Program-made: the position numbers and the translations under genes
Notes under the pieces: model-generated
What the model saw: the letters and a program-made list of their open reading frames with translations, nothing else
The model's database searches: none
What the model was told of the DNA's origin: nothing
Shown here: piece by piece, positions 1-64,000 of the stretch
Layout: every line of letters starts with the position of its first letter
Numbering within the stretch: position 1 is the stretch's first letter
Source: Halobacteriovorax marinus
Lineage (GTDB): Bacteria; Bdellovibrionota; Bacteriovoracia; Bacteriovoracales; Bacteriovoracaceae
DNA length: 64,000 nucleotides
Assembly (NCBI GenBank): GCA_002163155.1
Contig: MAAO01000006.1
Location: 1,116,001-1,180,000 of the forward strand
Direction of reading: 5' to 3'

Positions 1-2
1 TG

Positions 3-377
3 AAAATTGGCGTAGTCAATGCTAAGGACAATGATCAATTCATAAGTGCATCTGAAGTCATCAATCAAGTTCAAAAGAATTGGCAACTCAATTCAGTAAA
101 GAGAAAGATTGATGACACTTCTTTTAATTACGTCCTAGAAAATGGCGCCAATATAGGTTTCATCGCTTCTGAATCCATGCCTTTTTGTAATGGCTGCTCT
201 CGTCTTCGCATTGGTCCTAAGGGAACTCTAAGACCGTGTCTTATGATGAATGAAGGGTATAAAATTGCGGGAGTGGGAGAAGAGGAAGTTTTAGAACTCT
301 TGCATAGAGTGATGGATATGAAACCCACAGACCGCATTGAAAATATTGAACAACCTATGTACCAGATTGGAGGTTAG
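3..377 (+). CDS. moaA: MoaA, GTP 3',8-cyclase (3' part only)
   Basis: The 5' end lies outside the window; the frame is open from base 3 to the TAG at 375-377. The visible C-terminal 124 residues contain the MoaA-specific second iron-sulphur motif C-X2-C-X13-C (CNGCSRLRIGPKGTLRPC), which binds the 4Fe-4S cluster that holds GTP. MoaA is a radical SAM enzyme that, with MoaC, turns GTP into cyclic pyranopterin monophosphate, the first stage of molybdopterin synthesis. The N-terminal CxxxCxxC radical SAM motif is not in the window. It is the first visible gene of a six-gene molybdenum cofactor operon, and its stop is one base upstream of the moaC start. Confidence 0.93.
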   Translation, partial: KIGVVNAKDNDQFISASEVINQVQKNWQLNSVKRKIDDTSFNYVLENGANIGFIASESMPFCNGCSRLRIGPKGTLRPCLMMNEGYKIAGVGEEEVLELLHRVMDMKPTDRIENIEQPMYQIGG

Positions 378-378
378 G

Positions 379-852
379 ATGAATGACTTAACTCATGTGA
401 ATGATAAATGTGAACCTTCAATGGTGGATGTGGCAGCAAAAGCTGAGACCAATCGCTTTGCTCACGCTCATTGTAAAGTCTTTCTTCCAAAGGCCATTAG
501 AGAGTGCTTTGTTGATGGTGATATTCAATCTAAAAAAGGACCAGTGCTACATACGGCTATTATAGCAGGGACAATGGCCGTTAAGAAAACGAGTGAACTC
601 ATTCCTTTTTGTCATCAGCTCAATCTCGATTCCTGCAAGTTTGATATAAAAATGGTGGATGATCATATCTCCATTGATTGTATGGTTAAAGTCTCTGGAA
701 AAACCGGAGTGGAAATGGAGGCCTTAACTGGAGCTTCCGTGGCAGGTCTTACTATTTACGATATGACCAAAGCACTCAGCCATGATATTGAAATTGGTGA
801 ATTAAAATTGATAAAGAAAACTGGAGGAAAGAGTGACTACTCGAAAGGTTAA
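379..852 (+). CDS. moaC: MoaC, cyclic pyranopterin monophosphate synthase
   Basis: 157 residues, the usual MoaC length. Family motifs are visible: MVDV near the N terminus, KKGPVLHTAIIAGTMAVKKT, LIPFCHQLNLD and EMEALTGASVAGLTIYDMTK. MoaC completes the MoaA product to cyclic pyranopterin monophosphate. The frame is open further upstream to 337, but the ATG at 379 is preceded by GGAGG at 369-373 and starts right after the moaA stop, so the longer form is rejected. The 3' end overlaps the next gene by 20 bases. Confidence 0.95.
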   Translation: MNDLTHVNDKCEPSMVDVAAKAETNRFAHAHCKVFLPKAIRECFVDGDIQSKKGPVLHTAIIAGTMAVKKTSELIPFCHQLNLDSCKFDIKMVDDHISIDCMVKVSGKTGVEMEALTGASVAGLTIYDMTKALSHDIEIGELKLIKKTGGKSDYSKG

Positions 853-1825
853 GCGAAGAGAGTTTCTCTTTCACCGCTATGAGATAGCTTTTACTGGTCT
901 CAATCATTCAACTCTTGTCACAAAACTCTACGATATTTTTTCAAATGATTTTAAAGTGGGTTATGTGAGAGATTTTAGTAAGAGAAGTGATCCCCTCATA
1001 GAAGCAAACCTACTTGATAAAGATATAGTTCTTATCGAAGGGAGTAAGAACTCCCAAGCTAAGAAATTTGTCTTTATTGACGAAAAAGGTGAACAAGAAG
1101 AAATAAAAAATGTCCTAGCTTATCTCTATAGAGAGCAAGCACCAAAAGATCTTGCTCTACCTGCCTTTCAAGTAGATGACATAGATTCTATTTCAAAATG
1201 TATTTTGGAGTACTTCTCAAATTTGCACTTAGAAACTCCTCTTAATGCTCTTATACTTGGCGGTGGTAGAAGTTCTAGAATGATGTCTGATAAAGGTGCA
1301 CTTAACTACCATGGACTTAATCAAATTGATTTCATCCACTCTCTTTTAAAAGAGCAAGTGAGTGAAGTGTATGTTTCTTGTCGTGAAGATCAAAGTGAAC
1401 TTGAACATTTAAAAAATCATAAACAGATACATGACCGCTACATTGAATTTGGACCAACCGGTGGAATTTTATCTGCCTCTGCAATGGATCCCAATTCTTC
1501 TTGGTTAGTTGTGGCCTGTGACCTTCCTTTTTTAACCAGTGAAACAATAGCGGACTTAATTAAGAGACATAATCCTTTTAAAGTCGCTACTTGTTTTGAA
1601 AACCCTGAGAAGAAGTGGCCTGAGCCTCTTTGCACTATTTATACACCAAAAGCTGCGCAGAGGCTGGCACAATATCTCTCCATAGGAAAACCTTGTCCCC
1701 GAAAAGTACTCTTTAATTCAGAGGTAGAACTTTTGAATTTACCAGATGAAAGAGCGCTAGATAATATAAATACTCCCAGTGAGTTTAAAGCAACACAGTC
1801 ACGACTTTTAGAAGGTGTGTTATGA
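833..1825 (+). CDS. mobA: MobB-like/MobA fusion, molybdenum cofactor guanylyltransferase
   Basis: 330 residues, longer than stand-alone MobA (about 190-200). Residues from about 135 on are MobA: LILGGGRSSRMMSDKGAL is the nucleotidyltransferase signature, and VVACDLPFL is the metal/nucleotide motif. MobA attaches GMP to Mo-molybdopterin. Residues 1-130 look like a worn MobB GTPase domain: FTGLNHSTLVTKL sits where the P-loop G-x4-GK[TS]TL should be, followed by KVGYVRDF and DIVLIEGSKNS, which match the MobB segments rVGviKh and DlVLVEGfK. The P-loop lysine is absent, so GTP hydrolysis is unlikely. The start is GTG at 833, with GGAGG at 823-827 inside moaC. The stop overlaps moaD in ATGA. Confidence 0.85.
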   Translation: MTTRKVKRREFLFHRYEIAFTGLNHSTLVTKLYDIFSNDFKVGYVRDFSKRSDPLIEANLLDKDIVLIEGSKNSQAKKFVFIDEKGEQEEIKNVLAYLYREQAPKDLALPAFQVDDIDSISKCILEYFSNLHLETPLNALILGGGRSSRMMSDKGALNYHGLNQIDFIHSLLKEQVSEVYVSCREDQSELEHLKNHKQIHDRYIEFGPTGGILSASAMDPNSSWLVVACDLPFLTSETIADLIKRHNPFKVATCFENPEKKWPEPLCTIYTPKAAQRLAQYLSIGKPCPRKVLFNSEVELLNLPDERALDNINTPSEFKATQSRLLEGVL

Positions 1826-2061
1826 AAGTAAAAGTTATCTACTTTGCGGCCATGCGTGAGCAGGCAAAGATGAATGAGGAGTGGGTAGAAACCACTGCTG
1901 TGAACGCCGATGAGCTCTTTGATCAATTAAATGAGACTCATGGCTTTTCTCTTGATAAGTCTCACTTAAAAGTAGCGATCAATGAAGACTATAGTGAGTT
2001 TCAAACTGAACTTAAAGAGATGGACACTATCGTCTTTATCCCACCAGTGGCAGGAGGTTAG
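1822..2061 (+). CDS. moaD: MoaD, molybdopterin synthase sulfur carrier subunit
   Basis: 79 residues, beta-grasp (ThiS/MoaD) size and pattern, ending in the diagnostic PPVAGG. The terminal Gly-Gly is adenylated by MoeB and then carries the thiocarboxylate sulphur delivered to MoaE. The ATG overlaps the mobA stop (ATGA), and its own stop lies next to the moaE start, so the chain mobA-moaD-moaE is translationally coupled. Confidence 0.93.
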   Translation: MKVKVIYFAAMREQAKMNEEWVETTAVNADELFDQLNETHGFSLDKSHLKVAINEDYSEFQTELKEMDTIVFIPPVAGG

Positions 2062-2063
2062 TG

Positions 2064-2519
2064 ATGTTTGAACTTACCAGTGAAAAAATTAATACAGAAA
2101 AGTCCATTGATGAACGCGCCGGTGGTGTAGTGGTTTTTGAAGGACTGGTTCGTAATCATAACCTTGATAAAGGCGTCACTAGTTTAGAATACCAGTGTTA
2201 TGAAGCGATGGTGATCAAAGAGGCCAATCTCATTATGAATGAGGCCAAAGAAAAGTTTGCAGTCTATGACTTGAAATGTATTCACCGCGTGGGACATCTC
2301 GCCATTGGAGAAATGGCGGTGTGGGTTTACGCTGCTTGTGTTCATAGACAAGAGGCATTTGAAGCTTGTCAGTACATTATTGATGAAGTGAAATTTAGAC
2401 TCCCTATTTGGAAGAAAGAACACTATGTGGATGGACCGTCTGATTGGATTGCCTGTCACAGATGTGGTGAATACGGAAATAAGAAAGAAAAATCTCATAC
2501 TCATGAGCACAGAGCTTAA
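2064..2519 (+). CDS. moaE: MoaE, molybdopterin synthase catalytic subunit
   Basis: 151 residues. Family motifs include GGVVVFEGLVRNHN, LEYQCYEAM, HRVGHLAIGEMAVWV and PIWKKEHY, the last carrying the catalytic lysine that accepts MoaD's C terminus. With MoaD it inserts two sulphurs into cyclic pyranopterin monophosphate. An in-frame GTG at 2061 is possible, but AGGAGG at 2052-2057 is six bases from the ATG at 2064 and only three from the GTG, so the ATG is preferred. The C-terminal His-rich tail (KSHTHEHRA) is an odd extension. Confidence 0.93.
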   Translation: MFELTSEKINTEKSIDERAGGVVVFEGLVRNHNLDKGVTSLEYQCYEAMVIKEANLIMNEAKEKFAVYDLKCIHRVGHLAIGEMAVWVYAACVHRQEAFEACQYIIDEVKFRLPIWKKEHYVDGPSDWIACHRCGEYGNKKEKSHTHEHRA

Positions 2520-3567
2520 TATGATGATTGAAGCTGCCTTTTACCAAAGACAAAGTATTCTCTCTCAAATTGGAGATAAGGGGCAGGCCCATCTTAAAGC
2601 GGCACCTGTTGTCATTATTGGAGCAGGAGGCCTGGGTCACCCCGTGGCAAGTTTCCTAGCGGCCGCTGGTGTGGGAAGAATTCTCATCGTTGATGATGAT
2701 ACTATCGATGGGGGAAACCTCAATCGCCAATTTCTCTTTACCCCAGAGCAGATAGGCGAGAATAAGAGTGAAGTTCTAAGAGAGAGAATTCAAAAACAAA
2801 ACCCTTTTATACAAGTAAACTCGCTAGATACTCGAGTCTCTTTAGAAAACTGCCAAGAGATCTTATCTGATTACAAATTAGTTCTTGATTGCACGGATAA
2901 CTTTAAAACAAAGTTTCTCTTACATGACGCTTGTTTTCTTTTAAAGAAAGACCTTATTCAGGCCTCTATTTATCAATTTGAGGGACAGTTGCAAAACTTT
3001 CTCTACAGTAACGATGAGGTGAGAGAGAATGGGTGTCTACGCTGCCTGTGGCCAGAAGTTCCAAGTGAATCTTGTGTGGGAAATTGCGAGCAGGCCGGAG
3101 TGGTTGGTGCTGTTGCTGGTAATATTGGAACCATGCAAGCGATGGAAGCGATTAAAAGTATTGTAGGTATGGAAGTTCTCACACCAAATACCACTCTAAC
3201 ATTTGATCTGATCAGCTATCAGCTCAATAAATTTAAATGGAAGAAGTACGGCAATTGTCCATTGTGCGCTGATTCCTCGGTGAGCCTTTCCACAATTTCT
3301 AGGCCAAAACTTGGTGAATTTGAAATACTTGCCAGTAGTCTTTCTCAGCAAAAGGTTATTGATGTGAGAAATTCTACTTCTATGATTGAGTTTTCAGACG
3401 TTGTAAGAAGCTCCCAAGAGAAGAATACTCATATAGTCTTTGTCTGCAATAAGGGAATTCAAAGCTTAGCTGTTACGCGCCACTTTAGAGCTCTCGGATT
3501 TTCAAATACTTGGTCCCTGTTTGAGGGGCTATCTGGCCTCGACAAAGACTCCCAAATCATCGGATAA
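2503..3567 (+). CDS. moeB: MoeB-type adenylyltransferase with C-terminal rhodanese domain
   Basis: About 354 residues. The N-terminal two thirds is an E1-like ThiF/MoeB domain: VVIIGAGGLGHPVASFLAAAGVG binds ATP, DDDTIDGGNLNRQ follows, and two CxxC pairs (CLRC, CPLC) ligate zinc. The C-terminal about 90 residues is a rhodanese domain with active loop CNKGIQS. It adenylates MoaD and probably delivers persulphide sulphur, as in eukaryotic MOCS3. The start is uncertain: ATG 2503 overlaps moaE by 17 bases, and ATG 2521 also fits; neither has a strong ribosome site. The frame is open to 2425 but that would bury half of it in moaE. It is the last gene of the operon, with no obvious terminator after it. 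Confidence 0.88.
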   Translation: MSTELNMMIEAAFYQRQSILSQIGDKGQAHLKAAPVVIIGAGGLGHPVASFLAAAGVGRILIVDDDTIDGGNLNRQFLFTPEQIGENKSEVLRERIQKQNPFIQVNSLDTRVSLENCQEILSDYKLVLDCTDNFKTKFLLHDACFLLKKDLIQASIYQFEGQLQNFLYSNDEVRENGCLRCLWPEVPSESCVGNCEQAGVVGAVAGNIGTMQAMEAIKSIVGMEVLTPNTTLTFDLISYQLNKFKWKKYGNCPLCADSSVSLSTISRPKLGEFEILASSLSQQKVIDVRNSTSMIEFSDVVRSSQEKNTHIVFVCNKGIQSLAVTRHFRALGFSNTWSLFEGLSGLDKDSQIIG

Positions 3568-3628
3568 TTGGCCATATATCTTAGGTTTTGTTATATATGT
3601 GCCCCTTATCAAGAGTGTAGGAGCCTAA

Positions 3629-5329
3629 ATGAGTCAAAACGGAAAAGAGTTAATTTCTAATATTTTAAAAGAAGCTGAGTCTTATTCATCTTTAGATATT
3701 ATTGAAAGTTATATTGAACAGGGACAAGACCTTTCCAATCTTCCTGTCCAACCTCTATATGTGGCCATCAAATCCCTGCCACCTGCTAAAGTGGCCATGG
3801 CCCTTGAAAAATTTAGTGCAGAACAGAGAGAGACTTTTCTAGACCTAGACCTTTGGACTAAAGATGATATTGATCCACAGTCATTTCATTTTTGGTTAAG
3901 TGTTTATTCTGCGACAGATAATGATGAAATGAAATATGAGTTCATCAATAGTAATGAGTTCACTCTTTATTTAAAGGGAAAAATGAGCTTTTGGACTTTT
4001 GATTTGGAAGATCCAGAGTATCCTGATCACGATAATTACTTTCTTACTGAATGCAATCAATTGCTTTTTGAATTTGATGAAGATTTCGAATACGTCGGTG
4101 AAATTAAACAATTTGTAAAAGACTTCTACTCGCAAAAAGGGGTTGATCACGCTTACCAACACCTGTTTAAAATTGTTTCTGATGGTTTTTTAAATATGCA
4201 AGAAGAAGAGTATCGTTTCAAAAAACATAGACTAAATGATCTAGGTTTTGTGGACTACTACGATGCTCTTGAATTAAATAATCCTTTTCCAAGTAACTCT
4301 CACGTTGATCTCTTCATTAATAAGAAAGAGGTCCTAACTCCTGAGATCGATGCTGAAAGCCTTAATCAATGCCTTGATAAGAATGCTCTCATCGCCTTTA
4401 AGTCTGGCTTTGAAAGTATTAACGACGAGCTTGCAAAAGTTGAGTCTAAGGTGCGTTTAGAGTTTCTACAGTTTAATTTTACAAAGTTAGTCAATTCCAC
4501 TCTTACGCTACAAGACGCTCTTAAAGACGGTGCCATGGCCATGACTAGAATTGGAAAAGTCACTCTTAATACTTTAAAGTTAGGCTTAAGTTATATACAA
4601 AACTTCACTAAAGAGAATGGTCTCACTGCCCTTAGTGATACGGGAATTTTTAATCTCTTTGATTTTGTAGAGATCTATAGAATAGGGCACTCTCTTATTT
4701 TACTAGAGCAAAAGAGACTTAAAAAGGCCTTAGCACAAAATGAATTCACAAGTGAGAATGATTCTTTTCTGGGAGAAGTTCTCTATCATATATTAGAAGA
4801 ATCTTTCGCTTCACCGGTACAAGTGATTTTAAATAAAGTGGAAAATGAAAAAGTCTATGTGAGTACTTTTGAAAATTATCAAAAGTGGAAGAATGATATC
4901 AATCTCTTTTCTGAAATTCTGCCATTTGTCAGAGGTTTCTATAAGACTTTCAATGAATTAAAAGCAGCAGGACAAGTGATGGATGATTACTATCTAAACT
5001 TTGGATCTGCTGACATTGATTTTGAAGCCCTTCTCCTTAGTACCTTTATCAATCACGCCAATGGTGAAATGACTAAGAACGGATCGCCTAAGATTGGTGT
5101 CACAGTTGCTGAGCTGCGTACATTTTCAAAAGATATCCTTTGTAATGAACTTAGCTTAGATAAGAAGGTTAAAACTTTTATCTCAGAATTTGGACTGAAC
5201 GAAGTTACTGGCACAGAGAGTTATATCCAGGAAGTTCTAAAATTTCACCTAAGTGGATACGATTTAGAAGAATTAGAAACTGAAGAGTTTCGTCACGTAG
5301 GTGGCCCACTCATTCTTAATAAAGTGTAA
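3629..5329 (+). CDS. Large cytosolic protein, possibly DUF6178 family
   Basis: 566 residues, no signal peptide and no membrane segment. The sequence is acidic and largely helical in appearance. Early segments LPVQPLYVAIKSLPPAKVAMAL and FLDLDLWTKDDIDPQSFHFWL resemble, from memory, the DUF6178 family of Bdellovibrio and deltaproteobacteria. That assignment is tentative, and no catalytic motif is evident. The start ATG at 3629 follows TAGGAG at 3617-3622. The gene stands alone between the molybdopterin operon and a stem-loop. Function unknown. Confidence 0.75.
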   Translation: MSQNGKELISNILKEAESYSSLDIIESYIEQGQDLSNLPVQPLYVAIKSLPPAKVAMALEKFSAEQRETFLDLDLWTKDDIDPQSFHFWLSVYSATDNDEMKYEFINSNEFTLYLKGKMSFWTFDLEDPEYPDHDNYFLTECNQLLFEFDEDFEYVGEIKQFVKDFYSQKGVDHAYQHLFKIVSDGFLNMQEEEYRFKKHRLNDLGFVDYYDALELNNPFPSNSHVDLFINKKEVLTPEIDAESLNQCLDKNALIAFKSGFESINDELAKVESKVRLEFLQFNFTKLVNSTLTLQDALKDGAMAMTRIGKVTLNTLKLGLSYIQNFTKENGLTALSDTGIFNLFDFVEIYRIGHSLILLEQKRLKKALAQNEFTSENDSFLGEVLYHILEESFASPVQVILNKVENEKVYVSTFENYQKWKNDINLFSEILPFVRGFYKTFNELKAAGQVMDDYYLNFGSADIDFEALLLSTFINHANGEMTKNGSPKIGVTVAELRTFSKDILCNELSLDKKVKTFISEFGLNEVTGTESYIQEVLKFHLSGYDLEELETEEFRHVGGPLILNKV

Positions 5330-5336
5330 GAAGTAG

Positions 5337-5376
5337 CAAAGGGCACCAGTCTTAACGCGTTGCGAGGTGCTCTTTG
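5337..5376 (+). terminator. Stem-loop after the 3629 gene
   Basis: CAAAGGGCACC (5337-5347) pairs with GGTGCTCTTTG (5366-5376), 11 pairs with one G-U, around an 18-base loop that itself holds AACGCGTT. No T-run follows, so it is either a weak terminator or an mRNA 3'-end hairpin. Confidence 0.5.
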
Positions 5377-5428
5377 TCCAATAAGTAAAGCAAAATAGTC
5401 AGAATATCCCCAAATTCCCTTTATTTTC

Positions 5429-5445
5429 TTGGCACGCTCCATGCA
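5429..5445 (+). promoter_or_regulatory. Sigma-54 (-24/-12) promoter of the lipoprotein gene
   Basis: TTGGCACGCTCCATGCA matches the sigma-54 consensus TGGCACG-N4-TTGC with one mismatch (ATGC for TTGC). The GG at 5431-5432 and GC at 5443-5444 have exactly the required 12-base offset. The predicted start of transcription is near 5456, giving a leader of about 108 bases before the ATG at 5564. No other clear sigma-54 site was noticed elsewhere in the window. Confidence 0.72.
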
Positions 5446-5465
5446 ATAGTCAAAATATATAAAAT

Positions 5466-5484
5466 TTTTTCAATGATTGAAAAA
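5466..5484 (+). other. Leader hairpin of the lipoprotein mRNA
   Basis: TTTTTCAA (5466-5473) and TTGAAAAA (5477-5484) form an 8-pair AT-rich hairpin with a three-base loop, starting about 10 bases after the predicted sigma-54 transcription start. It may protect the 5' end or be incidental in AT-rich DNA. Confidence 0.3.
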
Positions 5485-5563
5485 TAATTTAACAGATAGC
5501 GTTATTTTGTTTAAATAATTTGAATAAATAATTGTACACGTAATATAAGAGGGAGAGTCTTAA

Positions 5564-6463
5564 ATGAAAAACACACTGATTGAAACAACTAAGAAGTCTT
5601 TACTGGCATTAACAGTACTAGCAACACTTGCAAGCTGCGGTGGCGGTGGTGGTGGCGGAGGTGGAGGTTCTACTTCGACTTACGGCGCTTATAATAGCTC
5701 ATTTGCAACAGCTCAAGGTTTTGTTAATGGACTTAACGATGTTGATGGTTTCAGCGATAACGAACTTGTTAAAGATATCTACGACACTGATAGATCTGAT
5801 TGGGATGCTGAGGATTACTTTGTAATTTACGATGCTGAGTACGAAGAGTATGTAGCTGTATCACTACAATACATCAGAACTATTACTTATTATGATTACT
5901 ATTCTTCAAACTTTAATCTAGCGACTGAGTTTAGAGATATCCAAGATGATCATGATTTCTTTGATGGTCTTATTGGAGATGGTTTTGGTGATGATTACGA
6001 AATCGTAGATTACGAATATACTGATACATTTGGTGAAGATCACTATCGTGGATTTGATTCTGATGGTGGATTTGGTTACCTTTACGAAGATGCTGATGCG
6101 ACAACTGATGTTTCTCTCATGGCCTCTGATAAAGAAAAATCAGCGTTCTTTAAGAAAGCAGCTGACGTATCTATTGCTTACTCGATTGATATGAAAACTT
6201 CACTTTCTCTAGTAACTCTTGGTAGTAAAGTAGAGAAGATGCTTGATAGATCTAGCGGTGATCAACTTACTGAAGAAGATCAACTAGCTCTAGTAACAGA
6301 TATCGAAAAAGTAACAGGAGCAAGCTTCTCTGACTTTAACGAAGCTACAAGCGATGCTACTGCAAAAGAAGATCTAGTCGCTACAATTGCTGCGAAACTA
6401 GGAACTACTGCGGACAACCTTGAAAACAGACTTCTTCCAGAACTATTTGGAATTGAACTATAA
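5564..6463 (+). CDS. Acidic lipoprotein with a ten-glycine run after the lipobox
   Basis: 299 residues. A lipoprotein signal peptide ends in LATLASC; the lipidated Cys is followed by ten glycines encoded by mixed GGT/GGC/GGA codons, then STSTYG. This makes a flexible tether. The mature part is very acidic and rich in Asp and Tyr (for example YDYYSS and GDGFGDDYE), with a helical C-terminal third. No recognised domain. It is monocistronic, driven by the sigma-54 promoter at 5429-5445, with GGGAG upstream of the ATG and a strong terminator downstream. It is probably an abundant surface lipoprotein switched on under specific conditions; that role is an inference. Confidence 0.85.
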   Translation: MKNTLIETTKKSLLALTVLATLASCGGGGGGGGGGSTSTYGAYNSSFATAQGFVNGLNDVDGFSDNELVKDIYDTDRSDWDAEDYFVIYDAEYEEYVAVSLQYIRTITYYDYYSSNFNLATEFRDIQDDHDFFDGLIGDGFGDDYEIVDYEYTDTFGEDHYRGFDSDGGFGYLYEDADATTDVSLMASDKEKSAFFKKAADVSIAYSIDMKTSLSLVTLGSKVEKMLDRSSGDQLTEEDQLALVTDIEKVTGASFSDFNEATSDATAKEDLVATIAAKLGTTADNLENRLLPELFGIEL

Positions 6464-6487
6464 TTCAAATAAATATCAAATAATAAG

Positions 6488-6510
6488 AGAGGACCTTCGG
6501 GTCCTCTTTT
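6488..6510 (+). terminator. Rho-independent terminator
   Basis: AGAGGACC (6488-6495), TTCG loop, GGTCCTCT (6500-6507), then a short T run. A UUCG-loop terminator for the lipoprotein gene. Confidence 0.92.
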
Positions 6511-6619
6511 AATTTCAGCTACTTAAAAACGATAAATACATGTTTTATTTACACACCTTCACTATGGTATGTTGCGACGTGTTATAACCTGATCTCATCC
6601 AAACTACAGTGAGGAAAGT

Positions 6620-9600
6620 GTGAAAGCATTTTTAACATTTAAAATATGTCTATTGATGGCCCTGATTTGCACTAATGTAAGTGCGAAGGTTGAATTGATT
6701 CCTTTGGATTCTTCAAGAATTCCTAGTAACGATTTAATTCACCCTGAGCTTGGAAAATTAACTTCTGAGCTAGCTTGGCAATTACAAATGGGTGAGAACC
6801 CAATTGATCTCTCTCTCTTAAATCCTGAGGAAAGTGCAGTTTGGAAAAACCAAACTGATAGTCATTTAGATAATGGTATTGATGAAATACAAGTCAGTGC
6901 AGATACGGAACTCGTTTTCCTTGGTGTGATTGGTTCACAATCTGGAACTCTTCGTTTCACAGTTCTTGATGGGTCTACGGGAAATATCCTAACTGTCGCA
7001 CTTGATAAGAATCTTCATACACTTCTTTTAAGAAAGAATATGCTTAGAAAATTGGGTTATGTCATTCCCGCAATGAAGTTCCAAAATAAATTAAAGGTTG
7101 CTTTCAATTCAGCTGAAGAAAAGAAACATTTCTTAGAGCGAACAATTCCTGAAAATACTTTTGGTTCTCCAAATAGATGGCTAGTGGCTGAAGAAGAATT
7201 AACTATTGATCTACAAGATGCTCTCGTTATGCTTCCAGCATACGGTGATCACTATAATTTAGCTTTTGGAGTACCCCCAAAAACACAAACAAGTCGTACT
7301 CTAAGGTCTTTAATTGTTCCTTATTCATTATTGGATTTAAAGGAGAGTGTGAATGTTCTAAGTTGGAAGGGTGCAAGAGTTGAAGAGAATGCAGTTGAAT
7401 TAAGCCACTTCACCCTGGCCGATATGAATGCTTCGGTAGATGATGCTAAATGGTCACTTAATCGTATTCATAAATTAACTCGTGATGATTTCGTAGATAT
7501 TGTAGAAAAATCTTATTTCCCTAAAGAAGTAAAACTTCTTCTTGTGGAAAAACTCATTTCAAGAAGAAATAACCTCCTAGATGTCTTCGATGTAGAGTCA
7601 GAGAAAATGAACTTTAACTCTAAGGTCTCTCTTGGTGAGAACCTTGTTGATGGAAGATTACAAACTGAAAACTTCGAAGGATATGCATCGAGATTTGCCT
7701 ACGGCGATCCTGATTCACCTTTTAGAGAACTTAAGTATTCTTTCTTAAGTAAAATTCAATCAGATTTAATTGATAACCTCATCGGAGAAGTAAATTCTAA
7801 ACTCTCTCTCTTTGATTTAAATGATGCGAGACTTGATTACTATAAAGAGGAGTTTCAAAATGGTCTGGATCACTTCGTAAACACCGGAGAGTTTCTAGAG
7901 CAGCAGGTAGGAACTTGGGTAGCGCCAATAGTTGGAGGGAGTATCATTCTCTCTCGTGATGTTATCGTTGGTAACTACCAGGGCTCAGATAATCTTGTGC
8001 AAACAGCAGATACTTTTGGTTATGGAATAAATCTTGGTGCCCACGTGGGAATCGAAGGTTTACCTGTTGGTTACACGGCTTTTGCTAGAGGAACTGTTCA
8101 CTATGTAAAAACTTATTCTCACTTAAAACCAGTTCAATCTCTTAAGGCCTCACTCAAAGAGCCCTATAGAAATATGATTGTGACTTTAGTGAAAAAAGAT
8201 ATTCAAAGTGCTCTCACTGAACTCTCAACTATCGATCAGATTCAAGATGTGGAAGAGAGAAATGAAAAAGCTAAGAAAATTGTTGATAATTTAAACAAAC
8301 ACCTAGGTGTTGGAGAGTCTCTTGTAATAACAGATAGACTTACTCCATCCTTCCTTGTGAAAGGCGGATACTCTTGGGCCAATACAAAATTAAGTATGAC
8401 AGTTGATGCTAAGTCTCTGATGGTGAAGAGAGTTCACATCTTTAGAAAAGACGCTGATACTATCCAAGTTTATATTGATAATGGAAAGCTTGGTTCTATG
8501 GGAGTTTCTCTGGCCCTTGATGCCTATATTCCAGTGACAAAAATTCAATTCAAAAGATCAAAAGGTAAGTATAAAGTAGAACTCTTTGATGTGAATATTA
8601 ATTCTGATCTTTCAAGAAATCCTGAGCTCTTTCAAGGAGCGACAGCACTTTCGGCCCTTCTAAAAGATGGAACTAAGGAATTATTAAAGACTTACAAATC
8701 ACCGTATAAATTGGAAAATAATTTTCATGATACCAGTTCTAAATTTTCATTTTTAAACTGGCGTATGAAGAAACTTAAGAAACGTGGGAATATCTCTGTA
8801 TTAACTCCAAAGAATCATGAGGCGACTTTCTTTAAGTATACGCACCAAAAAATGATGGGGATTAATAATTGGGCCTTTGCTCGTGATATTGCTAATTACT
8901 ACTTAAACCAATTAACTGAATATTTAACACTTAAGAATGAGACTTGGAAAAATCCAGCTCAAACTTTCTACGGTGTGAGTAAGACGAAAGGTGTACGCTT
9001 TGAGAGTCGCTTTGCTAAGGATAAGTCTGGAAAGGACAAGTATCCTGGCGCATTTCTATCCATGGATAACAAGAGAGAAGGCTGGAAAATTAAAGAGAAG
9101 AAACTTAAGAAAGTCATAAAAGAAGTAAATGGGGAATATGGAAGAGTGATCTTTTCAGATTCTGATATTGATGATGCTACAGGATTAAAGCTCTACTCTA
9201 TAATTGTAAATTTAAATATTTATAAACAAGGTGTTTGGAATATATTGAATTATTCAGATGACCAAATTAAAGGGCTTGGAAGAGTTTACCGTAGAAGAAA
9301 TTATAATCGTCGTCACTGTTCTTTAAGTCGTTTAAGTGGAGCACCTATTGCTAAGAAGATTCATTGTGGTCAATTTCAACCTTTCATGGATCAGAGAGAA
9401 AAGTGTGCTAAGAAACTTAGAAAAGATAAAGATAGTGCTATCGCTTGTATAGTTGATCTAGCGATTATGTACAATCGGCATCTCAAGTTTTCTGACTTTG
9501 TTTCAATTATTGGAAAAGAACATATCTATCTCTATGGAACTATTTCTGGCTTTAGACAAGATAGTGATATTTTAGCAACACCTATTAGAGGAAACACAAT

Positions 9601-9709
9601 GGGAGTTATTTCAAGTAAGTACTGGAATGGGCCTGTTGAGGAACTTAGAGAGAAGATTGGAATGCAGGCAAATGAATTCAATGGCTCGTGGTTAAGGGAG
9701 AATATGTAA
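6620..9709 (+). CDS. Large secreted protein, lineage-specific family (paralogue of 34889-37012)
   Basis: 1029 residues with a signal peptide (FKICLLMALICTNVSA, cleavage before KVEL). No known domain was recognised. The middle holds short Gly- and beta-rich stretches (WVAPIVGGSIILS, FGYGINLGAHVGIEGLPVGY) that could be membrane-associated strands. The C-terminal 250 residues are basic with four spaced Cys (RRHCSLS, KIHCGQF, REKCAKK, IACIVD). A C-terminal block (IYLYGTISGF...GNTMGVISSKYW) and the middle YTAFARG block recur in the 34889-37012 protein. The start is GTG at 6620 after GAGGA at 6611-6615. Its stop overlaps the ATG of the following subtilase (TAATG), so the two are co-translated and probably act together outside the cell. 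Confidence 0.8.
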   Translation: MKAFLTFKICLLMALICTNVSAKVELIPLDSSRIPSNDLIHPELGKLTSELAWQLQMGENPIDLSLLNPEESAVWKNQTDSHLDNGIDEIQVSADTELVFLGVIGSQSGTLRFTVLDGSTGNILTVALDKNLHTLLLRKNMLRKLGYVIPAMKFQNKLKVAFNSAEEKKHFLERTIPENTFGSPNRWLVAEEELTIDLQDALVMLPAYGDHYNLAFGVPPKTQTSRTLRSLIVPYSLLDLKESVNVLSWKGARVEENAVELSHFTLADMNASVDDAKWSLNRIHKLTRDDFVDIVEKSYFPKEVKLLLVEKLISRRNNLLDVFDVESEKMNFNSKVSLGENLVDGRLQTENFEGYASRFAYGDPDSPFRELKYSFLSKIQSDLIDNLIGEVNSKLSLFDLNDARLDYYKEEFQNGLDHFVNTGEFLEQQVGTWVAPIVGGSIILSRDVIVGNYQGSDNLVQTADTFGYGINLGAHVGIEGLPVGYTAFARGTVHYVKTYSHLKPVQSLKASLKEPYRNMIVTLVKKDIQSALTELSTIDQIQDVEERNEKAKKIVDNLNKHLGVGESLVITDRLTPSFLVKGGYSWANTKLSMTVDAKSLMVKRVHIFRKDADTIQVYIDNGKLGSMGVSLALDAYIPVTKIQFKRSKGKYKVELFDVNINSDLSRNPELFQGATALSALLKDGTKELLKTYKSPYKLENNFHDTSSKFSFLNWRMKKLKKRGNISVLTPKNHEATFFKYTHQKMMGINNWAFARDIANYYLNQLTEYLTLKNETWKNPAQTFYGVSKTKGVRFESRFAKDKSGKDKYPGAFLSMDNKREGWKIKEKKLKKVIKEVNGEYGRVIFSDSDIDDATGLKLYSIIVNLNIYKQGVWNILNYSDDQIKGLGRVYRRRNYNRRHCSLSRLSGAPIAKKIHCGQFQPFMDQREKCAKKLRKDKDSAIACIVDLAIMYNRHLKFSDFVSIIGKEHIYLYGTISGFRQDSDILATPIRGNTMGVISSKYWNGPVEELREKIGMQANEFNGSWLRENM

Positions 9710-12531
9710 TGAGAAAACTAATAGCTCCTTTTTTCATCTGTCTTTCAGTATTTGCTAACGATCCGCTTAGTTCTTTACAGTGGGCCTTACAAAACAATGG
9801 TCAGCCTATATTTAGATCAACTGGTGAACTCACTAGAGACTTTATTCCAGGTCTTAAAGGCGAAGACCTAGGTATTCCAAAAGACTACCAAGCTACAGAT
9901 AAGACAGTCATTGTAGCTGTCATCGATTCAGGAGTTGATTTTGAACACCCTGATTTAAAAGATAATATTTGGGAAAATCCAAAGTGTAAGGATTTAAATG
10001 CTGAAGAGAGAGCAAAAGAAGCCTGTCATGGTTGGAATTTTCTAGATGGTAATAGTGATATTACTGATGATGTGGGGCACGGAACTCACGTGGCCGGAAT
10101 TATCGCGGCAGTTGAAGGAAATGGTAAAGGGATAAGAGGCGCTGCTTCTAAGAATGTTAAAATCATGCCTTTAAAGATATTAAACTCTAAAGTGAAATCA
10201 TTCGTCTATGAAAAGAAAGTGATTACAAATATCATAGCTGATGCCATAGCCTTTGCTATTAGTAATGGTGCACAGGTTATTAACTTAAGTTTAGGATGGC
10301 CAAAACTCATTCACACTAAGAAAGTTCGCTTTGCCATAAATAAGGCGATAGAGAAGAACATCCCTATTATTGTGGCCTCTGGAAATAATAATAAGAAAGT
10401 TCCCGTTTATCCTTGTTCGTATAATGAAGTGATCTGCGTGGGCGCGATGGATAATAATGGACGAATTCCTGAGTTTTCTAACTTTGGTGGAAAAGTAGAT
10501 ATCGTAGCTCCTGGTGAAGGTATTATCAGTACCTATCCAAGAAATATGGAGTCTCGCTTGCTAAGGATTCCAGGTTATGAAATTAAAAAAGGGTCATCAC
10601 AAGCTGCTCCTTTTGTGTCAGCATTAGTCGCGCTTTTAAAGAGTCAAAATCAAGAAATATCAATAGATGAAATAAAATATAGAATTTTCAAAAGTGCCAC
10701 GTCTCTTAGAGATAAGAAACAGGCTAAGTTTGGAAAAATTAACTTTAAGAAAATGTTAGATGTCTCATTAGAAGGGGACTTTCCAAAGTTTAATTTTAAA
10801 AACTTAACTGAAGTTGTCGTTTCTGAAGAGGGGAAGTACAGACTCTCTCTTCCTGTAAGAGCTCTTATGAAAGACATTGCAGCAATAGATGTAAAAGTCT
10901 CTCTTACTGATGGTGAGAAAATTATTTCGACAAAAGTTTTTAAAGATTTAAAAATTCTTCAGAGAAAAGAGCGAACTCTCGGTATCAGTGGACAAATTTC
11001 TGATTTTTCTATCTCTAGTCATCTCTCTCTTATTGTTGAATACAATGGAAAGAGATTGGATCACGAAGTTGCCTTTGTTAGACAAATTGAAAAAGTCGCT
11101 AATAAATTAGTCTTTAAACCAAAAGTTAAAGCCTCTCATATTCTAGTTTTAAATAGAGGTAGAAAGATATCAAAACTTAGGAAAGTTGTCGCGAATAAGT
11201 TTACTCAAGACTCTCTTGATTACTTCTATGAACTTGAAAAATCTGAAGATGAATCAAGGATTCAAATCGTATCTCTTATTGGTGATAAAACACTAGAGAC
11301 AGTTATTAAGCTCACTAAGGTAGAAAAGGTCATAAATGTAGTTAAGAATGATTTCAATTTCGACGGAAAAGCAGACTATATGATTTATTCTCTCGGAAAA
11401 GATAAACTGAATCTCGTTCTTAGTTTCTTTAATAAAGATGGATCTGCTTTATTTGGTGATAAATCTGATTGGTTCTTAGAAATTTCTGACTTTGAGGGAT
11501 TACCGTTCTTTAATGGCGAAGTAAAATTTGAATATTTAAAAGTTCATTCTAAAGAGTTGGGAGATGTAAAAGTTCCTCTCTTTATGAAAACTTGGAAAAT
11601 GCCAGAGCTCGATAATACTCTTGATCCTCTCGATCGTATTCACGAACTAGCGGCGAGTAAGAAGCCTTATTATCTGCTACCTACTGTTAGTGAAGGTAGA
11701 GTTTCATTAACTATCAGAACTCTCGCTTCATTTGATTTTATGAGTGAATTTAGAGAAAGATATGACATCAAAGATAGAGATGCCCTTTTCTTCGATACTA
11801 TCATCACGCAAACTACAGCTGAAGCTAGCAAAGGTCAGTTTTCTGCTGTTATGATTAGCGGTCGTGAATTTAATAAATTGTATTATAAAATTAACTTTTA
11901 TTCTAATACAGAGTTTGAATTAGAAGAGTTAAACTTTTCAGGTTATGGTCTTGAGTCTAATAAGACAATGACTAGTATGAATGAAGCGAGTAGCTTTAGG
12001 GCCTCATTCGCCCTAAACGATAGACAGAATCTTAGAACTATCTTTTGGAACGATGAAGGCCAAAGAGAAGTGATGAATTTTAAAACTTCAACTTGGGGAG
12101 ATCTTCTCTTTGACGTCTTTAACTTTACAGATGTTGATGATGAGAAATTACTCTTTGTTGAAAGTCGTTACTATATCTATACAGTCAATGGACTAGGAGA
12201 CTCAGTTAAACTCCCTATTAATAGAGAGAGTAGTTTTCCTGGGGTTAACTTCTCGGAAACTTTTAAGAGTGTTCAAGTGAGTGATAACGATTCTTTGAGA
12301 CCAGCGCTACTGGTTGATTCAAGCTTAATCTATGGAGATCGACTCTATGCTATGGTTTACGATGAAGGGAAGTTCTCGGCTCCTGTTTACGCTAGTTACG
12401 TTGTGCCTAAGAATTGTAAGTATATTGACTCTGTAACATTTAAGAAAAAATCAACGATTGTTCTGGCCTGTTTAGGTAGAACTGGAAGTGCAAGTTTAGA
12501 GCTGGTTAACTTAGAAAAGCGTGTTAAATAG
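9709..12531 (+). CDS. Secreted subtilisin-like serine protease (S8) with long C-terminal region
   Basis: 940 residues; signal peptide to about residue 16 (FFICLSVFA). The catalytic triad is intact: D73 in VAVIDSGVDF, H124 in GHGTHVAGI and S297 in GSSQAAPFVSA, where the usual GTSMAAP is replaced by GSSQAAP; the oxyanion segment IPIIVASGNNN is present. The propeptide region is very short. About 600 residues follow the protease domain without a recognised fold; NFDGKADYMIY resembles an FG-GAP/VCBS-type calcium-binding loop. The start is the ATG at 9709, overlapping the previous stop; an in-frame upstream codon at 9688 would lie in the neighbour and spoil the signal peptide. Likely role: digestion of prey or environmental proteins (inference). 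Confidence 0.9.
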   Translation: MRKLIAPFFICLSVFANDPLSSLQWALQNNGQPIFRSTGELTRDFIPGLKGEDLGIPKDYQATDKTVIVAVIDSGVDFEHPDLKDNIWENPKCKDLNAEERAKEACHGWNFLDGNSDITDDVGHGTHVAGIIAAVEGNGKGIRGAASKNVKIMPLKILNSKVKSFVYEKKVITNIIADAIAFAISNGAQVINLSLGWPKLIHTKKVRFAINKAIEKNIPIIVASGNNNKKVPVYPCSYNEVICVGAMDNNGRIPEFSNFGGKVDIVAPGEGIISTYPRNMESRLLRIPGYEIKKGSSQAAPFVSALVALLKSQNQEISIDEIKYRIFKSATSLRDKKQAKFGKINFKKMLDVSLEGDFPKFNFKNLTEVVVSEEGKYRLSLPVRALMKDIAAIDVKVSLTDGEKIISTKVFKDLKILQRKERTLGISGQISDFSISSHLSLIVEYNGKRLDHEVAFVRQIEKVANKLVFKPKVKASHILVLNRGRKISKLRKVVANKFTQDSLDYFYELEKSEDESRIQIVSLIGDKTLETVIKLTKVEKVINVVKNDFNFDGKADYMIYSLGKDKLNLVLSFFNKDGSALFGDKSDWFLEISDFEGLPFFNGEVKFEYLKVHSKELGDVKVPLFMKTWKMPELDNTLDPLDRIHELAASKKPYYLLPTVSEGRVSLTIRTLASFDFMSEFRERYDIKDRDALFFDTIITQTTAEASKGQFSAVMISGREFNKLYYKINFYSNTEFELEELNFSGYGLESNKTMTSMNEASSFRASFALNDRQNLRTIFWNDEGQREVMNFKTSTWGDLLFDVFNFTDVDDEKLLFVESRYYIYTVNGLGDSVKLPINRESSFPGVNFSETFKSVQVSDNDSLRPALLVDSSLIYGDRLYAMVYDEGKFSAPVYASYVVPKNCKYIDSVTFKKKSTIVLACLGRTGSASLELVNLEKRVK

Positions 12532-12876
12532 AGTCGAGAGAGAGTTATTGATATGACTATCTTCTCTCACTAGCTTTTTAATGAGTTCACTTTTTGAATC
12601 AGAGCACTTAGTGCTCTGTTTTTCTAAGATGAGATTAGTCTGGTTGAATTTCTGATAATTATTTAATTTCTTACCAAAGAAGAGTGCGAGTTTCTCAAGT
12701 CTCGCGTTTTCATTTTCAAGAAAATTGTATAATTGGTAAGTATCATTATATTTTTCAATTTCCTTTCTCTTCTTTTCGACCTCTACTTGATCTTCCTCAT
12801 CAATAACGAGATCCATAATCTCTTCAAAGCCTTTCATTTCTTTTATTTTTTCTTTAGAGAAGTATTTCTTGGCCAT
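12511..12876 (-). CDS. Small charged coiled-coil-like protein, unknown
   Basis: 121 residues, very rich in Lys and Glu, no signal peptide or membrane segment; EVEKKRKEIEKY and ENENARLEKLALFF suggest a coiled coil. It starts one base after the stop of the 12878-13372 gene, with GAGCAGGA upstream, so the two form an operon. Its 3' end overlaps the subtilase stop by 21 bases convergently. No function recognised. Confidence 0.65.
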   Translation of the reverse strand: MAKKYFSKEKIKEMKGFEEIMDLVIDEEDQVEVEKKRKEIEKYNDTYQLYNFLENENARLEKLALFFGKKLNNYQKFNQTNLILEKQSTKCSDSKSELIKKLVREDSHINNSLSTLFNTLF

Positions 12877-12877
12877 C

Positions 12878-13372
12878 TTATTTGTCCTGCTCGTTTAAAT
12901 CCCAGAGGATATTTTCATAGAAATTAAGCTCTTTTGATTTTCTGTAGAGTTCTTTCTGGTTCGCATATCCTTCTTTTAAGATATCTTCTTTTTGATAGAG
13001 GTCATTATTAAAAACTTTTTCGGCCAGTAGAGTTGTTTTATTTAAAAGGAGTAGTTCTTTATTTTTTAATCTCTTGGCCTTTTTAAAGTAATGACTTGGA
13101 AGATCTTCAACTTTTGAAAATACTGAGATTGTTATTCCTCGAATAGCAGTCTCGCTAATTATATAAAAAGGATAGGGATAGAAGGGGTATATATCCAATT
13201 CTTTTAGTGCAACTTCAATATTCATGGCAGCAATGGGTCTTTCCTTGGGAGAAAGTCCATGAAAGCTCGAGTACATGGGAATTAAACCAACTTTACAATC
13301 ATTAAACGTCTGTCTCAAGTTTTCAAGAGAGAAGTCTTCAATGGTTAATTCTTCATAAATAGGTATTCTCAT
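12878..13372 (-). CDS. Hypothetical protein, first gene of a two-gene operon
   Basis: 164 residues, cytosolic, unrecognised. A central aromatic segment IYPFYPYPFYIISETAIRG and an N-terminal PIYEELTIEDFSLENL are notable. Two ATGs are possible (13384 and 13372). The one at 13372 has GAGGA eight bases upstream, a motif that lies within the codons of the longer form, so 13372 is preferred. Followed immediately by the small coiled-coil gene. Confidence 0.68.
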   Translation of the reverse strand: MRIPIYEELTIEDFSLENLRQTFNDCKVGLIPMYSSFHGLSPKERPIAAMNIEVALKELDIYPFYPYPFYIISETAIRGITISVFSKVEDLPSHYFKKAKRLKNKELLLLNKTTLLAEKVFNNDLYQKEDILKEGYANQKELYRKSKELNFYENILWDLNEQDK

Positions 13373-13496
13373 AATTTTCCTCATATTAATTATAGCATCT
13401 CTAGCTACTAAGAAAAATTAGGGAAACAAAGTCATCCCTTGTTGCCAAATTTGTAAACGGTTAGAATATAAGAATAAATCACTATTTGAGGTTACT

Positions 13497-14180
13497 TTGG
13501 AATATCCATTCGTTAATTTACCTGATCATTTTACTGCGCTTCTCTGCGTGAATATGCAAAGTTCTGGTAAGAACTTTAATGGCCTCGATGTCTATTTTAG
13601 TGAACGTAAGGCATTGAAGCTTCAATTCTTTAAACTTTTCAGCGATATAGATAACTCAGGAAATATCGATAAAGTTGTCAAGTCCCTAGGTTGGCATGGA
13701 GTGAGAGATCGCTTTGCTTGCCTCTACATAGAAAATCTTATAAATGGAGAATTTCCTGAAACTGTTGTTTCTGGCAATTGCTATGGACTCTTAGGCTTTG
13801 AAGATAAACTCAAAGCTCATTCCATTGGTGGCTTCTCCAGAGGTTTTCTCCTAGGTTTTTATTTAAAAATGGCATCCTTAGAGTTGAGTTTGAAGGGTGA
13901 TTCTAGCGCCAATCAATTAATGGAAATGGATGATGTCTACGATGTTCTTGCTCTTTCAAATGCTCGAACTGTAAAAATTGATTTACTGGCACTGCTCATA
14001 AAGCATTTAATTTTCTTTCTAGGAAAACAAGAAATCATGGAAGGTATTACTGGTGGCAAGAAGTATAAAGACTTCTATGAGCTGCTCTCTGATACTCAGA
14101 AGTCACTACTTATGAATAACTTTCTCTCTTACGGGTCTTCAATTAACGAAAAAGAGCTCTTTGTCTCTAATCTCATATAG
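13497..14180 (+). CDS. Hypothetical protein upstream of the CpaF-like ATPase
   Basis: 227 residues beginning with TTG at 13497, supported by GAGG at 13488-13491. No signal peptide; mostly helical, with a hydrophobic LLALLIKHLIFFLG stretch late in the protein. No domain recognised. It ends eight bases before the ATPase start, so it is likely co-transcribed and perhaps a partner of the ATPase. Confidence 0.68.
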   Translation: MEYPFVNLPDHFTALLCVNMQSSGKNFNGLDVYFSERKALKLQFFKLFSDIDNSGNIDKVVKSLGWHGVRDRFACLYIENLINGEFPETVVSGNCYGLLGFEDKLKAHSIGGFSRGFLLGFYLKMASLELSLKGDSSANQLMEMDDVYDVLALSNARTVKIDLLALLIKHLIFFLGKQEIMEGITGGKKYKDFYELLSDTQKSLLMNNFLSYGSSINEKELFVSNLI

Positions 14181-14187
14181 GTGAATT

Positions 14188-15219
14188 ATGAACGCTGAAA
14201 ATAGTGTATGGAAATTAATTAACGATTTAAATTCTAAAAAGGGAATAACTGAAATTGTTATTAATGGTCCTAAGAATGTCTTTGTAGAACGTGGGGGACA
14301 ATTCATTCAACTCAATGTGGCCCTTACTAAGCAAGATATTTACTCTTTCATTGATGAGGTGGCAGACTTTAATAAAAAGGTTTGTAATAAAAATACTCCT
14401 ATTCTAGATGGAAATCTTCCTGATGGCTCGAGAATAAATGCCATTGTAGAACCATTTTCCAGCGGTTTTCCTTCAATTTCCATAAGAAAGTATATTCGCT
14501 CAATTACTGACTTTGATAGCTCTCCTGGTATTTTTGGTATTGAGCCTAAGTGGGTGGAGTTTTTAAAAGCAGCTGTTTCGGCGAGATTGAATATCATTAT
14601 TTCAGGGGGAACAGGAGTAGGTAAGACTACTTTTATGAACCTTTTATTGAAAGAAATTAGTCCCGCAGAGAGGATTGTAACTATTGAAGATACACTGGAA
14701 TTAAATATATCCATTCCCAATTTAGTGAGACTAGAGGCGGGAAGTAAAGTTGAATCGAGTGATATATCTATACGCGATTTAGTAAAGAATACTTTGAGAA
14801 TGCGACCAGATAGAATTATTCTCGGCGAAATACGTGGAGGAGAGTTCTTTGATTTACTGCAAGCGATGAATACGGGACACGATGGAAGTATGACTTCTCT
14901 TCATGCCAATTCAGCTGCTGAGTGTATTAATAGAATGGAGACTCTCTTTCTAATGTCAGGTTTCGATGTTCCCTTTCAAGTGGTGAGAAGACAGATGAGT
15001 ACGGCAATTGATCTCATTTTACAACTCTCTAGGGATAGAGATGGAAATAGAATTTTAAAAACAATTCAAGAAGTGACAGGAATGGAGGGGACTAATATTC
15101 TCTCGCAAACTCTTGCTACTCATGAAGATGGAAAACTCTCTTCCACAGGTATAAGTGCCAAGAACATGGAAAAGCTTCACCACATGGGTGCGCTTCCGAT
15201 TGATTTCTTCAATTCATAA
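14188..15219 (+). CDS. cpaF: CpaF/TadA-type secretion or pilus ATPase
   Basis: 343 residues, somewhat shorter than typical CpaF (about 450), because the N-terminal helical extension is reduced. The GSPE-family core is intact: Walker A SGGTGVGKTT (K146), Asp box IVTIEDTLEL, Walker B RIILGEIRGGE and His box GHDGSMTSLHAN. These ATPases drive Tad/Flp pilus assembly or type II-like secretion. No tadB, tadC, secretin, pilin or prepilin peptidase is nearby, so the ATPase is solitary and would have to work with partners encoded elsewhere. RBS GGTG precedes the ATG. Confidence 0.88.
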   Translation: MNAENSVWKLINDLNSKKGITEIVINGPKNVFVERGGQFIQLNVALTKQDIYSFIDEVADFNKKVCNKNTPILDGNLPDGSRINAIVEPFSSGFPSISIRKYIRSITDFDSSPGIFGIEPKWVEFLKAAVSARLNIIISGGTGVGKTTFMNLLLKEISPAERIVTIEDTLELNISIPNLVRLEAGSKVESSDISIRDLVKNTLRMRPDRIILGEIRGGEFFDLLQAMNTGHDGSMTSLHANSAAECINRMETLFLMSGFDVPFQVVRRQMSTAIDLILQLSRDRDGNRILKTIQEVTGMEGTNILSQTLATHEDGKLSSTGISAKNMEKLHHMGALPIDFFNS

Positions 15220-15223
15220 AGCC

Positions 15224-15260
15224 AAAAAAAAAAAGGCCCCATTAAATAAATAATGGAGCC
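15224..15260 (-). terminator. Terminator, mainly for the minus-strand Kazal-like gene
   Basis: GGCCCCATTA (15235-15244) pairs with TAATGGAGCC (15251-15260) with one wobble. Eleven As at 15224-15234 become a U11 tail on the minus strand. It also lies just after the plus-strand ATPase stop, so it may act both ways, but the plus direction has only two Ts. Confidence 0.82.
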
Positions 15261-15291
15261 TTCACACACTATCGAATAAATCTTGGGGGAT

Positions 15292-15747
15292 TTATTCGTT
15301 TTCACACTCACCGTTATATACAAAATTTGCACCCGAACTTAAGAGCTCACAGAAGTTTCCGTAAGTCTTGGTCTCTGGCATAACTTGAATGCACACATCA
15401 CTTTCACATTTTGGCATTTTTGGCTGTCCACAAATAGGCATGTATATTTCCGGACAGTAAGCAGGCTCGTCTTCTTCAGTATCTAAACATGCATAAACTT
15501 CTAGAAGAGAGTAAGTATCAGCAGGGGCCCAGTTGTTAACAATTTCATAGAGTCCATTTTCACAAGTTTGCACTTTGTGATCAAAACTCACTATGGGAAA
15601 ATCTCCCGCACTAGTTTTGAGAACCATGTGTACTAGGTCACTATTCTCGCCAAGGTTTGGAACAAGTTTTCCAGAAACCGTAAAGGCAACATTGGCCGTC
15701 GCTGACAAAGAAATTAAAAGAAGTAAAAGTGTTGTTAGTGTTTTCAT
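15292..15747 (-). CDS. Secreted protein with a C-terminal Kazal-like domain
   Basis: 151 residues with a signal peptide (TLLLLLISLSATA, cleavage before NVAF). The last about 55 residues follow the Kazal serine-protease-inhibitor pattern: C-x6-PICG, an insertion with two extra Cys (KCESDVC), then KTYGNFCELLSSG and FVYNGEC. The conserved TYGNxC and final Cys are present. Kazal domains inhibit serine proteases by a substrate-like loop. In a cell that secretes subtilases, a self-protective inhibitor is plausible but unproven. The start has GAGGA upstream; the gene is monocistronic with a strong terminator. Confidence 0.78.
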   Translation of the reverse strand: MKTLTTLLLLLISLSATANVAFTVSGKLVPNLGENSDLVHMVLKTSAGDFPIVSFDHKVQTCENGLYEIVNNWAPADTYSLLEVYACLDTEEDEPAYCPEIYMPICGQPKMPKCESDVCIQVMPETKTYGNFCELLSSGANFVYNGECENE

Positions 15748-15840
15748 TTTTCCTCATCGGAATTAATTAAGTTGAGGCGGTTATAGGCCTAAACCTTGAA
15801 AAAAAGAAACAATATTTTTTTATGTGAGATAATAAGTAGG

Positions 15841-15870
15841 GCTTATGATAAGCTGTGTCTTATGATTAGC
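15841..15870 (+). promoter_or_regulatory. Candidate LysR binding site (palindrome plus direct repeat)
   Basis: GCTTATGATAAGC at 15841-15853 is a perfect interrupted palindrome (GCTTAT-G-ATAAGC), and CTTATGATTAGC at 15859-15870 repeats it 17 bases later. It lies 28 bases upstream of the LysR gene start, between it and the divergent Kazal-like gene. It could serve autoregulation or control of both genes. Confidence 0.45.
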
Positions 15871-15898
15871 ATTAGTTCTTATTTAAGGTGTTGAAATT

Positions 15899-16810
15899 AT
15901 GTTCATTGACTCGTTTAATTTAAACTTACTCCGTATCTTTGAATGCGTTTACCGCAATCAGAACATGACTAAGGCCTCCTACGAGCTACATATGACTCAG
16001 TCTGGGGTCAGTCAGAATATTAAAAACCTTGAAGAAGTCTTAGGCTTTACTCTCTTTGACCGTATTAAGAAGAAACCTATTCCTACGGAGAAGGCACATT
16101 TAATGTATGAAATGTGCCGCAGTAATCTCTACAATATTGAGGCGACCCTAGGGAAACTCATGGGGGTTGAGCAGGAATTCTCCGGAACTATTTCCATAGG
16201 ACTTCCCATTGAGTTTGGAAACAATATTATTCTTCCGCTGCTCAGTGAATTTTCTAAGAAGAATACGTCGGTTACTTATCGTATCGTTTATGGCCATGCA
16301 GCAGAAATGAACCAATTGATCTTGAAGGGAGAGTTGGACTTTTCTGTGGTTGATACTTTTGGATTTGATAAGGAAATAAAAACTGAGATCATTTCTAGTG
16401 AAGAATTGGTGCTCTGTGCTTCAAAGAATTATTTTTCAAAAAAGAAATCTTCATCCAAAATAGATAAGAACTTTTTTGAAACTTTAGAATACATTACTTA
16501 TATTGAAGGAGCACCCATTTTAAAGAATTGGTTTAAACACCACTATGGTTTTTCCAATTTATCTATCAACAGTAAGGCGACACTCATGAATGTTCAGGGA
16601 GTAGCTCAGTTAATAGTGCAAGATTTAGGAGTGGGAATTCTTCCGGTTCACATGGTGGAGAGGTTGAAGAAGCGGGGGGAGGATATTCATATCTTTAGGG
16701 CCAAGTCGGGGCCCTTGTACAACTCTCTCAGCATCGCTTACTTAGAATCAAAGACTATGAGTTCTGGGACTAGGGAATGTATTAAATATCTATCAAACTC
16801 TTTGAAATAA
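15899..16810 (+). CDS. LysR-family transcriptional regulator
   Basis: 303 residues. N-terminal winged helix: NLLRIFECVYRNQNMTKASYELHMTQSGVSQNIKNLEE is split over residues 8-45, with the recognition helix around QSGVSQNI. The C-terminal effector domain begins at GTISIGLP and ends with GVGILPVHMVE. LysR proteins often control the divergent neighbour, here the Kazal-like secreted protein. RBS AAGGTG lies upstream of the ATG. Confidence 0.92.
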   Translation: MFIDSFNLNLLRIFECVYRNQNMTKASYELHMTQSGVSQNIKNLEEVLGFTLFDRIKKKPIPTEKAHLMYEMCRSNLYNIEATLGKLMGVEQEFSGTISIGLPIEFGNNIILPLLSEFSKKNTSVTYRIVYGHAAEMNQLILKGELDFSVVDTFGFDKEIKTEIISSEELVLCASKNYFSKKKSSSKIDKNFFETLEYITYIEGAPILKNWFKHHYGFSNLSINSKATLMNVQGVAQLIVQDLGVGILPVHMVERLKKRGEDIHIFRAKSGPLYNSLSIAYLESKTMSSGTRECIKYLSNSLK

Positions 16811-16815
16811 TTCTC

Positions 16816-17583
16816 TTACGCAGGATTTTCACTAGTAATAAAGAAACACTCAGCATTGAATTCTCTTTGCACTCTCTTCATTAAAAGTTGAATACCAAAT
16901 TGTTCCGTGGCGTTGTGTCCTCCGGCAAACATAGTGATGCCAGCTTCTGCACTCTCGTGCCAGTCGTGCTCACTCATCTCTCCCGTTAAGTAAGAATCAA
17001 GTCCATCTTTCATCGCTTGGTACCACTCACTATTGGCGCCTCCAGTGATGATTCCCATGGACTTTATTTTATGATCATCTTCTGGCTTAGAGAAAATTAC
17101 TGAGTGACCTAGAATTGTTTCTAAAGTTTTAGCGAGTTCAGCTCTATCCATGGGAGACTTAAATTTACCCTTTATACCCGTGGGAGAGCCTTTGTAGTCA
17201 CCAAAAGGTTTCAACTCTTCAAGGTCAAGTTTGTGGGCCAGAGCAAAGGCATTTCCTACTTCTGGGTGAGCGTCTAGAGGAAGGTGGTATCCAAAGAGAT
17301 TCATTTCAGATCTCACTAAGGGAAAGACTCGCTTAGAGAAAGCTCCTTTTAGAGGTCTAGTTCCGTGGAACTTCCAAAAGAGTCCATGGTGAACAACTAG
17401 CGCATCGGCTCCATTTCTTACGGCCTCGTCAATAGAGTGTTTAGTGGCGGAAACAGCAAAAGCTATTTTCTTAATTTCACTCTTTCCCTCAACCTGTAGG
17501 CCATTGGGTCCATAGTCTGTGAATTGGTAAATATTTAGGAGGGAGTTTAAGAATTTTTCGAGTTCTTTTCTTTTGACTGACAT
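16816..17583 (-). CDS. Nif3/YbgI-family dinuclear metal protein
   Basis: 255 residues, standard length. Family metal-binding motifs are visible: ALVVHHGLFWK near residue 65, PLDAHPEVGNA, TGGAN and AGGHNATEQFG near the C terminus. Nif3-like proteins form hexamers with two metals per subunit and were once annotated as GTP cyclohydrolase type 2; the physiological reaction is unsettled. It is convergent with the LysR gene, with only five bases between stops. Confidence 0.92.
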   Translation of the reverse strand: MSVKRKELEKFLNSLLNIYQFTDYGPNGLQVEGKSEIKKIAFAVSATKHSIDEAVRNGADALVVHHGLFWKFHGTRPLKGAFSKRVFPLVRSEMNLFGYHLPLDAHPEVGNAFALAHKLDLEELKPFGDYKGSPTGIKGKFKSPMDRAELAKTLETILGHSVIFSKPEDDHKIKSMGIITGGANSEWYQAMKDGLDSYLTGEMSEHDWHESAEAGITMFAGGHNATEQFGIQLLMKRVQREFNAECFFITSENPA

Positions 17584-17631
17584 AATTGAATACCTTGAAG
17601 GGTTATTATGTCAGTCATTATATCATTTTTT

Positions 17632-18945
17632 TTAGTTAAAAGGTGAGTCGTTGTTATCTGGGTCTTCTAAATTATCTAACCCTGAAGTTTTCGTCCAATC
17701 ATCATCCCATTGTTCTTTAGAAGACTTGTGAATTGACTTCTTAAGCCTTTCTACAGTTGTGTGAAGTTCTTCATGGTAGGGGGCTAGGGTAAGTGCTTTA
17801 GAAAACTCTTCCAAGGCCTTTGGTAGGTTTTTCATATTCATATGTGCTCTACCCGAATTGATATAAGGGTATTCACGATTTTGATAATTGATGGCCTTCT
17901 TCGCCATTTCAAACCACTTTAAACTCTCATCAGTTTGACCTTCACTTAGAAGATAAGTTCCAAGATCGTTGTAAGGAGGACCATAGTCTGCGTCACTTTG
18001 AATGGCCTTTAGGCAATAAGATTTAGCTTTATCAAGCTTTCCAAGTAGTGAGTAAACCCAACCCACAAGAGTGAGTATTTCAGCAGTTTCTTTATAGTTA
18101 AGAGCTTTTGAAAATTGATCAAGAGCGCGGTCATAATCTTTATCAAAGACAGCTTCGTGTCCAAGGTGAAGAAGCTGATCGTACTTCTTATCTCTTTGCC
18201 ATTCTAAACTTCCTATAGAGCCAAGTCCTTCCCCTTCAAAACGAATGAGGTTTTCTTTGCTAAGAAAGAAGAGTGGAATAATGCTATCTTCTGAGATGTC
18301 TGTAATGTCATCTTCAAATTCTTCATCTTCATCTAATTGTAATTCATCAGGTGTGTCTTTTAATCCACCATCGATGACAGACAGTCCACTAACATGGGGA
18401 CGCGGAGTAGGGTCAAGGAGTTCATCTGACTCCTCTCTAAGAGTTTCCGTGAGTTCTTCTTCCCAACCCATAATATGTTTTGGAGAGGTGACTTTTGCTT
18501 CAACAAGATTAATTCTTGGAAGCTCAACACTTAAGTCTGTAAAGTCTGCACATAGGTGATGCCACTCGTGAGCATATTCGTACACGAGGTTTATAAACTC
18601 AACAGTTGTACTTAGAACTTCTGAACCATTGAGTTCAAGACGAATCATTTTCTCAAAGAGTTCAGTTGTATCTTTGCACTTATATTTTAATTCACTGAGA
18701 GAGAGGTTTCTCACGTCTTCGCTGATGTATTCTTTCTTGAAAACTTTAACTTCAAGAAGTTCCACAAGATCGAAGTTCATCTTTTGTGTGAGTTCTTTCG
18801 ATTCAGGGAGCTGTCCAATTTTTGAAAGGTCATCCACTGCATGAATTAGTCTTTCAAAATAGGCCCAAGAACTAAGTAGTTCGCTCGTGAGTAAGTTTTT
18901 GATGTTTTCTTCCATTGAAATAGGTCTTCCTTTAAGAATTTTCAA
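17632..18945 (-). CDS. TPR-repeat protein
   Basis: 437 residues, cytosolic. An acidic central linker (DELQLDEDEEFEDDITDI) divides a helical N-terminal half from four or so TPR units between residues 255 and 410, for example AVFDKDYDRALDQFSKALNY, VGWVYSLLGKLDKAKSYCLKAI and DLGTYLLSEGQTDESLKWFEMA. TPRs mediate protein-protein contacts; no enzyme domain is seen. TTG at 18945 has AAGGA seven bases upstream; the ATG at 18915 has AAGGAAG about ten bases upstream. Either start is plausible. The gene may be co-transcribed with Nif3. Confidence 0.85.
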   Translation of the reverse strand: MKILKGRPISMEENIKNLLTSELLSSWAYFERLIHAVDDLSKIGQLPESKELTQKMNFDLVELLEVKVFKKEYISEDVRNLSLSELKYKCKDTTELFEKMIRLELNGSEVLSTTVEFINLVYEYAHEWHHLCADFTDLSVELPRINLVEAKVTSPKHIMGWEEELTETLREESDELLDPTPRPHVSGLSVIDGGLKDTPDELQLDEDEEFEDDITDISEDSIIPLFFLSKENLIRFEGEGLGSIGSLEWQRDKKYDQLLHLGHEAVFDKDYDRALDQFSKALNYKETAEILTLVGWVYSLLGKLDKAKSYCLKAIQSDADYGPPYNDLGTYLLSEGQTDESLKWFEMAKKAINYQNREYPYINSGRAHMNMKNLPKALEEFSKALTLAPYHEELHTTVERLKKSIHKSSKEQWDDDWTKTSGLDNLEDPDNNDSPFN

Positions 18946-19010
18946 GTGTCATTCCTTTGACTATGCTATATGTTATTTAAGGCCATTGGCAAGTTTGCGC
19001 GTCCATTTGT

Positions 19011-19148
19011 CTAGCGAAATTTCATAATCCAATCACTCATGACAAACGCCCAATAAGTGAATAATTTTAAGGCCATAAGAGCTATCGGCCACTGCCATTC
19101 TATGGTTTGTGCCTTAGCTTTAATTGTAACTTGTTGATTTTGTCTCAT
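19011..19148 (-). CDS. 45-residue putative membrane miniprotein
   Basis: A short gene inside an otherwise empty 340-base gap. The ATG at 19148 is preceded by AGGAAGAGG, an excellent ribosome site. The product has a polar, positively charged first 13 residues (RQNQQVTIKAKAQ), then a hydrophobic, Trp-rich stretch (WPIALMALKLFTYWAFVM) able to span a membrane, and ends MKFR. A single-pass inner-membrane peptide is likely. Nothing else is recognised. The evidence is the combination of ribosome site and coherent membrane segment. Confidence 0.6.
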   Translation of the reverse strand: MRQNQQVTIKAKAQTIEWQWPIALMALKLFTYWAFVMSDWIMKFR

Positions 19149-19261
19149 TACCTCTTCCTTCCTTTAGGGTTGGTAGGTATTAGATTACAAGTTTAATGCC
19201 AAGAAATACTTAGGTAAGTTACTGATATTAGAAAGTCGTTATGACACCGTGAAAGAAATTG

Positions 19262-19277
19262 GGGCCAGATCAGGCCC
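19262..19277 (-). terminator. Weak terminator-like hairpin
   Basis: GGGCC (19262-19266) and GGCCC (19273-19277) lie seven bases past the stop of the 19285-20214 gene. Five GC pairs, followed on the minus strand by CAATTTCTTT. Confidence 0.4.
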
Positions 19278-19284
19278 GAGGGTT

Positions 19285-20214
19285 TTATTTTTTGAGCTTC
19301 TTAAGTGGCTGATGTCCCTGATAGTTAACAATATCGATGGGGAGGTTTTGATACTTCTCACCAGCAATATTTAGTTTCTCAGTACTCATAGGACAGGTGA
19401 TGGATATGTTGTCGCGTCTGGCATACTTCGCCATTTGGACTTTCACTTTATCTACTAATTTTTCAGTTCTAAACCAAGAGCAATTGATCCCTTCGTCCCA
19501 GGCGTCGTCTATATAGGCTCCAAGCTCGAGTTCGCGCACTTGTTGCCACTTACCCTCTTTGCAGCTCACGTAGGGTGAGACGGGCTGGAGAGTGAGGATA
19601 TCAACATGTTTACCCAGCATCGTGTTCCAAAATCTCATACCGTTGAAATTTGCCACCATATCGGCGTAACTCATAACCCCAGTCATCATCGCACCTAGAA
19701 AGCCTGTTTCCGCACGGTAACCAATATTCATCGCCTTCTCTAAGGTTTTTTCTTTGAGGTAGAATTTTTTAAAGTAGTTAAAGCCTGAGCCAAAGAAGTG
19801 TTCAAACTTATCTGTTCCAATCAAGACACCATTTACTCGCATCACTTTTCCAGCGGGATCGCTGATCTTAGCAAAGAGACCTGGTACAATCGCCTGGAAC
19901 CATTTGAAGTCTTGGTATATAGAGTCACTAGTATTAGTGGTGACCTTTTCGATTTGTTCTGTTTCAACCACCCATTTTGAAAATTCTGAAGTGTATTGAT
20001 TTCTAAATTTCTTTCTTAGTTGTTTGTAGAGGGCTTTCTCGGAACATTCATCTTTTTCATTCGCTTTATCTAGGGCGTCCTGCATGAGGAAATTGGCCTT
20101 GGCATTGATGACGGGGAGTGCGTTTGCGAGTTCAACATCTCGTCCATTAAATGGATCAATTTCAGAGGCAAAACATGTTGAAAGGGCCAAGAAGGCGAGG
20201 GCAAACTTCTTCAT
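19285..20214 (-). CDS. Secreted or periplasmic protein, unknown
   Basis: 309 residues with a signal peptide (FALAFLALSTCFA, cleavage before SEID). The central segment VLIGTDKFEHFFGSGFNYFKKFY contains a DKxxHF pattern reminiscent of YfiM/DUF2279-like membrane proteins; this is only a motif resemblance. Three Cys occur in the mature part (EINC, SCKEG, ITCP). RBS AGGATAG. Monocistronic. Function unknown. Confidence 0.78.
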   Translation of the reverse strand: MKKFALAFLALSTCFASEIDPFNGRDVELANALPVINAKANFLMQDALDKANEKDECSEKALYKQLRKKFRNQYTSEFSKWVVETEQIEKVTTNTSDSIYQDFKWFQAIVPGLFAKISDPAGKVMRVNGVLIGTDKFEHFFGSGFNYFKKFYLKEKTLEKAMNIGYRAETGFLGAMMTGVMSYADMVANFNGMRFWNTMLGKHVDILTLQPVSPYVSCKEGKWQQVRELELGAYIDDAWDEGINCSWFRTEKLVDKVKVQMAKYARRDNISITCPMSTEKLNIAGEKYQNLPIDIVNYQGHQPLKKLKK

Positions 20215-20319
20215 TAACTATCCTAGTTCGTGGAAAATCACTACGTATAAATCAATATCATAAATGTTAGATAGTTAGATCTTGTTTGTAAATGTTTTAG
20301 GTATCTAGAGGGATATTGA

Positions 20320-20343
20320 AGTGTGCCCTGAGATAGGCACACT
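20320..20343 (-). terminator. Hairpin after the 20369-22591 gene
   Basis: AGTGTGCC (20320-20327) pairs perfectly with GGCACACT (20336-20343) around an eight-base loop, 25 bases past the stop. The T run is poor. Confidence 0.55.
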
Positions 20344-20368
20344 AATCGTTATTTAACTTTCTTTCTCT

Positions 20369-22591
20369 TTATCTGAGGTCACCGTTAACTTTCTTATATT
20401 CTTCAAGTCTTTCGTCTTTAGAGATTGAAGAGTAACGCTTAGAGATCATATTAAAGATAGATCCATTCTTTGGTCCAATCTTTGAGGCCATTCCTCTAAA
20501 GTTCATAACGCCACCTTTCTTCTTTCCTTTCTTACCAAAGAGGTTAGCGAAAGGATTGGCAGATTTTGCTTTTCTAGTTCTTTTAGAACCTCCGCGGTAA
20601 CTAAGAGAACCTCCACCACCACTGTATCCTAACTTCTTAGAGCTTCCGACATAGGGCTTACTTCCACCGCCGCCTCCAGACTTAGCAGAACCGTTGGACG
20701 GAGCAGAAGCTCCACCACCACCAGCGCCACCACCGCCGCCACCTGAACCAATACCGTTGGTTCCTGAAGCTTTTATTGAAGCTGCACCTGCAGGAGCGTC
20801 TGCTAGACCACTACCTTTTTCTACACCGTTTATTGTATCTCCGAGTCCACCAACTGCACCTTGTCTACTAGTTGCATCACTGGCACTGTTCACTGATCTC
20901 TGTGATGGATCATCAAGGTTTTGAGTGGCATCGGAAGTCGCAAATTGCATTCCGTCTACATTAATTCCTTGATCGTAGTAATCAACACCTCTTTCAAATT
21001 GAGCGTTAACACAATTATCTGCGCCAGGGTTGAGCTGACACTCTGTCGCTAATATATCTTCGCCGTCGTAGGCGAGACTTTCTGGTTCGTGATCTTGTAC
21101 ACCTTTAATGGCGTCACCGACACGACCTGCTTGCTTGTCTAAAATCTCTGCTGTACCAAGCATTGTTACTGCTTGCATTCCGGCGTCTATGAGCGCCTGT
21201 TGCATACCTTCTTTGGCGTCTTCATTATTGACCATAGCGTGAGATGCACCATTACCTAGGTTTCCAATATGTATTTGGCAATTTGATTCTGCAGAGAATG
21301 CTATAACTTCTCCATTTTCATCAGAGTTTTCTTCTAGCTGGTAATCTCCAGTGGTAAAGGTATCTGCTATTTTCTCCATTTGAATGTCAAAATCTTTTCT
21401 TATTCTTTCAATAGCACCTTTTTGATCCACAGATTTTCCTGCAGCGTCGCAACTCTCTTTAATTTTTTCAATGTTGGGCATATTGTAAAGAGCTGTTGCT
21501 AGTACGGCAGCCGCTGCTGTCTCTGATGCTGCTCTCACTCTGGCCATTTCAGCTTTCTTTTCAATTGTTTTCTTCTGCGCTTTTAGACCGGCCGCTGCAT
21601 CTGTTTGAGCATTCTTAGCCATTTCAGTTTGGATGTCCATGGTTTCATCCATGTAGTCCATTCCCTGTACAGTTTCTACTGCTTTCCTACCTATAAAAAT
21701 AATATCATAGGCGGTAACTGCCTTTTTACAGGCCACATAATCTTGAGTTTCATAACCAACAGCTTCACATTTAACCTTTTTATCAAAGGAAGATGTCGTT
21801 GCTGTTTTATTGTCATCACTAACACTCATATTTCTATCACGTCTTGAACTCGACATGACTGCTTGATAAGCAATACATTTTTTGATGAATCCTATGGCAC
21901 TATCTCCTGTTGATTTAACAAGAGCATAGAAGTTATCCATATTATCTACTAAGTCTTCTAGGTCTTTTTCTTTTAAGAAGTGTTTTGGACTTTCTGATAT
22001 TTTACTTGAGTACTTTATACACTGTCCTTCTCCAACGATCATATGATTAGGTGATTGAGTACAATCTGCAATCTTTTCACCATCACACTTAAAGCTATTT
22101 CCTGCCGGTTCTTTCTCACAGTTTTTTATATTTGCATTGTGTTTATAGATGTAAACATCTCCTTCACTCATTCCTTTTTTTACATTTGTACAATCGCCTT
22201 CCTGATATTGAGATTGGTTTCTATCTCCACAGTAAAAATCTCTTTTGATCGTATCTGACTTAAAATTTCCACCGTAAAACTCACCAACTTTCTTGCCTAC
22301 ACTTTCATTAATATTTTTCATTTTTCCGGCAACTTCTTTGGCAAGATACTTTCTCCATTGTTCTTCTGCTACATCTGCACCAAGGTCGTTCCACTCTTTA
22401 GACTTTTCTTGGCATTCGATAAATTCAGTAGAACCTAGAAGTATTTTTGAACTCTCGTCGGAGACAGTTCTATAGTTTAAGGCATCATTCTTAATATTTT
22501 TTTCCACTTCAATTATTTCACTAGCAAAGCTTAGAGAGTTCATTCCAAAGGCCATGATGGTAAGAAGTGATATTTTAATTGTCTTTCTCAT
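20369..22591 (-). CDS. Large secreted Cys- and Gly-rich protein
   Basis: 740 residues with a signal peptide (LLTIMAFGMNSLSFA). The N-terminal 300 residues carry about a dozen Cys, suggesting disulphides. Residues about 325-380 are Ala/Lys-rich helical (AAGLKAQKKTIEKKAEMARV). From about 610 a low-complexity Gly/Ser region contains GSGGGGGGAGGGG and similar runs, and the last 90 residues are strongly basic (RGGSKRTRKAKS, FGKKGKKKGG). This layout of a disulphide-rich head, Gly linker and basic tail suggests envelope or surface anchoring. No homologous domain recognised. Monocistronic. Confidence 0.8.
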   Translation of the reverse strand: MRKTIKISLLTIMAFGMNSLSFASEIIEVEKNIKNDALNYRTVSDESSKILLGSTEFIECQEKSKEWNDLGADVAEEQWRKYLAKEVAGKMKNINESVGKKVGEFYGGNFKSDTIKRDFYCGDRNQSQYQEGDCTNVKKGMSEGDVYIYKHNANIKNCEKEPAGNSFKCDGEKIADCTQSPNHMIVGEGQCIKYSSKISESPKHFLKEKDLEDLVDNMDNFYALVKSTGDSAIGFIKKCIAYQAVMSSSRRDRNMSVSDDNKTATTSSFDKKVKCEAVGYETQDYVACKKAVTAYDIIFIGRKAVETVQGMDYMDETMDIQTEMAKNAQTDAAAGLKAQKKTIEKKAEMARVRAASETAAAAVLATALYNMPNIEKIKESCDAAGKSVDQKGAIERIRKDFDIQMEKIADTFTTGDYQLEENSDENGEVIAFSAESNCQIHIGNLGNGASHAMVNNEDAKEGMQQALIDAGMQAVTMLGTAEILDKQAGRVGDAIKGVQDHEPESLAYDGEDILATECQLNPGADNCVNAQFERGVDYYDQGINVDGMQFATSDATQNLDDPSQRSVNSASDATSRQGAVGGLGDTINGVEKGSGLADAPAGAASIKASGTNGIGSGGGGGGAGGGGASAPSNGSAKSGGGGGSKPYVGSSKKLGYSGGGGSLSYRGGSKRTRKAKSANPFANLFGKKGKKKGGVMNFRGMASKIGPKNGSIFNMISKRYSSISKDERLEEYKKVNGDLR

Positions 22592-22820
22592 AAGCTACCC
22601 AAAGTAAATGTAGAAATATATCGATTCAGATATAATTATACGATTCTTGTCGGATATTCTGGCTAAATTCTTGAATTTTGAGTAGATTTCATTGATAAAG
22701 CTTAAACAAGCACCTGAAATAACTTGAATTACTAGTTTTAAAGGGCATTATTAGAAGTGCTTAAAGACCATGGTTACTGGCAATTTTAGTGGTCACAATT
22801 TCTTAAAAAGGACTAACTCT

Positions 22821-23228
22821 GTGAAAATATTTGAATATCCTCTCACCATAATTGAAGGCCATCTAGATACCTTTGGCCACGTAAATAACGCTACTTACCT
22901 CTCTCTCTACGAAGAGGCGAGATGGGACTTTATCACTAAAGGTGGCTTTGGATTAACTGAAATTCAAGAAAAAAAGATGGGTCCGGTTGTACTTGGCCTT
23001 GAGATTAAATTTACTGCCGAATTAAAAAATAGAGAACCCATAACGATCACTTCAAAAATTCTTGGCATGAAAAATCCTCTGGTCATGCAGATGGAACAAA
23101 AAATGATTAAACCCGATGGTACAGAGGCCTCAAGTATGATCATTCAATTTGGACTCTTTGATCTTAAAAAGAGAAAGTTAGTGCTTCCCACTAAAGAGTG
23201 GAATGCGGCGATAGGTTTTGAAGACTAG
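22821..23228 (+). CDS. Hotdog acyl-CoA thioesterase, YbgC/FadM-like
   Basis: 135 residues from a GTG at 22821 that has AAAGGA eight bases upstream. The frame is open to 22770, but the shorter form matches the family length and begins at the first beta strand. GHLDTFGHVNNATYLSLYEE holds the conserved Asp and the HVNNxxYL motif of 4-hydroxybenzoyl-CoA thioesterase-like enzymes, and WDFI follows. It hydrolyses acyl-CoA or acyl-ACP thioesters. Its TAG overlaps the stop of the opposing VanY gene within CTAG. Confidence 0.85.
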   Translation: MKIFEYPLTIIEGHLDTFGHVNNATYLSLYEEARWDFITKGGFGLTEIQEKKMGPVVLGLEIKFTAELKNREPITITSKILGMKNPLVMQMEQKMIKPDGTEASSMIIQFGLFDLKKRKLVLPTKEWNAAIGFED

Positions 23229-23920
23229 TAGTCTCGGTGCACGTTAATGACATAGTTCTCATAGATCTCTTTGGCGTATTCAATGACGATATCTATGAGT
23301 TCAAAGTCATTGGGATCTTGTGAATTTATAAACTCACTAAAGAAATCAAAGTTCAATTCTTCTAAGAGTAAACTCGAAGTGGGGTGATGAGAGAGGTGCC
23401 ACTTCTCAGGTGCTACGCCTCCTAAGTCTTCTTTGTAGGGACGATAGAATCCAAAGGACTTGTTCTCTTCAATAATTTTATCTAGGAAGAGATGAAGTTT
23501 TCCAAAAATTCCCTCTGGTGCTACTTCTTCTGGTGTTAGTTGAATATTGTAGTCAGGACTTGGAAGAGAAAACTTATCGTACACATCTAAGTCAGTTCCC
23601 CAGTGATGGCGACTCATGCCAGGTAGGGCACTCCATCTTAAAATGGCGTAGACAATTTCTCGATTATTTAATTTGGTAAAATCAATTGGGTTGCCTTGAT
23701 CATCTAGGAGCGCTCGTTTTCCTTGCGCCTTAGCGTTCCATATTCTCTTTTGCGCTTCAAAGCTTCTAAAGGAGCTGGTGAGGCACAGATCAAAGCCTTC
23801 GTTAGCACAGAGCTCTCTAAGCTTTAGAAAGCTCTCAAGGGCATCTGGATGAATGAGGTAATCTCCCACGGGCTGATAACTGGATTGATCAAGACCTAGG
23901 ATAAGCTTATTTAATTTCAT
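23225..23920 (-). CDS. vanY: VanY-type D,D-carboxypeptidase (peptidase M15B)
   Basis: 231 residues. Zinc-peptidase motifs are complete: LTSSFRSFEAQ, SRHHWGTDLDVYD (zinc His and Asp) and PEKWHLSHH (catalytic Glu and zinc His). The family removes the terminal D-Ala of peptidoglycan stem peptides. No signal peptide is visible at the N terminus (KLNKLILGLDQ), unlike most VanY proteins. The enzyme therefore acts in the cytoplasm, leaves by another route, or has another substrate. In a predator, a role in remodelling self or prey wall is possible. Confidence 0.88.
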   Translation of the reverse strand: MKLNKLILGLDQSSYQPVGDYLIHPDALESFLKLRELCANEGFDLCLTSSFRSFEAQKRIWNAKAQGKRALLDDQGNPIDFTKLNNREIVYAILRWSALPGMSRHHWGTDLDVYDKFSLPSPDYNIQLTPEEVAPEGIFGKLHLFLDKIIEENKSFGFYRPYKEDLGGVAPEKWHLSHHPTSSLLLEELNFDFFSEFINSQDPNDFELIDIVIEYAKEIYENYVINVHRDY

Positions 23921-23963
23921 ATCTCTATTATAAGAAGAAAAGTGACTTTTTGGAATAGCTCTT

Positions 23964-24785
23964 TTAAAAAGTTGGAAGTTTTAGTGATCCTTCTTCAAGA
24001 GGAAGAAGGATTCTCTTTTTTTCTAGGCACTTACTGAGTGGTTTGGACTTTAGGATGACTTCATAGCAGTGGTTAATGGCCCTGGCACTGGCGGTGGCTA
24101 CGGCACGGCTAGATCCTTTGAAGTGATCTTTTGTTGGGCCTGAGCTGAAAAAGAACTTCATCTCTTTTGGGCGCAGGAGCGTGTAATCTTCGCGGCTGCC
24201 AAGGACCTGGTCCTTTTCTAAGAAACTACCAATAGTGAAAACCTGTTGATGATTAAAATGAACCTGAGGCCATAGGGTAGAGCTCTTTCTGATTCCTTTG
24301 CCAAGAGTGGCACCGGCCACAAAAATTGGTCTAGTGATCTTCTTAGTAATATTGGCCTTTCCCTTATAGGGGAGACCCGCGGCCGTGATAAAGAGGTGAA
24401 AGTCTGCTTGTTTTAAGAACGCTTTCTTCCAGTAGCTCTCGGCTTGATTGGCATTTTTATCAAAGATGATAAAGGGAGTGATTTCAATTTCTCTTTTAGA
24501 TTTTAGCTCTTTTAGAAATTGTTCTAACACCCATTGCCCATGGAATCTTCTGTTGTCTTTAGAGTATTTAGCGCAATTGAGTTTCACCGAATCGGTTAAA
24601 TCTATGGGGGCGTGTATTTTTATAAACTTATTTGTCTTTAGAAGTTCTGGGCAAAAGCCAGTGTCGAGAAGGGCAATTTTTAAGGGCCCAGCAAAAGATG
24701 ATTGAATAAAGAAAGTGAGGAAGAATAAAATTCTTCCCCACTTAATATTTTTCTTATCTACGTCTTGAATTGTTATCACCTTCAT
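23964..24785 (-). CDS. Degenerate subtilisin-like (S8) secreted protein
   Basis: About 273 residues from ATG 24785; a longer form from 24806 is open. Signal segment RILFFLTFFIQSSFA. The subtilase landmarks are recognisable but altered: LKIALLDTGFCPE (Asp), NRRFHGQWVLEQF (His, normally GHGTHVAG) and KGSSRAVATASAR (Ser, normally GTSMAAP). The oxyanion-hole Asn is replaced in FVAGATLG. The fold is probably kept; activity may be changed or lost. The start lies inside the last codons of the preceding 1204-residue repeat protein, a 32-base overlap implying translational coupling and a shared job. Confidence 0.7.
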   Translation of the reverse strand: MKVITIQDVDKKNIKWGRILFFLTFFIQSSFAGPLKIALLDTGFCPELLKTNKFIKIHAPIDLTDSVKLNCAKYSKDNRRFHGQWVLEQFLKELKSKREIEITPFIIFDKNANQAESYWKKAFLKQADFHLFITAAGLPYKGKANITKKITRPIFVAGATLGKGIRKSSTLWPQVHFNHQQVFTIGSFLEKDQVLGSREDYTLLRPKEMKFFFSSGPTKDHFKGSSRAVATASARAINHCYEVILKSKPLSKCLEKKRILLPLEEGSLKLPTF

Positions 24786-27700
24786 CAGCCATCTCAAATG
24801 GTGCATGAAGTCCTTTTAATCCAGTTACTTTCTTGTAAAGTTTCTTGTCATACTTCTTAAGCGCCTTGTAACTTTTCTTAACTTTCTTAAGGGCTCCAGA
24901 GCTAAATAGTGTTCCAAACATTCTATTTTGAACAGCAAACTTTATTCTGTCTTCAATTGGATCATAGTGCTTCAATGCATTTCTCATAGTATAGTAGAAG
25001 TCATAGGCAAAAAGGAAGAGAGAAACATTCTTATCTCTTGTTTTTCCATCAACTAACTTACCAAGTCTATTGTGAAGTAACGACTTATCATCTTTTACGA
25101 GATCAGCGATATCTTTATCTCTTGAAAGACCTTCACCGCTTAACTTGTAGTGCTTGTTAATTCGCATAACTTCATCGATTGCTCTGATGTTTGCCATTTG
25201 AATTAATTGTCTCTTCGCTGTATCAGCGCTAAAGAAGTTAGTCTTAGTCACTTCACTTTCAATCTTTCCAAGAATTTGATCGTTAGAAAGTTTCATCAAA
25301 TTAGCTAGTGATAAGTATTTCTTGTAGCTGTTGATATCTGCAATAAGAGCAGGTACCGCAGATTTAAGTCCACCAACTCTCATTGGGTTTGCAAAAATCA
25401 CCTTAGTATTCTTAGAAACACCAGCAACATCATAATTGAAGGCTTCAGCGTCTCTAAAAGTTTTAATCGACTTAAGACCAGTGTAACCATTTTGAAGTTC
25501 ATCAATTAGGATCATTACTGTGTTCTCAGACTTGTTCAGCATTCCATCAATTGACTTAATGGCAGCTTTTTCAAGAACTAGTAAAGTCTTACCTTTTACA
25601 CCATTTGCAAGAGGAGCTCTGTTTCTCGTTGGAAGTGAAGTATCAAGAACGCTTGCTCCTTTTAATCCACCCATTGTTGCAAGAAGATCAACTAAGTCTC
25701 TCGCTGAAGCATCAGAGTTTACTACTACTATTGGTTTTCCGTTCTTAGCAATGAATGGCGCTTTTGCCATACTTGTAAGCGGAGAGTTTAAGTAACCTAG
25801 TGTTACACCCTTTTTAGAAACTCTTGCTCTAAAAGTAAGCGGAGTATAGATGTCTGATTCATCATTGATAAGAAGAGTTGCATCTGTAAGAGAAATTGTC
25901 TTTTTAGAAGCAATTTTTGTTACAGGGTTGAAGTTCTTAGTAATGATATTTGTATTAGCATTCACTTCAAGTGAGATTTTAATATCACCTGTGTAAGCTC
26001 TTGATGAACCATTTGTCATGGCCACATTTAAAGAGTTCGCTTCACCAATAATCAATGTTCCAGCAGTATTTAAACGACTAAGGTTGAATGGGAATTGAAT
26101 CTTATTCTTCTTAGTGTCACCAACGTTAATCTTTCCTTGTGAAGGATTAGCATAGTGTCTACCTTGAATTTTTGCTTCAGCACTTAGAGGCGCGTAAGCT
26201 GTAAGGATCTTAGTGTCTATTCTTCCTGCAGGAGCACTAGCTACCTGAGACTTTGCAACACCTTTAACTTTTACAATAGATCCAGCGGCAATTGAAGGAA
26301 CAACAAACTTAGCTCCATTTTCCATCACTACTTTTACATTTTTTGCAGCAACTTTACCAAAGTTCTTAACAACTATGTCGTGAACAGTTGTTTCACCTGG
26401 TTGGAAAATACCATCTCTTCCTGCTACTCCATTGATCCCAGCATCAGTGATACTAGAGGAGATAAATTTAAGAACTGGTTTTTCGTTGTAGATCTTTGAA
26501 ACAGCTGCGTGACGACTTGTTCTGAAAAGTTCAGTTTGTCTCGCAATATTAGCTTCAAAAGTTCTTACTTCAGCAGTTCTATAATGAGCAGAACGAATGC
26601 TTTCAAACACACTTTCATAAGTCGAGTTCTCAACTCTTGAGTATGTCACCTTAAACTCATTTGAGTTTCTATTTGGGCTCATACTAAACTGAGTTCTAAA
26701 GTCATTGTATGAGTTATCATAGTGACCTTGGTAATCTCTGTTATAAGCAGCTCTTTCACCTTGATCGTAACCAGCTTGTCTGTGTGCTGGGTAGGGACGG
26801 TTGTAGAACTCATCATATGAATCATTATAATTGTCATCGTAAATTACATTATAAACTCTAGAGATTGTCGCCTCATAAGTGGCCTGTTGACGTCTCTTAT
26901 ATCTTCTCTTGTAACCGTCACGGAAAGCTTGTTTAACAATCTTTCTATTGTAACTAGCACTTGGATTAAAATTTCTTCCACGGTGTTGCGTAGGGTAAGC
27001 TGGGATTATTCTTGCAAAAGATCCAGCAAATTGACCGTCAAGTGTGATTGGCTTTAAAGACTTAGACTCAAACTGTTGGATTGCTTGCGCTTCACCAGTT
27101 TTTGTCCCATCTCTTCGACCTGTATCTTCAGCTCTTTGATGACCTGCAGTTTCACCTTGGCTATTTCCTAGAGTGGCAGCATTAGAGTTTTGCGCTCTTT
27201 CTCTACCGTCTACTTTTCCAATTCTTGTTGCCGCATCGATATTACCTTGTTCAGTTCCATCAATTTGACCGTCTTCTTGACCTTCTCTTTCCGCTCTAGT
27301 AGAACCATCAACTTGTCCAGTTCGGTAACCAGCTGCGTGGGATCTTTGTTTACCTTCACGGATACCATCAACTTCTCCGTCAAAGTCTCCATCACGGCTA
27401 CCATGGTAAGAACCTAATCTATTAGAAAGAATACGACCATCGCCTTCACCGTCGAGTGCACCTTCTTGCGCTCCCGTTTTGTTAACGGCCAAGACTCTTG
27501 AAATTAGTCTATCTCTATACTTCTTAACTAATTTCTTAGCGTCAGTAAGTTTGACTTGCTTTCTATCCTGCTTTTTCTTAAGTGTTTTTAGAGTCGTTGT
27601 CGCAATATTAACTTGCGCCGCTTTTTGCGTTTCCTGAGTCTTTAAAACTTGTACCTGCGCATTCTTAGTAGTAATTGCAGTATCTAAATCTGCAATTTTC

Positions 27701-28368
27701 TTAGTAAGTTTTGTAACTACTTTATTCGCTGCTTTTAGGTTTGCAACCTTTGTCGCTTTAAATGTCTTTGCTGTTGTAAGAGCATCTTGGTTAGCTTTAA
27801 CAGTAACCTTAGTGGCAGCAATAGCTGTTTTAGTTCTTTTGATTTTCTTTTGACACTGAGCTGTTGGAGTAGCTGCACAAGAAGTTTCAAGACCTGCAAG
27901 CTTTTGTTCTTGTTTGACTAATTTCGCTTGAGATTGCTTTAGTACTGAATCTTTTTGAGAAACAGCTGCTTTTGCCATATCGACTTCAGTTTGAAGTCCC
28001 GGAAGAGTAGCTACTTTTGCAGTTTTTTCTTGCTGTAGTTTACCTTTCTTTGTAATTGAGTTTGTAAGCTCATCACTTAATTTTCTAATCTTCTTTTTGA
28101 TGGCCTTGTGCTCATCTCTAAGTTTCTTAGTCGCATTGTCTTGCGCCGTTACTTTAGCAGTAATGGAAGTGAATTCATTTTGCGCGATAGTTACACTTTG
28201 AACCTTTGTCTGAAGACCTGGATCCTCAGTAAGTCTAAAACTTAAATTACCAACGTAACTTCTGGCCCAATCTGGGTTTGCTAATACGGTTGGCGAAATT
28301 GAGAACAATAACGCCAGCGACAACGACGTTGCCAACCTTGTTTTTGATTTAAACTTCAATCTTTTCAT
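24754..28368 (-). CDS. Giant secreted protein with coiled coil, GX3 array, aromatic-X3 array and beta domains
   Basis: 1204 residues. Signal peptide ends SPTVLA (about residue 30). Residues 50-285 are a Lys/Ala/Thr-rich long coiled coil. Residues 299-425 have Gly every fourth residue in most positions (GALDGEGDG, DGDFDGEVDG). Residues 482-557 have Tyr/Phe at 15 of 19 successive every-fourth positions, and the period resumes at 572-604. A beta-sandwich of CARDB/DUF11 type follows (GRDGIFQPGETTVHDIVVKN), then a second beta-rich part and a helical, Lys-rich C terminus ending NNSRRR. RBS TAGGAG. No known protein of this design was recognised; it is probably a surface or periplasmic fibre. Co-translated with the degenerate subtilase. 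Confidence 0.85.
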   Translation of the reverse strand: MKRLKFKSKTRLATSLSLALLFSISPTVLANPDWARSYVGNLSFRLTEDPGLQTKVQSVTIAQNEFTSITAKVTAQDNATKKLRDEHKAIKKKIRKLSDELTNSITKKGKLQQEKTAKVATLPGLQTEVDMAKAAVSQKDSVLKQSQAKLVKQEQKLAGLETSCAATPTAQCQKKIKRTKTAIAATKVTVKANQDALTTAKTFKATKVANLKAANKVVTKLTKKIADLDTAITTKNAQVQVLKTQETQKAAQVNIATTTLKTLKKKQDRKQVKLTDAKKLVKKYRDRLISRVLAVNKTGAQEGALDGEGDGRILSNRLGSYHGSRDGDFDGEVDGIREGKQRSHAAGYRTGQVDGSTRAEREGQEDGQIDGTEQGNIDAATRIGKVDGRERAQNSNAATLGNSQGETAGHQRAEDTGRRDGTKTGEAQAIQQFESKSLKPITLDGQFAGSFARIIPAYPTQHRGRNFNPSASYNRKIVKQAFRDGYKRRYKRRQQATYEATISRVYNVIYDDNYNDSYDEFYNRPYPAHRQAGYDQGERAAYNRDYQGHYDNSYNDFRTQFSMSPNRNSNEFKVTYSRVENSTYESVFESIRSAHYRTAEVRTFEANIARQTELFRTSRHAAVSKIYNEKPVLKFISSSITDAGINGVAGRDGIFQPGETTVHDIVVKNFGKVAAKNVKVVMENGAKFVVPSIAAGSIVKVKGVAKSQVASAPAGRIDTKILTAYAPLSAEAKIQGRHYANPSQGKINVGDTKKNKIQFPFNLSRLNTAGTLIIGEANSLNVAMTNGSSRAYTGDIKISLEVNANTNIITKNFNPVTKIASKKTISLTDATLLINDESDIYTPLTFRARVSKKGVTLGYLNSPLTSMAKAPFIAKNGKPIVVVNSDASARDLVDLLATMGGLKGASVLDTSLPTRNRAPLANGVKGKTLLVLEKAAIKSIDGMLNKSENTVMILIDELQNGYTGLKSIKTFRDAEAFNYDVAGVSKNTKVIFANPMRVGGLKSAVPALIADINSYKKYLSLANLMKLSNDQILGKIESEVTKTNFFSADTAKRQLIQMANIRAIDEVMRINKHYKLSGEGLSRDKDIADLVKDDKSLLHNRLGKLVDGKTRDKNVSLFLFAYDFYYTMRNALKHYDPIEDRIKFAVQNRMFGTLFSSGALKKVKKSYKALKKYDKKLYKKVTGLKGLHAPFEMADEGDNNSRRR
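26557..26925 (-). repeat. Coding repeat: aromatic-X3 tetrads (residues 482-604)
   Basis: Tyr or Phe recurs every four residues: 482, 486, 490, 498, 506, 510, 514, 518, 522, 526, 534, 542, 546, 550 and 554. A second stretch in its own register has F572, Y576, Y584, F588, Y596 and F604. The intervening residues are charged or Asn/Asp-rich. If helical, this gives a slowly winding aromatic stripe, the mirror of the Gly stripe just before it. Confidence 0.8.
27094..27474 (-). repeat. Coding repeat: GX3 tetrads (residues 299-425)
   Basis: In the 1204-residue protein, Gly falls on 17 of the 20 every-fourth positions from 299 to 375. The register slips by one before G384 and again before G401, giving further Gly at 384, 388, 401, 405, 409, 417, 421 and 425. 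The residue before Gly is often Asp (DG). GX3 repeats of this kind form Gly-striped helices in FliH and in Yae1/Lto1 proteins; here they sit in an exported protein. Confidence 0.8.
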
Positions 28369-28547
28369 TTCACAGTACTCCTACTATCGCTAGTGTCAAA
28401 ATGACTTAACTTAGTTAATTCAGTTCCAACAGGACACCAGTCTAGGTTCGTTTAGACCCTAAAAAAGTAATCCATTTCTTTTTATTAGGTATTTATTTAA
28501 TAGATAGCAAGGACTATGCCATAATAGGGTGGTAAATAAAACATATG

Positions 28548-28575
28548 TTGACGCATCGTGTAATTAAGATATGGT
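28548..28575 (+). promoter_or_regulatory. Candidate promoter of the methyltransferase-mscS pair
   Basis: TTGACG at 28548-28553 and TATGGT at 28570-28575 with a 16-base spacer, 21 bases before the ATG at 28597. The -35 is good, the -10 moderate. Confidence 0.4.
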
Positions 28576-28596
28576 TTTACCTGTTAGAATAAGAGA

Positions 28597-29262
28597 ATGA
28601 ATTTATATGAAAAAGCATTCTCAAAAGAAATATCAGATACTTACAGGTATATACCCAATTCTTCACTACTCAGTTTCGCAAAATTCACTCTTGATAAATT
28701 TACAAATGCTTCGCACAAGGACGTCTTGGAGATTGGTTGTGGTGCAGGACATATCTTTGATCACATAGAAACGAGACTTGCGAGTGCCGGATTAGATCTA
28801 AGTTCAAGCGCAATTGATTTTGCTTCTGCTAATTCTTCAGCTGAGTTTATTTGTGGCGACTTTTTAAAATTAGAAAATCACAGAAAGTGGGACTTTATTT
28901 TTGATTCACACCTTATTCATTGCTTGATTGGTCAAAAGTGCTTTGAACAATATCTTAGCACTGCCCAAGATCTCCTGCGTAGTGGGGGAATACTTTCAAT
29001 TGAGTTAATGACTAGGGCCAAGCGGCCAGCTTTTGACGAGGGTTATTCTTTTAACGAGTTCGATAATTGTCTCTATAGGGGAGAGACTCCCATAAGATCT
29101 ATTTTCGATGCGCGGAATATAGAAGAAATGATTTTAAATTCTGGCCTAAAAATAGTTTACTTACGAGTCGATGAAACATTAAAATTTATACCAAACCCCA
29201 ATCGAAGTGATAGTTATCCATCCGATCCCGATCGAATGAGAATTGTCTGTCTAAAGGAATAA
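28597..29262 (+). CDS. Class I SAM-dependent methyltransferase
   Basis: 221 residues. Motif I VLEIGCGAGHIFDHI binds SAM, SAGLDLSSSAIDFA is motif II with the acidic ribose-binding residue, and ICGDFL is motif III. HLIHCL and GGILSIELMTR fit a class I Rossmann methyltransferase acting on a small molecule; the substrate is not deducible. RBS AGAATAAGAGA. The stop is one base before mscS, so the two are co-transcribed. Confidence 0.88.
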   Translation: MNLYEKAFSKEISDTYRYIPNSSLLSFAKFTLDKFTNASHKDVLEIGCGAGHIFDHIETRLASAGLDLSSSAIDFASANSSAEFICGDFLKLENHRKWDFIFDSHLIHCLIGQKCFEQYLSTAQDLLRSGGILSIELMTRAKRPAFDEGYSFNEFDNCLYRGETPIRSIFDARNIEEMILNSGLKIVYLRVDETLKFIPNPNRSDSYPSDPDRMRIVCLKE

Positions 29263-29263
29263 C

Positions 29264-30118
29264 ATGAATTGGTTAGCCACAACCTTTAAATACCTCTCAA
29301 CACCACTTTTTGAAATAAGTGGAAATCAGATCTCTCTCATCTCTATTTTACTAGCGGGAGCAGTCTTTTTCTTAACTACGACTCTAGCTAAAATGTCTGA
29401 GCGTTTCGTCAATCGAGTTCTCGCTGATAAAGATATTGATGTGGGTGTTCAGGGCTCTATTGTACGTATCACTCGCTATATTGTTCTCTTTATAGGGATC
29501 TTGATAACTCTTGATACCGTAGGGATTTCTCTATCTTCACTTGCTGCTCTTGGTGCCGTTCTCATGGTTGGAGTGGGGTTTGGATTACAAAATATTACTC
29601 AGAATTTTATTTCAGGAATTATTATTCTCTTTGAAAGACCAGTTAAAATAGGGGATCTCGTTACCGTAAAAGGGATCTCTGGCAAGATTATTGAAATTGG
29701 AGCTAGATCAACTTTGATTCATACGCGAGATGATGTGGCGATCATTGTTCCCAACAGCCAATTTATTTCTGAGCAAGTGGTGAACCAAAGTTTCACTGGT
29801 GAGAGAATGCGAGTGACTGTAGATGTGGGAGTTGCATATGGCAGTGATACACAAAAAGTTAAGGATCTCTTGCTCGAAATTGCAAATGGAATGAATGGTG
29901 TTCTCACAAATCCTACTCCAAAAGTTTTCTTTGATAACTTTGGAGACTCTTCTCTCGATTTCACTGTTGCCCTGTGGATAGATGATATTTGGGATTACAG
30001 AGAAGTTCTCTCTAACGTTAGATTTTCCATCGATCAGTCGTTTCGCGACAATAAAATCACCATTCCTTTTCCTCAAAGAGACTTACATATCTTAAGAGAC
30101 CTACACGAAAGTAATTAA
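29264..30118 (+). CDS. mscS: MscS-family small-conductance mechanosensitive channel
   Basis: 284 residues, the size of E. coli MscS. Three membrane helices: residues about 22-42, 70-88 and a Gly/Ala-rich pore helix LAALGAVLMVGVGFGLQNITQNFISG. The conserved FERPVKIGD begins the beta domain, and VIVPNSQFISEQVVNQS follows. It releases solutes during hypo-osmotic shock, useful to a marine bacterium or to a predator growing inside prey. RBS AAGGA overlaps the upstream stop. Confidence 0.95.
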   Translation: MNWLATTFKYLSTPLFEISGNQISLISILLAGAVFFLTTTLAKMSERFVNRVLADKDIDVGVQGSIVRITRYIVLFIGILITLDTVGISLSSLAALGAVLMVGVGFGLQNITQNFISGIIILFERPVKIGDLVTVKGISGKIIEIGARSTLIHTRDDVAIIVPNSQFISEQVVNQSFTGERMRVTVDVGVAYGSDTQKVKDLLLEIANGMNGVLTNPTPKVFFDNFGDSSLDFTVALWIDDIWDYREVLSNVRFSIDQSFRDNKITIPFPQRDLHILRDLHESN

Positions 30119-30131
30119 ATTTTAATCAGCT

Positions 30132-30187
30132 GCATGACCCCTCTAATAAAGGGGGTTGATGCGGCGAGTTTTTTGGTTTTTTTACAA
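30132..30187 (+). terminator. Terminator after mscS
   Basis: GCAT-x-ACCCC (30132-30141) pairs with GGGGT-xx-ATGC (30152-30162) with a small internal bulge, followed by two T runs (TTTTTT and TTTTTTT). Confidence 0.6.
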
Positions 30188-30280
30188 AAAACTGGCCTTT
30201 GACAATGGTTTTTATGGGGTAGTTTTGCTACTCTCACTACAAATATTTTAAACAATTTTGTAATGAAATAGGCCTTGTTT

Positions 30281-31696
30281 ATGCTCTTAAAAAAGAAAGA
30301 TAAAATCACCAAAAATTATGATGTCATTGTCATAGGTTCAGGACTTGCTGGAATGACTGCCGCCAATAAATTGGCTAGAAATGGTAGAAGTGTCCTTCTT
30401 CTTGAATCTCATAATAAATTAGGTGGATTTGCCACTTGGTTTAAAAGACAAAAGGGAGATCATGTCTTTGATGTCTCTCTACATGGTTTTCCTGTGGGAA
30501 TGATTAAAACTTGTAAGAAATACTGGTCAAGAGAAATTGCACAGAAAATTGTTCAAGTTAAAAGTGTTCGTTTTATAAATCCACAATTTGAAATTGAAAC
30601 TGATTTCACAAAAGAGCACTATATTGAAGTTCTTACCACGAAGTTTAATTTAGAATTAGAGCAAGTCTTAGCTTTCTTTAAAGAGTTAGCTGAAATGAAT
30701 TTCTACGATGATAGTGGAATGACTAACGGTGAACTCTTTGAAAAATTTTTTCCAAAGAGAAATGATGTCCATCGTTTTCTCATGGAACCAATCGTTTATG
30801 CCAACGGTTCAACTTTAGAAGATCCTGCTATCACATATGGAATAGTTTTTTCAAATTTCATGAGTAAAGGTGTCTACATTTTTCAGGGTGGAACTGATCT
30901 CATGATTTCCATGATGAAAGATGAGCTCATAAAAAATGGAGTTGATATAAAACTTCATTCAAAAGTCTCCGACATCGTCATCACTGATAAGAAAGTTCAA
31001 GGTATTAAAATAGAAGAGGACTTTGTGGAAGCCAAGAGTGTCCTTTCCAATTCAAATTTAATGAGCACTGTTTTTAAATTGGCCGGTGCTGAGAATTTTG
31101 AAAAATCTTATATTGAGAAAGCAAAAGAAGTGAGACTTAACACTTCTAGCTGTCAGGTCTTTATGGGGATTAAAGAAGGAGAGTCGATACCAGATATCGG
31201 TGAGCTCGTTTTCTATTCAGATGATGAAGGTTTTAATACTGATCTGATACTCTCGCCAAAAGTAGGTAGTCAAACATTTTCAGTCTACTATCCTGAAATC
31301 AGACCTGAGAGGGGAGATCGCTACGCTGTAGTTTCTTCTAGTAATGCTCGTTACGAAGATTGGACTAATTTAAGTGTAGAAGAATATAATGCACGCAAAG
31401 AATTTGTTACTGAAAGAGCTCTCTCTACTCTTGAAAAAATTATCCCTGGCGTAAGAGAGAAGATAGATTATATTGATTGCTCGACTCCTCTCACTGTAGA
31501 GAAGTACACTAATCATAATAAGGGAGCTAGCTTTGGAACAAAGTTCGAGGGGCTTCCTATAAGTATGGAAATGCATAAACAAGTTGCAGGTTTATTTCAT
31601 TCTGGTTCTGTGGGGATCATTATGTCTGGTTGGCTTGGAGCTGCTAATTATGGTGTTATCCAATCCCACGCTGTTGAAAATTACTTATCTAACTAA
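30281..31696 (+). CDS. CrtI/phytoene-desaturase-like FAD oxidoreductase (arm 1)
   Basis: 471 residues. N-terminal FAD-binding Rossmann motif DVIVIGSGLAGMTAANKLA with the GG doublet LGGFATWF, then FQGGTDLMISMM and a C-terminal FAD motif region LFHSGSVGIIMSGWLG, as in the phytoene desaturase/retinol saturase family. Family members add or remove C=C bonds in long lipids. It is homologous to the enzyme at 44602-45978. It begins at ATG 30281 or the in-frame TTG 30275; neither has a strong RBS. It is the first gene of the operon with fabG, fabZ and fabI, which suggests an acyl-ACP or fatty-acyl substrate rather than a carotenoid; no phytoene synthase is present. Confidence 0.85.
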   Translation: MLLKKKDKITKNYDVIVIGSGLAGMTAANKLARNGRSVLLLESHNKLGGFATWFKRQKGDHVFDVSLHGFPVGMIKTCKKYWSREIAQKIVQVKSVRFINPQFEIETDFTKEHYIEVLTTKFNLELEQVLAFFKELAEMNFYDDSGMTNGELFEKFFPKRNDVHRFLMEPIVYANGSTLEDPAITYGIVFSNFMSKGVYIFQGGTDLMISMMKDELIKNGVDIKLHSKVSDIVITDKKVQGIKIEEDFVEAKSVLSNSNLMSTVFKLAGAENFEKSYIEKAKEVRLNTSSCQVFMGIKEGESIPDIGELVFYSDDEGFNTDLILSPKVGSQTFSVYYPEIRPERGDRYAVVSSSNARYEDWTNLSVEEYNARKEFVTERALSTLEKIIPGVREKIDYIDCSTPLTVEKYTNHNKGASFGTKFEGLPISMEMHKQVAGLFHSGSVGIIMSGWLGAANYGVIQSHAVENYLSN

Positions 31697-31705
31697 GGTG
31701 AAAAT

Positions 31706-32452
31706 ATGATTAAGTTTGATTTTAAAGATAGAATTGTTGTTGTTACAGGTGGAACTAGAGGCATAGGTAGAGGAGTGACAGAAAACTTCTTGAAAAATGG
31801 GGCCAGAGTTGTGGCCACATACGCTTCCAATGATGAAGCGGCCCAAAGTTTTAAGGTAAGTCTAGGGGAGCTGGGTGAGAACTTAGATCTTAGAAAATTT
31901 GACGTCTCTGTTGAAGAAGAGGTTATTGCCTTTTACAACTACCTTGAAGAGACTTATGACAAATTAGATATCCTTGTGAATAATTCAGGAATTAGAAAAG
32001 ACAATGTCTTGGCCTTAATGCCTACTGATGATTGGTCTAGAGTGATGGATATTAATCTCAAGGGAACTTTCTTAATGTCAAAGTTAGCGGTTCCTCAAAT
32101 GATGAAGAATCGTTACGGTCGTATTGTAAATATGAGCTCTGTTGGTGGAGCGCTTGGTCTTGCAGGTCAGGCGAATTATGCTGCTTCTAAAGCTGGTCAA
32201 GTAGCTCTTTCAAAATCACTTTCTAAAGAAGTAGGGAAGAAGGGAATTACTATTAATAATATCTGTCCAGGTTTCATTGAAACTGAACTGATTGCTGATC
32301 TACCTGCTGAGCAAGTTAAAGAATATAAGAAACAAGTTCCACTAAAGAGATTTGGAAGAATTGATGAAGTGGCCCACGCAGTTCTCTTCTTAAGTAGTGA
32401 AGAGAGTGGATATATTACAGGAACTACTCTTGAAGTTTCTGGTGGTCTTTAA
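31706..32452 (+). CDS. fabG: 3-oxoacyl-ACP reductase (FabG-like SDR)
   Basis: 248 residues, typical FabG length. NADP-binding VVTGGTRGIGRGV, LVNNSGIRKDN, catalytic Ser in VNMSSVGG, Y158 and K162 in NYAASKAG, and ICPGFIETEL. It reduces 3-ketoacyl-ACP to 3-hydroxyacyl-ACP. It sits between the CrtI-like gene and fabZ; its stop overlaps the fabZ start (TAATG). Confidence 0.93.
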   Translation: MIKFDFKDRIVVVTGGTRGIGRGVTENFLKNGARVVATYASNDEAAQSFKVSLGELGENLDLRKFDVSVEEEVIAFYNYLEETYDKLDILVNNSGIRKDNVLALMPTDDWSRVMDINLKGTFLMSKLAVPQMMKNRYGRIVNMSSVGGALGLAGQANYAASKAGQVALSKSLSKEVGKKGITINNICPGFIETELIADLPAEQVKEYKKQVPLKRFGRIDEVAHAVLFLSSEESGYITGTTLEVSGGL

Positions 32453-32886
32453 TGAGTAAGTTCTCTAGTGAAGTCTTAGAGTCGATTCCACAAAAACCAC
32501 CATTTCTCTTTGTAGACAAAGTTGTTGAGAGAATGCCTAATAAGATTTTAACTAGCTTGCAGCTCACTGGTGAGGAAGATTTCTTTAAAGGCCATTTTCC
32601 AGGTAATCCCATTATGCCGGGAGTACTTCTACAAGAGGCCTGTTTTCAATCAGGAGCTCTCCTTATGGCCAAGTTACCTGGTAGTGGGAATGGACTTGGG
32701 GTCGTTTCTAAAGTCTCTAACGCGAAATTTAAAAACTTTGTAAAACCTCTGGATCTTTTAGAGATGGAAGTGGAATTAGTGGAGCAGATTTCTAATGCCT
32801 ACTATATGAAAGCAAAGTCCAGGGTAAATGGAAAAGTTGTCATGGCCATTGAATTTACTTGTGCCCTAATTGAAGAAGAAAAATAG
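32452..32886 (+). CDS. fabZ: 3-hydroxyacyl-ACP dehydratase (FabZ-like)
   Basis: 144 residues, hotdog fold. GHFPGNPIMPGVLLQEA contains catalytic H48 and E62. It dehydrates 3-hydroxyacyl-ACP to trans-2-enoyl-ACP. Translationally coupled to fabG. A lone FabZ separated from the usual lpxD-fabZ-lpxA locus implies a dedicated rather than housekeeping role. Confidence 0.93.
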   Translation: MSKFSSEVLESIPQKPPFLFVDKVVERMPNKILTSLQLTGEEDFFKGHFPGNPIMPGVLLQEACFQSGALLMAKLPGSGNGLGVVSKVSNAKFKNFVKPLDLLEMEVELVEQISNAYYMKAKSRVNGKVVMAIEFTCALIEEEK

Positions 32887-32900
32887 TTTAAGGAAATATT

Positions 32901-33698
32901 ATGAAAACTTTTGGATTAGAAGATAAATTGTTCTTGATCACCGGTGTTGCCAATAGAAAGAGTGTCGCTTATTTTAGCGCAAAGAATTTAGAGGAAGCTG
33001 GAGCTAAATTGATTTTCACTGTTCAATCTGCTGATCACCTTTTAAAGGTTGAAAAACTCTTTCCTGAGTCAAAGATTTATATTCTTGATGTTGAAGATGA
33101 AAACGCTGTGATCTCATTTGGTGAAACAATAAAGAGAGACGGGCACAAATTAGATGGTTTTCTTCACTCCATAGCTTTTGCCAATTACTCAGAAGGAATT
33201 AAACCTTTTCATGAAACTAAGCTAAAAGATTACTTACAGGCGACAAATATTTCTTCGTTCTCTCTCGCCACTATAACCAATGCTCTAAAAGATTCTCTTA
33301 ATACTGATGCTTCCATTGTGACAGTATCCATTTCCGATACGAGAGCTACCAGCTATGGTTACATGGGTCCTATTAAGGCGACCCTCAATGCCACGGTGGA
33401 TTTCTTAGCAAAGTCATTGAGTTCATTTTCAAAGGTTCGTTGTAATGCAGTTTGCTCGGGACCCTTAAAGACTTCCGCCTCTGCAGGAATTCCTGGTTAC
33501 ATAAATAATTACCTCTTTGCGGAACAATTAACACTTAGAAAAGAGGCCTTGAAAACTATTGAGGTTGCCAATACTATTTGTTTTCTTTTGAGTCCCTTAT
33601 CTAGTGGGATCAACGCTTCTAAAATTATTGTAGATGCGGGGATGAGTTGCAATCACTTTGATAGTGATGTGGTGGATGCTGTCGCTAATAATATGTAA
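32901..33698 (+). CDS. fabI: Enoyl-ACP reductase (FabI-like SDR)
   Basis: 265 residues. FLITGVANRKSVAYFSAKNL is the FabI-type cofactor motif (G-x5-S-I/V-A). LDGFLHSIAFA follows, and TSYGYMGPIKA aligns with the Y-x6-K active site (NYNVMGLAKA in E. coli). CSGPLKTSASAGI matches the PIRTLAASGI segment. It reduces trans-2-enoyl-ACP, closing the elongation cycle. It is divergent from housekeeping FabI in several positions, consistent with a specialised copy. Confidence 0.88.
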   Translation: MKTFGLEDKLFLITGVANRKSVAYFSAKNLEEAGAKLIFTVQSADHLLKVEKLFPESKIYILDVEDENAVISFGETIKRDGHKLDGFLHSIAFANYSEGIKPFHETKLKDYLQATNISSFSLATITNALKDSLNTDASIVTVSISDTRATSYGYMGPIKATLNATVDFLAKSLSSFSKVRCNAVCSGPLKTSASAGIPGYINNYLFAEQLTLRKEALKTIEVANTICFLLSPLSSGINASKIIVDAGMSCNHFDSDVVDAVANNM

Positions 33699-33781
33699 CT
33701 ATGAAGATTAATTCATACTACTTCTTAAAATTAGGACCATTTTCTTTTAAAATCTTAGTGTTGCCGGGGGGCATCTTTATA

Positions 33782-33827
33782 AAATAAGCTCCGGTCCCCT
33801 TAGAATTGAGAGGACTCGGGCTTATTT
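33782..33827. terminator. Bidirectional terminator between convergent genes
   Basis: AAATAAGCTCCGGTCC (33782-33797) pairs imperfectly, with two wobbles and one mismatch, with GGACTCGGGCTTATTT (33812-33827). It lies between fabI and the opposing peroxiredoxin gene, with an A/T-rich flank on each side. Confidence 0.7.
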
Positions 33828-33839
33828 GTTTGATATTAA

Positions 33840-34571
33840 TTATGCTAGAAATTTTTCCAGTTCAACGCTTCCACCAATCAATTTTCCATCGATAAAAACT
33901 TGTGGCACTTTAGTCGCTCCACTGAGAGCAAGAAGAGAAACACTTGTTGCTGCTGTTCCCAGTTCAATTTCTTCAAAGAAGTAACCCTTTTCAGTGAGTA
34001 GCTCTTTCGCCTTCTTACAATATTGACAACCTGGCTTTGTGATAATGGTTGTGGCCTTAGGAACACTTTCTTTTGGGTTTATGTAACTAAGCATTGTGTC
34101 TGCATCACTTACTTCAAATGGGTCACCTGGCTTGTCTGGCTCAATGAACATTTTTTCAATAACTCCATTATTAACAAGCATAGAGTATCGCCAAGATCTA
34201 TGACCAAATCCAATATCACTCTTGTCTACAAGTAGTCCCATACCTTTGGTAAATTCACCGTTACCATCAGGAATGAGTTTAATATTCTCTGCTTCTTGAT
34301 CTTCTCCCCAAGACTTCATGACAAAGGCATCATTTACAGAGAGACAAATAATGTCATCTACGCCATTTTTTGCAAAAGTTTTTGCCAGTTGATTATACCT
34401 TGGTAGATGAGTTGAGGAGCATGTGGGAGTGAACGCACCAGGAAGAGAAAATACGATAACTTTCTTATTCTTAAACAACGTACTCGACTCAAGAGGAGTA
34501 ATACCCTCTTTAGTTAGAACTCTAAAAGTTACACTTGGGACTTGTTCGCCTTCAATATTCTTAAAACTCAT
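33840..34571 (-). CDS. Peroxiredoxin-glutaredoxin fusion (hybrid Prx5)
   Basis: 243 residues. The N-terminal Prx5-type domain has the peroxidatic Cys in PGAFTPTCSSTHLP. The C-terminal glutaredoxin domain (from about residue 170) has the active site KPGCQYCKKAK and ATKVPQVFIDG. Such hybrids, known from Haemophilus PGdx, reduce peroxides directly with glutathione. It is monocistronic, with GGAGG just upstream of the ATG, and lies between the two lipid arms, where it could protect unsaturated lipids from peroxidation; that link is speculative. Confidence 0.95.
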   Translation of the reverse strand: MSFKNIEGEQVPSVTFRVLTKEGITPLESSTLFKNKKVIVFSLPGAFTPTCSSTHLPRYNQLAKTFAKNGVDDIICLSVNDAFVMKSWGEDQEAENIKLIPDGNGEFTKGMGLLVDKSDIGFGHRSWRYSMLVNNGVIEKMFIEPDKPGDPFEVSDADTMLSYINPKESVPKATTIITKPGCQYCKKAKELLTEKGYFFEEIELGTAATSVSLLALSGATKVPQVFIDGKLIGGSVELEKFLA

Positions 34572-34888
34572 TTATTGCCTCCTATGGTTTGCAATCTTAA
34601 TCTGTAACTAGACTACCTCTCTTGGCGGTATAGATAAAATCAATTTCATCTAAGACGCTATAGGATTTATCTATTACGTAAGCTACTGATTTTACCTTGT
34701 CTATCTCTGGTGATAATCGAGTAAACCTCTATAAACTTTGAAATATTGAATTTAAGCGTTTGATCTATTAAGTCGGCAATTGAGTTGACCGAAAAGTATA
34801 TGTTAGAATTCAATTTACCGCTGAAACTATCCTGCACGTTTGATCACTAATAGTCAGTCTTAATGAATTCTAGGTCTAGGATAATGAG
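34572..34888. other. Divergent intergenic region with an inverted repeat
   Basis: A 317-base gap between two divergent genes. ATAGATAAAATC (34630-34641) and GATTTATCTAT (34664-34674) are inverted copies apart from one extra A, centred about 80 bases before the peroxiredoxin start. They may be an operator for a redox-responsive regulator or a weak hairpin. No gene seen. Confidence 0.35.
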
Positions 34889-37012
34889 ATGAAATTAGTG
34901 CAGTTCATATTTTTAAGTGTTGTATTATATCTTTCAACGAAAGTCTTCGCCGCAAACCATTTTGAAAACTTCTCTGTTATTGACTCTTCTAAGCTTGATT
35001 CGCTTTACGGAAATCAAAGAATGCGTAATAAGAGTTCTGGTCTTGATTTAGCTGAAGAAAATCCTCTCTACCGTGAAATTCTAAATGAACTTGGACATAC
35101 TTATGAGCAAATAGGGCAGAGACAGGCCGATGCTGTAATAAATGGTAATGATTTTAATATCATTGGTGGACTCAATAATATCGGTATAAGTTATTCGAAA
35201 GAATTCATCGATTTCTCTATCACTGCAGGAAGAACTGTTGCTCCTGATTTATTTAGTGATGACAAATGGATAGTCACTGATGAGTTCAGTATCAATATTT
35301 CTGCTTCAAAATTACTATCTAATTTAAAAGATCAAGGGGCCATCGATTTTAGTGAGGCTCAGTACGCGGCCTTTGCTGGTATTAGTTTTAAAAGGACCTA
35401 CCGCTTTGTACACTTTGCTAATAGTTATAGCGAAGGTTTAATTCTACATTTCGATAGGCTTTTTCTAGGGTTTACGAAATTTATGAATAAGGATTATCTT
35501 AATCTTGGAGAGTATGAATTTATTCAAAAACAAGATTACCTCTCTGTTAAGGCGGGGGCCATCGCTGGAGCCCCAATTTACGGACCCATTGTGGGAAGCG
35601 TAGGAGTGCTGGCAAAGTATGAAAGGTTAATGAAAGTTGATGTGGAATCAGTATCAGAAAGTGACGCAACTAATGAAGAGAGACTAAGGATTAGTTTTGA
35701 AAAAACTAAATCAGCTTCTGTGGGGGTCTCTGCTAGTATTAGTGCTGAATTCTTAAAACTTCTACGTGTGACACTTTTTAAATATGATTTTACTTATAAA
35801 TTAGAAGAGTCAAAGAAAACATATCTTTCTTTTTATGAGAGCGATTATGAGAAATTGAAAAGCGATTCTTACTATGCCGCTCAAGTTGATAGAATATTAA
35901 AAGGAAGAAAGGCAGATTTACATACTCTTAAGAATAATATTGTCTCGCTTGAGCAAAGAAAGACAGAACAAAAATCATCTAAGTACAATATCTTATTATG
36001 GGGAGGGCATAAGAACGCCAAGACTCAGCAAATAGAAATTGTAAAAAATGGAGTGGTGAAGAGGTTCTTTAGGCATTACTATGAGAAATTAAAGTTCAAA
36101 CAAAATGTTTTCTCTCGTTTCATGTACATCCTAATGAAGTCTTTTTTAAAGTTTGACACAATCGTTAATAAAGATAGTAGTGATTCTAAAAAGGTTCTAG
36201 TTGAATATAGCTCTGAAGTAAACTTGGTAGACAAGAAGAAAGATATCAATTTGAAAGAAGATGAGAAGATGTCCATTGCTTTTACTCACAATTTCTTTAC
36301 AGCTACTACCACAGGAAAATTAAGAAAGAGACATAAGAAAGTTGCCTTGAATAATCTTTACAATTATTCTGGTGTTGATCCTCTCGCCATAAAACTATTT
36401 GAGCAAGACTACCTAGTTGGACCTGTGAAAATAAAAGGTGACTATAAGATTAATAAAGATGGGATAGATTACATACTTTCTCACACAGAATCTACACTGA
36501 AGTCTAAGTACAAACAAATGTGCCAGAGTAAGTCATCAGGTAAGTTTAAATGGTTTAGAAACCTCTTCAATGGTTGCCTCCATAAAATGAAGAAGTCTAC
36601 TAAGAGATTTTATACAGAATGGGCCCTGGATGATTTTACAGCAAAGTCCTACTCAAGTTGTTCTAAAAAGTCTTCGCGGTATAGATTCTTTAAAAGAAGA
36701 AGAATGCGCAGAAAGTGTATGGCGATGACAGCTAAGAGGTCCTTAAATAAGGATCTCTCCATTGTTCCTCTTTGGCGTTTTAAAGATCTTGTTCAAACAA
36801 TCTATTTACAACATAAATCAAAAGTCGACATATTAAGTTTCTTTGGAGTTTCAAATGTTTTCTACTTCGGAAAATTTGAGGCCTTTCAAGAAAATGGATC
36901 TCATTTTTCAACTTATTTTAATGAAGGAAAGTTCTCTGGTTTGGGTGTAGTAGACAATTATAAGAGAAAGAATAATATGAGAGGTCCTGCTTCTATAGAT
37001 GTTGAAAATTAA
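34889..37012 (+). CDS. Large secreted protein, paralogue of 6620-9709
   Basis: 707 residues with a signal peptide (IFLSVVLYLSTKVFA, cleavage before ANHF). The N-terminal third has beta-rich segments (YAAFAGISFKRTYRFVHFA; GAIAGAPIYGPIVGSVGVLA). The C-terminal half is very basic, with spaced Cys (FNGCLHK, SYSSCSKK, RRKCMAM). The final block VFYFGKFEAFQENG...SGLGVVDNYKR lines up with IYLYGTISGFRQDS...NTMGVISSKYW of the 1029-residue protein, and the middle YAAFA block also corresponds. The family is unnamed. Unlike its paralogue it is not followed by a subtilase. RBS AGGATAATGAG. Confidence 0.78.
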   Translation: MKLVQFIFLSVVLYLSTKVFAANHFENFSVIDSSKLDSLYGNQRMRNKSSGLDLAEENPLYREILNELGHTYEQIGQRQADAVINGNDFNIIGGLNNIGISYSKEFIDFSITAGRTVAPDLFSDDKWIVTDEFSINISASKLLSNLKDQGAIDFSEAQYAAFAGISFKRTYRFVHFANSYSEGLILHFDRLFLGFTKFMNKDYLNLGEYEFIQKQDYLSVKAGAIAGAPIYGPIVGSVGVLAKYERLMKVDVESVSESDATNEERLRISFEKTKSASVGVSASISAEFLKLLRVTLFKYDFTYKLEESKKTYLSFYESDYEKLKSDSYYAAQVDRILKGRKADLHTLKNNIVSLEQRKTEQKSSKYNILLWGGHKNAKTQQIEIVKNGVVKRFFRHYYEKLKFKQNVFSRFMYILMKSFLKFDTIVNKDSSDSKKVLVEYSSEVNLVDKKKDINLKEDEKMSIAFTHNFFTATTTGKLRKRHKKVALNNLYNYSGVDPLAIKLFEQDYLVGPVKIKGDYKINKDGIDYILSHTESTLKSKYKQMCQSKSSGKFKWFRNLFNGCLHKMKKSTKRFYTEWALDDFTAKSYSSCSKKSSRYRFFKRRRMRRKCMAMTAKRSLNKDLSIVPLWRFKDLVQTIYLQHKSKVDILSFFGVSNVFYFGKFEAFQENGSHFSTYFNEGKFSGLGVVDNYKRKNNMRGPASIDVEN

Positions 37013-37070
37013 CTAATCCTTACTGCGTCTTTTTAAGTCCTACCCGATGAGAGGTTATGGACTTAAATTG

Positions 37071-38498
37071 ATGGTAGCACAATCAAAAATTATCTATTTT
37101 AGCGAAGAGACTAATTTCTCACACTTAGTAAGATTCTACTTACAAAGTGAATTCAATTTTAATATTCTGCAGTTTAATTCTGACGTATTAGTAAAGGAAT
37201 ACATAAAAGATAAGAAAGATTTCTTTCTCATTCTTTGTGATGGTTCAATTCCCGTTGGAAAGACTCGTGAATTTTTTGATAATTTTCGAACTCATCGTAT
37301 GAATATACCTTTCTTTATTGTAGGTAATGATGAGTATATTTCAAAATTTAGGAATGTTGGAGCAGAGCTCTTTCATCGTGATCGATTTATTGAAGAAGTT
37401 GAAGGAAAAGTCAAAAAATTCTTTATTAAGAACCATTTAATTAAACCTGCAGATTATTGTCCCATATCTTTTAATACCCTTACTGCATTTGATGGATTGC
37501 AATGTGATGTCTTTATTAAGCTTAATAGTGGTAGGCATTTAAAGATTTACAAGGAGGAAGATCAAATCCATCAAGAAGACGTGAATAAGTATGCTAAGAA
37601 AGGGATAGAACTTCTATATTTAAATAAGAAAACTTCCCATTGGATCTTAAAACAAATTCACATTAACTTTAAGGCCATTGTTGATGCTCTTGATAAAGGT
37701 GAAAAAATACATATAGCACCAGAACCGGTAAATGAGAAAAAGAAGAAGAAAGGTGAAGCTGATCAGTCTTTTACTGATTTATTAAAAGAAATTAAAGAAG
37801 AAAAGGAAGCAGTTAAGGAAAAGAAAATTCAAGAGAGTATCGATGGAGCTTTTAATCTGAGTGAAGAGTTTAAACATGATATAGATAAGAGGATTTCAAA
37901 AGCAGTGAAAGTTCTTTCTAAGAATAAAAATATTAAGAAATTCTTAGATAAAATGAAAGTTGATCGAAACCCTAATCAGTACTTTAAAATACATGTAAAT
38001 TTACTTTGTAAAATGACCTGTGCTATTGCGCAGGTTATGGAGTGGAGTCATGCATCCACGCTTGAAAAACTTGTTTACGTAAGTTACATGCACGATATAA
38101 CCATGGTTGAACACCCTCACGTTGCGCGGATTGCTAATCTGGTTGAGTTTAAGGCGATTGAAGGTGATCTTAGGCCTTCAGAGATTGAAATGTTTCACAA
38201 TCATCCTGCTTTAATTCGAGATATGATAAATGACTCAGAAGATTTTCCCATTGAAGCCGATAAAATAATTTTTCAGCATCATGAATTACCTAATTCAAAG
38301 GGTTTTCCAAGTAAGTTGCAAACTATTCGGATTCTTCCACTCTCTTGCTTATTTATAATTGCCCATGACTTTGTCGATTACATTATTGATAATCCCGACT
38401 GGGTAATGGATGAGTATATTGTTCGTTGTAAAGATAACTTCGTTGGTGCTGGATTTACGAAAATTATTAAGAAATTAAGTAACTTAGAATTGAAATAA
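37071..38498 (+). CDS. REC-like plus HD-GYP-like signalling protein, copy 1
   Basis: 475 residues. Residues 1-120 look like a response-regulator receiver, with the probable phospho-acceptor Asp in LILCDGS. A middle segment (DVFIKLNSGRHLKIYKEED) resembles the domain that often precedes HD-GYP. The C-terminal half has H341-D342 in YMHDIT, FHNHPALI and HHELPNSKGFP (403-413), an altered HHExxxGxGYP with GFP for GYP, while HDIGK has lost GK. It may therefore bind rather than hydrolyse c-di-GMP, or be an altered phosphodiesterase. ATG 37071 is chosen over 37047 because it aligns with the start of the adjacent paralogue. Confidence 0.75.
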   Translation: MVAQSKIIYFSEETNFSHLVRFYLQSEFNFNILQFNSDVLVKEYIKDKKDFFLILCDGSIPVGKTREFFDNFRTHRMNIPFFIVGNDEYISKFRNVGAELFHRDRFIEEVEGKVKKFFIKNHLIKPADYCPISFNTLTAFDGLQCDVFIKLNSGRHLKIYKEEDQIHQEDVNKYAKKGIELLYLNKKTSHWILKQIHINFKAIVDALDKGEKIHIAPEPVNEKKKKKGEADQSFTDLLKEIKEEKEAVKEKKIQESIDGAFNLSEEFKHDIDKRISKAVKVLSKNKNIKKFLDKMKVDRNPNQYFKIHVNLLCKMTCAIAQVMEWSHASTLEKLVYVSYMHDITMVEHPHVARIANLVEFKAIEGDLRPSEIEMFHNHPALIRDMINDSEDFPIEADKIIFQHHELPNSKGFPSKLQTIRILPLSCLFIIAHDFVDYIIDNPDWVMDEYIVRCKDNFVGAGFTKIIKKLSNLELK

Positions 38499-38579
38499 AA
38501 GCCGCTTAGTTCAGTAAATTTGAGTATTTCTTATATATTTTCTTTTGTATATTTTCCGAAGAGTGTTTAAGGAAAAAAA

Positions 38580-40082
38580 ATGACACTAAAATCAAAGATA
38601 ATTTATCTTAGAAAAGAAACGGGTTTTGCAAACCTTGTGACTTTTACACTTCAAAGTGATTTTAACTTTGACGTAGTTTCCTTTACAGAGAACGAAGAAG
38701 TTTATGAATATCTCGATAAAACTGAAGACTTCTATTTATTTATTTGTGACGGGTCTATTTCCCTTGGGAATGCTCAAGAGTGCTTTTCCAAATTTTGTGA
38801 AAAGAAAATGAATGTTCCTTACTTCATAGTGGGAAGTGATGATTACATTAGTAAGTTTAAGGACATGGGGCCAGACCTCTTTCATCGTAGTAAGTTCTTA
38901 GATGAGGCGAGGGTTAAGCTTGAAAGTTACTTCATGCAAAATCCACTTGTAAAAGTAGAGGAGTACTGCGAAGTTGATTTTAAAACGCTGTCTGTTTTTG
39001 ATCATTTACAGTGTGATGTATTTATAAAAATGAAAAGTGGTCGTTTTCTTAAAATATTCAAAGAAGAAGATGCTATTGAACAAGATGATATTGATAAGTA
39101 TGCTAAGAAAGGAGTGCATACTCTATTCTTACACAAGTCTACTGCCCATTGGATATTGAAACAAATTCAAATGAACTTTTCCTCTTTTGTTGATGCGCTA
39201 GATAGGGGAGAACAAATTAAAGTTATTAACCCAAATATTTCACCAGCAGCAACAGAGAGTCGCAAGCAAGATGGTAGTTGTATTGATGAAGTTGAAGAAA
39301 CAACAAAGAAGCAAGAGTCTTGTTTAGATGAAGAAAAACCTGATTCGGAAAAGTCTTTTAGTGAACTCATAGCAGAAATAAAGAATGAGAAAGAAGCTCT
39401 GAGAAGTAAGGAGCTAGAACAAAGTGTTGATGAAAATCTAGGTATCTCAAGTGATTTAAATAGTGATATACAACTTAAGGTCTCTAAGGCACTTAAAATT
39501 ATGTCTAAGAATAAGAAGGCCAAAAAACGTCTTGAAAAGTTAAAGGTTGATCGTAACCCTGATCAATACTTTAAAATTCATGTAAACCTTCTTTGTAAAA
39601 TTACCTGTGCTATAGCGCAAGTTATGGACTGGAATAATGACTCCACACTAGAGAAACTTATCTTTGTAAGTTATATGCACGATATCACTCTAGTTGATCA
39701 TCCTCATCTTGCACGAATTAGAGACCTTGCTCATTTTGATACTCTAGAAGATTCTTTGTCAGAAGAAGAGCAGAAACTCTTTCTAGATCACCCCAAGGAA
39801 ATTAAAAAAATGGTACTAGAGAGTGATGAGTCTCCTGTAGATTCAGAAAAAATAATTTATCAACACCATGAAATGGCGAGTGGAAAAGGATTCCCTTCCA
39901 AATTACAAACCAATAGAATCTTACCGCTCTCTTGTCTTTTTATTGTAGCTCACGACCTAGTGGACTATATAATTGAAAATCCTAAATGGAAGCTCGATGA
40001 GTATATAAGTTCGAACTGCGGTAAATTCACTGGAGCGGGCTTTTCTAAAATTATTAAAAAATTACCTGAGCTTAAGAGTTAG
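38580..40082 (+). CDS. REC-like plus HD-GYP-like signalling protein, copy 2
   Basis: 500 residues, tandem paralogue of the preceding gene with about half the residues identical by eye (for example KVDRNPDQYFKIHVNLLCKI). Same order: receiver-like domain with Asp in FICDGS, middle domain, acidic variable linker (residues about 215-265, longer than in copy 1), and an HD-GYP-like domain with YMHDITLV and HHEMASGKGFP. Copy 2 keeps the first Gly of the HHExxxG motif that copy 1 lost. RBS AAGGA upstream of the ATG. The 81-base gap could hold a separate promoter. The 3' end overlaps oleD by 11 bases convergently. Confidence 0.77.
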   Translation: MTLKSKIIYLRKETGFANLVTFTLQSDFNFDVVSFTENEEVYEYLDKTEDFYLFICDGSISLGNAQECFSKFCEKKMNVPYFIVGSDDYISKFKDMGPDLFHRSKFLDEARVKLESYFMQNPLVKVEEYCEVDFKTLSVFDHLQCDVFIKMKSGRFLKIFKEEDAIEQDDIDKYAKKGVHTLFLHKSTAHWILKQIQMNFSSFVDALDRGEQIKVINPNISPAATESRKQDGSCIDEVEETTKKQESCLDEEKPDSEKSFSELIAEIKNEKEALRSKELEQSVDENLGISSDLNSDIQLKVSKALKIMSKNKKAKKRLEKLKVDRNPDQYFKIHVNLLCKITCAIAQVMDWNNDSTLEKLIFVSYMHDITLVDHPHLARIRDLAHFDTLEDSLSEEEQKLFLDHPKEIKKMVLESDESPVDSEKIIYQHHEMASGKGFPSKLQTNRILPLSCLFIVAHDLVDYIIENPKWKLDEYISSNCGKFTGAGFSKIIKKLPELKS

Positions 40083-41055
40083 GAGTAATTCTATCTAGTG
40101 CTTCTTCCGTAGAAATATCTGGATGATAGGCAAAGTCTTTCTCTGCCTTCTTATGAGAAAAGTAATGACTCTTACCAAGTTGAAGCGCCACAAACCTGCT
40201 CATAGGCGGATGAACATTCCAAACTCTAAGAGTTCTTAGTATAAATTCAATTATTGTTCCAATTAGGTATGCCTTCTTTACAGAGATAGATTTTTCAATT
40301 TTCCTTTCTCCATTTCTTTCTAAGACAGTATTTATAAAATCCCATAAGTTGACTGGTTTTTCCTGAGCAATGAAATAGGCTTCTCCAGACATATTCGAAT
40401 CAAGAGAGAGTTTTTCAAAGGCCTGAATATGTGCTTTGGCAGCATTTTCCACATAGATCACATCTACTAGGTTGTCTCCATCACCAATGACTTTCAATTT
40501 TCCTTTTCTTCTTGCCTCTATAAGTCTTGGAATAATATTCTTATCCCTTGGACCAAAGATGAGATGAGGTCTTAGGGCGCAAGTTAGAAAATTCTGGGTA
40601 TGGTTTTCTAAGACATATTTTTCCGCAAGCATTTTAGACTTTGCATACATACTTAGTGATTCTTTTGGGTAGGGAATTTCTTCATTACCTTCAATAATAT
40701 CATCTATTCCAAAAACTACGCTTGGTGTAGAAGTGTAAATGAATTTAGAAATGCCACTTCGCTTACAAGCATCTACAAGATTCTTTGTTCCTACTGTATT
40801 TGTCTGGTAGAAATCTTCCCACTTTCCCCACATAGCTACTTTTCCGGCCACATGGAAAACAACTTCAATATCATTTAAGGCATTTTCTATAGATTTTGGA
40901 TCATTTAAATCACCAATGCGAGTCTCTATACCTAGTTCAGCAAGTTCACGGTAATCTCTTCTTGAAAAATTGAAAACCTTATGACCTTTTGCAATTAATT
41001 GTTCCGCAATATATAGACCAAGAAATCCGCCGGCACCAGTGACTAGAATATTCAT
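40072..41055 (-). CDS. oleD: OleD, 2-alkyl-3-oxoalkanoate reductase
   Basis: 327 residues, extended SDR. VTGAGGFLGLYIAEQL binds NAD(P), VFHVAGKVAMWG is typical of the OleD/3-beta-HSD group, and catalytic Tyr-Lys sits in SMYAKSKMLAEKY. OleD reduces the beta-keto acid made by OleA to a beta-hydroxy acid. It is the last gene of the ole operon, joined to oleC by an ATGA overlap. Assignment rests on family motifs plus the oleABC neighbours. Confidence 0.88.
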   Translation of the reverse strand: MNILVTGAGGFLGLYIAEQLIAKGHKVFNFSRRDYRELAELGIETRIGDLNDPKSIENALNDIEVVFHVAGKVAMWGKWEDFYQTNTVGTKNLVDACKRSGISKFIYTSTPSVVFGIDDIIEGNEEIPYPKESLSMYAKSKMLAEKYVLENHTQNFLTCALRPHLIFGPRDKNIIPRLIEARRKGKLKVIGDGDNLVDVIYVENAAKAHIQAFEKLSLDSNMSGEAYFIAQEKPVNLWDFINTVLERNGERKIEKSISVKKAYLIGTIIEFILRTLRVWNVHPPMSRFVALQLGKSHYFSHKKAEKDFAYHPDISTEEALDRITPNS

Positions 41056-42686
41056 TTTAGTGATCCATTGCTCGCTAAGTCGCGAAGCTTTATACGATCA
41101 ATTTTAATATTATGTCTTACATCTACAGGAAATGAATCATGAAACCAAATTTGTTCAATACAACGAGTATGAGAATGGACCTTACCTAGAGCTAAGAGCT
41201 GATCTTTTAACTCCTGCTTATTTTTAACTTTTTTATTTAACTCTACAACAAGACCTGCCTTCTCATATCCACTTTGTGTCTTTTTAATACCGATTAGGGC
41301 CGATCTCTTTACACTAGGATGTTCATTAAAAATAGCTTCACAGGGAATTGAACTCATCATTTGCTCACCTGTTTGAACTCTATGAATTTTTCGTCCGCAA
41401 AACCATAGATATCCTGACTCATCTATATATCCTAAATCCCCAATTCTATGCCAAAGGTATCCTTCTCCATAGATTTTTGCTTCTTTTGTTTTTTCAGACA
41501 TTTCAAAGTAATTCTTGGTTACAATATCACCCTTGATGATAATCTCTCCAATTGTTCCATTTGCTACTTCTTTAAGATCAGTTACATTTGCAATAACTTC
41601 ATCGGTGATTTCAATGATTTTTACTTCTACACCTTTGACGGGTTTTCCTACGCAAGTTCCTTTTCCAATCTTTGAATCATTGACGGTGTTTTGAAGTAAG
41701 TACCTTCCTGATATATTTGCTACAGGCAAGGATTCTGTCGCCCCGTAAGGAGTGTAGGTTGTTCCATTTGTTAAGACTTTAGAAAATTGTAAATGTATCT
41801 CGGTACTCACTGGAGCACCAAACATGACTAGATACTTTACACTCGGTAGAGATATGTTTTGTTCTGTACAATACTTTGCTACTCGTTCCCAAATAGCTGG
41901 GGATCCGGCTACAAATGTCGCTTTATTATCTAAAATGTTTTGCACTAACTTCTTAGGGTCAGCAAGTCCTGGTTTAGAGGGGTTCATATCAGGTATACAA
42001 CTTGTCATTCCCATGGCGATAGTGAATAGAGCAAAGAGGGGAAATCCTGGAAGATCTACATCATCATGTGTCAGGTTGAACATCTCTTTCAACATACGTG
42101 TTTGAGTAGAGAAGATCTTATGAGAATATTCAACACCTTTTGGAATTCCTGTACCTCCTGAAGTGAAAAGTATCGCGGCTAATTCGTCAGGATGGTTCTT
42201 CGTTTCTATATGTTTTGGAGTAAGACTTTTAAATTCATTGAGGGATTTCATCTTTCCCCAAGTGAAGTTACTTGTTGTAATAAAATGAGTGATTGAAGAA
42301 AATGATTTTCTATAAAATAATCTTAGGAAGTGAACTTCGGGGACTCCTATCAAAGCTTTTGGTTTTACCTGTTTGATGGAGTGTAGGAGATTCTTCTTTC
42401 CCATGCCTGGATCGATGAATACGGGAATTATCCCTAAGTGAAAGAGCGCAAAAGTTATAGCTGGAAAATCTAGGCCAGGTCTAACGAAGACAAGAGTTTT
42501 GTCTCCTTTCTTTAAACCCATTTGACTTAAACCTAGAGCAAAAGATTGAGATCTCTCTAAGAGTTCTAAAAAAGTTAAACTCTCATAGGTATACTCGCCA
42601 TTTTTCGTAGCTTTAAGAGGTGCCTTAAGTGCTAACTTATTTGGATATTCTTTTGCTCTTTCAACTAGCAGTTGTGCTATATTCAT
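41052..42686 (-). CDS. oleC: OleC, beta-lactone synthetase (AMP-forming)
   Basis: 544 residues, adenylate-forming superfamily. P-loop AAILFTSGGTGIPKGVEYSH; TYTPYGATESLPV; WHRIGDLGYIDESGYLWFCGRK holds the ribose-binding Asp and hinge. In olefin synthesis OleC converts the beta-hydroxy acid to a cis-beta-lactone with ATP. The frame is open to 42710, but ATG 42686 has AGAGGA six bases upstream and begins NIAQLLVERAKEYPN, the normal family start, so it is chosen. It starts one base past the oleB stop. Confidence 0.9.
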   Translation of the reverse strand: MNIAQLLVERAKEYPNKLALKAPLKATKNGEYTYESLTFLELLERSQSFALGLSQMGLKKGDKTLVFVRPGLDFPAITFALFHLGIIPVFIDPGMGKKNLLHSIKQVKPKALIGVPEVHFLRLFYRKSFSSITHFITTSNFTWGKMKSLNEFKSLTPKHIETKNHPDELAAILFTSGGTGIPKGVEYSHKIFSTQTRMLKEMFNLTHDDVDLPGFPLFALFTIAMGMTSCIPDMNPSKPGLADPKKLVQNILDNKATFVAGSPAIWERVAKYCTEQNISLPSVKYLVMFGAPVSTEIHLQFSKVLTNGTTYTPYGATESLPVANISGRYLLQNTVNDSKIGKGTCVGKPVKGVEVKIIEITDEVIANVTDLKEVANGTIGEIIIKGDIVTKNYFEMSEKTKEAKIYGEGYLWHRIGDLGYIDESGYLWFCGRKIHRVQTGEQMMSSIPCEAIFNEHPSVKRSALIGIKKTQSGYEKAGLVVELNKKVKNKQELKDQLLALGKVHSHTRCIEQIWFHDSFPVDVRHNIKIDRIKLRDLASNGSLK

Positions 42687-42687
42687 T

Positions 42688-43566
42688 TTATCCTCTAAGG
42701 AAGTTTCCAATTTCTAAGTTAACCTCTTCTCTTTCATCTTCAAGAATATAGTGACCGGCCTTTGGATAGGTTATATTCAAGGCATCTGGATATATATTTT
42801 TCCATCTCTTAAAGAAGTGCATACTGAAGCAGAAATCTTTTTCGCCCCATAGTAAAAGTTTTGGGCATTTTAGAGTGGGGAGTTTTTCTTCAATATCTTT
42901 TAAAACATCCCACGTTGGATGTTTCTTATCCATGGGGATATCTTTTACAAACCTAGCTGTTGCAATTCTATTCTCGTAGCTATCATAAGGGAGTAGGTAA
43001 CCTGATTTGATAATACTTGAGAGTGGCTTTTTTACGGCCATAAAAGTTGCAGGCCATGCAAAGGCATTAAACTTTCTAACTAACCATTCACCGAAGAATG
43101 AATTCTTGCAAATATTTATAGTTGTAGGAATTGTGTCATCTGTAAAAGCTGCAGTGTTGAGTATGACTGTCTTTAAAACATTCTCTGGGTTTCTTGTGGC
43201 AAGCCCCATTCCAATAGCTCCACCCCAATCGTGTACAATGAGGTTGTATTCTTTAATACCTAAATCTTCTAGTAACTCTAAGAGATTACCGATGTGATTT
43301 TCTAAAGTGTAGTCATAGTCTTGCGGCTTATCTGAAAGTCCACAACCTAGGTGGTCAGGCACAATAACTCTAAAATCAGACTGAAGAGTCTTGATCACAT
43401 TTCTATAGTAGAATGACCAAGTAGGATTACCATGTACCATAATGACAACAGGTCCAGTTCCTTCATCGACAAAAGACATTGTATGACCGTTCTTTAACTC
43501 TATTGTCTTTGGATTAAACGGATATTCTTCTTTTAAATTTGTTGGTATTTTTATAGCTTTCACCAT
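42688..43566 (-). CDS. oleB: OleB, beta-lactone decarboxylase (alpha/beta hydrolase)
   Basis: 292 residues of the haloalkane-dehalogenase-like branch: MVHGNPTWSFYYRN, VPDHLGCGLSDKP, nucleophile Asp in LIVHDWGGAIG, and His in KAGHYILEDE. OleB decarboxylates the beta-lactone to the cis-olefin. It overlaps the oleA stop by seven bases (AGGAG lies in the oleA end). In some bacteria oleB and oleC are fused; here they are separate. Confidence 0.9.
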   Translation of the reverse strand: MVKAIKIPTNLKEEYPFNPKTIELKNGHTMSFVDEGTGPVVIMVHGNPTWSFYYRNVIKTLQSDFRVIVPDHLGCGLSDKPQDYDYTLENHIGNLLELLEDLGIKEYNLIVHDWGGAIGMGLATRNPENVLKTVILNTAAFTDDTIPTTINICKNSFFGEWLVRKFNAFAWPATFMAVKKPLSSIIKSGYLLPYDSYENRIATARFVKDIPMDKKHPTWDVLKDIEEKLPTLKCPKLLLWGEKDFCFSMHFFKRWKNIYPDALNITYPKAGHYILEDEREEVNLEIGNFLRG

Positions 43567-44591
43567 TCTACTCCTAGCATGATTGAAGTGAGTCCACTTC
43601 CTATGCCTAAAAGGGCGATCTTTTCACCTTTTTGTATTATATCTAATTCACTTAATTTTGCTAACGTTATTGGAAGGGCCGCAGATCCAGTATTCCCAAG
43701 AGTTTCATAAGTAGTAAAAGTCTTATGATCACTAAGCTCCATCACTTCCATGGTCATCTTCTCATGAGCTGTTCCCACTTGATGTCCAATAACCCAATCG
43801 ACATCACTATTATTCCAATTTAAGGCAGTCTTTGTTTTATTCCAATTCTTTTTCGCTAGCGCTAGACCGTGTTTTAATAATTCTTCCGAATCTGTCTCCA
43901 TCATAAGAGAAGTTGTGTCTCCATCTCCTTGGCAGAGTACATTTGCACTTGAGTCCGTACAAACTGCGCCCCCAACTATTTTATGTCCGTTTGGAGCTAA
44001 GTCCTTGTGAGTGAGTAAGTACGCAACAGCTGCAGAACCAATGGTTAGATTGGCAATATATTTCTTAATAGACTTTCTTGTGAGAGTTAAATCACTTGAG
44101 AGATGTTCAATAGTTTGAGTCAGTAGAGGTCCACCATTTTCACCGCTTACAATAAGAGCTGATTTAATTTGTCCTAGTTCAATCATATTTGAGGCCATGA
44201 CCATGGCGTTGACTACTCCCAAACAAGCATTGGAGAGATCAAAGATCATAGCATCTTCGCTAAGTTCTAAGTTGTGGTGAACAACACTCGCCGTTGAAGG
44301 CTCTAGAAAATCCCTACAAACACTTGCGTGAATAAGCAGACCGATATCTGATCTCTCAATATTGCTTTTTTCTAATAATTTATTGGCCACCTTAGTTGAT
44401 AGATCACTTGGTCTCGTTCCATTTGGCCAAACTCCACGGGATTTTATTCCTGTCATGAGCTCTAAGCGTCCATGGGGGAGTTTAAGTCTTTCGTAGGTAG
44501 CACCTAAATCAGCTTCAATTTCTTCTGAAGTTTTAAACGTGTCCGGTTCTAGATAATCAAAAGAGTGAATTCTAACATTTTCAAATTTCAT
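43560..44591 (-). CDS. oleA: OleA, head-to-head condensing thiolase
   Basis: 343 residues, KAS III-like fold. HGRLELMTGIKSRGVWP is the OleA-type segment. C123 in SNACLGVVNAM is the nucleophile, His in IGHQVGTAHEKM, and Asn in TLGNTGSAALP completes the triad. OleA condenses two fatty-acyl chains head to head to a 2-alkyl-3-ketoacid. The gene follows the CrtI-like FAD enzyme by ten bases. Together with oleBCD it makes the hydrocarbon assignment firm. Confidence 0.92.
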   Translation of the reverse strand: MKFENVRIHSFDYLEPDTFKTSEEIEADLGATYERLKLPHGRLELMTGIKSRGVWPNGTRPSDLSTKVANKLLEKSNIERSDIGLLIHASVCRDFLEPSTASVVHHNLELSEDAMIFDLSNACLGVVNAMVMASNMIELGQIKSALIVSGENGGPLLTQTIEHLSSDLTLTRKSIKKYIANLTIGSAAVAYLLTHKDLAPNGHKIVGGAVCTDSSANVLCQGDGDTTSLMMETDSEELLKHGLALAKKNWNKTKTALNWNNSDVDWVIGHQVGTAHEKMTMEVMELSDHKTFTTYETLGNTGSAALPITLAKLSELDIIQKGEKIALLGIGSGLTSIMLGVEW

Positions 44592-44601
44592 ATTTAATCC
44601 A

Positions 44602-45978
44602 TTAATCCATTAATCCATAAAGGTTTGCCATTGATATTCCTGAAAGCATGGAGCCAACGATTCCTAGAAATCCCTGATCAGTTCCACAGATCACCAAACC
44701 TTTAATTGCAGTTGAGCCATCTCTCGATTTATCAGTGGAACCGTAGACAGTTCCTCCAAAGTGAGAGGTGTATTTCTTTATTGTGGTAGGGGAGAAGATG
44801 TCTTTATAGACGACTTCTTCATTCCACGATGGAAGTATTTTCTTTGTGAGTTTACAGGCATTTTGGAAAACTAGTTCTTTATGGGCGCGGTATTCATCTT
44901 TAGTGAATTCATTCCACTTATTAAAATTGGCCATATTTGTTATTCTTACCCAACCATCTTCAAAGTCATTGTGAACAAAATTATTTGGAAGGCAAATAAC
45001 CGCTGAAGCGGGATCATAGAAATCACTAGGCTGTCTATAAAGATACTTAGGCCTGTCATTAAAAAAAGCAATCGTCGTATCGACTCCAAAATCTTTTGGA
45101 AACTTGTCTAAAATTAAAATGCTTTCTGTGAAAGTCATTTTTCCAGTTCTAGCTGTGGGTAATTCTTTTTCTGTTTCTACAACGCTCAATGTTTCGGGTA
45201 GTCCCATTGAAGAAATAACTAAGTCCGCTTCGATGAAGTCACCATTCTTTAAGTGAACACCTTTTATTTTTTCATTCTTGGTTTCAATTTTAATAACTTC
45301 ACTTCTAAATCTAACTTCACAGCCGAGAGTTTCTAATTTATTTAAAAGTAAATTAATAATAGTTCTCACTCCACCTTTTGGTCTTGAGAAACCTTCCATA
45401 TAAATACTTTTAAACATGATCACAAACTGGGAGAAATCCATGTCATTTTCCCATGCTGATCCGTAGATCAATAGAGGGCAGAAGATCATTTCTAACAATT
45501 CTTCGTTAGAGATATATCTTCTCACAACATCCTTGGCCAAAACGTGTTCGTTATCTAAGGCCGTTTCATTGAATTCATTAATGTGTGCAATCAGTTTTGT
45601 AAGCCCATCAATTTGATTAGGAAAATGGATTGCTATATCTTCTACGAGTTCATTTAGATCATTCGTAAAAGTGAGGGTCTTTTCTGGAAATATTATTTTT
45701 GAATGTCTCTGTGGAGATAACTCCAGAGAGTCATAGGGAATTCTTAATTGTTTTAAGAGAGTGGCCAGGGGCTTTCTTCTCTCTCCCTTTTCCATGTAAT
45801 TTGTGAGGGCATGAAGACCCACATCAAAATCTCTCTTGGCCCTCTTATAATAACTATTGAGCCCGCCAGTAATGACATGCTTTTCTAGCAAGAGCACTTT
45901 CTTATCAAACATGGCGAGTCTTATGGCCGCGGCCATTCCACTCATTCCTGCACCAATTATAATGGCATCGTATTTCAT
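44602..45978 (-). CDS. CrtI/phytoene-desaturase-like FAD oxidoreductase (arm 2)
   Basis: 458 residues. DAIIIGAGMSGMAAAIRLA and GGLNSYYKR form the N-terminal FAD site, FSRPKGGVRTIINLL is the middle motif, and GLVICGTDQGFLGIVGSMLSG is the C-terminal FAD site. It is homologous to 30281-31696 (shared YTNHNKGASFG / YTSHFGGTVYG segment). Position between acp and oleA suggests that it desaturates, or otherwise oxidises or reduces, the acyl-ACP chain before head-to-head condensation. Substrate is an inference. Confidence 0.85.
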   Translation of the reverse strand: MKYDAIIIGAGMSGMAAAIRLAMFDKKVLLLEKHVITGGLNSYYKRAKRDFDVGLHALTNYMEKGERRKPLATLLKQLRIPYDSLELSPQRHSKIIFPEKTLTFTNDLNELVEDIAIHFPNQIDGLTKLIAHINEFNETALDNEHVLAKDVVRRYISNEELLEMIFCPLLIYGSAWENDMDFSQFVIMFKSIYMEGFSRPKGGVRTIINLLLNKLETLGCEVRFRSEVIKIETKNEKIKGVHLKNGDFIEADLVISSMGLPETLSVVETEKELPTARTGKMTFTESILILDKFPKDFGVDTTIAFFNDRPKYLYRQPSDFYDPASAVICLPNNFVHNDFEDGWVRITNMANFNKWNEFTKDEYRAHKELVFQNACKLTKKILPSWNEEVVYKDIFSPTTIKKYTSHFGGTVYGSTDKSRDGSTAIKGLVICGTDQGFLGIVGSMLSGISMANLYGLMD

Positions 45979-45991
45979 TTGGAACCTTATA

Positions 45992-46017
45992 TGTCACCTT
46001 AACGAATTAAGGTGACA
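45992..46017 (-). other. Intercistronic UUCG hairpin between acp and the FAD gene
   Basis: TGTCACCTTAA (45992-46002) and TTAAGGTGACA (46007-46017) form a perfect 11-pair stem. On the transcribed minus strand the loop is UUCG, a very stable tetraloop. No T-run follows, so it is more likely an mRNA processing or stabilising element, or a leaky attenuator, than a full terminator. It sits just after the acp stop. Confidence 0.7.
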
Positions 46018-46026
46018 ACTTAAAAA

Positions 46027-46281
46027 TTATGCAAGTGCAGTAAACTTTGGACCTAGATAATCCACACAGCTTTGCATGCTAGCTAGTTGTGGGTAATCTT
46101 CTTGTGGAACGATGATCTTATGTCTTTTCTTAAGTTCCATAACGATATCTAAGAAGTCCATTGAATCTAAATCAAGTTGATCTCTAAGTGCTACAGCATC
46201 ATCAATTGTTGTTACATCGTCATCTAAAGCAACGTCAGCTATTATATCTAAAACGTGTTTTCTTACTTGTACATTGTCCAT
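46027..46281 (-). CDS. Dedicated acyl carrier protein
   Basis: 84 residues, acidic, helical. Phosphopantetheine Ser in LDLDSMDFLDIV; no other ACP-like domain. It would carry the growing acyl chain for the adjacent ketosynthase and for FabG/FabZ/FabI. The RBS AGGAGGG is the strongest in the cluster, in line with the need for abundant ACP. The gap to the ketosynthase is nine bases. Confidence 0.92.
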   Translation of the reverse strand: MDNVQVRKHVLDIIADVALDDDVTTIDDAVALRDQLDLDSMDFLDIVMELKKRHKIIVPQEDYPQLASMQSCVDYLGPKFTALA

Positions 46282-46290
46282 TCTGCCCTC

Positions 46291-47520
46291 CTAATGGGTA
46301 TATTTCTTAATAATTAGTGATGAATTTATTCCCAGCATTCCAAATGAATTATTTAAAATGATGTTAACTTCTTTTTCTATTTTCTCTCCGTTCACAAGAT
46401 TTTTTAAATCGCATTTCGGATCAATATTTTCAATTTTCTTACAAGGATGAATAAGGCCATCTGTAAAGCTAGGAAGGTTTCCTGCTAGCTCTAGCGCACC
46501 TGCTGCACCCATGGCGTGACCAATGAATCCCTTAGAGCAGTTGATATAAGTATTTTCACTGTATCCAAAGACTTGGCTAACAGCTTCACACTCTTGAATA
46601 TCTCCCATCTTAGTACCAGTGGCGTGGAGGCTTACAATGTCGATATCTTCAACTTTTATTGATGCCTTCTCAATGGCCCTAGTCATACATTGAATTTGCC
46701 TCTCTGTATTAGGTAAAACGAAATCTGAGGCATCGCTATTTGAATGGTATCCAATAACTTCTCCGTGTATTTTCGCGCCTCTCTTCTGTGCGTCTTCGAG
46801 TCTCTCTAGTGTATAAATGGCTCCACCTTCAGAGATGACAATTCCATTTCTATCAATATCAAGAGGACGAGTGGCAAGAGTAGGGTCCTCATGTTCTCCT
46901 AGTGCTCCTTGAGCTGCGAAGGCCGCAAAGATACCAAAAGTTTGTGGAGACTCACTGACTCCTCCTGCTAGTGCGTAATCAACTTCTTCAAGTTGTAACA
47001 TCTGACAAGCTTGAATGAGTCCTAAGTTACCTGCGGCACATGCTGCACCGATAGTGTAGTGAGGTCCTGTAATTTTTAAATTGAGAGTGACTTCTCCTGC
47101 TGGATTATTGGCAACTGTTCTTGGGTTATGATGATGAGACCAAAATTCAGTATTCTTATCATTCTGATAGAGCTCGTGAATTTCGTTTTCCGTCTCAACA
47201 TTTCCATGTTCAGTAATTCCAAGATAAACACCAACTCTATCTTTATCTATATTTTCCCAGTCAAGGTTAGAATCTATAATCGCTTCGTTAGCACAGTAAA
47301 TTGAAATGGCACCAACTCTGGTTCCTCTCTTTCTTGTTTTCTTAGACTGATGTTTAGTTTCATCAAAATCACAAAGACCAGCAGCTCTGATACCCATGTG
47401 CCTCACTTCTGTGTGAGTGATTCCTGAGCGTCCTTCAAGAAGAGCAGTTCTAAATTCTTCAAGACTGTTTCCATTTGGAGCAGTAAGTCCCACTCCAGTT
47501 ATAACGATACGATGTTTCAT
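46291..47520 (-). CDS. fabF: Beta-ketoacyl-ACP synthase (FabF-like)
   Basis: 409 residues. Complete Cys-His-His triad: GAACAAGN (Cys), LHATGTKMGD (His) and KGFIGHAMGAAGALE (His, preceded by the conserved Lys). It condenses malonyl-ACP with acyl-ACP. LGITEHGNVETENEI and SHHHNPRT are unusual compared with housekeeping FabF, so it is probably a specialised subfamily. The start overlaps the regulator stop in ATGA. Confidence 0.92.
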   Translation of the reverse strand: MKHRIVITGVGLTAPNGNSLEEFRTALLEGRSGITHTEVRHMGIRAAGLCDFDETKHQSKKTRKRGTRVGAISIYCANEAIIDSNLDWENIDKDRVGVYLGITEHGNVETENEIHELYQNDKNTEFWSHHHNPRTVANNPAGEVTLNLKITGPHYTIGAACAAGNLGLIQACQMLQLEEVDYALAGGVSESPQTFGIFAAFAAQGALGEHEDPTLATRPLDIDRNGIVISEGGAIYTLERLEDAQKRGAKIHGEVIGYHSNSDASDFVLPNTERQIQCMTRAIEKASIKVEDIDIVSLHATGTKMGDIQECEAVSQVFGYSENTYINCSKGFIGHAMGAAGALELAGNLPSFTDGLIHPCKKIENIDPKCDLKNLVNGEKIEKEVNIILNNSFGMLGINSSLIIKKYTH

Positions 47521-48182
47521 TTAGTTATTTCTCCCGAAAGCCTTTCTAGGCTTCCTTTTAATTTATTTGTTAAAGTCTTTCTTACCTGATCAGTTATATT
47601 GGCCATGGGGGCCACTCCACTGGTCAGGAGATGTAACGTCTTTGGTAATTGTTTTAAAATATGTGGATATTCCGTTGGAAGCTTACTTTGAGTAAGTTCA
47701 ACAACAAAACTCATGACACTCTCGGCGATTTCACAAGTTGTAATAATTGACTTAAGTCTCTTAGTTCTTGGATCACCATCTTTAGATGTTGCAAGAGCTA
47801 TTTTTTCAAGTCTGAGCGCCATTTGTTTGAATTCGAGAATAACTTCTTGCTCTCTCTTTCTAAAAACACTTGAGACAATTGAGAGGCTATCTTCCTTAAC
47901 CGTATGAACCTTTACCCGTCTTTCCTTGTCTTCTTTTTTTAATTCACGAGAAATGATCGCTCCATAATGAGTAAGGACTTTTAGAGCGTTTGAAACTGCG
48001 GGTTGTGATAATTTTAATGTTTTCTCTATTTCTTCACTTGTAAGTGGTCTAGTAGAAAGAACGAGGAGGCCGTATACGGACCCTTCAATTCTCTTAAAAC
48101 CAATTTGGTTGAGGAAGTTTTCAAACACAGGAAGTTCGGCGAGTAACTCTTCTTCTACGAAATTTTCAATTTGATCTGACAA
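47517..48182 (-). CDS. GbsR/MarR-family regulator of the ole operon
   Basis: 221 residues. Winged helix: GSVYGLLVLSTRPLTSEEIE, LKLSQPAVSNALKVLTHYGAI (recognition helix) and an RRVKVH wing. This is the GbsR subgroup of MarR-type repressors. A C-terminal helical extension of about 110 residues may bind a lipid-like effector. It is the first gene of the operon and translationally coupled to the ketosynthase, so it probably controls its own operon. RBS AAGGA lies about ten bases upstream. Confidence 0.88.
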   Translation of the reverse strand: MSDQIENFVEEELLAELPVFENFLNQIGFKRIEGSVYGLLVLSTRPLTSEEIEKTLKLSQPAVSNALKVLTHYGAIISRELKKEDKERRVKVHTVKEDSLSIVSSVFRKREQEVILEFKQMALRLEKIALATSKDGDPRTKRLKSIITTCEIAESVMSFVVELTQSKLPTEYPHILKQLPKTLHLLTSGVAPMANITDQVRKTLTNKLKGSLERLSGEITK

Positions 48183-48221
48183 CGTAAATCCTTGAAAAAA
48201 TTGGTTTATTACAAATATATA

Positions 48222-48234
48222 ATATTAGAAATAT
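48222..48234 (-). promoter_or_regulatory. Candidate operator of the ole operon
   Basis: ATATTAGAAATAT is an interrupted palindrome (ATATT-AGA-AATAT) 40 bases upstream of the regulator's ATG, within the divergent region shared with the 48383 gene. AT-rich palindromes of this size suit a MarR/GbsR dimer, but in such AT-rich DNA chance is possible. Confidence 0.35.
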
Positions 48235-48382
48235 CAGATTAATCCTCACTGTCTTACTCGTCAATGAATTAGTGGATTAAGATTTGCTGCGACATGTCTT
48301 TTTCCGAAGTATGCAATCATAAGTTATTCATAAAGTTTAAGCTCTGGGTTAAATACATCTAGAATATGGCGAATAGAGAGGT

Positions 48383-49429
48383 ATGAAACAACATTCACTA
48401 CATTTAAAGGCCCATGATCAAATATTCAGAGAAAATGATATTGCTGAAGCGATGTATATCGTTAAGCGGGGAATTGTTCGTCTCTATAAACCCAAGGGAA
48501 AAGGTTTTATCGAACTTGCCACTATTCACTCCGGAGAGTTGATAGGAGAGATGTCCTATTTTGACGAAGGTAACAAGAAACGTAGCTGTTCAGCGGAAAC
48601 TCTGGTTGATACTGAACTCGTAGAAATCAAGTTTGCGGATTTCTCCCATATGATGAATAGTACTAATCCCTGGTTTCAAACTATTATCAATACATTAGTG
48701 GCGAGACTATTAAATTCCAATAAGAAAGTTACTAATTTTGAATCAAATTCTGTTTCTATCAATTATGCAAATAAAGGCGCAAATGATCTTTATAAATTTT
48801 TTAAAGATATTGATATTGTAAGACTCTTTAGTATTTTCTATCTCGCTATTAAGGGACAGGAAGAGGAAGGGGTGGAAGATGATGATGATATTATCATTCA
48901 CAAAGAAATTTTTAGCTACTTTGCCACAGATATTTTCAATTTTAATGAAACAAAAATAACGGAATTTCTTGAGATTTTAGAGAACTCTTTTCTCATTGAA
49001 CTCGTTGAAGATATTGAGGGAGAATTAGATAATATTCTAGTTTTAAATGTAGATCTCATAAAGAGAAGTTTTATTTTCTTTAATAAACAAAGACAGCTTC
49101 CTGATCAAAAGAAAACGTCCTTAGATGAACGATCCTTAAAATTTTTCTCGGAAATCTTAAGAAAACACAAGGAAAAACCTTTCATAGGAGAAAATCCTCT
49201 GATTGATTTTACAGATCTCATTAATGAATTTAAAGAAAATTTCAATATCTATATCTCAATGTCTGATTTTAAAAAACCTATTGCAATGGAACTCCTTGAT
49301 GAACCAAAATTTAATCAAGAACAAAGAATTGTCGCCCATGTGAATATAGAAAAACTTGAAAGTCTTATTCCTCTCTTACTTGTGAAGAAGGAGTTTGCGA
49401 GCTTTAATGAAAATATGCGATTAAAATAA
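48383..49429 (+). CDS. Cyclic-nucleotide-binding-domain protein
   Basis: 348 residues. Residues 5-115 form a CRP-like cNMP-binding beta roll: KAHDQIFRENDIAEAMYIVKRG, then GELIGEMSYFDEGNKKRSCSAE as the phosphate cassette, though the usual RTATV is changed. No helix-turn-helix is visible in the C-terminal 200 residues, which are helical and charged. This separates it from Crp/Fnr regulators; it may be a sensor acting on other proteins. It is divergent from the ole operon. Confidence 0.8.
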   Translation: MKQHSLHLKAHDQIFRENDIAEAMYIVKRGIVRLYKPKGKGFIELATIHSGELIGEMSYFDEGNKKRSCSAETLVDTELVEIKFADFSHMMNSTNPWFQTIINTLVARLLNSNKKVTNFESNSVSINYANKGANDLYKFFKDIDIVRLFSIFYLAIKGQEEEGVEDDDDIIIHKEIFSYFATDIFNFNETKITEFLEILENSFLIELVEDIEGELDNILVLNVDLIKRSFIFFNKQRQLPDQKKTSLDERSLKFFSEILRKHKEKPFIGENPLIDFTDLINEFKENFNIYISMSDFKKPIAMELLDEPKFNQEQRIVAHVNIEKLESLIPLLLVKKEFASFNENMRLK

Positions 49430-49450
49430 GTCGCTCTATTTAAGAGCGAC
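49430..49450. terminator. Bidirectional terminator
   Basis: GTCGCTCT (49430-49437) and AGAGCGAC (49443-49450) with a five-base loop, between two convergent genes. TCTTATA follows on plus and TTATTTTAAT on minus. Confidence 0.72.
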
Positions 49451-49464
49451 TCTTATAGGATATA

Positions 49465-51510
49465 TTATTTTTTTGGAAGTTTAGACACAAGGGTGAGGAT
49501 TGTCGCTATGGCCACACTCTCACCAGTTTCATCGTAGACATCTACAAGCCATTTTACCACTCCTTTAGGAGTTTCTCCCTCGCGGTCTTCTTGTTCTACT
49601 TTCTCTTTACAAGTTAATCTGACACCAATGGTTGCTCCCACATAGACAGGTTTAATAAACCTCAGGTCATCAAGTCCATAGTTGGCAAGAACTGGTCCCT
49701 TTCCTGGATCGACAAAGAGTCCTGCAGCGGCTGAAATGATAAAGTAACCATGGGCCACTCTCTTTTCAAAAATTGTTCCCTCAAGTGAAGTTTCATCTGT
49801 GTGGGCATAGAAGTGGTCCCAACTTACATTGGCAAAATTCACTATATCAGTCTCAGTTACGGTTCTCTTGTGAGTCACATGAGTGTCACCAATTTTTAAC
49901 TCCTCAAAGTGTTTTTTAAAGGGATGAACTCCAGGATTGAGTTGTTCACTACCTGCTTGATAAACATTTGTGATGGCAGTTAGTGTCGTTGGATGTCCTT
50001 GAATGGCCGTTCTTTGCATGTAGTGGTGAACTCCACGAATACCACCCATCTCTTCTCCACCACCTGCTCTTCCAGGTCCTCCGTGAACAAGTTGTGGCAT
50101 AGGGGAGCCATGGCCAGTTGATTCTTTGGCGCAATGTCTATTGAGTACGAGTATTCTTCCGTGACTGGAAGCAGTCTCTAGGACGATATCTCTCGCAAAG
50201 TCATTATCATTGGTAACAACTGAGCTTACTAGAGATCCAAGTCCCATGTGAGAAAGTTCTGCAGCTTCTTCTATATTCTTATAAGGGATGATTGTACTCA
50301 CTGGTCCAAAGGCCTCAACATTGTGAACATTGGAATTATTAAATGGTTTGTCACAGTAGAGCAGAGTTGGAGAGATGAAGGCTCCTTTATCTAAGTCTCC
50401 TCCTAGAATTTCTTTTGGAGTTCCTCCTCCAAAAACTAATTCACTGTCTTTCTTTAACTCTTCAATTCTAGCAAGCACTTCTTCTTTTTGAGAAAGTGAA
50501 GCGAGAGGACCCATTCTTACATCTTTTGTTCTTGGGTCTCCGATAGTGACTTTCTCTAATCTCTTTATTAAACCATCTCTTACGTCTCCAGCAAGGTTTG
50601 CTGGAACAATGATTCTTCTAATGGCCGTACATTTCTGTCCCGCTTTAATTGTCATTTCCTTTGAGACTTCTTTAATAAAGAGATCAAACTCTTGTGTTCC
50701 TGGTACGGCATCCGGACCTAGGATTGATGAGTTGAGTGAATCGGCTTCTAGATTAAAGGGGATATTGTTATTTAGTATGTTTTCGTGAGACTTAAGCATT
50801 AAACCAGTAGTGGCCGAGCCCGTAAACGTTACAACGTCTTGACTGGTTACATGGTCTAAGATTCCGTTGGCACTTCCACTGATTAATTGCAGTGCTCCTG
50901 GAGGCAAAATATTGGAGGCGATGATTTCTTTAAACACGGCTTCAGTAACATAACTTGTAGAAGTGGCAGGTTTAACGATGGCTGGAACCCCTGCCAAAAT
51001 ATTTACAGCAACTTTTTCAAGCATTCCCCAGACTGGGAAATTATAGGCGTTAATATGTATGGCACAACCTCTTTTAGGAGTTAGGATATGATGTCCTAGA
51101 AAAGACCCTTCTTTACTGAGGAATTCTGCAGCACCATCAACGAGAAACTTTTCATTGGGAAGCTCTCTTCTTCCTTTGGAAGAATAAACAAAGAGATTTC
51201 CAATTCCACCTTCTATATCAATCCAACTATCTATCTTGGTTGCACCTGTTTGATAAGAGACTTCGTAGAATTTATTCTTATGTTCTAACAAATGCAGGGC
51301 AAGTGCTTTAAGTAGACGAGCTCTTTCATGAAAAGTTAAATTTCTAAGTTCTTTATTTCCAATACGTCTAGCGTAGTCAAGCATCTCTCCAAAATCTAGG
51401 CCCTTTGAAGAGGCCATAGCAACTAGCTGTCCAGTAGAAGCATCAAGTAGTTTGGCTCCATCTTCGCTGCCTTCAACCCATTGTCCTAGAGCGTAATTTA
51501 ATAGTTTCAT
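49465..51510 (-). CDS. paaZ: PaaZ-like bifunctional aldehyde dehydrogenase/enoyl-CoA hydratase
   Basis: 681 residues. Residues 1-520 are an aldehyde dehydrogenase: NAYNFPVWGMLEK, VTFTGSATTG, Glu in FNLEADSLN and Cys in KAGQKCTAIRR. The last about 150 residues are a MaoC-type (R)-hydratase: ETDIVNFANVSWDHFYAHTD and KRVAHGYFIISAAAGL. PaaZ opens oxepin-CoA and oxidises the resulting semialdehyde in aerobic phenylacetate breakdown. No other paa gene is nearby. RBS AAGGAAAAAT. Confidence 0.93.
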   Translation of the reverse strand: MKLLNYALGQWVEGSEDGAKLLDASTGQLVAMASSKGLDFGEMLDYARRIGNKELRNLTFHERARLLKALALHLLEHKNKFYEVSYQTGATKIDSWIDIEGGIGNLFVYSSKGRRELPNEKFLVDGAAEFLSKEGSFLGHHILTPKRGCAIHINAYNFPVWGMLEKVAVNILAGVPAIVKPATSTSYVTEAVFKEIIASNILPPGALQLISGSANGILDHVTSQDVVTFTGSATTGLMLKSHENILNNNIPFNLEADSLNSSILGPDAVPGTQEFDLFIKEVSKEMTIKAGQKCTAIRRIIVPANLAGDVRDGLIKRLEKVTIGDPRTKDVRMGPLASLSQKEEVLARIEELKKDSELVFGGGTPKEILGGDLDKGAFISPTLLYCDKPFNNSNVHNVEAFGPVSTIIPYKNIEEAAELSHMGLGSLVSSVVTNDNDFARDIVLETASSHGRILVLNRHCAKESTGHGSPMPQLVHGGPGRAGGGEEMGGIRGVHHYMQRTAIQGHPTTLTAITNVYQAGSEQLNPGVHPFKKHFEELKIGDTHVTHKRTVTETDIVNFANVSWDHFYAHTDETSLEGTIFEKRVAHGYFIISAAAGLFVDPGKGPVLANYGLDDLRFIKPVYVGATIGVRLTCKEKVEQEDREGETPKGVVKWLVDVYDETGESVAIATILTLVSKLPKK

Positions 51511-51680
51511 TATTTTTCCTTTTAAGACTCATTTGTCCCTACCTCATATTTGCGATTGGGCCCATGTGACTTATTTATTAAAGGAGTTATTTTATAAATT
51601 TGATAGGGACGTGACTAGAAAGTATGCGTCATTTTAAGGCGTTTTAATGGGTTTTATTGAAAATAAATGCAGAATTGCCC

Positions 51681-52424
51681 TCAATACTGCGAGAGGTACT
51701 CTGAGACGATTCTATCTTTGACCCCAGATGATGTAATACTTTGTAATCCTCTATTAAAAGTCTGAATGAGCTTTAAACAATTTTGATTTTTCTTATGGCA
51801 AACGAGGTGAAGTCCTCCTTTAGTTAAGTTGGGGTAGAGGATAAATTCAAATTGTTCTCTTTCTGCGTGGGAGAAGTTTTCACGCATATAGTGAATGGCC
51901 GTATAAAGTGGAATAGGAAATAGGTCTATTCTCTTATGAAGAATTTTCTTCATATTCATGAGGTCACTTCCCACCATTTCAAGTTCCAACATTGGCCGTA
52001 ATTTATCAAAATTCTTTCCGTAACTGATATTGCGAGTAACACCTATTCGAAATTTTTTAATGTCTTCTAATTCATTTATTTCAAAATCACTTTCTCTATG
52101 GGAAATTAGGATACTAGGGGCGAGGATTATGGGTTTGGAAAAATACCAACTCTTTTCTCGTACATCATTTTTTATAAAGGCAAAAGAAACACCATTTAAA
52201 TGATTAATAGAATCTTCGGCGCTTTGCCAAGAAGCAAATTGTAGATTGTATTCAACCCCTTGGTTCTCTAAGGACTTCTCCACAACTTCAGTGAGAAACC
52301 CTCTATTACTTATACTCTCATCAATGTAGGGGGGAGATTGACCAACCACCACATCAAATGTTTGTGCGAAAGCTCCGCTGCACAGGAGAAGTAGTGTAAT
52401 GAATTTTAGCTGCCTTATTTTCAT
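51681..52424 (-). CDS. Periplasmic solute-binding protein, family 3-like
   Basis: 247 residues with a signal peptide (ITLLLLCSGAFA, before QTFD). FDVVVGQSPPYIDESISNRGFLTEVVEKSL and VSFAFIKNDVREKSWYFSKPI follow the SBP_bac_3 pattern. No ABC permease or ATPase neighbours, so it may feed a sensor or act alone, as is common in Bdellovibrionota and Shewanella-type genomes. Confidence 0.85.
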   Translation of the reverse strand: MKIRQLKFITLLLLCSGAFAQTFDVVVGQSPPYIDESISNRGFLTEVVEKSLENQGVEYNLQFASWQSAEDSINHLNGVSFAFIKNDVREKSWYFSKPIILAPSILISHRESDFEINELEDIKKFRIGVTRNISYGKNFDKLRPMLELEMVGSDLMNMKKILHKRIDLFPIPLYTAIHYMRENFSHAEREQFEFILYPNLTKGGLHLVCHKKNQNCLKLIQTFNRGLQSITSSGVKDRIVSEYLSQY

Positions 52425-52469
52425 ATCTCTAAAAACTTAGCAGCTAATTGTGAATTAAATATTAATTAA

Positions 52470-53375
52470 CTATGATTCGTAACCTGAAATTAGCTCGTCA
52501 ATACTGTTTTTTAAGACGATGAGTTCATTAATGGCATCATCTTTCTCTTTACCATCAACAAATCTCTCTTGAGCTAATATCTTGATAATACTTCTATTTA
52601 GTCGCTTAGATGTATTTTTAATGGCCTTAAATTCACTCATCATAGGATCTTTTGCCATGATCTTTTCGATGGCTTCAGAGGCCCCAACATTTTGTACTTC
52701 TTTGACTAATTCTTTTACTACATCAGAGGCTTTTTCCTTAATGTAAGGGAGTATTTCCTCTTGTACTTCTTGAGATAATTTAATCAGCTCGTTCGCCTGA
52801 GTGGCCCCAATTTCTCCATCAAGTCTTGCTCTTTTTACACCATTACACGACTCTCTATCTCTTAGGATCGCCGCTTTAATGGCCCTTTCAGAAAGTCCCG
52901 TTTTTTCAGAAGTGTCTTTGACAAAGGTTCTCACTTCTTCCTCGTGAACAGCACTGGCAACTTCAGCATTTAAATCTTCTTCAAGTTGTTTCTTCTTCGA
53001 AGGAGCTTTTAAATCAGAAATTTTTATATCTTCGAAGGCATCAGGATTAATCTTTTCAAAGATTTCTTTTCCACGTCGTAAGCAATTTTCAAACTCTAGA
53101 TCTGTTAGGTTCTTTCTTACTAGATTTTCATCAATGGAGATGAGCTCTTCTTTGAGTTCCCCTTCACTGACTTTAATAACTGGAGCTTCTTCTCGCTCCA
53201 TTTGTTTTAAAGCTGAATATCTTCTACCACCTGCTATGAGTTGGTTTTTATCATTTACGATAAGGGGATTTATAAGACCAATATTTCCAATACTATCAAC
53301 TAGTGTATCTACGTTGGTATTTGTACGAAGGTATTTATTGTTCACGACGATGTCGGCGATGGGCATCATTTCCAT
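52470..53375 (-). CDS. Orphan ParB/RepB/Spo0J-like protein
   Basis: 301 residues. N-terminal ParB nuclease/CTPase-like domain: NIGLINPLIVNDKNQLIAGG then RRYSALKQM, and SIDENLVRKNLTDLE matches the ENxxRxdLsPiE box. The helix-turn-helix region TGLSERAIKAAI follows. The typical C-terminal dimer domain is not obvious. No parA is adjacent and no parS-like TGTTTCAC site was seen, so chromosome partition is unlikely to be its job here; gene regulation is an alternative. RBS AGGAG eight bases from the ATG. Confidence 0.87.
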   Translation of the reverse strand: MEMMPIADIVVNNKYLRTNTNVDTLVDSIGNIGLINPLIVNDKNQLIAGGRRYSALKQMEREEAPVIKVSEGELKEELISIDENLVRKNLTDLEFENCLRRGKEIFEKINPDAFEDIKISDLKAPSKKKQLEEDLNAEVASAVHEEEVRTFVKDTSEKTGLSERAIKAAILRDRESCNGVKRARLDGEIGATQANELIKLSQEVQEEILPYIKEKASDVVKELVKEVQNVGASEAIEKIMAKDPMMSEFKAIKNTSKRLNRSIIKILAQERFVDGKEKDDAINELIVLKNSIDELISGYES

Positions 53376-53530
53376 ATGGGTGTCTCCTAATTATGTGTGT
53401 TCTGTGTGTGTGCACAATATTTGAGCAGAAGAGTATTCTTTTGGCGAGAGAAATAGAATATTATTTTCTAACTTAGAGCTAAGCTTTTGAATTTACAGAA
53501 ATGTAGTGGGCTTGAGTTAATATATTTTAT

Positions 53531-54367
53531 TTAAGATATTTTCTTTGTAAGGGGAAAGAGTTGAATATTCAATTGATATACTTCATCTCCGGGGGACTGT
53601 TCAATCTGTTCTGAGAAGTTTATTTGAAACTCTCTAATGATATCTTTGGCCTTAGCTAAATCACTTGTTAAGAGCGAAAGGGTCGTGGCGTGTAGTGAGC
53701 GAAGGTCTTTGTCTTTTTCAATGGCCTTTGCTGAATTTTCCATCAGGGCCTTGTGATAACTATGGGCCGCTTCTTTAGTCACTTCTTTGGTGGGAACTAT
53801 AGTTGAAGAAGGTTGAATAACTTCTTTACCTTCAAAAAAAGTTTTTTCTAAGAAGCCTTCACTAATTAAAAGGTCTAAGAGTTTCTTTCCCTCATCTTTC
53901 TTTATCAGTCCATTCGTTCTTGTTTCAATCCATGTCCCAGAGGGAAAGAAATCTTTTAATTGAGTGAGCTCTTTCACACAATGGGCCTTCCAATTAAAAA
54001 ACAAATCAACCTGCGCAGTATTTTGTTCTCGCATTTCTTTAAGTTCACTATTTTGATCAAGAAGTAGGATTGTGAGACTGGGATTGTCTTTACTACTTTT
54101 TGCAATTTTAACTAGCTCTTCAAAGTAATAAGCTTCTTTAGTATTAAATTTAAAAAAATCGATGAGAGACTTTTGTATCTTTTTACCCGCGTGTCTTTGA
54201 CCATTAATAATCATGGTAATGGAAGAGATACTATTTAATCCAAGTTCTCTCGCCCACAGTCCAAAGGACCATGAAGGATTTACACGCTTTTTCATTTCGT
54301 TAAAGTCACGTAGAAATTCACGATAATCGCTGTAATTGAATATGTTTGTTTCTTTCTCTTTATCCAT
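53531..54367 (-). CDS. TIGR02147-family protein
   Basis: 278 residues. The opening IFNYSDYREFLRDFNEMKKR, then SWSFGLWARELGLNSISSITMIINGQR, is characteristic of the TIGR02147 (DUF4423) family, which is expanded in Bdellovibrionota and Fibrobacter. The N-terminal part resembles a small helix-turn-helix; the rest is helical. Function is probably regulatory but not established. It diverges from a small secreted protein gene; the 174-base region between holds two TTTGCG copies 18 bases apart. Confidence 0.85.
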   Translation of the reverse strand: MDKEKETNIFNYSDYREFLRDFNEMKKRVNPSWSFGLWARELGLNSISSITMIINGQRHAGKKIQKSLIDFFKFNTKEAYYFEELVKIAKSSKDNPSLTILLLDQNSELKEMREQNTAQVDLFFNWKAHCVKELTQLKDFFPSGTWIETRTNGLIKKDEGKKLLDLLISEGFLEKTFFEGKEVIQPSSTIVPTKEVTKEAAHSYHKALMENSAKAIEKDKDLRSLHATTLSLLTSDLAKAKDIIREFQINFSEQIEQSPGDEVYQLNIQLFPLTKKIS

Positions 54368-54541
54368 GATTCCATTAACTTATCGACACATATTTTCTAT
54401 GCTTAAATTTATTTCACATTTTTTGCGAATACTTCACAAAATTTGCGCAGGAAAAGTTGACTTGCTTAGTAAAGTACTATTGTGAAAGTAAAATTTCCAT
54501 TCTAGAAGTGACTCAACAAATGAATAAATTTGGAGAAATTA

Positions 54542-54958
54542 ATGAAGAAGTTTTTATCTATTCTTTGCTTACTTACAATCGTTTCTGTAATTGCTGATAC
54601 TCAAGTTGTGTACCGGTATTTAAATACAGATCTTTCTGGAAAGTTTGATAACAAGATGGAAAAACTTCTAAGTCGAACTATCATCAATAGATGCTTTGCA
54701 GGTAATGAAGCTCTTATCACTGATGAAATGGATATCTTAATGATAGAGTCCATACAGTCTACAATTGAAGTTCCAGAAGATTCAAAGTCTTCTTTTGACA
54801 CGCAAATTGTAGTGACTTTCGAATTCAGAGATTTCAATTCAGAGACTGAAGAAGAAATCTTTCGTACAGTTGAAGTTTTGATTGAAAAAAGTTCGAATCC
54901 AAATTTAAAAGATCTAATGAGAATTGATATCTCTTCTGCTTCTGACTTCTGTCAGTAG
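54542..54958 (+). CDS. Small secreted protein, unknown
   Basis: 138 residues from ATG 54542, with GGAG at about 54532; the in-frame TTG at 54530 is rejected because the ribosome site would be lost. Signal peptide FLSILCLLTIVSVIA. The mature part is beta-rich with two Cys (NRCF, DFCQ) at the ends that could form a disulphide. Unrecognised. A perfect hairpin follows. Confidence 0.72.
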   Translation: MKKFLSILCLLTIVSVIADTQVVYRYLNTDLSGKFDNKMEKLLSRTIINRCFAGNEALITDEMDILMIESIQSTIEVPEDSKSSFDTQIVVTFEFRDFNSETEEEIFRTVEVLIEKSSNPNLKDLMRIDISSASDFCQ

Positions 54959-54981
54959 CACAAGATGTGTAGTGTGTGGGT

Positions 54982-55013
54982 GTCAGGTAACAAGTGCAAA
55001 CTTGTTACCTGAC
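54982..55013. terminator. Perfect 14-bp hairpin with GCAA loop
   Basis: GTCAGGTAACAAGT (54982-54995) and ACTTGTTACCTGAC (55000-55013) around GCAA, a GNRA tetraloop. It lies between two convergent genes, with only TTT-ACAATTTT after it, so it can end both transcripts. The flank GGTGTCAGGTAACAAG resembles REP-type hairpins (GTGTCAGGTA...) linked to Y1 transposases in many genomes. Confidence 0.7.
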
Positions 55014-55039
55014 TTTACAATTTTATAATCAATTTATTT

Positions 55040-55585
55040 CTATTCTAAGACAACTCTTTCAAAAGATTCAAAATTATGAAAATTAGGCTTCTCATCAATA
55101 TGAGAAATTGCCCAATAACTTAACTTTTCATCACATTCAATGACACTAGTAAGACCAAAAGACATAGCTTCTTTCTTCCAAAATCCGGGAAGGAAGTTAT
55201 AAAGATCAATTGTGGTCTTTAAGGAAAATGTTTGGTCTGTTAAATTTATGACACAAGTTGCTTCTTCGAAATTAGGTGATTGCTTTAAGGGCGCTTTTGG
55301 TTTTGGAAAGTAAAAACAATTCCAATGCCCTTCGGGGGAGTAATTAAATTCATAATATGAAAGTGTCTCATTATTTAAAATAAAACATTCAAAGCAACTG
55401 GACTCCCAAAGACCTATGACTCGTTTCGTTTCATCTAGAGATTTTGGGAGATGAAGGTTCTTAATATTCCCTTTGACAATAAACTCTATCTCTAAGTTTG
55501 AACCAACGAGCTCTAAACTCGCTTGAATATCAAAGGAGTTTAGTGATTTCTTAAATGGGATTAAATTAAAATGATACTTCTTCAT
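55040..55585 (-). CDS. DOMON-like domain protein
   Basis: 181 residues, no signal peptide. [34 protein letters not shown] and [19 protein letters not shown] match the DOMON-like family of single-domain proteins of unknown role. The ATG overlaps the stomatin-like gene's stop (ATGA), so the two are co-translated. Confidence 0.8.
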
Positions 55586-56334
55586 GAGTTCTTGTTCATA
55601 ATATTACTTAAAAAATCTACAGGTAGAGGGAAGAAAGTCGTCGACTTTCCGCCTCCAGTTGAGATCTCTTTCATGGTATCTAGATATCTAAGCACGATAG
55701 CGTTCTTTTGTTTTCCTAGTATTTCTGCCGCTTGTGCTAGCTTAACAGAGGCCTGTAATTCCCCTTCTGCTGAGATCACTTTGGCCCTCTTATCTCTTTC
55801 TGCTTCTGCTTGTTTGGCCATGGCCCTTTGCATTTCTACAGGAAGATCAATCGCCTTAACTTCTACTGCTGAGACTTTTATTCCCCAGGGCTCAGTTTGC
55901 TCATCGAGTATCGTTTGTAAGCGGTGATTGATTTTCTCTCTGGTTGAGAGAATTTCATCTAATTCAAATTGTCCAATAACAGATCTCAGTGTTGTTTGAG
56001 ATATTTGCGCAGTCGCTAGTAAATAATCTTCCACGGCTATGATGGATTTTTCTGGATCATTGACACGAAAATAGACAACACCATTTACTTTTAGAGTTAC
56101 GTTATCTTTTGAAATAATATCTTGTGAAGGAATGTCCATAGTAACTGTCCTTAAATCGACTCGACTCATTTTTTCAAGTCCAGGAATTAAGACAATAAGC
56201 CCTGGTCCACGCACTCCAGTGAATCGACCAAGTCTAAATACGACGGCACGTTCGTATTCGTTCAATATTTTAATTGTATTAAAGAGTAAGACTATAAGCA
56301 GAATTATAAAGGGGGTGATTGTTGCAATATTCAT
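55582..56334 (-). CDS. Stomatin/slipin-like SPFH membrane protein
   Basis: 250 residues. N-terminal membrane helix ([18 protein letters not shown]), then the band-7 domain: [41 protein letters not shown] and a coiled [23 protein letters not shown]. Slipins form membrane rings and pair with NfeD proteases. ATG 56334 has GGAG seven bases upstream; the TTG at 56346 is rejected. An NfeD gene lies 2.3 kb away on the same strand rather than adjacent. Confidence 0.93.
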
Positions 56335-56498
56335 TTTCTTCTCCAATTAATAAAAGATGTTTATATTTTGAAGGAAAAACTCAATGGGTGCAATTAAATG
56401 TTTTATTCAGGAATGACGCATGGAGAATGGCTGAGTTTACAAAAAGTTAACAATCTAGTGACATCTCTTTAATTGGCCCATGTCATTATAATTCTCGT

Positions 56499-56586
56499 AG
56501 GACACTCAGAGAGTCTAAATCTATCTCTCCAATAAATATTCACAATATCCTACCCCAATATCCTACCTTTTTTCTTTGAGTGTCCT
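56499..56586. repeat. Inverted repeat with internal 13-base tandem repeat
   Basis: AGGACACTCAGAG (56499-56511) and CTTTGAGTGTCCT (56574-56586) are inverted copies with one mismatch. Between them AATATCCTACC occurs twice (56544-56554 and 56557-56567) with period 13. This fills most of the roughly 300-base gap upstream of the MazG-like gene; there is no other gene in it. It may be a regulatory region or a remnant of a small mobile repeat. Confidence 0.55.
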
Positions 56587-56651
56587 GGGAGAGGTGATTG
56601 ACTTGTTAATTCCTAACTGTCACAGTGAAAAAAACCACACAGGAGACTAGA

Positions 56652-57044
56652 ATGAACCCATCTGAATATGTAAAGCTGGCCATCAAAACTGAATCTACAA
56701 ACTTTGCGGCCATGGACGAAAGACTTAGTGACAATGGATTAAAGAGATTGCTACACGCAGGAATTGGACTTTCTACAGAATCAGGAGAGTTTTTAGATGC
56801 ACTTAAAAAACACATTTTCTACGGTAAGGAACTCGATAGAGTGAACTTGGCAGAAGAGATGGGAGATCTATTTTGGTACTTGGCCATTGTCTCTGATGAG
56901 CTTGGTGTAAATATGGAAGATGTGATGGAGAGAAATATCTCGAAATTAAAAGCTAGATACGGAGAAAAATTCTCTGAAGAGAAAGCTGAAAATAGAGACT
57001 TAAATACAGAAAGAGAAATACTAGAAAAACAAAAAATGAATTAG
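56652..57044 (+). CDS. MazG-like nucleoside triphosphate pyrophosphohydrolase
   Basis: 130 residues from ATG 56652, preceded by AGGAG; the frame is open to 56625 but has no ribosome site there. ESGEFLDALKKH and LAEEMGDLFWYLAI provide the EExxE/ExxD metal-binding helices of the all-alpha NTP pyrophosphatase family. It hydrolyses NTPs to NMP and pyrophosphate, for house-cleaning or stringent-response tuning. The C-terminal tail is charged. Confidence 0.88.
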   Translation: MNPSEYVKLAIKTESTNFAAMDERLSDNGLKRLLHAGIGLSTESGEFLDALKKHIFYGKELDRVNLAEEMGDLFWYLAIVSDELGVNMEDVMERNISKLKARYGEKFSEEKAENRDLNTEREILEKQKMN

Positions 57045-57048
57045 TCAT

Positions 57049-57070
57049 TAGCGGCCTTCACGGGCCGCTA
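57049..57070. terminator. Hairpin after the MazG-like gene
   Basis: TAGCGGCC (57049-57056) and GGCCGCTA (57063-57070), an 8-pair GC-rich stem with a six-base loop; TATTTG follows. It also lies 18 bases past the stop of the minus-strand small gene at 57088. Confidence 0.6.
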
Positions 57071-57087
57071 TATTTGCAATTAAAGAC

Positions 57088-57240
57088 TTATTTAATTTTA
57101 CAACAGTTCAATATTCCATCTGCCCAATCTTTTAGCTCTCTTCTGAGCCACGAAATATCTTCAAGATTAGTCACTCCTTTAGAATTTATAGCAAGTAGTA
57201 GAGTCACAACTTGTGAAAGAGTTTTCCTTGAAATCGTCAT
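57088..57240 (-). CDS. 50-residue cytosolic miniprotein
   Basis: The ATG at 57240 has GAGGA five bases upstream. The product starts MTISRKTLSQVVTLLL, continues with GVTNLEDISWLRRELKDW and ends NCCKIK. It looks like a compact helical protein, not a membrane segment. It occupies a 319-base gap that otherwise has no plausible gene; the plus-strand frame over the same bases has no ribosome site. Unrecognised. Confidence 0.55.
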   Translation of the reverse strand: MTISRKTLSQVVTLLLAINSKGVTNLEDISWLRRELKDWADGILNCCKIK

Positions 57241-57363
57241 AATATCCTCAATTTTATATTTCTCTAGTTTTAAATGAATTTTGTATTTTAGGCAAGGTAA
57301 TTGATTCTCTGACTAGAGAGGTCAGACTCTAAAGTCTCTCATTAAATATCCGATATATAGAGT

Positions 57364-58605
57364 GTGAGAGTTATTAAATCTTTTAGTCTATTTACTTTGT
57401 TTACCTTAAGTCTTTTACTAGGGTCCGTAAGCTTTTCCAGTGAAAGGGATGACTTTAAAGACATATTTAAAACTGTAAGGAAAGCTTACAAGATGCAAAG
57501 GGCAGAAAGAAAGAATAAAGAAGATTCAATGTCTGGAGTGAAGGAATTTGAACTTTGTATTGGATGTGTTCAAACTAAGTCATTAACAAAAGAAGTGAAT
57601 AAAATTCTCTTTGTCTTATCTGAACAAGAAGAGAAAAAAAATCCTAAAAACCAATCTCTTGAAGCTGTTGAGGGCCTTGAGGCCATGTTTCACTATACTA
57701 TGAAACCTTCGGTCTTCGGAGAAAAGGCAGATTGTTATAAACAGAGAGATGGTTTTCATAATTCTACTTTAGGAGATTTTGAAGACATACAATCACAAAT
57801 TGTTTTTTCAAAAGATATCGACTTATCAAAAGTCGAAGCACTACATATTAGAAGTGGAGTGAAGAAAACTTACTACTATCGCGCTAAAGCGCCTCACCGT
57901 GACATCGTGGTTCGCTTGGATATTCACGGCGATGATCAAGCAAAAATCACTTATTATAAAATGGATATGACTAAGAGTTTAAAAGCAGAAATCGTTTCCG
58001 AAAAGTCTAAAAAGGTTCATGCTGAAAAAAGAAAAAAGACAAAGAAGCAAGCAGAAACTTGGGGCGCTTTTTCAAATGGTGTTCGAGAAGCGGGTGAGAC
58101 AGATGATGACTATGCTGACTTTGGTATGGGCTTCTCACTTGAGCACAAGAATAACCTTCCTAGAAAACTAACCCTTTTAAAAGGAAGCTCTAACACTCCT
58201 ATCACTAGCGATATTTCTTTTAAATCTAAAGCTGAAGTAAGCTCTAAAAGAGTAGGAGCTCAAGTCTCACTTGCTGATAAGAAAGGTGAGGATTATGTGA
58301 GTTTAAGAGTGAAAACAGATGAAGCTGAAATAGTCATTCCTACAACTATAGATCTCTTTCTTTCTGATCTTGTGGTTGAGGCCGAGTTTAGTGCCACAAC
58401 AAATGAAGAACAGAGAATGAGGTTTAATTTAGCCGGAGAGCAAGATAGAAGGACAACTCTTGAATTTCAAAATTCAAGGTCAGGGTCGTCTGTGGCATTA
58501 GAGAGAAGATATCAGATAAGTAATGCCCAATCATTTAGTGTGAAATTAGCAACGGGTAGTGACTCTGAGTCCTCTGCCTTTTTACGTTATCAGTTAAGCT
58601 TTTAA
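57364..58605 (+). CDS. Secreted protein with C-terminal beta-barrel-like region
   Basis: 413 residues from GTG 57364; the ribosome site is weak. Signal peptide FTLFTLSLLLGSVSFS. A helical, Lys-rich N-terminal part contains a CIGC pair, then a charged linker (KVHAEKRKKTKKQAE). The last about 150 residues alternate polar and hydrophobic residues (DYVSLRVKTDEAEIVIPT, RRTTLEFQNS) and end SAFLRYQLSF, with the terminal Phe typical of outer-membrane barrels recognised by BamA. Only six to eight strands are possible. Function unknown. Confidence 0.72.
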   Translation: MRVIKSFSLFTLFTLSLLLGSVSFSSERDDFKDIFKTVRKAYKMQRAERKNKEDSMSGVKEFELCIGCVQTKSLTKEVNKILFVLSEQEEKKNPKNQSLEAVEGLEAMFHYTMKPSVFGEKADCYKQRDGFHNSTLGDFEDIQSQIVFSKDIDLSKVEALHIRSGVKKTYYYRAKAPHRDIVVRLDIHGDDQAKITYYKMDMTKSLKAEIVSEKSKKVHAEKRKKTKKQAETWGAFSNGVREAGETDDDYADFGMGFSLEHKNNLPRKLTLLKGSSNTPITSDISFKSKAEVSSKRVGAQVSLADKKGEDYVSLRVKTDEAEIVIPTTIDLFLSDLVVEAEFSATTNEEQRMRFNLAGEQDRRTTLEFQNSRSGSSVALERRYQISNAQSFSVKLATGSDSESSAFLRYQLSF

Positions 58606-59892
58606 AATTAAACCATCTTGGTTTTTAATTTCTACTTCATCACCAATTTTTAATTCATGAGAACTTTGGAAACTCCAAATTTCTCCTCCAATTTTCACTT
58701 GGTAGATATAGAATTCTCCATCGTGTTCTAGGAAATTTACTATTTTTGCGTGATGACCAATTTGAGAATTAAAATATTTTTTTCCAATATTCTTATGATC
58801 TCTAAGAATGAAGAAGAAAATAAAAAATAAAAATAAGACGAGTGAGGAAGTGGCGGAGATAATAACGTTCTGACTAATAGAAATATAACCATCTTCAGTT
58901 CTATACAAGAAGAGAGAACCCGAAACAAAACTTCCAAGAGCAGCTAGGGTTATGAGACCATAACTCGTTATATATATCTCTAGAATGAAGAGTATAAAGC
59001 TCAACCCTATGAGGGCCAGCGCCCCAAAATTCAGAGGCAAGACTTGGAAGCCAATTGCCGCTAGAACTAAGCAAAATGCACCCATTGAGCCCGCAATAAA
59101 TCCTCCTGGAGTCTGAAACTCGAGATAGAAAAGAGCGGCACCTATGAGAAAGAGAATGTAGGCGGTATTTGGATTGGCCAAAATATTTAAAAGTTTTTGA
59201 CCTAGATCCATTTCATATTTATCAAATTCAATTTTCTTTACTTTTAAAGTGACTTTCTTGCCAAGAATCTTTATTTCTCTATTGTTGAGATTTTGTTGCA
59301 ACTCTTCCTCTGTATTTACAATGGCATCGATGAGATTTTCTTTGAGAGCATTTTGAGACTCAAAACTTCTCGCTTTCTCAATCATCTCTCCAAAGAGTGG
59401 AGCATTTCTATTTCTGGACATGGCCAAACTTTGAATAAGCGCCTTAAGATCGTTGATGGCCTTATTTCTAAGGTCTCCCTTTTCTAGTTCTCCAGACATC
59501 TGAATAGGGGTGGCGGCTCCAATATTTGTTCCTTCTGACATAAATAAAATATGAGCGGCACTGGCAATAATCGCCCCGGCACTGGTAGCACTAGCGCCTT
59601 CTGGTCTTATCCAAATCGCCACAGGAATTTTACTTTCACCTATGAGAGTTAAGATTTTCTTGGTGGTGGAGACGAGACCTCCGGGGGTATTTAATTCTAT
59701 GAGTATGAGGTCAGATTGGAGCGTATTTGCCTTTTCAAAACCCACTTTTAGGTAATTGTAGGTGGCTGGACCAATGGGGGCTTCAATTTCCAGATTCAGG
59801 ATCTTATTAATCTGTAACTCTGAAGCAATTACACTAGAAAAAAAATTGAAGACAAATATTGTTAACGCTAAAAGTATCTGATAAGTTCTCAT
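58594..59892 (-). CDS. nfeD: NfeD-type membrane serine protease (ClpP-like)
   Basis: 432 residues from ATG 59892 (RBS AAGGAT); TTG 59916 is less likely. Signal peptide LALTIFVFNFFSSVIA, then a ClpP-like domain with LIELNTPGGLVSTTKKI, GASATSAGA (nucleophile Ser region) and NIGAATPI. Four to five membrane helices follow from about residue 240, with the FQTPGGF signature, and a C-terminal OB-fold domain ends the protein (GDEVEIKNQDGLIL). NfeD proteases cleave stomatin partners; the slipin at 55582-56334 is the probable one. The 3' end overlaps the opposing gene by 12 bases. Confidence 0.93.
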   Translation of the reverse strand: MRTYQILLALTIFVFNFFSSVIASELQINKILNLEIEAPIGPATYNYLKVGFEKANTLQSDLILIELNTPGGLVSTTKKILTLIGESKIPVAIWIRPEGASATSAGAIIASAAHILFMSEGTNIGAATPIQMSGELEKGDLRNKAINDLKALIQSLAMSRNRNAPLFGEMIEKARSFESQNALKENLIDAIVNTEEELQQNLNNREIKILGKKVTLKVKKIEFDKYEMDLGQKLLNILANPNTAYILFLIGAALFYLEFQTPGGFIAGSMGAFCLVLAAIGFQVLPLNFGALALIGLSFILFILEIYITSYGLITLAALGSFVSGSLFLYRTEDGYISISQNVIISATSSLVLFLFFIFFFILRDHKNIGKKYFNSQIGHHAKIVNFLEHDGEFYIYQVKIGGEIWSFQSSHELKIGDEVEIKNQDGLILKA

Positions 59893-59928
59893 GTTTTTTA
59901 TCCTTAATTCCCTCAAATTGGAGAATCA

Positions 59929-61242
59929 ATGCAGCCTTTATATAAGATCATACTATGTAATATTTTAAATCCAAAATCTGATAAGTCATGCCAATTTATC
60001 AAAAATGGAGCTTTAGTTTTGAAACGAAGCGTATCTGGTTATAAAATCGTAGAAATAGGTACTGAAAAGAAAATTCTTCCGGCCTATGCTTCTAAACGTT
60101 CTATTGAGGTTATGGATACTCTTGGTAAAACTTGTATACCTGCCTTCTTTGATACTCATTTTCATTGGGTACAAGATGATGTGAGGTTAATGCCTAAGAA
60201 GAATCTTCTGGAATGGTTAAGTAATTACACATGGCCCTATGAAGCTAAATTTAAAGATAGATCTTATTCAAAGAATAAGGCGATGAAATTTGCTGAAGAA
60301 CTCGTGAGTGTAGGGACTCTTGGTGGCGCATGTTACGCTTCTATTCATGCCCATACTGCTGATGATGCTCTCAAGAATTTTGTCGGTGACTTTGTGGTGG
60401 GGAATGTTTTAATGACTATGGAGTCTCCAAAGTATTTAACTCAAACAAAGAAACAAGCTCTCAAATTAGTAGAAAAACAAACTAAGAAATATAAAGAAAG
60501 ATATGCGGTCACACCAAGGTTTGCTCCCACGACTCACCCTGATGTCATGAAGGAAGCAGCAAAGATGGCCAGAGCATCTAAGAGTTTTATTCAAACTCAC
60601 CTTAGTGAAACAAAGAATGAAATAGATTACGTTCTTGGACTTTATAAAAATATAAAAGGCTTTGAGAATGTTAAAACCTATACGGACATTTATCTCAAAT
60701 CTAAAATTCTTGGTGCTAAAACAATTATGGGTCATGGGATCTATCTATCAAAAGAAGAATTACAAACTCTCAGTAAGACAGGGACATCTATCGCTCACTG
60801 TCCAACTTCAAATGCCCCAGTGAAACAACTAGGACTTGGTTCTGGTCTCTTTGATTTTAAAAGAGCGGAGAAGCTAGGCATAGATTGGTCATTGGCCAGT
60901 GACATTGGTGGTGGACCTTTTGTTTCTATGTTTGATGTTATGCAGTCCTATGTGGCTCAAAATGAAAAGGCAAAAGTAAAAGGTGCTACTTATACCAAAG
61001 CTCTCTATAGGGCCACAGTGGCAGGTGCTAGAGCGCTAAAGCTTGAAAAGACTCATGGGTCATTGGACACTGGTAAGTTTGCCAATTTTATTCTAGTTCA
61101 ATCTCCAAAAGACTTAAGTGGAAAGACGGAAGATGTGCTGAAGAGGATCATTTCAAAACATAAAAGCAGTCGTAAATTCTATGACAAGATGGTTGAACAA
61201 ACTTTTTATAAAGGTGAGAGCATTTTTGTGAAATCTTTATAG
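59929..61242 (+). CDS. guaD: Guanine deaminase
   Basis: 437 residues, amidohydrolase superfamily. Metal motif IPAFFDTHFHWVQDD (HxH), FIQTHLSETKNE, MGHGIYLS (His), AHCPTSNAPVKQLGLGSGLFD and ASDIGGGPFVSMFDVM (Asp) match guanine deaminase rather than cytosine or triazine hydrolases. It converts guanine to xanthine and ammonia, useful for salvage of prey purines. GGAG lies upstream; only 36 bases separate it from the divergent nfeD. Confidence 0.9.
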   Translation: MQPLYKIILCNILNPKSDKSCQFIKNGALVLKRSVSGYKIVEIGTEKKILPAYASKRSIEVMDTLGKTCIPAFFDTHFHWVQDDVRLMPKKNLLEWLSNYTWPYEAKFKDRSYSKNKAMKFAEELVSVGTLGGACYASIHAHTADDALKNFVGDFVVGNVLMTMESPKYLTQTKKQALKLVEKQTKKYKERYAVTPRFAPTTHPDVMKEAAKMARASKSFIQTHLSETKNEIDYVLGLYKNIKGFENVKTYTDIYLKSKILGAKTIMGHGIYLSKEELQTLSKTGTSIAHCPTSNAPVKQLGLGSGLFDFKRAEKLGIDWSLASDIGGGPFVSMFDVMQSYVAQNEKAKVKGATYTKALYRATVAGARALKLEKTHGSLDTGKFANFILVQSPKDLSGKTEDVLKRIISKHKSSRKFYDKMVEQTFYKGESIFVKSL

Positions 61243-61573
61243 GGAAAATTCATTTGGTGAAAAAATTAAGTTGATAATGGTAGTAAAGTACCTTAAGCTT
61301 AATTTTAGGTAAGACCCATAACTCATCGAAATCGCATAAGTCCAACCTTAAGGGGTCCTAAAGGTTGTCGGCAGATTTATCACCTGTATTTTTAATTAAA
61401 TACCATTTATGAGTGATTTTTTGTCTTAAAAATGACTTAAGTTGTTGATTTTATAGACTAGTTAAGATGGAGTACCAATAAAATAACCAAAAGTTGTTTG
61501 GAATTATACAAGATATTTTGATAATTTATTTATTAACAAATGTGATGATCAACAAAAAAGATAGGAGAACATC
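61243..61573. other. Intergenic region before the XRE gene, with a palindrome
   Basis: 331 bases without a gene. AACCTTAAGG-GGT-CCTAAAGGTT at 61344-61366 is a near-perfect palindrome (one A-A mismatch per arm), either an operator or a hairpin; it lacks a T run. The rest is AT-rich; the ribosome site GGAGAA precedes the ATG at 61574. No small gene seen. Confidence 0.45.
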
Positions 61574-61897
61574 ATGCGCTGCTTTGAACACATTGCTAAA
61601 TTGATTAGAACGAAGAGAATTAACCACACGAAAGGCTATTCACAGTCAGAACTTTCGAATCTTCTGGGTTACAAAAACGGACAGTTTATTTCTAACGTAG
61701 AAAGAGCTCTCTGTAACATCCCATTAAAGATGCTTAAGAAAGTTAGTGAAGTGCTGGACATTGATCCAAGCGAACTGAAAGAAGCGATTCTTAAAGATCA
61801 CGATCAAACTTTAGAAAATTACCTAAAGCTTGAAGGTGCTTCTGAGATGATGCCTAATTCTGTTAAGAAAGCTCCAGTGGTAGCTGCTCATTTATAG
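61574..61897 (+). CDS. XRE-type helix-turn-helix regulator
   Basis: 107 residues. Helix-turn-helix over residues about 5-65: YSQSELSNLLGYKNGQFISN is the core, with IPLKMLKKVSEVLDIDPSELKEAI completing the five-helix fold. A 35-residue tail follows. It is a Cro/CI-like DNA-binding protein; the palindrome at 61344-61366 is a possible autoregulatory site. GGAGAA precedes the ATG. Confidence 0.9.
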   Translation: MRCFEHIAKLIRTKRINHTKGYSQSELSNLLGYKNGQFISNVERALCNIPLKMLKKVSEVLDIDPSELKEAILKDHDQTLENYLKLEGASEMMPNSVKKAPVVAAHL

Positions 61898-61918
61898 AAA
61901 TATAAGTGACACAAAAGA

Positions 61919-61974
61919 AAGGCCTTAAATTTTAAGGCCTTGATTTTCTGGGCCTCATTCGTGAGGCTTTTTTT
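61919..61974 (+). terminator. Two tandem terminator hairpins
   Basis: First, AAGGCCTTAAA-T-TTTAAGGCCTT (61919-61941), a perfect palindrome followed by GATTTT. Second, GCCTCA-TTCG-TGAGGC (61952-61967) with seven Ts. The second is a standard UUCG terminator for the XRE gene; the first could also serve the opposing gene at 61997. Confidence 0.9.
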
Positions 61975-61996
61975 ATTTCTATATTTGCTTTTCTAA

Positions 61997-62551
61997 CTAT
62001 GCACCTTTGTAGGCCTTATAGTCTTCAATACTTCCCATACTTTCTTCAGTATCTTCTTTATAGTCTGATTCTATTTGAACTTCGAGATAATGAGGGTCTT
62101 TAAAGTCACCTTGATGACTAACATGTTCCGCAACAGGACTTATTTCATGGTTGCTAGAGTACTCTAAATCTACTTTCAATGAGTGAAAGTGTTTTTCAAA
62201 GAGGTCTTTCTTTTCTCCAGATAGGTTGCGCTCAAATTCTCTAAGCTTTGAAATAGTATTTGCATAGATCCTTTCTAATTTAGCTTTTTGGTTGGGATCC
62301 GCTCTATGAAAGAGAGCAAAGTATTTCTTTCTCGCAAGAAGATGTTGCTCCAGAAGATTATTATATTTTAAAGTCACCATATCTTCCATGGGAAGACGGG
62401 GAGATTTCTTAAAATTCTTTTTTCGTCTATTCGTATTAGAAGATGAACCAGCTTTCTTATTGAAGGGCTTATTCTTATTTTTTCCACGATATCTATTGCG
62501 TGATTGATTAGACTTATTAGGTTGGTTGGGCTTTGCTTGTTGTTCGGACAT
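61997..62551 (-). CDS. Basic-tailed hypothetical protein, possibly RNA-binding
   Basis: 184 residues. The first 52 are disordered and rich in Asn, Lys and Arg (SRNRYRGKNKNKPFNKK, TNRRKKNFKKS), a composition seen in RNA-binding tails. Residues 55-125 are helical (LLEQHLLARKKYFALFHRAD; AKLERIYANTISKLREFER), and the C terminus is acidic. No known domain. The divergent neighbour is mdh, 213 bases away. Confidence 0.75.
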   Translation of the reverse strand: MSEQQAKPNQPNKSNQSRNRYRGKNKNKPFNKKAGSSSNTNRRKKNFKKSPRLPMEDMVTLKYNNLLEQHLLARKKYFALFHRADPNQKAKLERIYANTISKLREFERNLSGEKKDLFEKHFHSLKVDLEYSSNHEISPVAEHVSHQGDFKDPHYLEVQIESDYKEDTEESMGSIEDYKAYKGA

Positions 62552-62764
62552 TGATTCCTCATAGATTCTATTATCTAGATCATATAAACTGGATTTCTAC
62601 TAATAGTGATGTAATTTTAAAGATCATGATTGTGTTAGTCAATTAGAGTTAGAAGAATCATGTCACGGATAAGTTTTTTTTAAGAATTTTAGGAAAAGAC
62701 TTTGATTAATGTTTAAAACCCTTTAAATATAAGATGTCTTAATAGTTAATATAAGGAGATATAG

Positions 62765-63751
62765 ATGACAACTAAACGCGTTAGAGTCGCCGTTACTGGT
62801 GCAGCAGGTCAAATTGGTTATGCAATCCTATTTAGAATTGCTTCTGGTCAAATGTTTGGAACAGATACTGAAGTAGAGCTAAGCTTACTTGAGCTTCCTC
62901 ATGCATTAGGTGCCCTTGAAGGTGTAAAGATGGAGTTAGACGATTGTGCTTTTCCACTTTTGAAAAATATTGTTTGTACTGACAAAATGGAAGAGGCCTT
63001 TGCTGGAACTAACTGGATTTTAGCTATTGGAGCTGTTCCTAGAAAAGATGGAATGGAAAGAGCTGACCTTCTTAAAGTTAATGGTGGGATCTTTGGTCCA
63101 CTAGGTAAGGCCATGGCCGCTCACGGAGCAGATGATTGTAAATTATTTGTTGTTGGAAATCCTTGTAATACAAATTGTCTTATTGCCATGGAAAATTCTG
63201 GTCTACCAAAAGATCGTTTCTTTGCCATGACAACACTTGATGAGAATAGAGCAAAAACTCAACTTGCTACGAAAGCAGGGGTCGATGTTACAGAAGTGAC
63301 AAATATGACTATTTGGGGAAATCACTCAGCAACTCAATATCCAGATTTCTACAATGCTAAAATTGGTGGAAAGTCAGCAGCTGATGTAATCACTGATTCT
63401 GAATGGTTAAATGGAGAGTTTATCTCAACTGTTCAAAAGCGTGGAGCAGCCATTATTAAGGCCCGTGGAGCAAGTTCAGCAGCATCTGCTGCCAATGCTT
63501 GTGTAAGAGGTGTTCACGCCCTTACTCACGATACTCCTGCAGGAGAGACGTTCTCAATGTGTCTTTCTTCAAAAGGTGAGTACGGAGTAGACGAAGGTCT
63601 TATCTTCTCTTACCCATGTCGTGTTGATAATGGAACTCTTAAAGTTGTAGAGACTGTTGAGCATAACGATTTTGGTAAAGAAAAATTTCAAACAACTCTC
63701 GAAGAATTAAGAGCTGAAAAAGCTTCTGTTAAAGAGATGGGTTTAATTTAA
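62765..63751 (+). CDS. mdh: Malate dehydrogenase
   Basis: 328 residues, the cytosolic/Flavobacterium-type MDH branch. [21 protein letters not shown] binds [18 protein letters not shown] carries the substrate arginine loop, [13 protein letters not shown] is central, [13 protein letters not shown] includes the catalytic Asp, and [13 protein letters not shown] holds the catalytic His. It oxidises malate to oxaloacetate in the TCA cycle. RBS AAGGAG eight bases before the ATG. Confidence 0.97.
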
Positions 63752-63764
63752 TTTAATTCAAAAA

Positions 63765-63790
63765 AAAATGGGACCTTCTGGTCCCATTTT
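63765..63790. terminator. Bidirectional terminator after mdh
   Basis: AAAATGGGACC (63765-63775), TTCT, GGTCCCATTTT (63780-63790), with an A run on the left and Ts on the right, so it ends mdh and also the opposing small lipoprotein gene whose stop is at 63790. Confidence 0.92.
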
Positions 63791-63942
63791 TAATAATCTC
63801 TTGTGAGATGTGATCTGTCTTCATCCTGTTCGTACACTGAATGAATAGGGTGTTCATTTACCGAACTAATTGTTCGTGAACCTGTCGTGCAAGACGATAT
63901 AAACAACGTTCCTAAGATAAGTAGAAAAATGGACTTCTTCAT
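63790..63942 (-). CDS. 50-residue small lipoprotein
   Basis: The ATG at 63942 is preceded by AGGAG. The product has a short lipoprotein signal, KKSIFLLILGTLFISSC, with lipobox ISSC and Cys18, and a 33-residue polar mature part (TTGSRTISS, then Glu/Asp/His-rich, ending LTRDY). TATAAT lies about 30 bases upstream on the minus strand. An outer-membrane or inner-membrane small lipoprotein; function unknown. Confidence 0.8.
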   Translation of the reverse strand: MKKSIFLLILGTLFISSCTTGSRTISSVNEHPIHSVYEQDEDRSHLTRDY

Positions 63943-64000
63943 AGTTGAGCTCCTTACTCAATTATACGGCTTATTTTCTCTTTCTCTTAAATTTATTATC

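Follow-up and report, generated by a model that had tools for sequence, protein, structure and literature searches.

The gene at positions 15292..15747 (minus strand) of the 64,000-nucleotide stretch of Halobacteriovorax marinus DNA analysed here (the window) encodes a two-domain protein, the C-terminal part of which is, almost certainly, a Kazal domain of a non-classical subtype. We consider it fairly probable that the protein serves as an exported, regulated inhibitor of serine proteases in a bacterium of predatory lineage, a reading in which inhibition itself is deduced from analogy with known Kazal inhibitors.

The open reading frame specifies 151 amino acids from its ATG. Residues 1-18 (15694..15747, minus strand) resemble, by eye, a Sec signal peptide with a Lys, a hydrophobic core, an A-x-A motif and a likely cleavage site between ATA and N, and the protein is probably exported, judging from its sequence. 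A 70-residue OB-like domain follows within residues 19-90 (15478..15693, minus strand; delimited by alignments and a model), and the Kazal domain, defined by profiles and the predicted fold, spans residues 98-148 (15304..15456, minus strand). The protein contains eight Cys residues in total. Directly 3' of the gene lies an intrinsic terminator (15232..15263, minus strand), consisting of a 13-pair stem and a T run; two terminator-like sites were counted in the region of the Kazal gene, compared to 0.6 (standard deviation 0.9) in shuffled sequences. As the gene has homologues, synteny and a terminator, an origin of the reading frame by chance or artefact was rejected, and 15292-15747 is a real gene. 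A VirB11/TadA-type secretion ATPase gene (14188-15219) adjoins the Kazal gene, an arrangement found in only two of 12 neighbourhoods (10-19 kb each, two of them centred on paralogue-type genes), both from the same genus.

Concerning the C-terminal domain, the motif CPEIYMPICG-(20 residues, two of them Cys)-TYGNFC-ELLSSGANFVYNGEC exceeds chance expectation. The C2-x7-C3 loop, the subsequent [TS][YF]xN element, C4 and C6 are all present (CPEIYMPIC ... TYGNFC ... GEC), and the framework residues C2, C3, C4 and C6 correspond to C98, C106, C133 and C148. By this pattern, the bridges would be C2-C4 and C3-C6. Membership in the classical six-Cys Kazal group, represented by ovomucoid and PSTI and characterized by a C1-C5 bridge, was rejected because C1 and C5 are absent.

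When examined alone, the window protein scored 12.3 bits against the Pfam family Kazal_1 (PF00050), which is under the curated cut-off of 21, and an NCBIfam scan of the protein gave no match. A profile of 22 insert-type domains (A1), which carry an additional stretch between C3 and C4, matched solved Kazal inhibitors in the PDB on either side of the insert, with GmSPI-2 (E 4.5e-4) and horseshoe crab SPI-1 (E 0.0045) as the best matches. A1 comprises 22 of the 27 insert-type units found by one pattern and omits L011, L031, L038, L044 and the initial unit of L034; the source pattern did not capture some units, L006 and L013 among them. At E<=1, Kazal_1 was matched by 17 of 21 two-domain family members (best 2e-4) and Kazal_2 by 8 of the 21. 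The corresponding alignment (A2) holds 21 of 23 two-domain proteins, L011 and L022 being omitted. Among the insert-type domains, 13 of 22 matched Kazal_1 at E<=1 (best 0.0028), and the subtype is thus largely missed by Pfam. One insert-type protein, L087, is just above the Kazal_1 cut-off (21.7 bits), and two further proteins of the same genome as the window, the paralogue L002 and the Kazal protein L001, also exceed it.

The best match in terms of both profile and fold was GmSPI-2, silk protease inhibitor 2 from the insect Galleria mellonella (PDB 4hgu, 2m5x). It shares with the window domain the residues C2, C3, C4 and C6, the C2-x7-C3 spacing and, as predicted here, the β2-α-β fold, but has no insert between C3 and C4, no N-terminal domain, and Thr instead of Glu at P1. 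According to PMC4169406, GmSPI-2 has four Cys residues forming bridges 5-24 and 13-39, its P1 residue Thr7 lies between Cys5 and Cys13, which are separated by seven residues, and the protein is highly active against subtilisin and proteinase K. Domain 1 of the horseshoe crab protein CrSPI-1 (PDB 3pis, 3qtl) is also a two-bridge, non-classical Kazal domain (PMC3082530), with the loop CPHTYKPVCG in place of CPEIYMPICG. Unlike the window protein, it has His at P1 and no insert, and it is paired in tandem with a domain that has three bridges and Glu at P1.

Structure prediction with AlphaFold2, using 19 alignment rows, gave a pLDDT of 84 and a pTM of 0.51 for the mature protein, and 84 and 0.62 for the Kazal part, whose model displays the β2-α-β order of the Kazal fold. 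A Foldseek search of the PDB with the Kazal part returned six matches at E<=10 and none at E<=0.001. The top match was 4hgu, that is, GmSPI-2 (E 0.18, probability 1.00, rmsd 1.8, TM 0.86 by target length and 0.59 by query), followed by two leech tryptase inhibitor entries (2kmo and 1ldt) and, as matches four to six, unrelated phycobilisome chains. In a second structural comparison, 10 of the 11 entries listed at Z>=2 were Kazal or Kazal-like, with 4hgu at Z 6.0 and an rmsd of 1.4 over 40 residues; two of the ten are complement proteins, C6 and factor I, which contain Kazal-like modules. The best Z was below 8 in all fold comparisons, whether with the OB-like domain or the Kazal part, and modelled fold evidence at this level is weak by itself. 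Taken with the sequence and the Cys pattern, with which the predicted fold agrees, it makes the Kazal identity firm. The initial annotation had proposed a Kazal-like domain and had named structure prediction as a check, with a disulphide pattern incompatible with the Kazal fold as the outcome that would speak against it. A Kazal-like fold was predicted, no such incompatibility was seen, and the proposal was also borne out by the profile matches and the pairwise presence or absence of Cys residues.

In the window protein, a segment lying between Kazal Cys 3 and Cys 4, QPKMPKCESDVCIQVMPETK (residues 108-127; 15367..15426, minus strand), contains the extra Cys pair C114/C119. L007, the nearest syntenic orthologue, has neither of the two Cys residues and is 13 residues shorter at this site. 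What had initially been described as an unusual insert with two more Cys residues is indeed real, but it belongs to a kind that recurs and is not an isolated case. In the 23 two-domain proteins (window protein included), the Kazal unit has six Cys residues in ten cases, four in 13 and five in none; both insert Cys residues are found in ten, neither in 13 and a single one in none. As they always occur as both or neither, a disulphide between C114 and C119 is very likely. On a tree built without the insert stretch, with 9 of 20 inner branches open, insert presence calls for six changes, at least three of which are forced by well-supported branches, and no clear clustering of the insert label was seen (a value as low arose in 83 to 86 of 500 shuffles). 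By eye, C2 and C4 are jointly missing in L100 and L103 from Gracilibacteria and L101 from Patescibacteria, which retain C3, C6 and the insert pair despite this loss; in L100 and L103, the second repeats are likewise devoid of the two insert Cys residues. L100:1846-3465 and L103:1834-3375, read with TGA as Gly, contain many DxDxDG-type repeats and end in two Kazal-like repeats with Cys residues missing in pairs.

Concerning the N-terminal domain, no Pfam match was found for that of the window protein, and its sequence gave no convincing match to Pfam or the PDB. A Pfam scan of 19 members returned two chance-level families, with one member each, and the PDB search a single hit at E 0.62. The AlphaFold2 model, based on two sequences only, has the order β-β-β-α-β-β and matched many OB folds at Z up to 6.7. 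As judged from this model, the OB-fold resemblance reflects a common arrangement and implies no function. BOF/YgiW (1nnx) has a similar small OB-like fold (Z 5.5), but no sequence relation to it was found, and unrelated OB folds score equally high. C62 and C87 lie in this domain and are invariant in both the 21-row (A2) and the 19-row (A6) alignments; the invariant residues of the domain in the two-domain alignment include G26, L28, C62, G65 and C87. A6 serves as the N-domain profile and consists of 19 of 23 slices, omitting L015, L017, L028 and L029, which were mostly badly cut.

With the N-domain profile, 129 genomes of the order were searched and 27 places identified, in 26 genomes. A LysR-type gene adjoins and diverges from the N-domain gene in 24 of these places, window included; the exceptions are G044, where no LysR gene was found, G043 and the own-genome paralogue L002. 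In the window, the regulator gene lies at 15899..16810 (plus strand), upstream of the Kazal gene and separated from it by 151 bp; it was recognized with NCBIfam LysR-family models, the 25 listed matches all being under their cut-offs. The Kazal domain is kept in 23 of the 27 places, window included. In the other four (G001, G053, G054 and G056; L177-L180) the N-domain occurs alone, and a LysR gene is present in all four. The Kazal domain is therefore dispensable to the conserved unit. The main caution in our interpretation follows from this: it is the N-domain that is conserved alongside the regulator, and the Kazal part may be an accessory to it.

Between the two genes we found an operator-like inverted repeat, ATAAG-N5-CTTAT (15832..15846, no strand assigned), which we take to fit the T-N11-A form of LysR sites. 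It is the only exact copy within the window, and a near-copy, ATAAG-N6-CTTAT (15848-15863), lies directly after it. The exact repeat is present between the genes in 12 of 20 Kazal-bearing LysR pairs (window and G106 included) and in none of the four Kazal-less pairs; its absence from the latter may reflect a changed function, the numbers being small. In intergenic regions trimmed by 20 and 10 bases at their ends, it occurred in 8 of 19, compared to a mean of 0.01 and a maximum of 1 of 19 in 500 shuffles, counts that come from regions which are not independent because the species share ancestry. Trimming removed the real sites of L014, L022 and L029, and the same 19 regions untrimmed contained the repeat in 11 cases. 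Genome-wide, the pattern was not enriched (11 occurrences versus 20 for the reversed control), and therefore no regulon was obtained. Taking the conserved neighbour and the conserved site together, we infer that the LysR-type regulator probably controls the Kazal gene through ATAAG-N5-CTTAT.

By analogy to GmSPI-2, the P1 residue is located at C2+2, which corresponds to Glu100 (15448..15450, minus strand) in the reactive-site loop C98-x7-C106. Among the 23 two-domain proteins, the residue is Glu in 16, Lys in four and Ala in three. This is rather uniform for an inhibitor engaged in an arms race and would count against an inhibitory role. Many animal Kazal-fold domains are structural and not inhibitory. 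In terms of target, several Kazal domains with Glu at P1 are reported to inhibit subtilisin (PMC3082530), and an argument that P1 Glu speaks against subtilisin and for Glu-specific proteases was abandoned on the basis of that text. For a Bdellovibrio strain, a putative secreted protease of the V8-like, Glu-specific type, which was subsequently studied as BspK, has been reported (PMC7174725). Subtilisin-type and Glu-specific proteases may both be targets. At E<=0.001, the genome itself yielded 24 Trypsin-family and nine Peptidase_S8 hits, so that candidate targets are available; the counts probably include housekeeping proteases. Based on these analogies, we lean towards the view that the Kazal protein inhibits serine proteases, and a role in guarding the cell against its own subtilases or those of prey, as the initial annotation had suggested, is plausible.

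According to the reading that we prefer, the non-classical Kazal half, held by the bridges C2-C4 and C3-C6 only, would expose the canonical loop C98-P-E100-I101-Y-M-P-I-C106. With Glu100 at P1, it would most likely block subtilisin-type proteases or chymotrypsin-fold enzymes that accept Glu, acting in the periplasm or in the space shared with prey. The C3-C4 stretch would form a second small loop, closed by the C114-C119 bridge, in place of a hairpin turn; Kazal anatomy would place this loop at a distance from the reactive loop, and it probably contributes stability or a further contact. For the OB-like domain, the probable role is to bind a ligand or to keep the inhibitor where it acts, and the divergent LysR-type regulator would act on the gene via the inverted repeat.

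The roles of the two domains could also be the reverse. The OB-like domain would then be the worker and the true LysR partner, an envelope ligand-binding or stress protein, and the Kazal domain a structural or binding module. This would account for the four genomes with an N-domain alone beside the LysR gene, and the invariant residues of the N-domain point in the same direction. However, 23 of the 27 N-domain places retain the Kazal domain, the length of the reactive loop is kept, P1 is mostly kept, and the exact operator-like site accompanies 12 of the 20 LysR pairs with a Kazal domain and none of the four lacking it; taken together, we regard this alternative as rather unlikely. Far less probable still is a dedicated inhibitor of the neighbouring subtilase (9688-12531), the enzyme against which an assay had initially been proposed. 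The subtilase is a clear Peptidase_S8 member (1e-50), and by eye its likely signal peptide lies only about 50 residues ahead of the S8 match, which leaves no apparent I9 propeptide, nor was one reported by the Pfam scan; the two genes are near each other in G044 and G046. These two genomes are of the same genus, however, with the whole block collinear, and the subtilase was not found in the other ten of the 12 neighbourhoods. As the genome has eight further S8 hits as well, the neighbouring subtilase is not a favoured target. Its reading frame as listed overlaps one of 1029 amino acids (6620-9709) that gave no Pfam match over the cut-off.

If the protein is an inhibitor, it may be directed not at the predator's own enzymes but at proteases of prey or competitors freed on prey opening. 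The lineage of the related genomes (Bacteriovoracaceae, Halobacteriovorax) is predatory, and the names of these genomes agree with such a target, as does the occurrence of insert-type Kazal domains in Patescibacteria, a group in which a parasitic or episymbiotic way of life has been described for several members. Own and foreign targets are equally compatible with the present evidence, and we consider the foreign-target version doubtful, if possible. Predators flooding prey with proteases must control those proteases. One proposal, somewhat more doubtful, is that the disulphide-closed loop QPPMPxCPxGMxCxQVMP, common to Bacteriovoracaceae-like predators and Patescibacteria, is a transplantable second binding edge, and that the predators join an insert-type Kazal domain to an OB-like domain specific to their lineage and place the product under a LysR switch of its own, giving an inhibitor that would regulate proteolysis during prey attack. 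The open-access matches listed included no paper on both Kazal domains and predatory bacteria or Patescibacteria, and the main text of a comparative genomics paper (PMC11656739) contains neither 'inhibitor' nor 'serine protease'. The family offers a clean test, in that a single syntenic gene occurs in nature either with the bridged insert or lacking it, and either with the entire Kazal domain or lacking that as well, while P1 is mostly conserved and a candidate for the regulator is at hand. The Kazal subtype is also one that Pfam models mostly miss.

As for distribution, matches at E<=0.01 were found in 38 of the 129 same-order genomes, own genome included, some covering one domain only. At E<=0.001, profile A1 matched 37 of 368 genomes of the phylum, 34 of them in the family of the window; the other three (G173, G180 and G217) have the insert motif only. 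The own genome encodes at least four Kazal-like proteins, namely the product of the window gene, L001, L002 and L003. L001 is a classical six-Cys Kazal protein and L003 combines one classical and one insert-type domain; by eye, both are lipoprotein-like, their signal peptides ending in a Cys. L002 (G000:C8:34247-34618) resembles the window protein in its two-domain architecture and P1 Glu, but is without the insert, and no LysR neighbour was found.

Two insert-derived patterns, used to scan genome contigs, picked out 82 stretches and led to 28 confirmed insert loci, a result uninformative on insert-free Kazal domains and diverged inserts because the patterns derive from the insert; the window's own copy is diverged and fits neither pattern. 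Two genomes contribute two loci each, and the whole Kazal frame is not present in all. Sixteen loci are labelled Bacteriovoracaceae, Bacteriovoracia, Halobacteriovorax, Bdellovibrionales, Bdellovibrio, Oligoflexia, Deltaproteobacteria or 'bacterium', and 11 belong to Patescibacteria (Gracilibacteria, Moranii-, Woese-, Pace- and Liptonbacteria and unnamed groups). The remaining one (L084:1891-3786) is in a bin labelled Nanoarchaeota from the sample series PBR18, which it shares with a Gracilibacteria bin; this bin with an insert-type Kazal domain may be mis-binned Gracilibacteria. Alignments A4 and A5 contain 18 of the 28 loci. L018, L019, L084 and L087 carry an insert of the type C[GA]QPPMPxCPxGxxCxQVMP at the same place as in the window protein, but differ from it in having other or no N-terminal domains and a variable P1 residue.

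A scan of genome contigs with the single protein gave no relative among 46 stretches. A mobile origin received no support from plasmid, phage and viral-contig searches: the window protein gave no match to plasmids, the L018 domain none to plasmids and phages, and alignment A3 no confirmed relative in viral contigs, in which 35 stretches matched a pattern. In three Patescibacteria loci (L105:2593-3867, L106:1-1083 and L107:2473-4080) we observed the motif CYQPPMPxCPxGxACxQVMPAxxC, which is nearly identical to the Kazal insert and lies outside a Kazal framework, between other Cys residues; L105 and L107, the two that were scanned, also contain dockerin domains.

Follow-up and report, generated by a model that had tools for sequence, protein, structure and literature searches.

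A glycine-every-four array followed by an aromatic-every-four array in a predicted exported protein of Halobacteriovorax marinus suggests an unusual helix–helix zipper

A gene on the reverse strand of the 64,000-nucleotide stretch of Halobacteriovorax marinus DNA analysed here (the window; 24754–28368, stop codon included) encodes a protein of 1,204 amino acids in which glycine recurs at every fourth position over about 130 residues, and in which a second array follows where every fourth position is tyrosine or phenylalanine. The stripe pattern is confirmed; it does not arise by chance, and it is conserved. This paired design of a glycine helix and an aromatic helix suggests an unusual helix–helix zipper, and the best explanation appears to be an exported rod in which the glycine helix and the aromatic helix zip together as a hairpin within one chain, a proposal to which we give an even chance. 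The gene, which is defined by its open frame and its orthologues, is present as a single copy in its own genome.

Domain layout and predicted structure

The N-terminal leader of the array protein (residues 1–31; 28276–28368, reverse strand, as for all features of this gene) is Sec-like by inspection, with cleavage placed between MKRLKFKSKTRLATSLSLALLFSISPTVLA and N. This agrees with the signal peptide proposed in the first-pass annotation, and it is from the leader that export of the protein is predicted. The leader is followed by an antiparallel coiled-coil hairpin with C164 and C172 at its tip (residues 48–290; 27499–28227), which is seen in the AlphaFold2 model and matches an Smc coiled coil. 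The glycine stripe comes next (residues 299–429; 27082–27474), with a main segment (299–375), a second segment (401–425) and two +1 skips; it is delimited by counts, periodicity and shuffles, and is helical in the model. A conserved turn (GxFAGxFxRxIPxFP..., residues 435–475; 26944–27066), visible in both the alignment and the model, joins it to the Tyr/Phe stripe (residues 482–604, made up of 482–554 and 572–604; 26557–26925), which is likewise based on counts, periodicity and shuffles and falls on AlphaFold2 helices. The remainder of the protein consists of two Ig-like beta sandwiches (residues 631–871; 25756–26478), supported by the model and by transglutaminase beta-sandwich matches, an alpha/beta domain of alternating strands and helices assigned from AlphaFold2 secondary structure only (residues 880–992; 25393–25731), and a helical C-terminal region with a conserved PF at its end, assigned from the alignment and the model (residues 1015–1195; 24784–25326). 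The long coiled coil N-terminal to the arrays and the beta-sandwich domains C-terminal to them, both anticipated in the first-pass annotation, are thus found in the model.

The AlphaFold2 model was built from 25 sequences and has a mean pLDDT of 83.9 with a pTM of only 0.46. It places helices at residues 50–166, 170–393 and 399–434, the second of which unites the coiled coil and the glycine array, and these are followed by a non-helical turn containing one strand. The aromatic array is modelled as four helices (476–522, 527–563, 570–590 and 593–629). Block values of pLDDT in the arrays are mostly 75–92 and drop to 51–70 around kinks. Both arrays are predicted as long helices and not as disordered segments. 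In structural comparisons, the first hairpin (model residues 17–253) matched the Smc coiled coil 5xg2 with a Z of 15.4 and an rmsd of 3.9 over 235 residues, and residues about 631–871 matched a transglutaminase beta sandwich with a Z of about 11 (12.2 for a single-domain match), while no structural relative was listed for the array region, which was searched within the whole model and not folded alone. The fold shared by the first hairpin and Smc-type antiparallel coiled coils is only a common coiled-coil arrangement; unlike Smc, the array protein has no ATPase head and is predicted to be exported.

Counts and periodicity of the two stripes

An exact recount returned glycine at 17 of 20 successive fourth positions from residue 299 to 375 and Tyr/Phe at 15 of 19 from residue 482 to 554, as had been reported from the first reading of the sequence. 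These counts were never matched in 20,000 within-region shuffles, in which the best values were 12 and 11, respectively. Binomial tails calculated with the whole-protein composition, and uncorrected for the positions tried, were 7e-18 for glycine and 7e-15 for the aromatic residues, and the stripe scores of 25 (glycine) and 15 (aromatic) compare with best scores of 5.7 and 5.3 in 300 whole-protein shuffles. The additional aromatic block at 572–604 (F572, Y576, Y584, F588, Y596 and F604) is also present, though in another register than that of 482–554, with the stripe reaching F604 via two −1 skips. The glycine stripe continues beyond residue 375 (G388, A392, A397, G401, G405, G409, A413, G417, G421, G425 and A429), which brings it to about 130 residues with its two +1 skips included, and the skip pattern is common to most Bacteriovoracaceae homologues. 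The second glycine segment (384–429), the skip residues and the adjoining subtilisin-like gene had been overlooked in the first-pass annotation.

Fourier analysis gave peaks at about 4.1 for glycine and about 3.9 for the aromatic residues, and the stripe periods also differ slightly (about 4.06 and 3.94). A strict test at exactly 4.0 is weakened because the stripes carry skips. Within the arrays, Tandem Repeats Finder reports only one 2.5-copy 12-mer. Recent DNA repeats do not account for the arrays: since almost no DNA repeat remains, the pattern is maintained by selection at the protein level and not by recent duplication. A search of the genome with a GX3 DNA pattern retrieved only simple repeats elsewhere. 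The same genome holds a perfect-looking tandem repeat of the 18-bp type (GGAGTTGGATCTGGGTCC), apparently intragenic, at C13:109437–109732 (L060–L079).

Spread and conservation

Orthologues were found in all 5 of the genus members examined and matches in 27 of 98 relatives, the named loci belonging to Bacteriovoracaceae, Halobacteriovorax and related MAGs. A search with the array region gave matches in about 55 of the 291 genomes of the phylum, among them members of families f6, f8, f14, f20, f24 and f25, a count that is slightly high because at least one weak match (L105, in genome G114) is a GNSN low-complexity protein and was rejected as a homologue. The glycine array lies N-terminal to the aromatic array in all the homologues read, which come from several families and include 11 of 11 distant proteins. 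The arrays are ancient. In family f8, the glycine stripe is about 40 tetrads long.

Conservation was evaluated in an alignment of 19 orthologues with 23–59% identity to the window protein; for the profile search of genome contigs, a closer set was preferred to this full 19-row alignment, which was too diverse. Among the 19 orthologues, the mean entropy of the main glycine stripe is 0.38 bits versus 2.41 bits at X positions, and that of the aromatic stripe is 1.35 bits versus 2.44 bits. Indels are few, nearly none, in the glycine array region, the clearest exception being L017, from which one tetrad has been deleted in each of the two arrays. The period of four is retained in orthologues.

Several homologues show a variation on this arrangement. 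Mixed stripes of glycine and tyrosine before the Ig-like domain (for example, VEEGKRDGYRAGFERGKTEAYAEDYAAGRRDGDKEGYERTY) are found in L092–L094, L096, L098 and L102, where they lie within and after the aromatic array. A separate observation concerns L032, where a frame of G021:C1 starting at base 1069 encodes 397 aa; the product is lipoprotein-like, with a Cys after a short leader, and has a long [G-Y/F/S/H-x-D] array in which glycine and aromatic residues share one helix, as in FliH, and are not divided between two arrays.

Comparison with known families

Searches of Pfam and NCBIfam found no family covering the array protein, in keeping with the earlier statement that it fits no known one. 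When the two arrays were searched separately, as the first-pass annotation had proposed, the glycine array gave only low-complexity matches among PDB sequences (GQMP, GQPS and GHMN repeats), which are not relatives, and the aromatic array alone gave nothing significant there; the PDB matches listed for the whole profile were mostly generic coiled coils. A phage search gave no match to the array protein, and the sole plasmid match, a weak one to a Vibrio VWA protein, was judged to be driven by composition.

The array protein contains a long GxxxG repeat segment of the FliH type. The AxxxG(xxxG)mxxxA segment of FliH/YscL (Trost and Moore 2009, PMC2674601) is likewise a long GxxxG run with polar X positions that is predicted to be helical, and NCBIfam FliH models match the glycine array weakly (residues 332–385, E 2e-4), at 20.8 bits against a cut-off of 293, far short of it, and over array residues only. 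The longest FliH run in the survey is 10, or 12 in one excluded strain (PMC2674601), whereas the stripe described here amounts to about 32 tetrads with a few gaps and skips. Furthermore, the aromatic residues of FliH are found inside the glycine repeat, at position x1, whereas in the array protein they form a separate second array, and the signal peptide, recognised by inspection, argues against a cytosolic role of the FliH type. A GX3 array is also present in the deca-GX3 proteins Yae1 and Lto1, cytosolic Fe–S assembly adaptors of eukaryotes (PMC4523923), but these have neither the aromatic array nor the exported architecture. Pfam searches with an E limit of 5 for the window protein and of 0.01 for 25 homologues gave no hit to Yae1. 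To our knowledge, the array pair is unlike any GX3 protein, while the GX3 helix itself is known.

The neighbouring subtilisin-fold gene

The gene adjoining the array gene (23964–24806, reverse strand), which overlaps it by 53 bp, encodes a predicted exported protein of 280 amino acids with a subtilisin fold and the residues Asp48, His89 and Ser233. Its AlphaFold2 model (pLDDT 87.6, pTM 0.83) was assigned to this fold by Foldseek (5.4e-8) and VIA (Z 18.9, rmsd 3.3 over 223 residues), and the catalytic residues are conserved in the f1 homologues (Asp48 and His89 in 29 of 29 rows each, Ser233 in 28 of 29). The copy in the window has no Pfam match, S8 included; of 27 homologues, 6 match Pfam S8 when E values up to 1 are admitted, the best being 4.5e-4, and the S8 model scores over the cut-off in the subtilase-like genes of L090, L094, L096 and L099. 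The neighbour thus shares the subtilisin fold and the D/H/S positions with peptidase S8, but it is small, and shorter still in L090 and L099, it has extra conserved cysteines, and no oxyanion-hole Asn is evident where it would be expected in the alignment of homologues.

This gene lies directly downstream of the array gene in 22 of 24 contig loci, and in the other two the array gene ends at the contig edge. Five homologues that belong to other families likewise have a subtilase-like gene adjoining the array gene, this neighbour being downstream in L090, L091 (a weak Pfam match) and L099, and convergent (3’ to 3’) in L094 and L096 of family f8, so that there is no single operon in these last two. 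The pairing of the genes in f8 outlives the change in orientation. In the divergent f1 homologues L022, L023, L025 and L027, no subtilase gene was found in the 0.8–1.5 kb downstream. The subtilisin-fold protein is probably a functional partner of the array protein, and would most likely process or activate the rod, or be held by it; the link could be one of maturation, activation or tethering, and the proteolysis by the partner is putative.

A glycine–aromatic zipper and its alternatives

The proposed molecule is a Sec-exported rod built of two successive helical hairpins. Hairpin 1 (about 48–290) would be an ordinary antiparallel coiled coil with Cys164 and Cys172 at its tip, and its second helix would continue straight into the glycine array. 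The chain would then reverse at the turn 435–475 and come back as the aromatic array, with the Tyr/Phe stripe sitting in the groove left by the glycine stripe in a four-residue repeat, and the aromatic arm would terminate near the base of hairpin 1, where the Ig-like and C-terminal domains would be displayed. Both the packing of the glycine arm on the aromatic arm and the role as a rod are what we infer from this layout; the packing is plausible, and an intramolecular hairpin is the simplest reading. The fibre or self-assembling sheath envisaged in the first-pass annotation is at present unsupported.

An alpha helix turns by about 400 degrees over four residues, so stripes that match would have to wind right-handed with a pitch of about 50 Å, and a right-handed stripe of period four on a 3.6-residue helix means that two such stripes can touch along their whole length. 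The X positions are mostly polar in both arms, with the exception of small residues beside the aromatic ones, which leaves the stripe as essentially the only packing surface of each helix. The arm lengths, measured by clade as the glycine stripe and as the distance from the aromatic start to the Ig anchor, are 89/110, 130/148, 129–133/145, 145/155 and 149–157/154 residues, and hence the two arms are comparable in length and covary between clades (n=5). The array ends were taken from a simple scoring script that in many f1 sequences overran the stripe into the tip; for f1, the glycine-arm value of 130 counts the stripe as far as residue 429. The suggestion made in the first-pass annotation that the two stripes pack against each other is indirectly favoured by the covarying arm lengths, the single apolar face and the paired loss of a tetrad in L017, and the contact as such stays conjectural. 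For FliH, too, sequence statistics have led to the proposal of aromatic-on-glycine contacts (PMC2674601). The zipper meets certain difficulties, as in a simple hairpin register the two deletions of L017 are not opposite one another, and so support length matching only, the periods of the stripes are slightly unequal, the aromatic arm is split into four helices, the length trend comes from five clades and the model has a pTM of 0.46.

Homotypic assembly offers a different account, in which glycine helices pair Gly-to-Gly across chains in the right-handed GxxxG manner and aromatic helices pair likewise, resulting in a dimeric or fibrous rod. A period of 4.0 at an interaxial distance of 6.0 Å leads to a crossing angle of about 41 degrees, as is usual for GxxxG pairs, while 8 Å would need 55 degrees, so that a Gly–Gly pair fits this geometry somewhat better; dimerisation is also the established role of GxxxG and has been proposed for FliH (PMC2674601). 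Notwithstanding, we regard such assembly as rather unlikely, as it leaves unexplained the constant co-occurrence, the fixed order and the covarying lengths of the two arrays. The helices could also remain unzipped, with the stripes binding something else, such as the partner subtilase or a polymer along the aromatic stripe. Rows of aromatic residues can bind glycans or peptides, and the pairing with the subtilase gene is conserved, but four homologues keep both arrays with no subtilase neighbour detected and the matched arm lengths are given no reason, which makes this reading improbable. It is most improbable of all that the arrays are low-complexity or disordered segments with no defined structure. 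Glycine does form helices poorly, and AlphaFold2 may over-predict helix in repeats; however, there is almost no DNA repeat, the X positions have diverged while the stripe is fixed, the few indels in the 19 orthologues include as the clearest one a whole tetrad, and the pLDDT of the arrays is mostly 75–92.

The zipper may, in addition, stand for a new helical packing class, namely a heterotypic right-handed four-residue zipper in which a glycine stripe some 130 residues long on one helix takes up a matching Tyr/Phe stripe on another, serving as a long exported rod with a subtilisin-fold partner across Bdellovibrionota; for this wider claim the chances seem somewhat less than even. A survey published in 2009 described long runs of GxxxG as extremely rare in proteins other than FliH, and no long example had then been solved (PMC2674601). 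The present family supplies stripes of 30–40 tetrads, several dozen natural sequences and an aromatic counterpart within the same protein, and thereby makes the packing of long GX3 helices testable on one soluble fragment. It also adds a conserved, unannotated and predicted exported protein, usually encoded beside a subtilisin-fold protein, to what is known of a group with bacterial predators among its members, and may provide a template for designed rods.

Gene surroundings in the window

The array/subtilase pair is flanked (22770–23920 and 28597–30118) by thioesterase-like, VanY, methyltransferase-like and MscS-like genes, which stay beside it in several relatives, an arrangement that is probably an old gene order. 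Further along the window, the reverse strand at 20369–22591 encodes a protein of 740 amino acids that begins with a leader and whose C-terminal part is very rich in glycine; no Pfam family was found for it. A clear full-size subtilase domain is encoded on the forward strand at about 9901–10719 (G000:C1:1125901–1126719), within a 951-residue frame; it is one of nine in the genome and is separate from the degenerate neighbour of the array gene.
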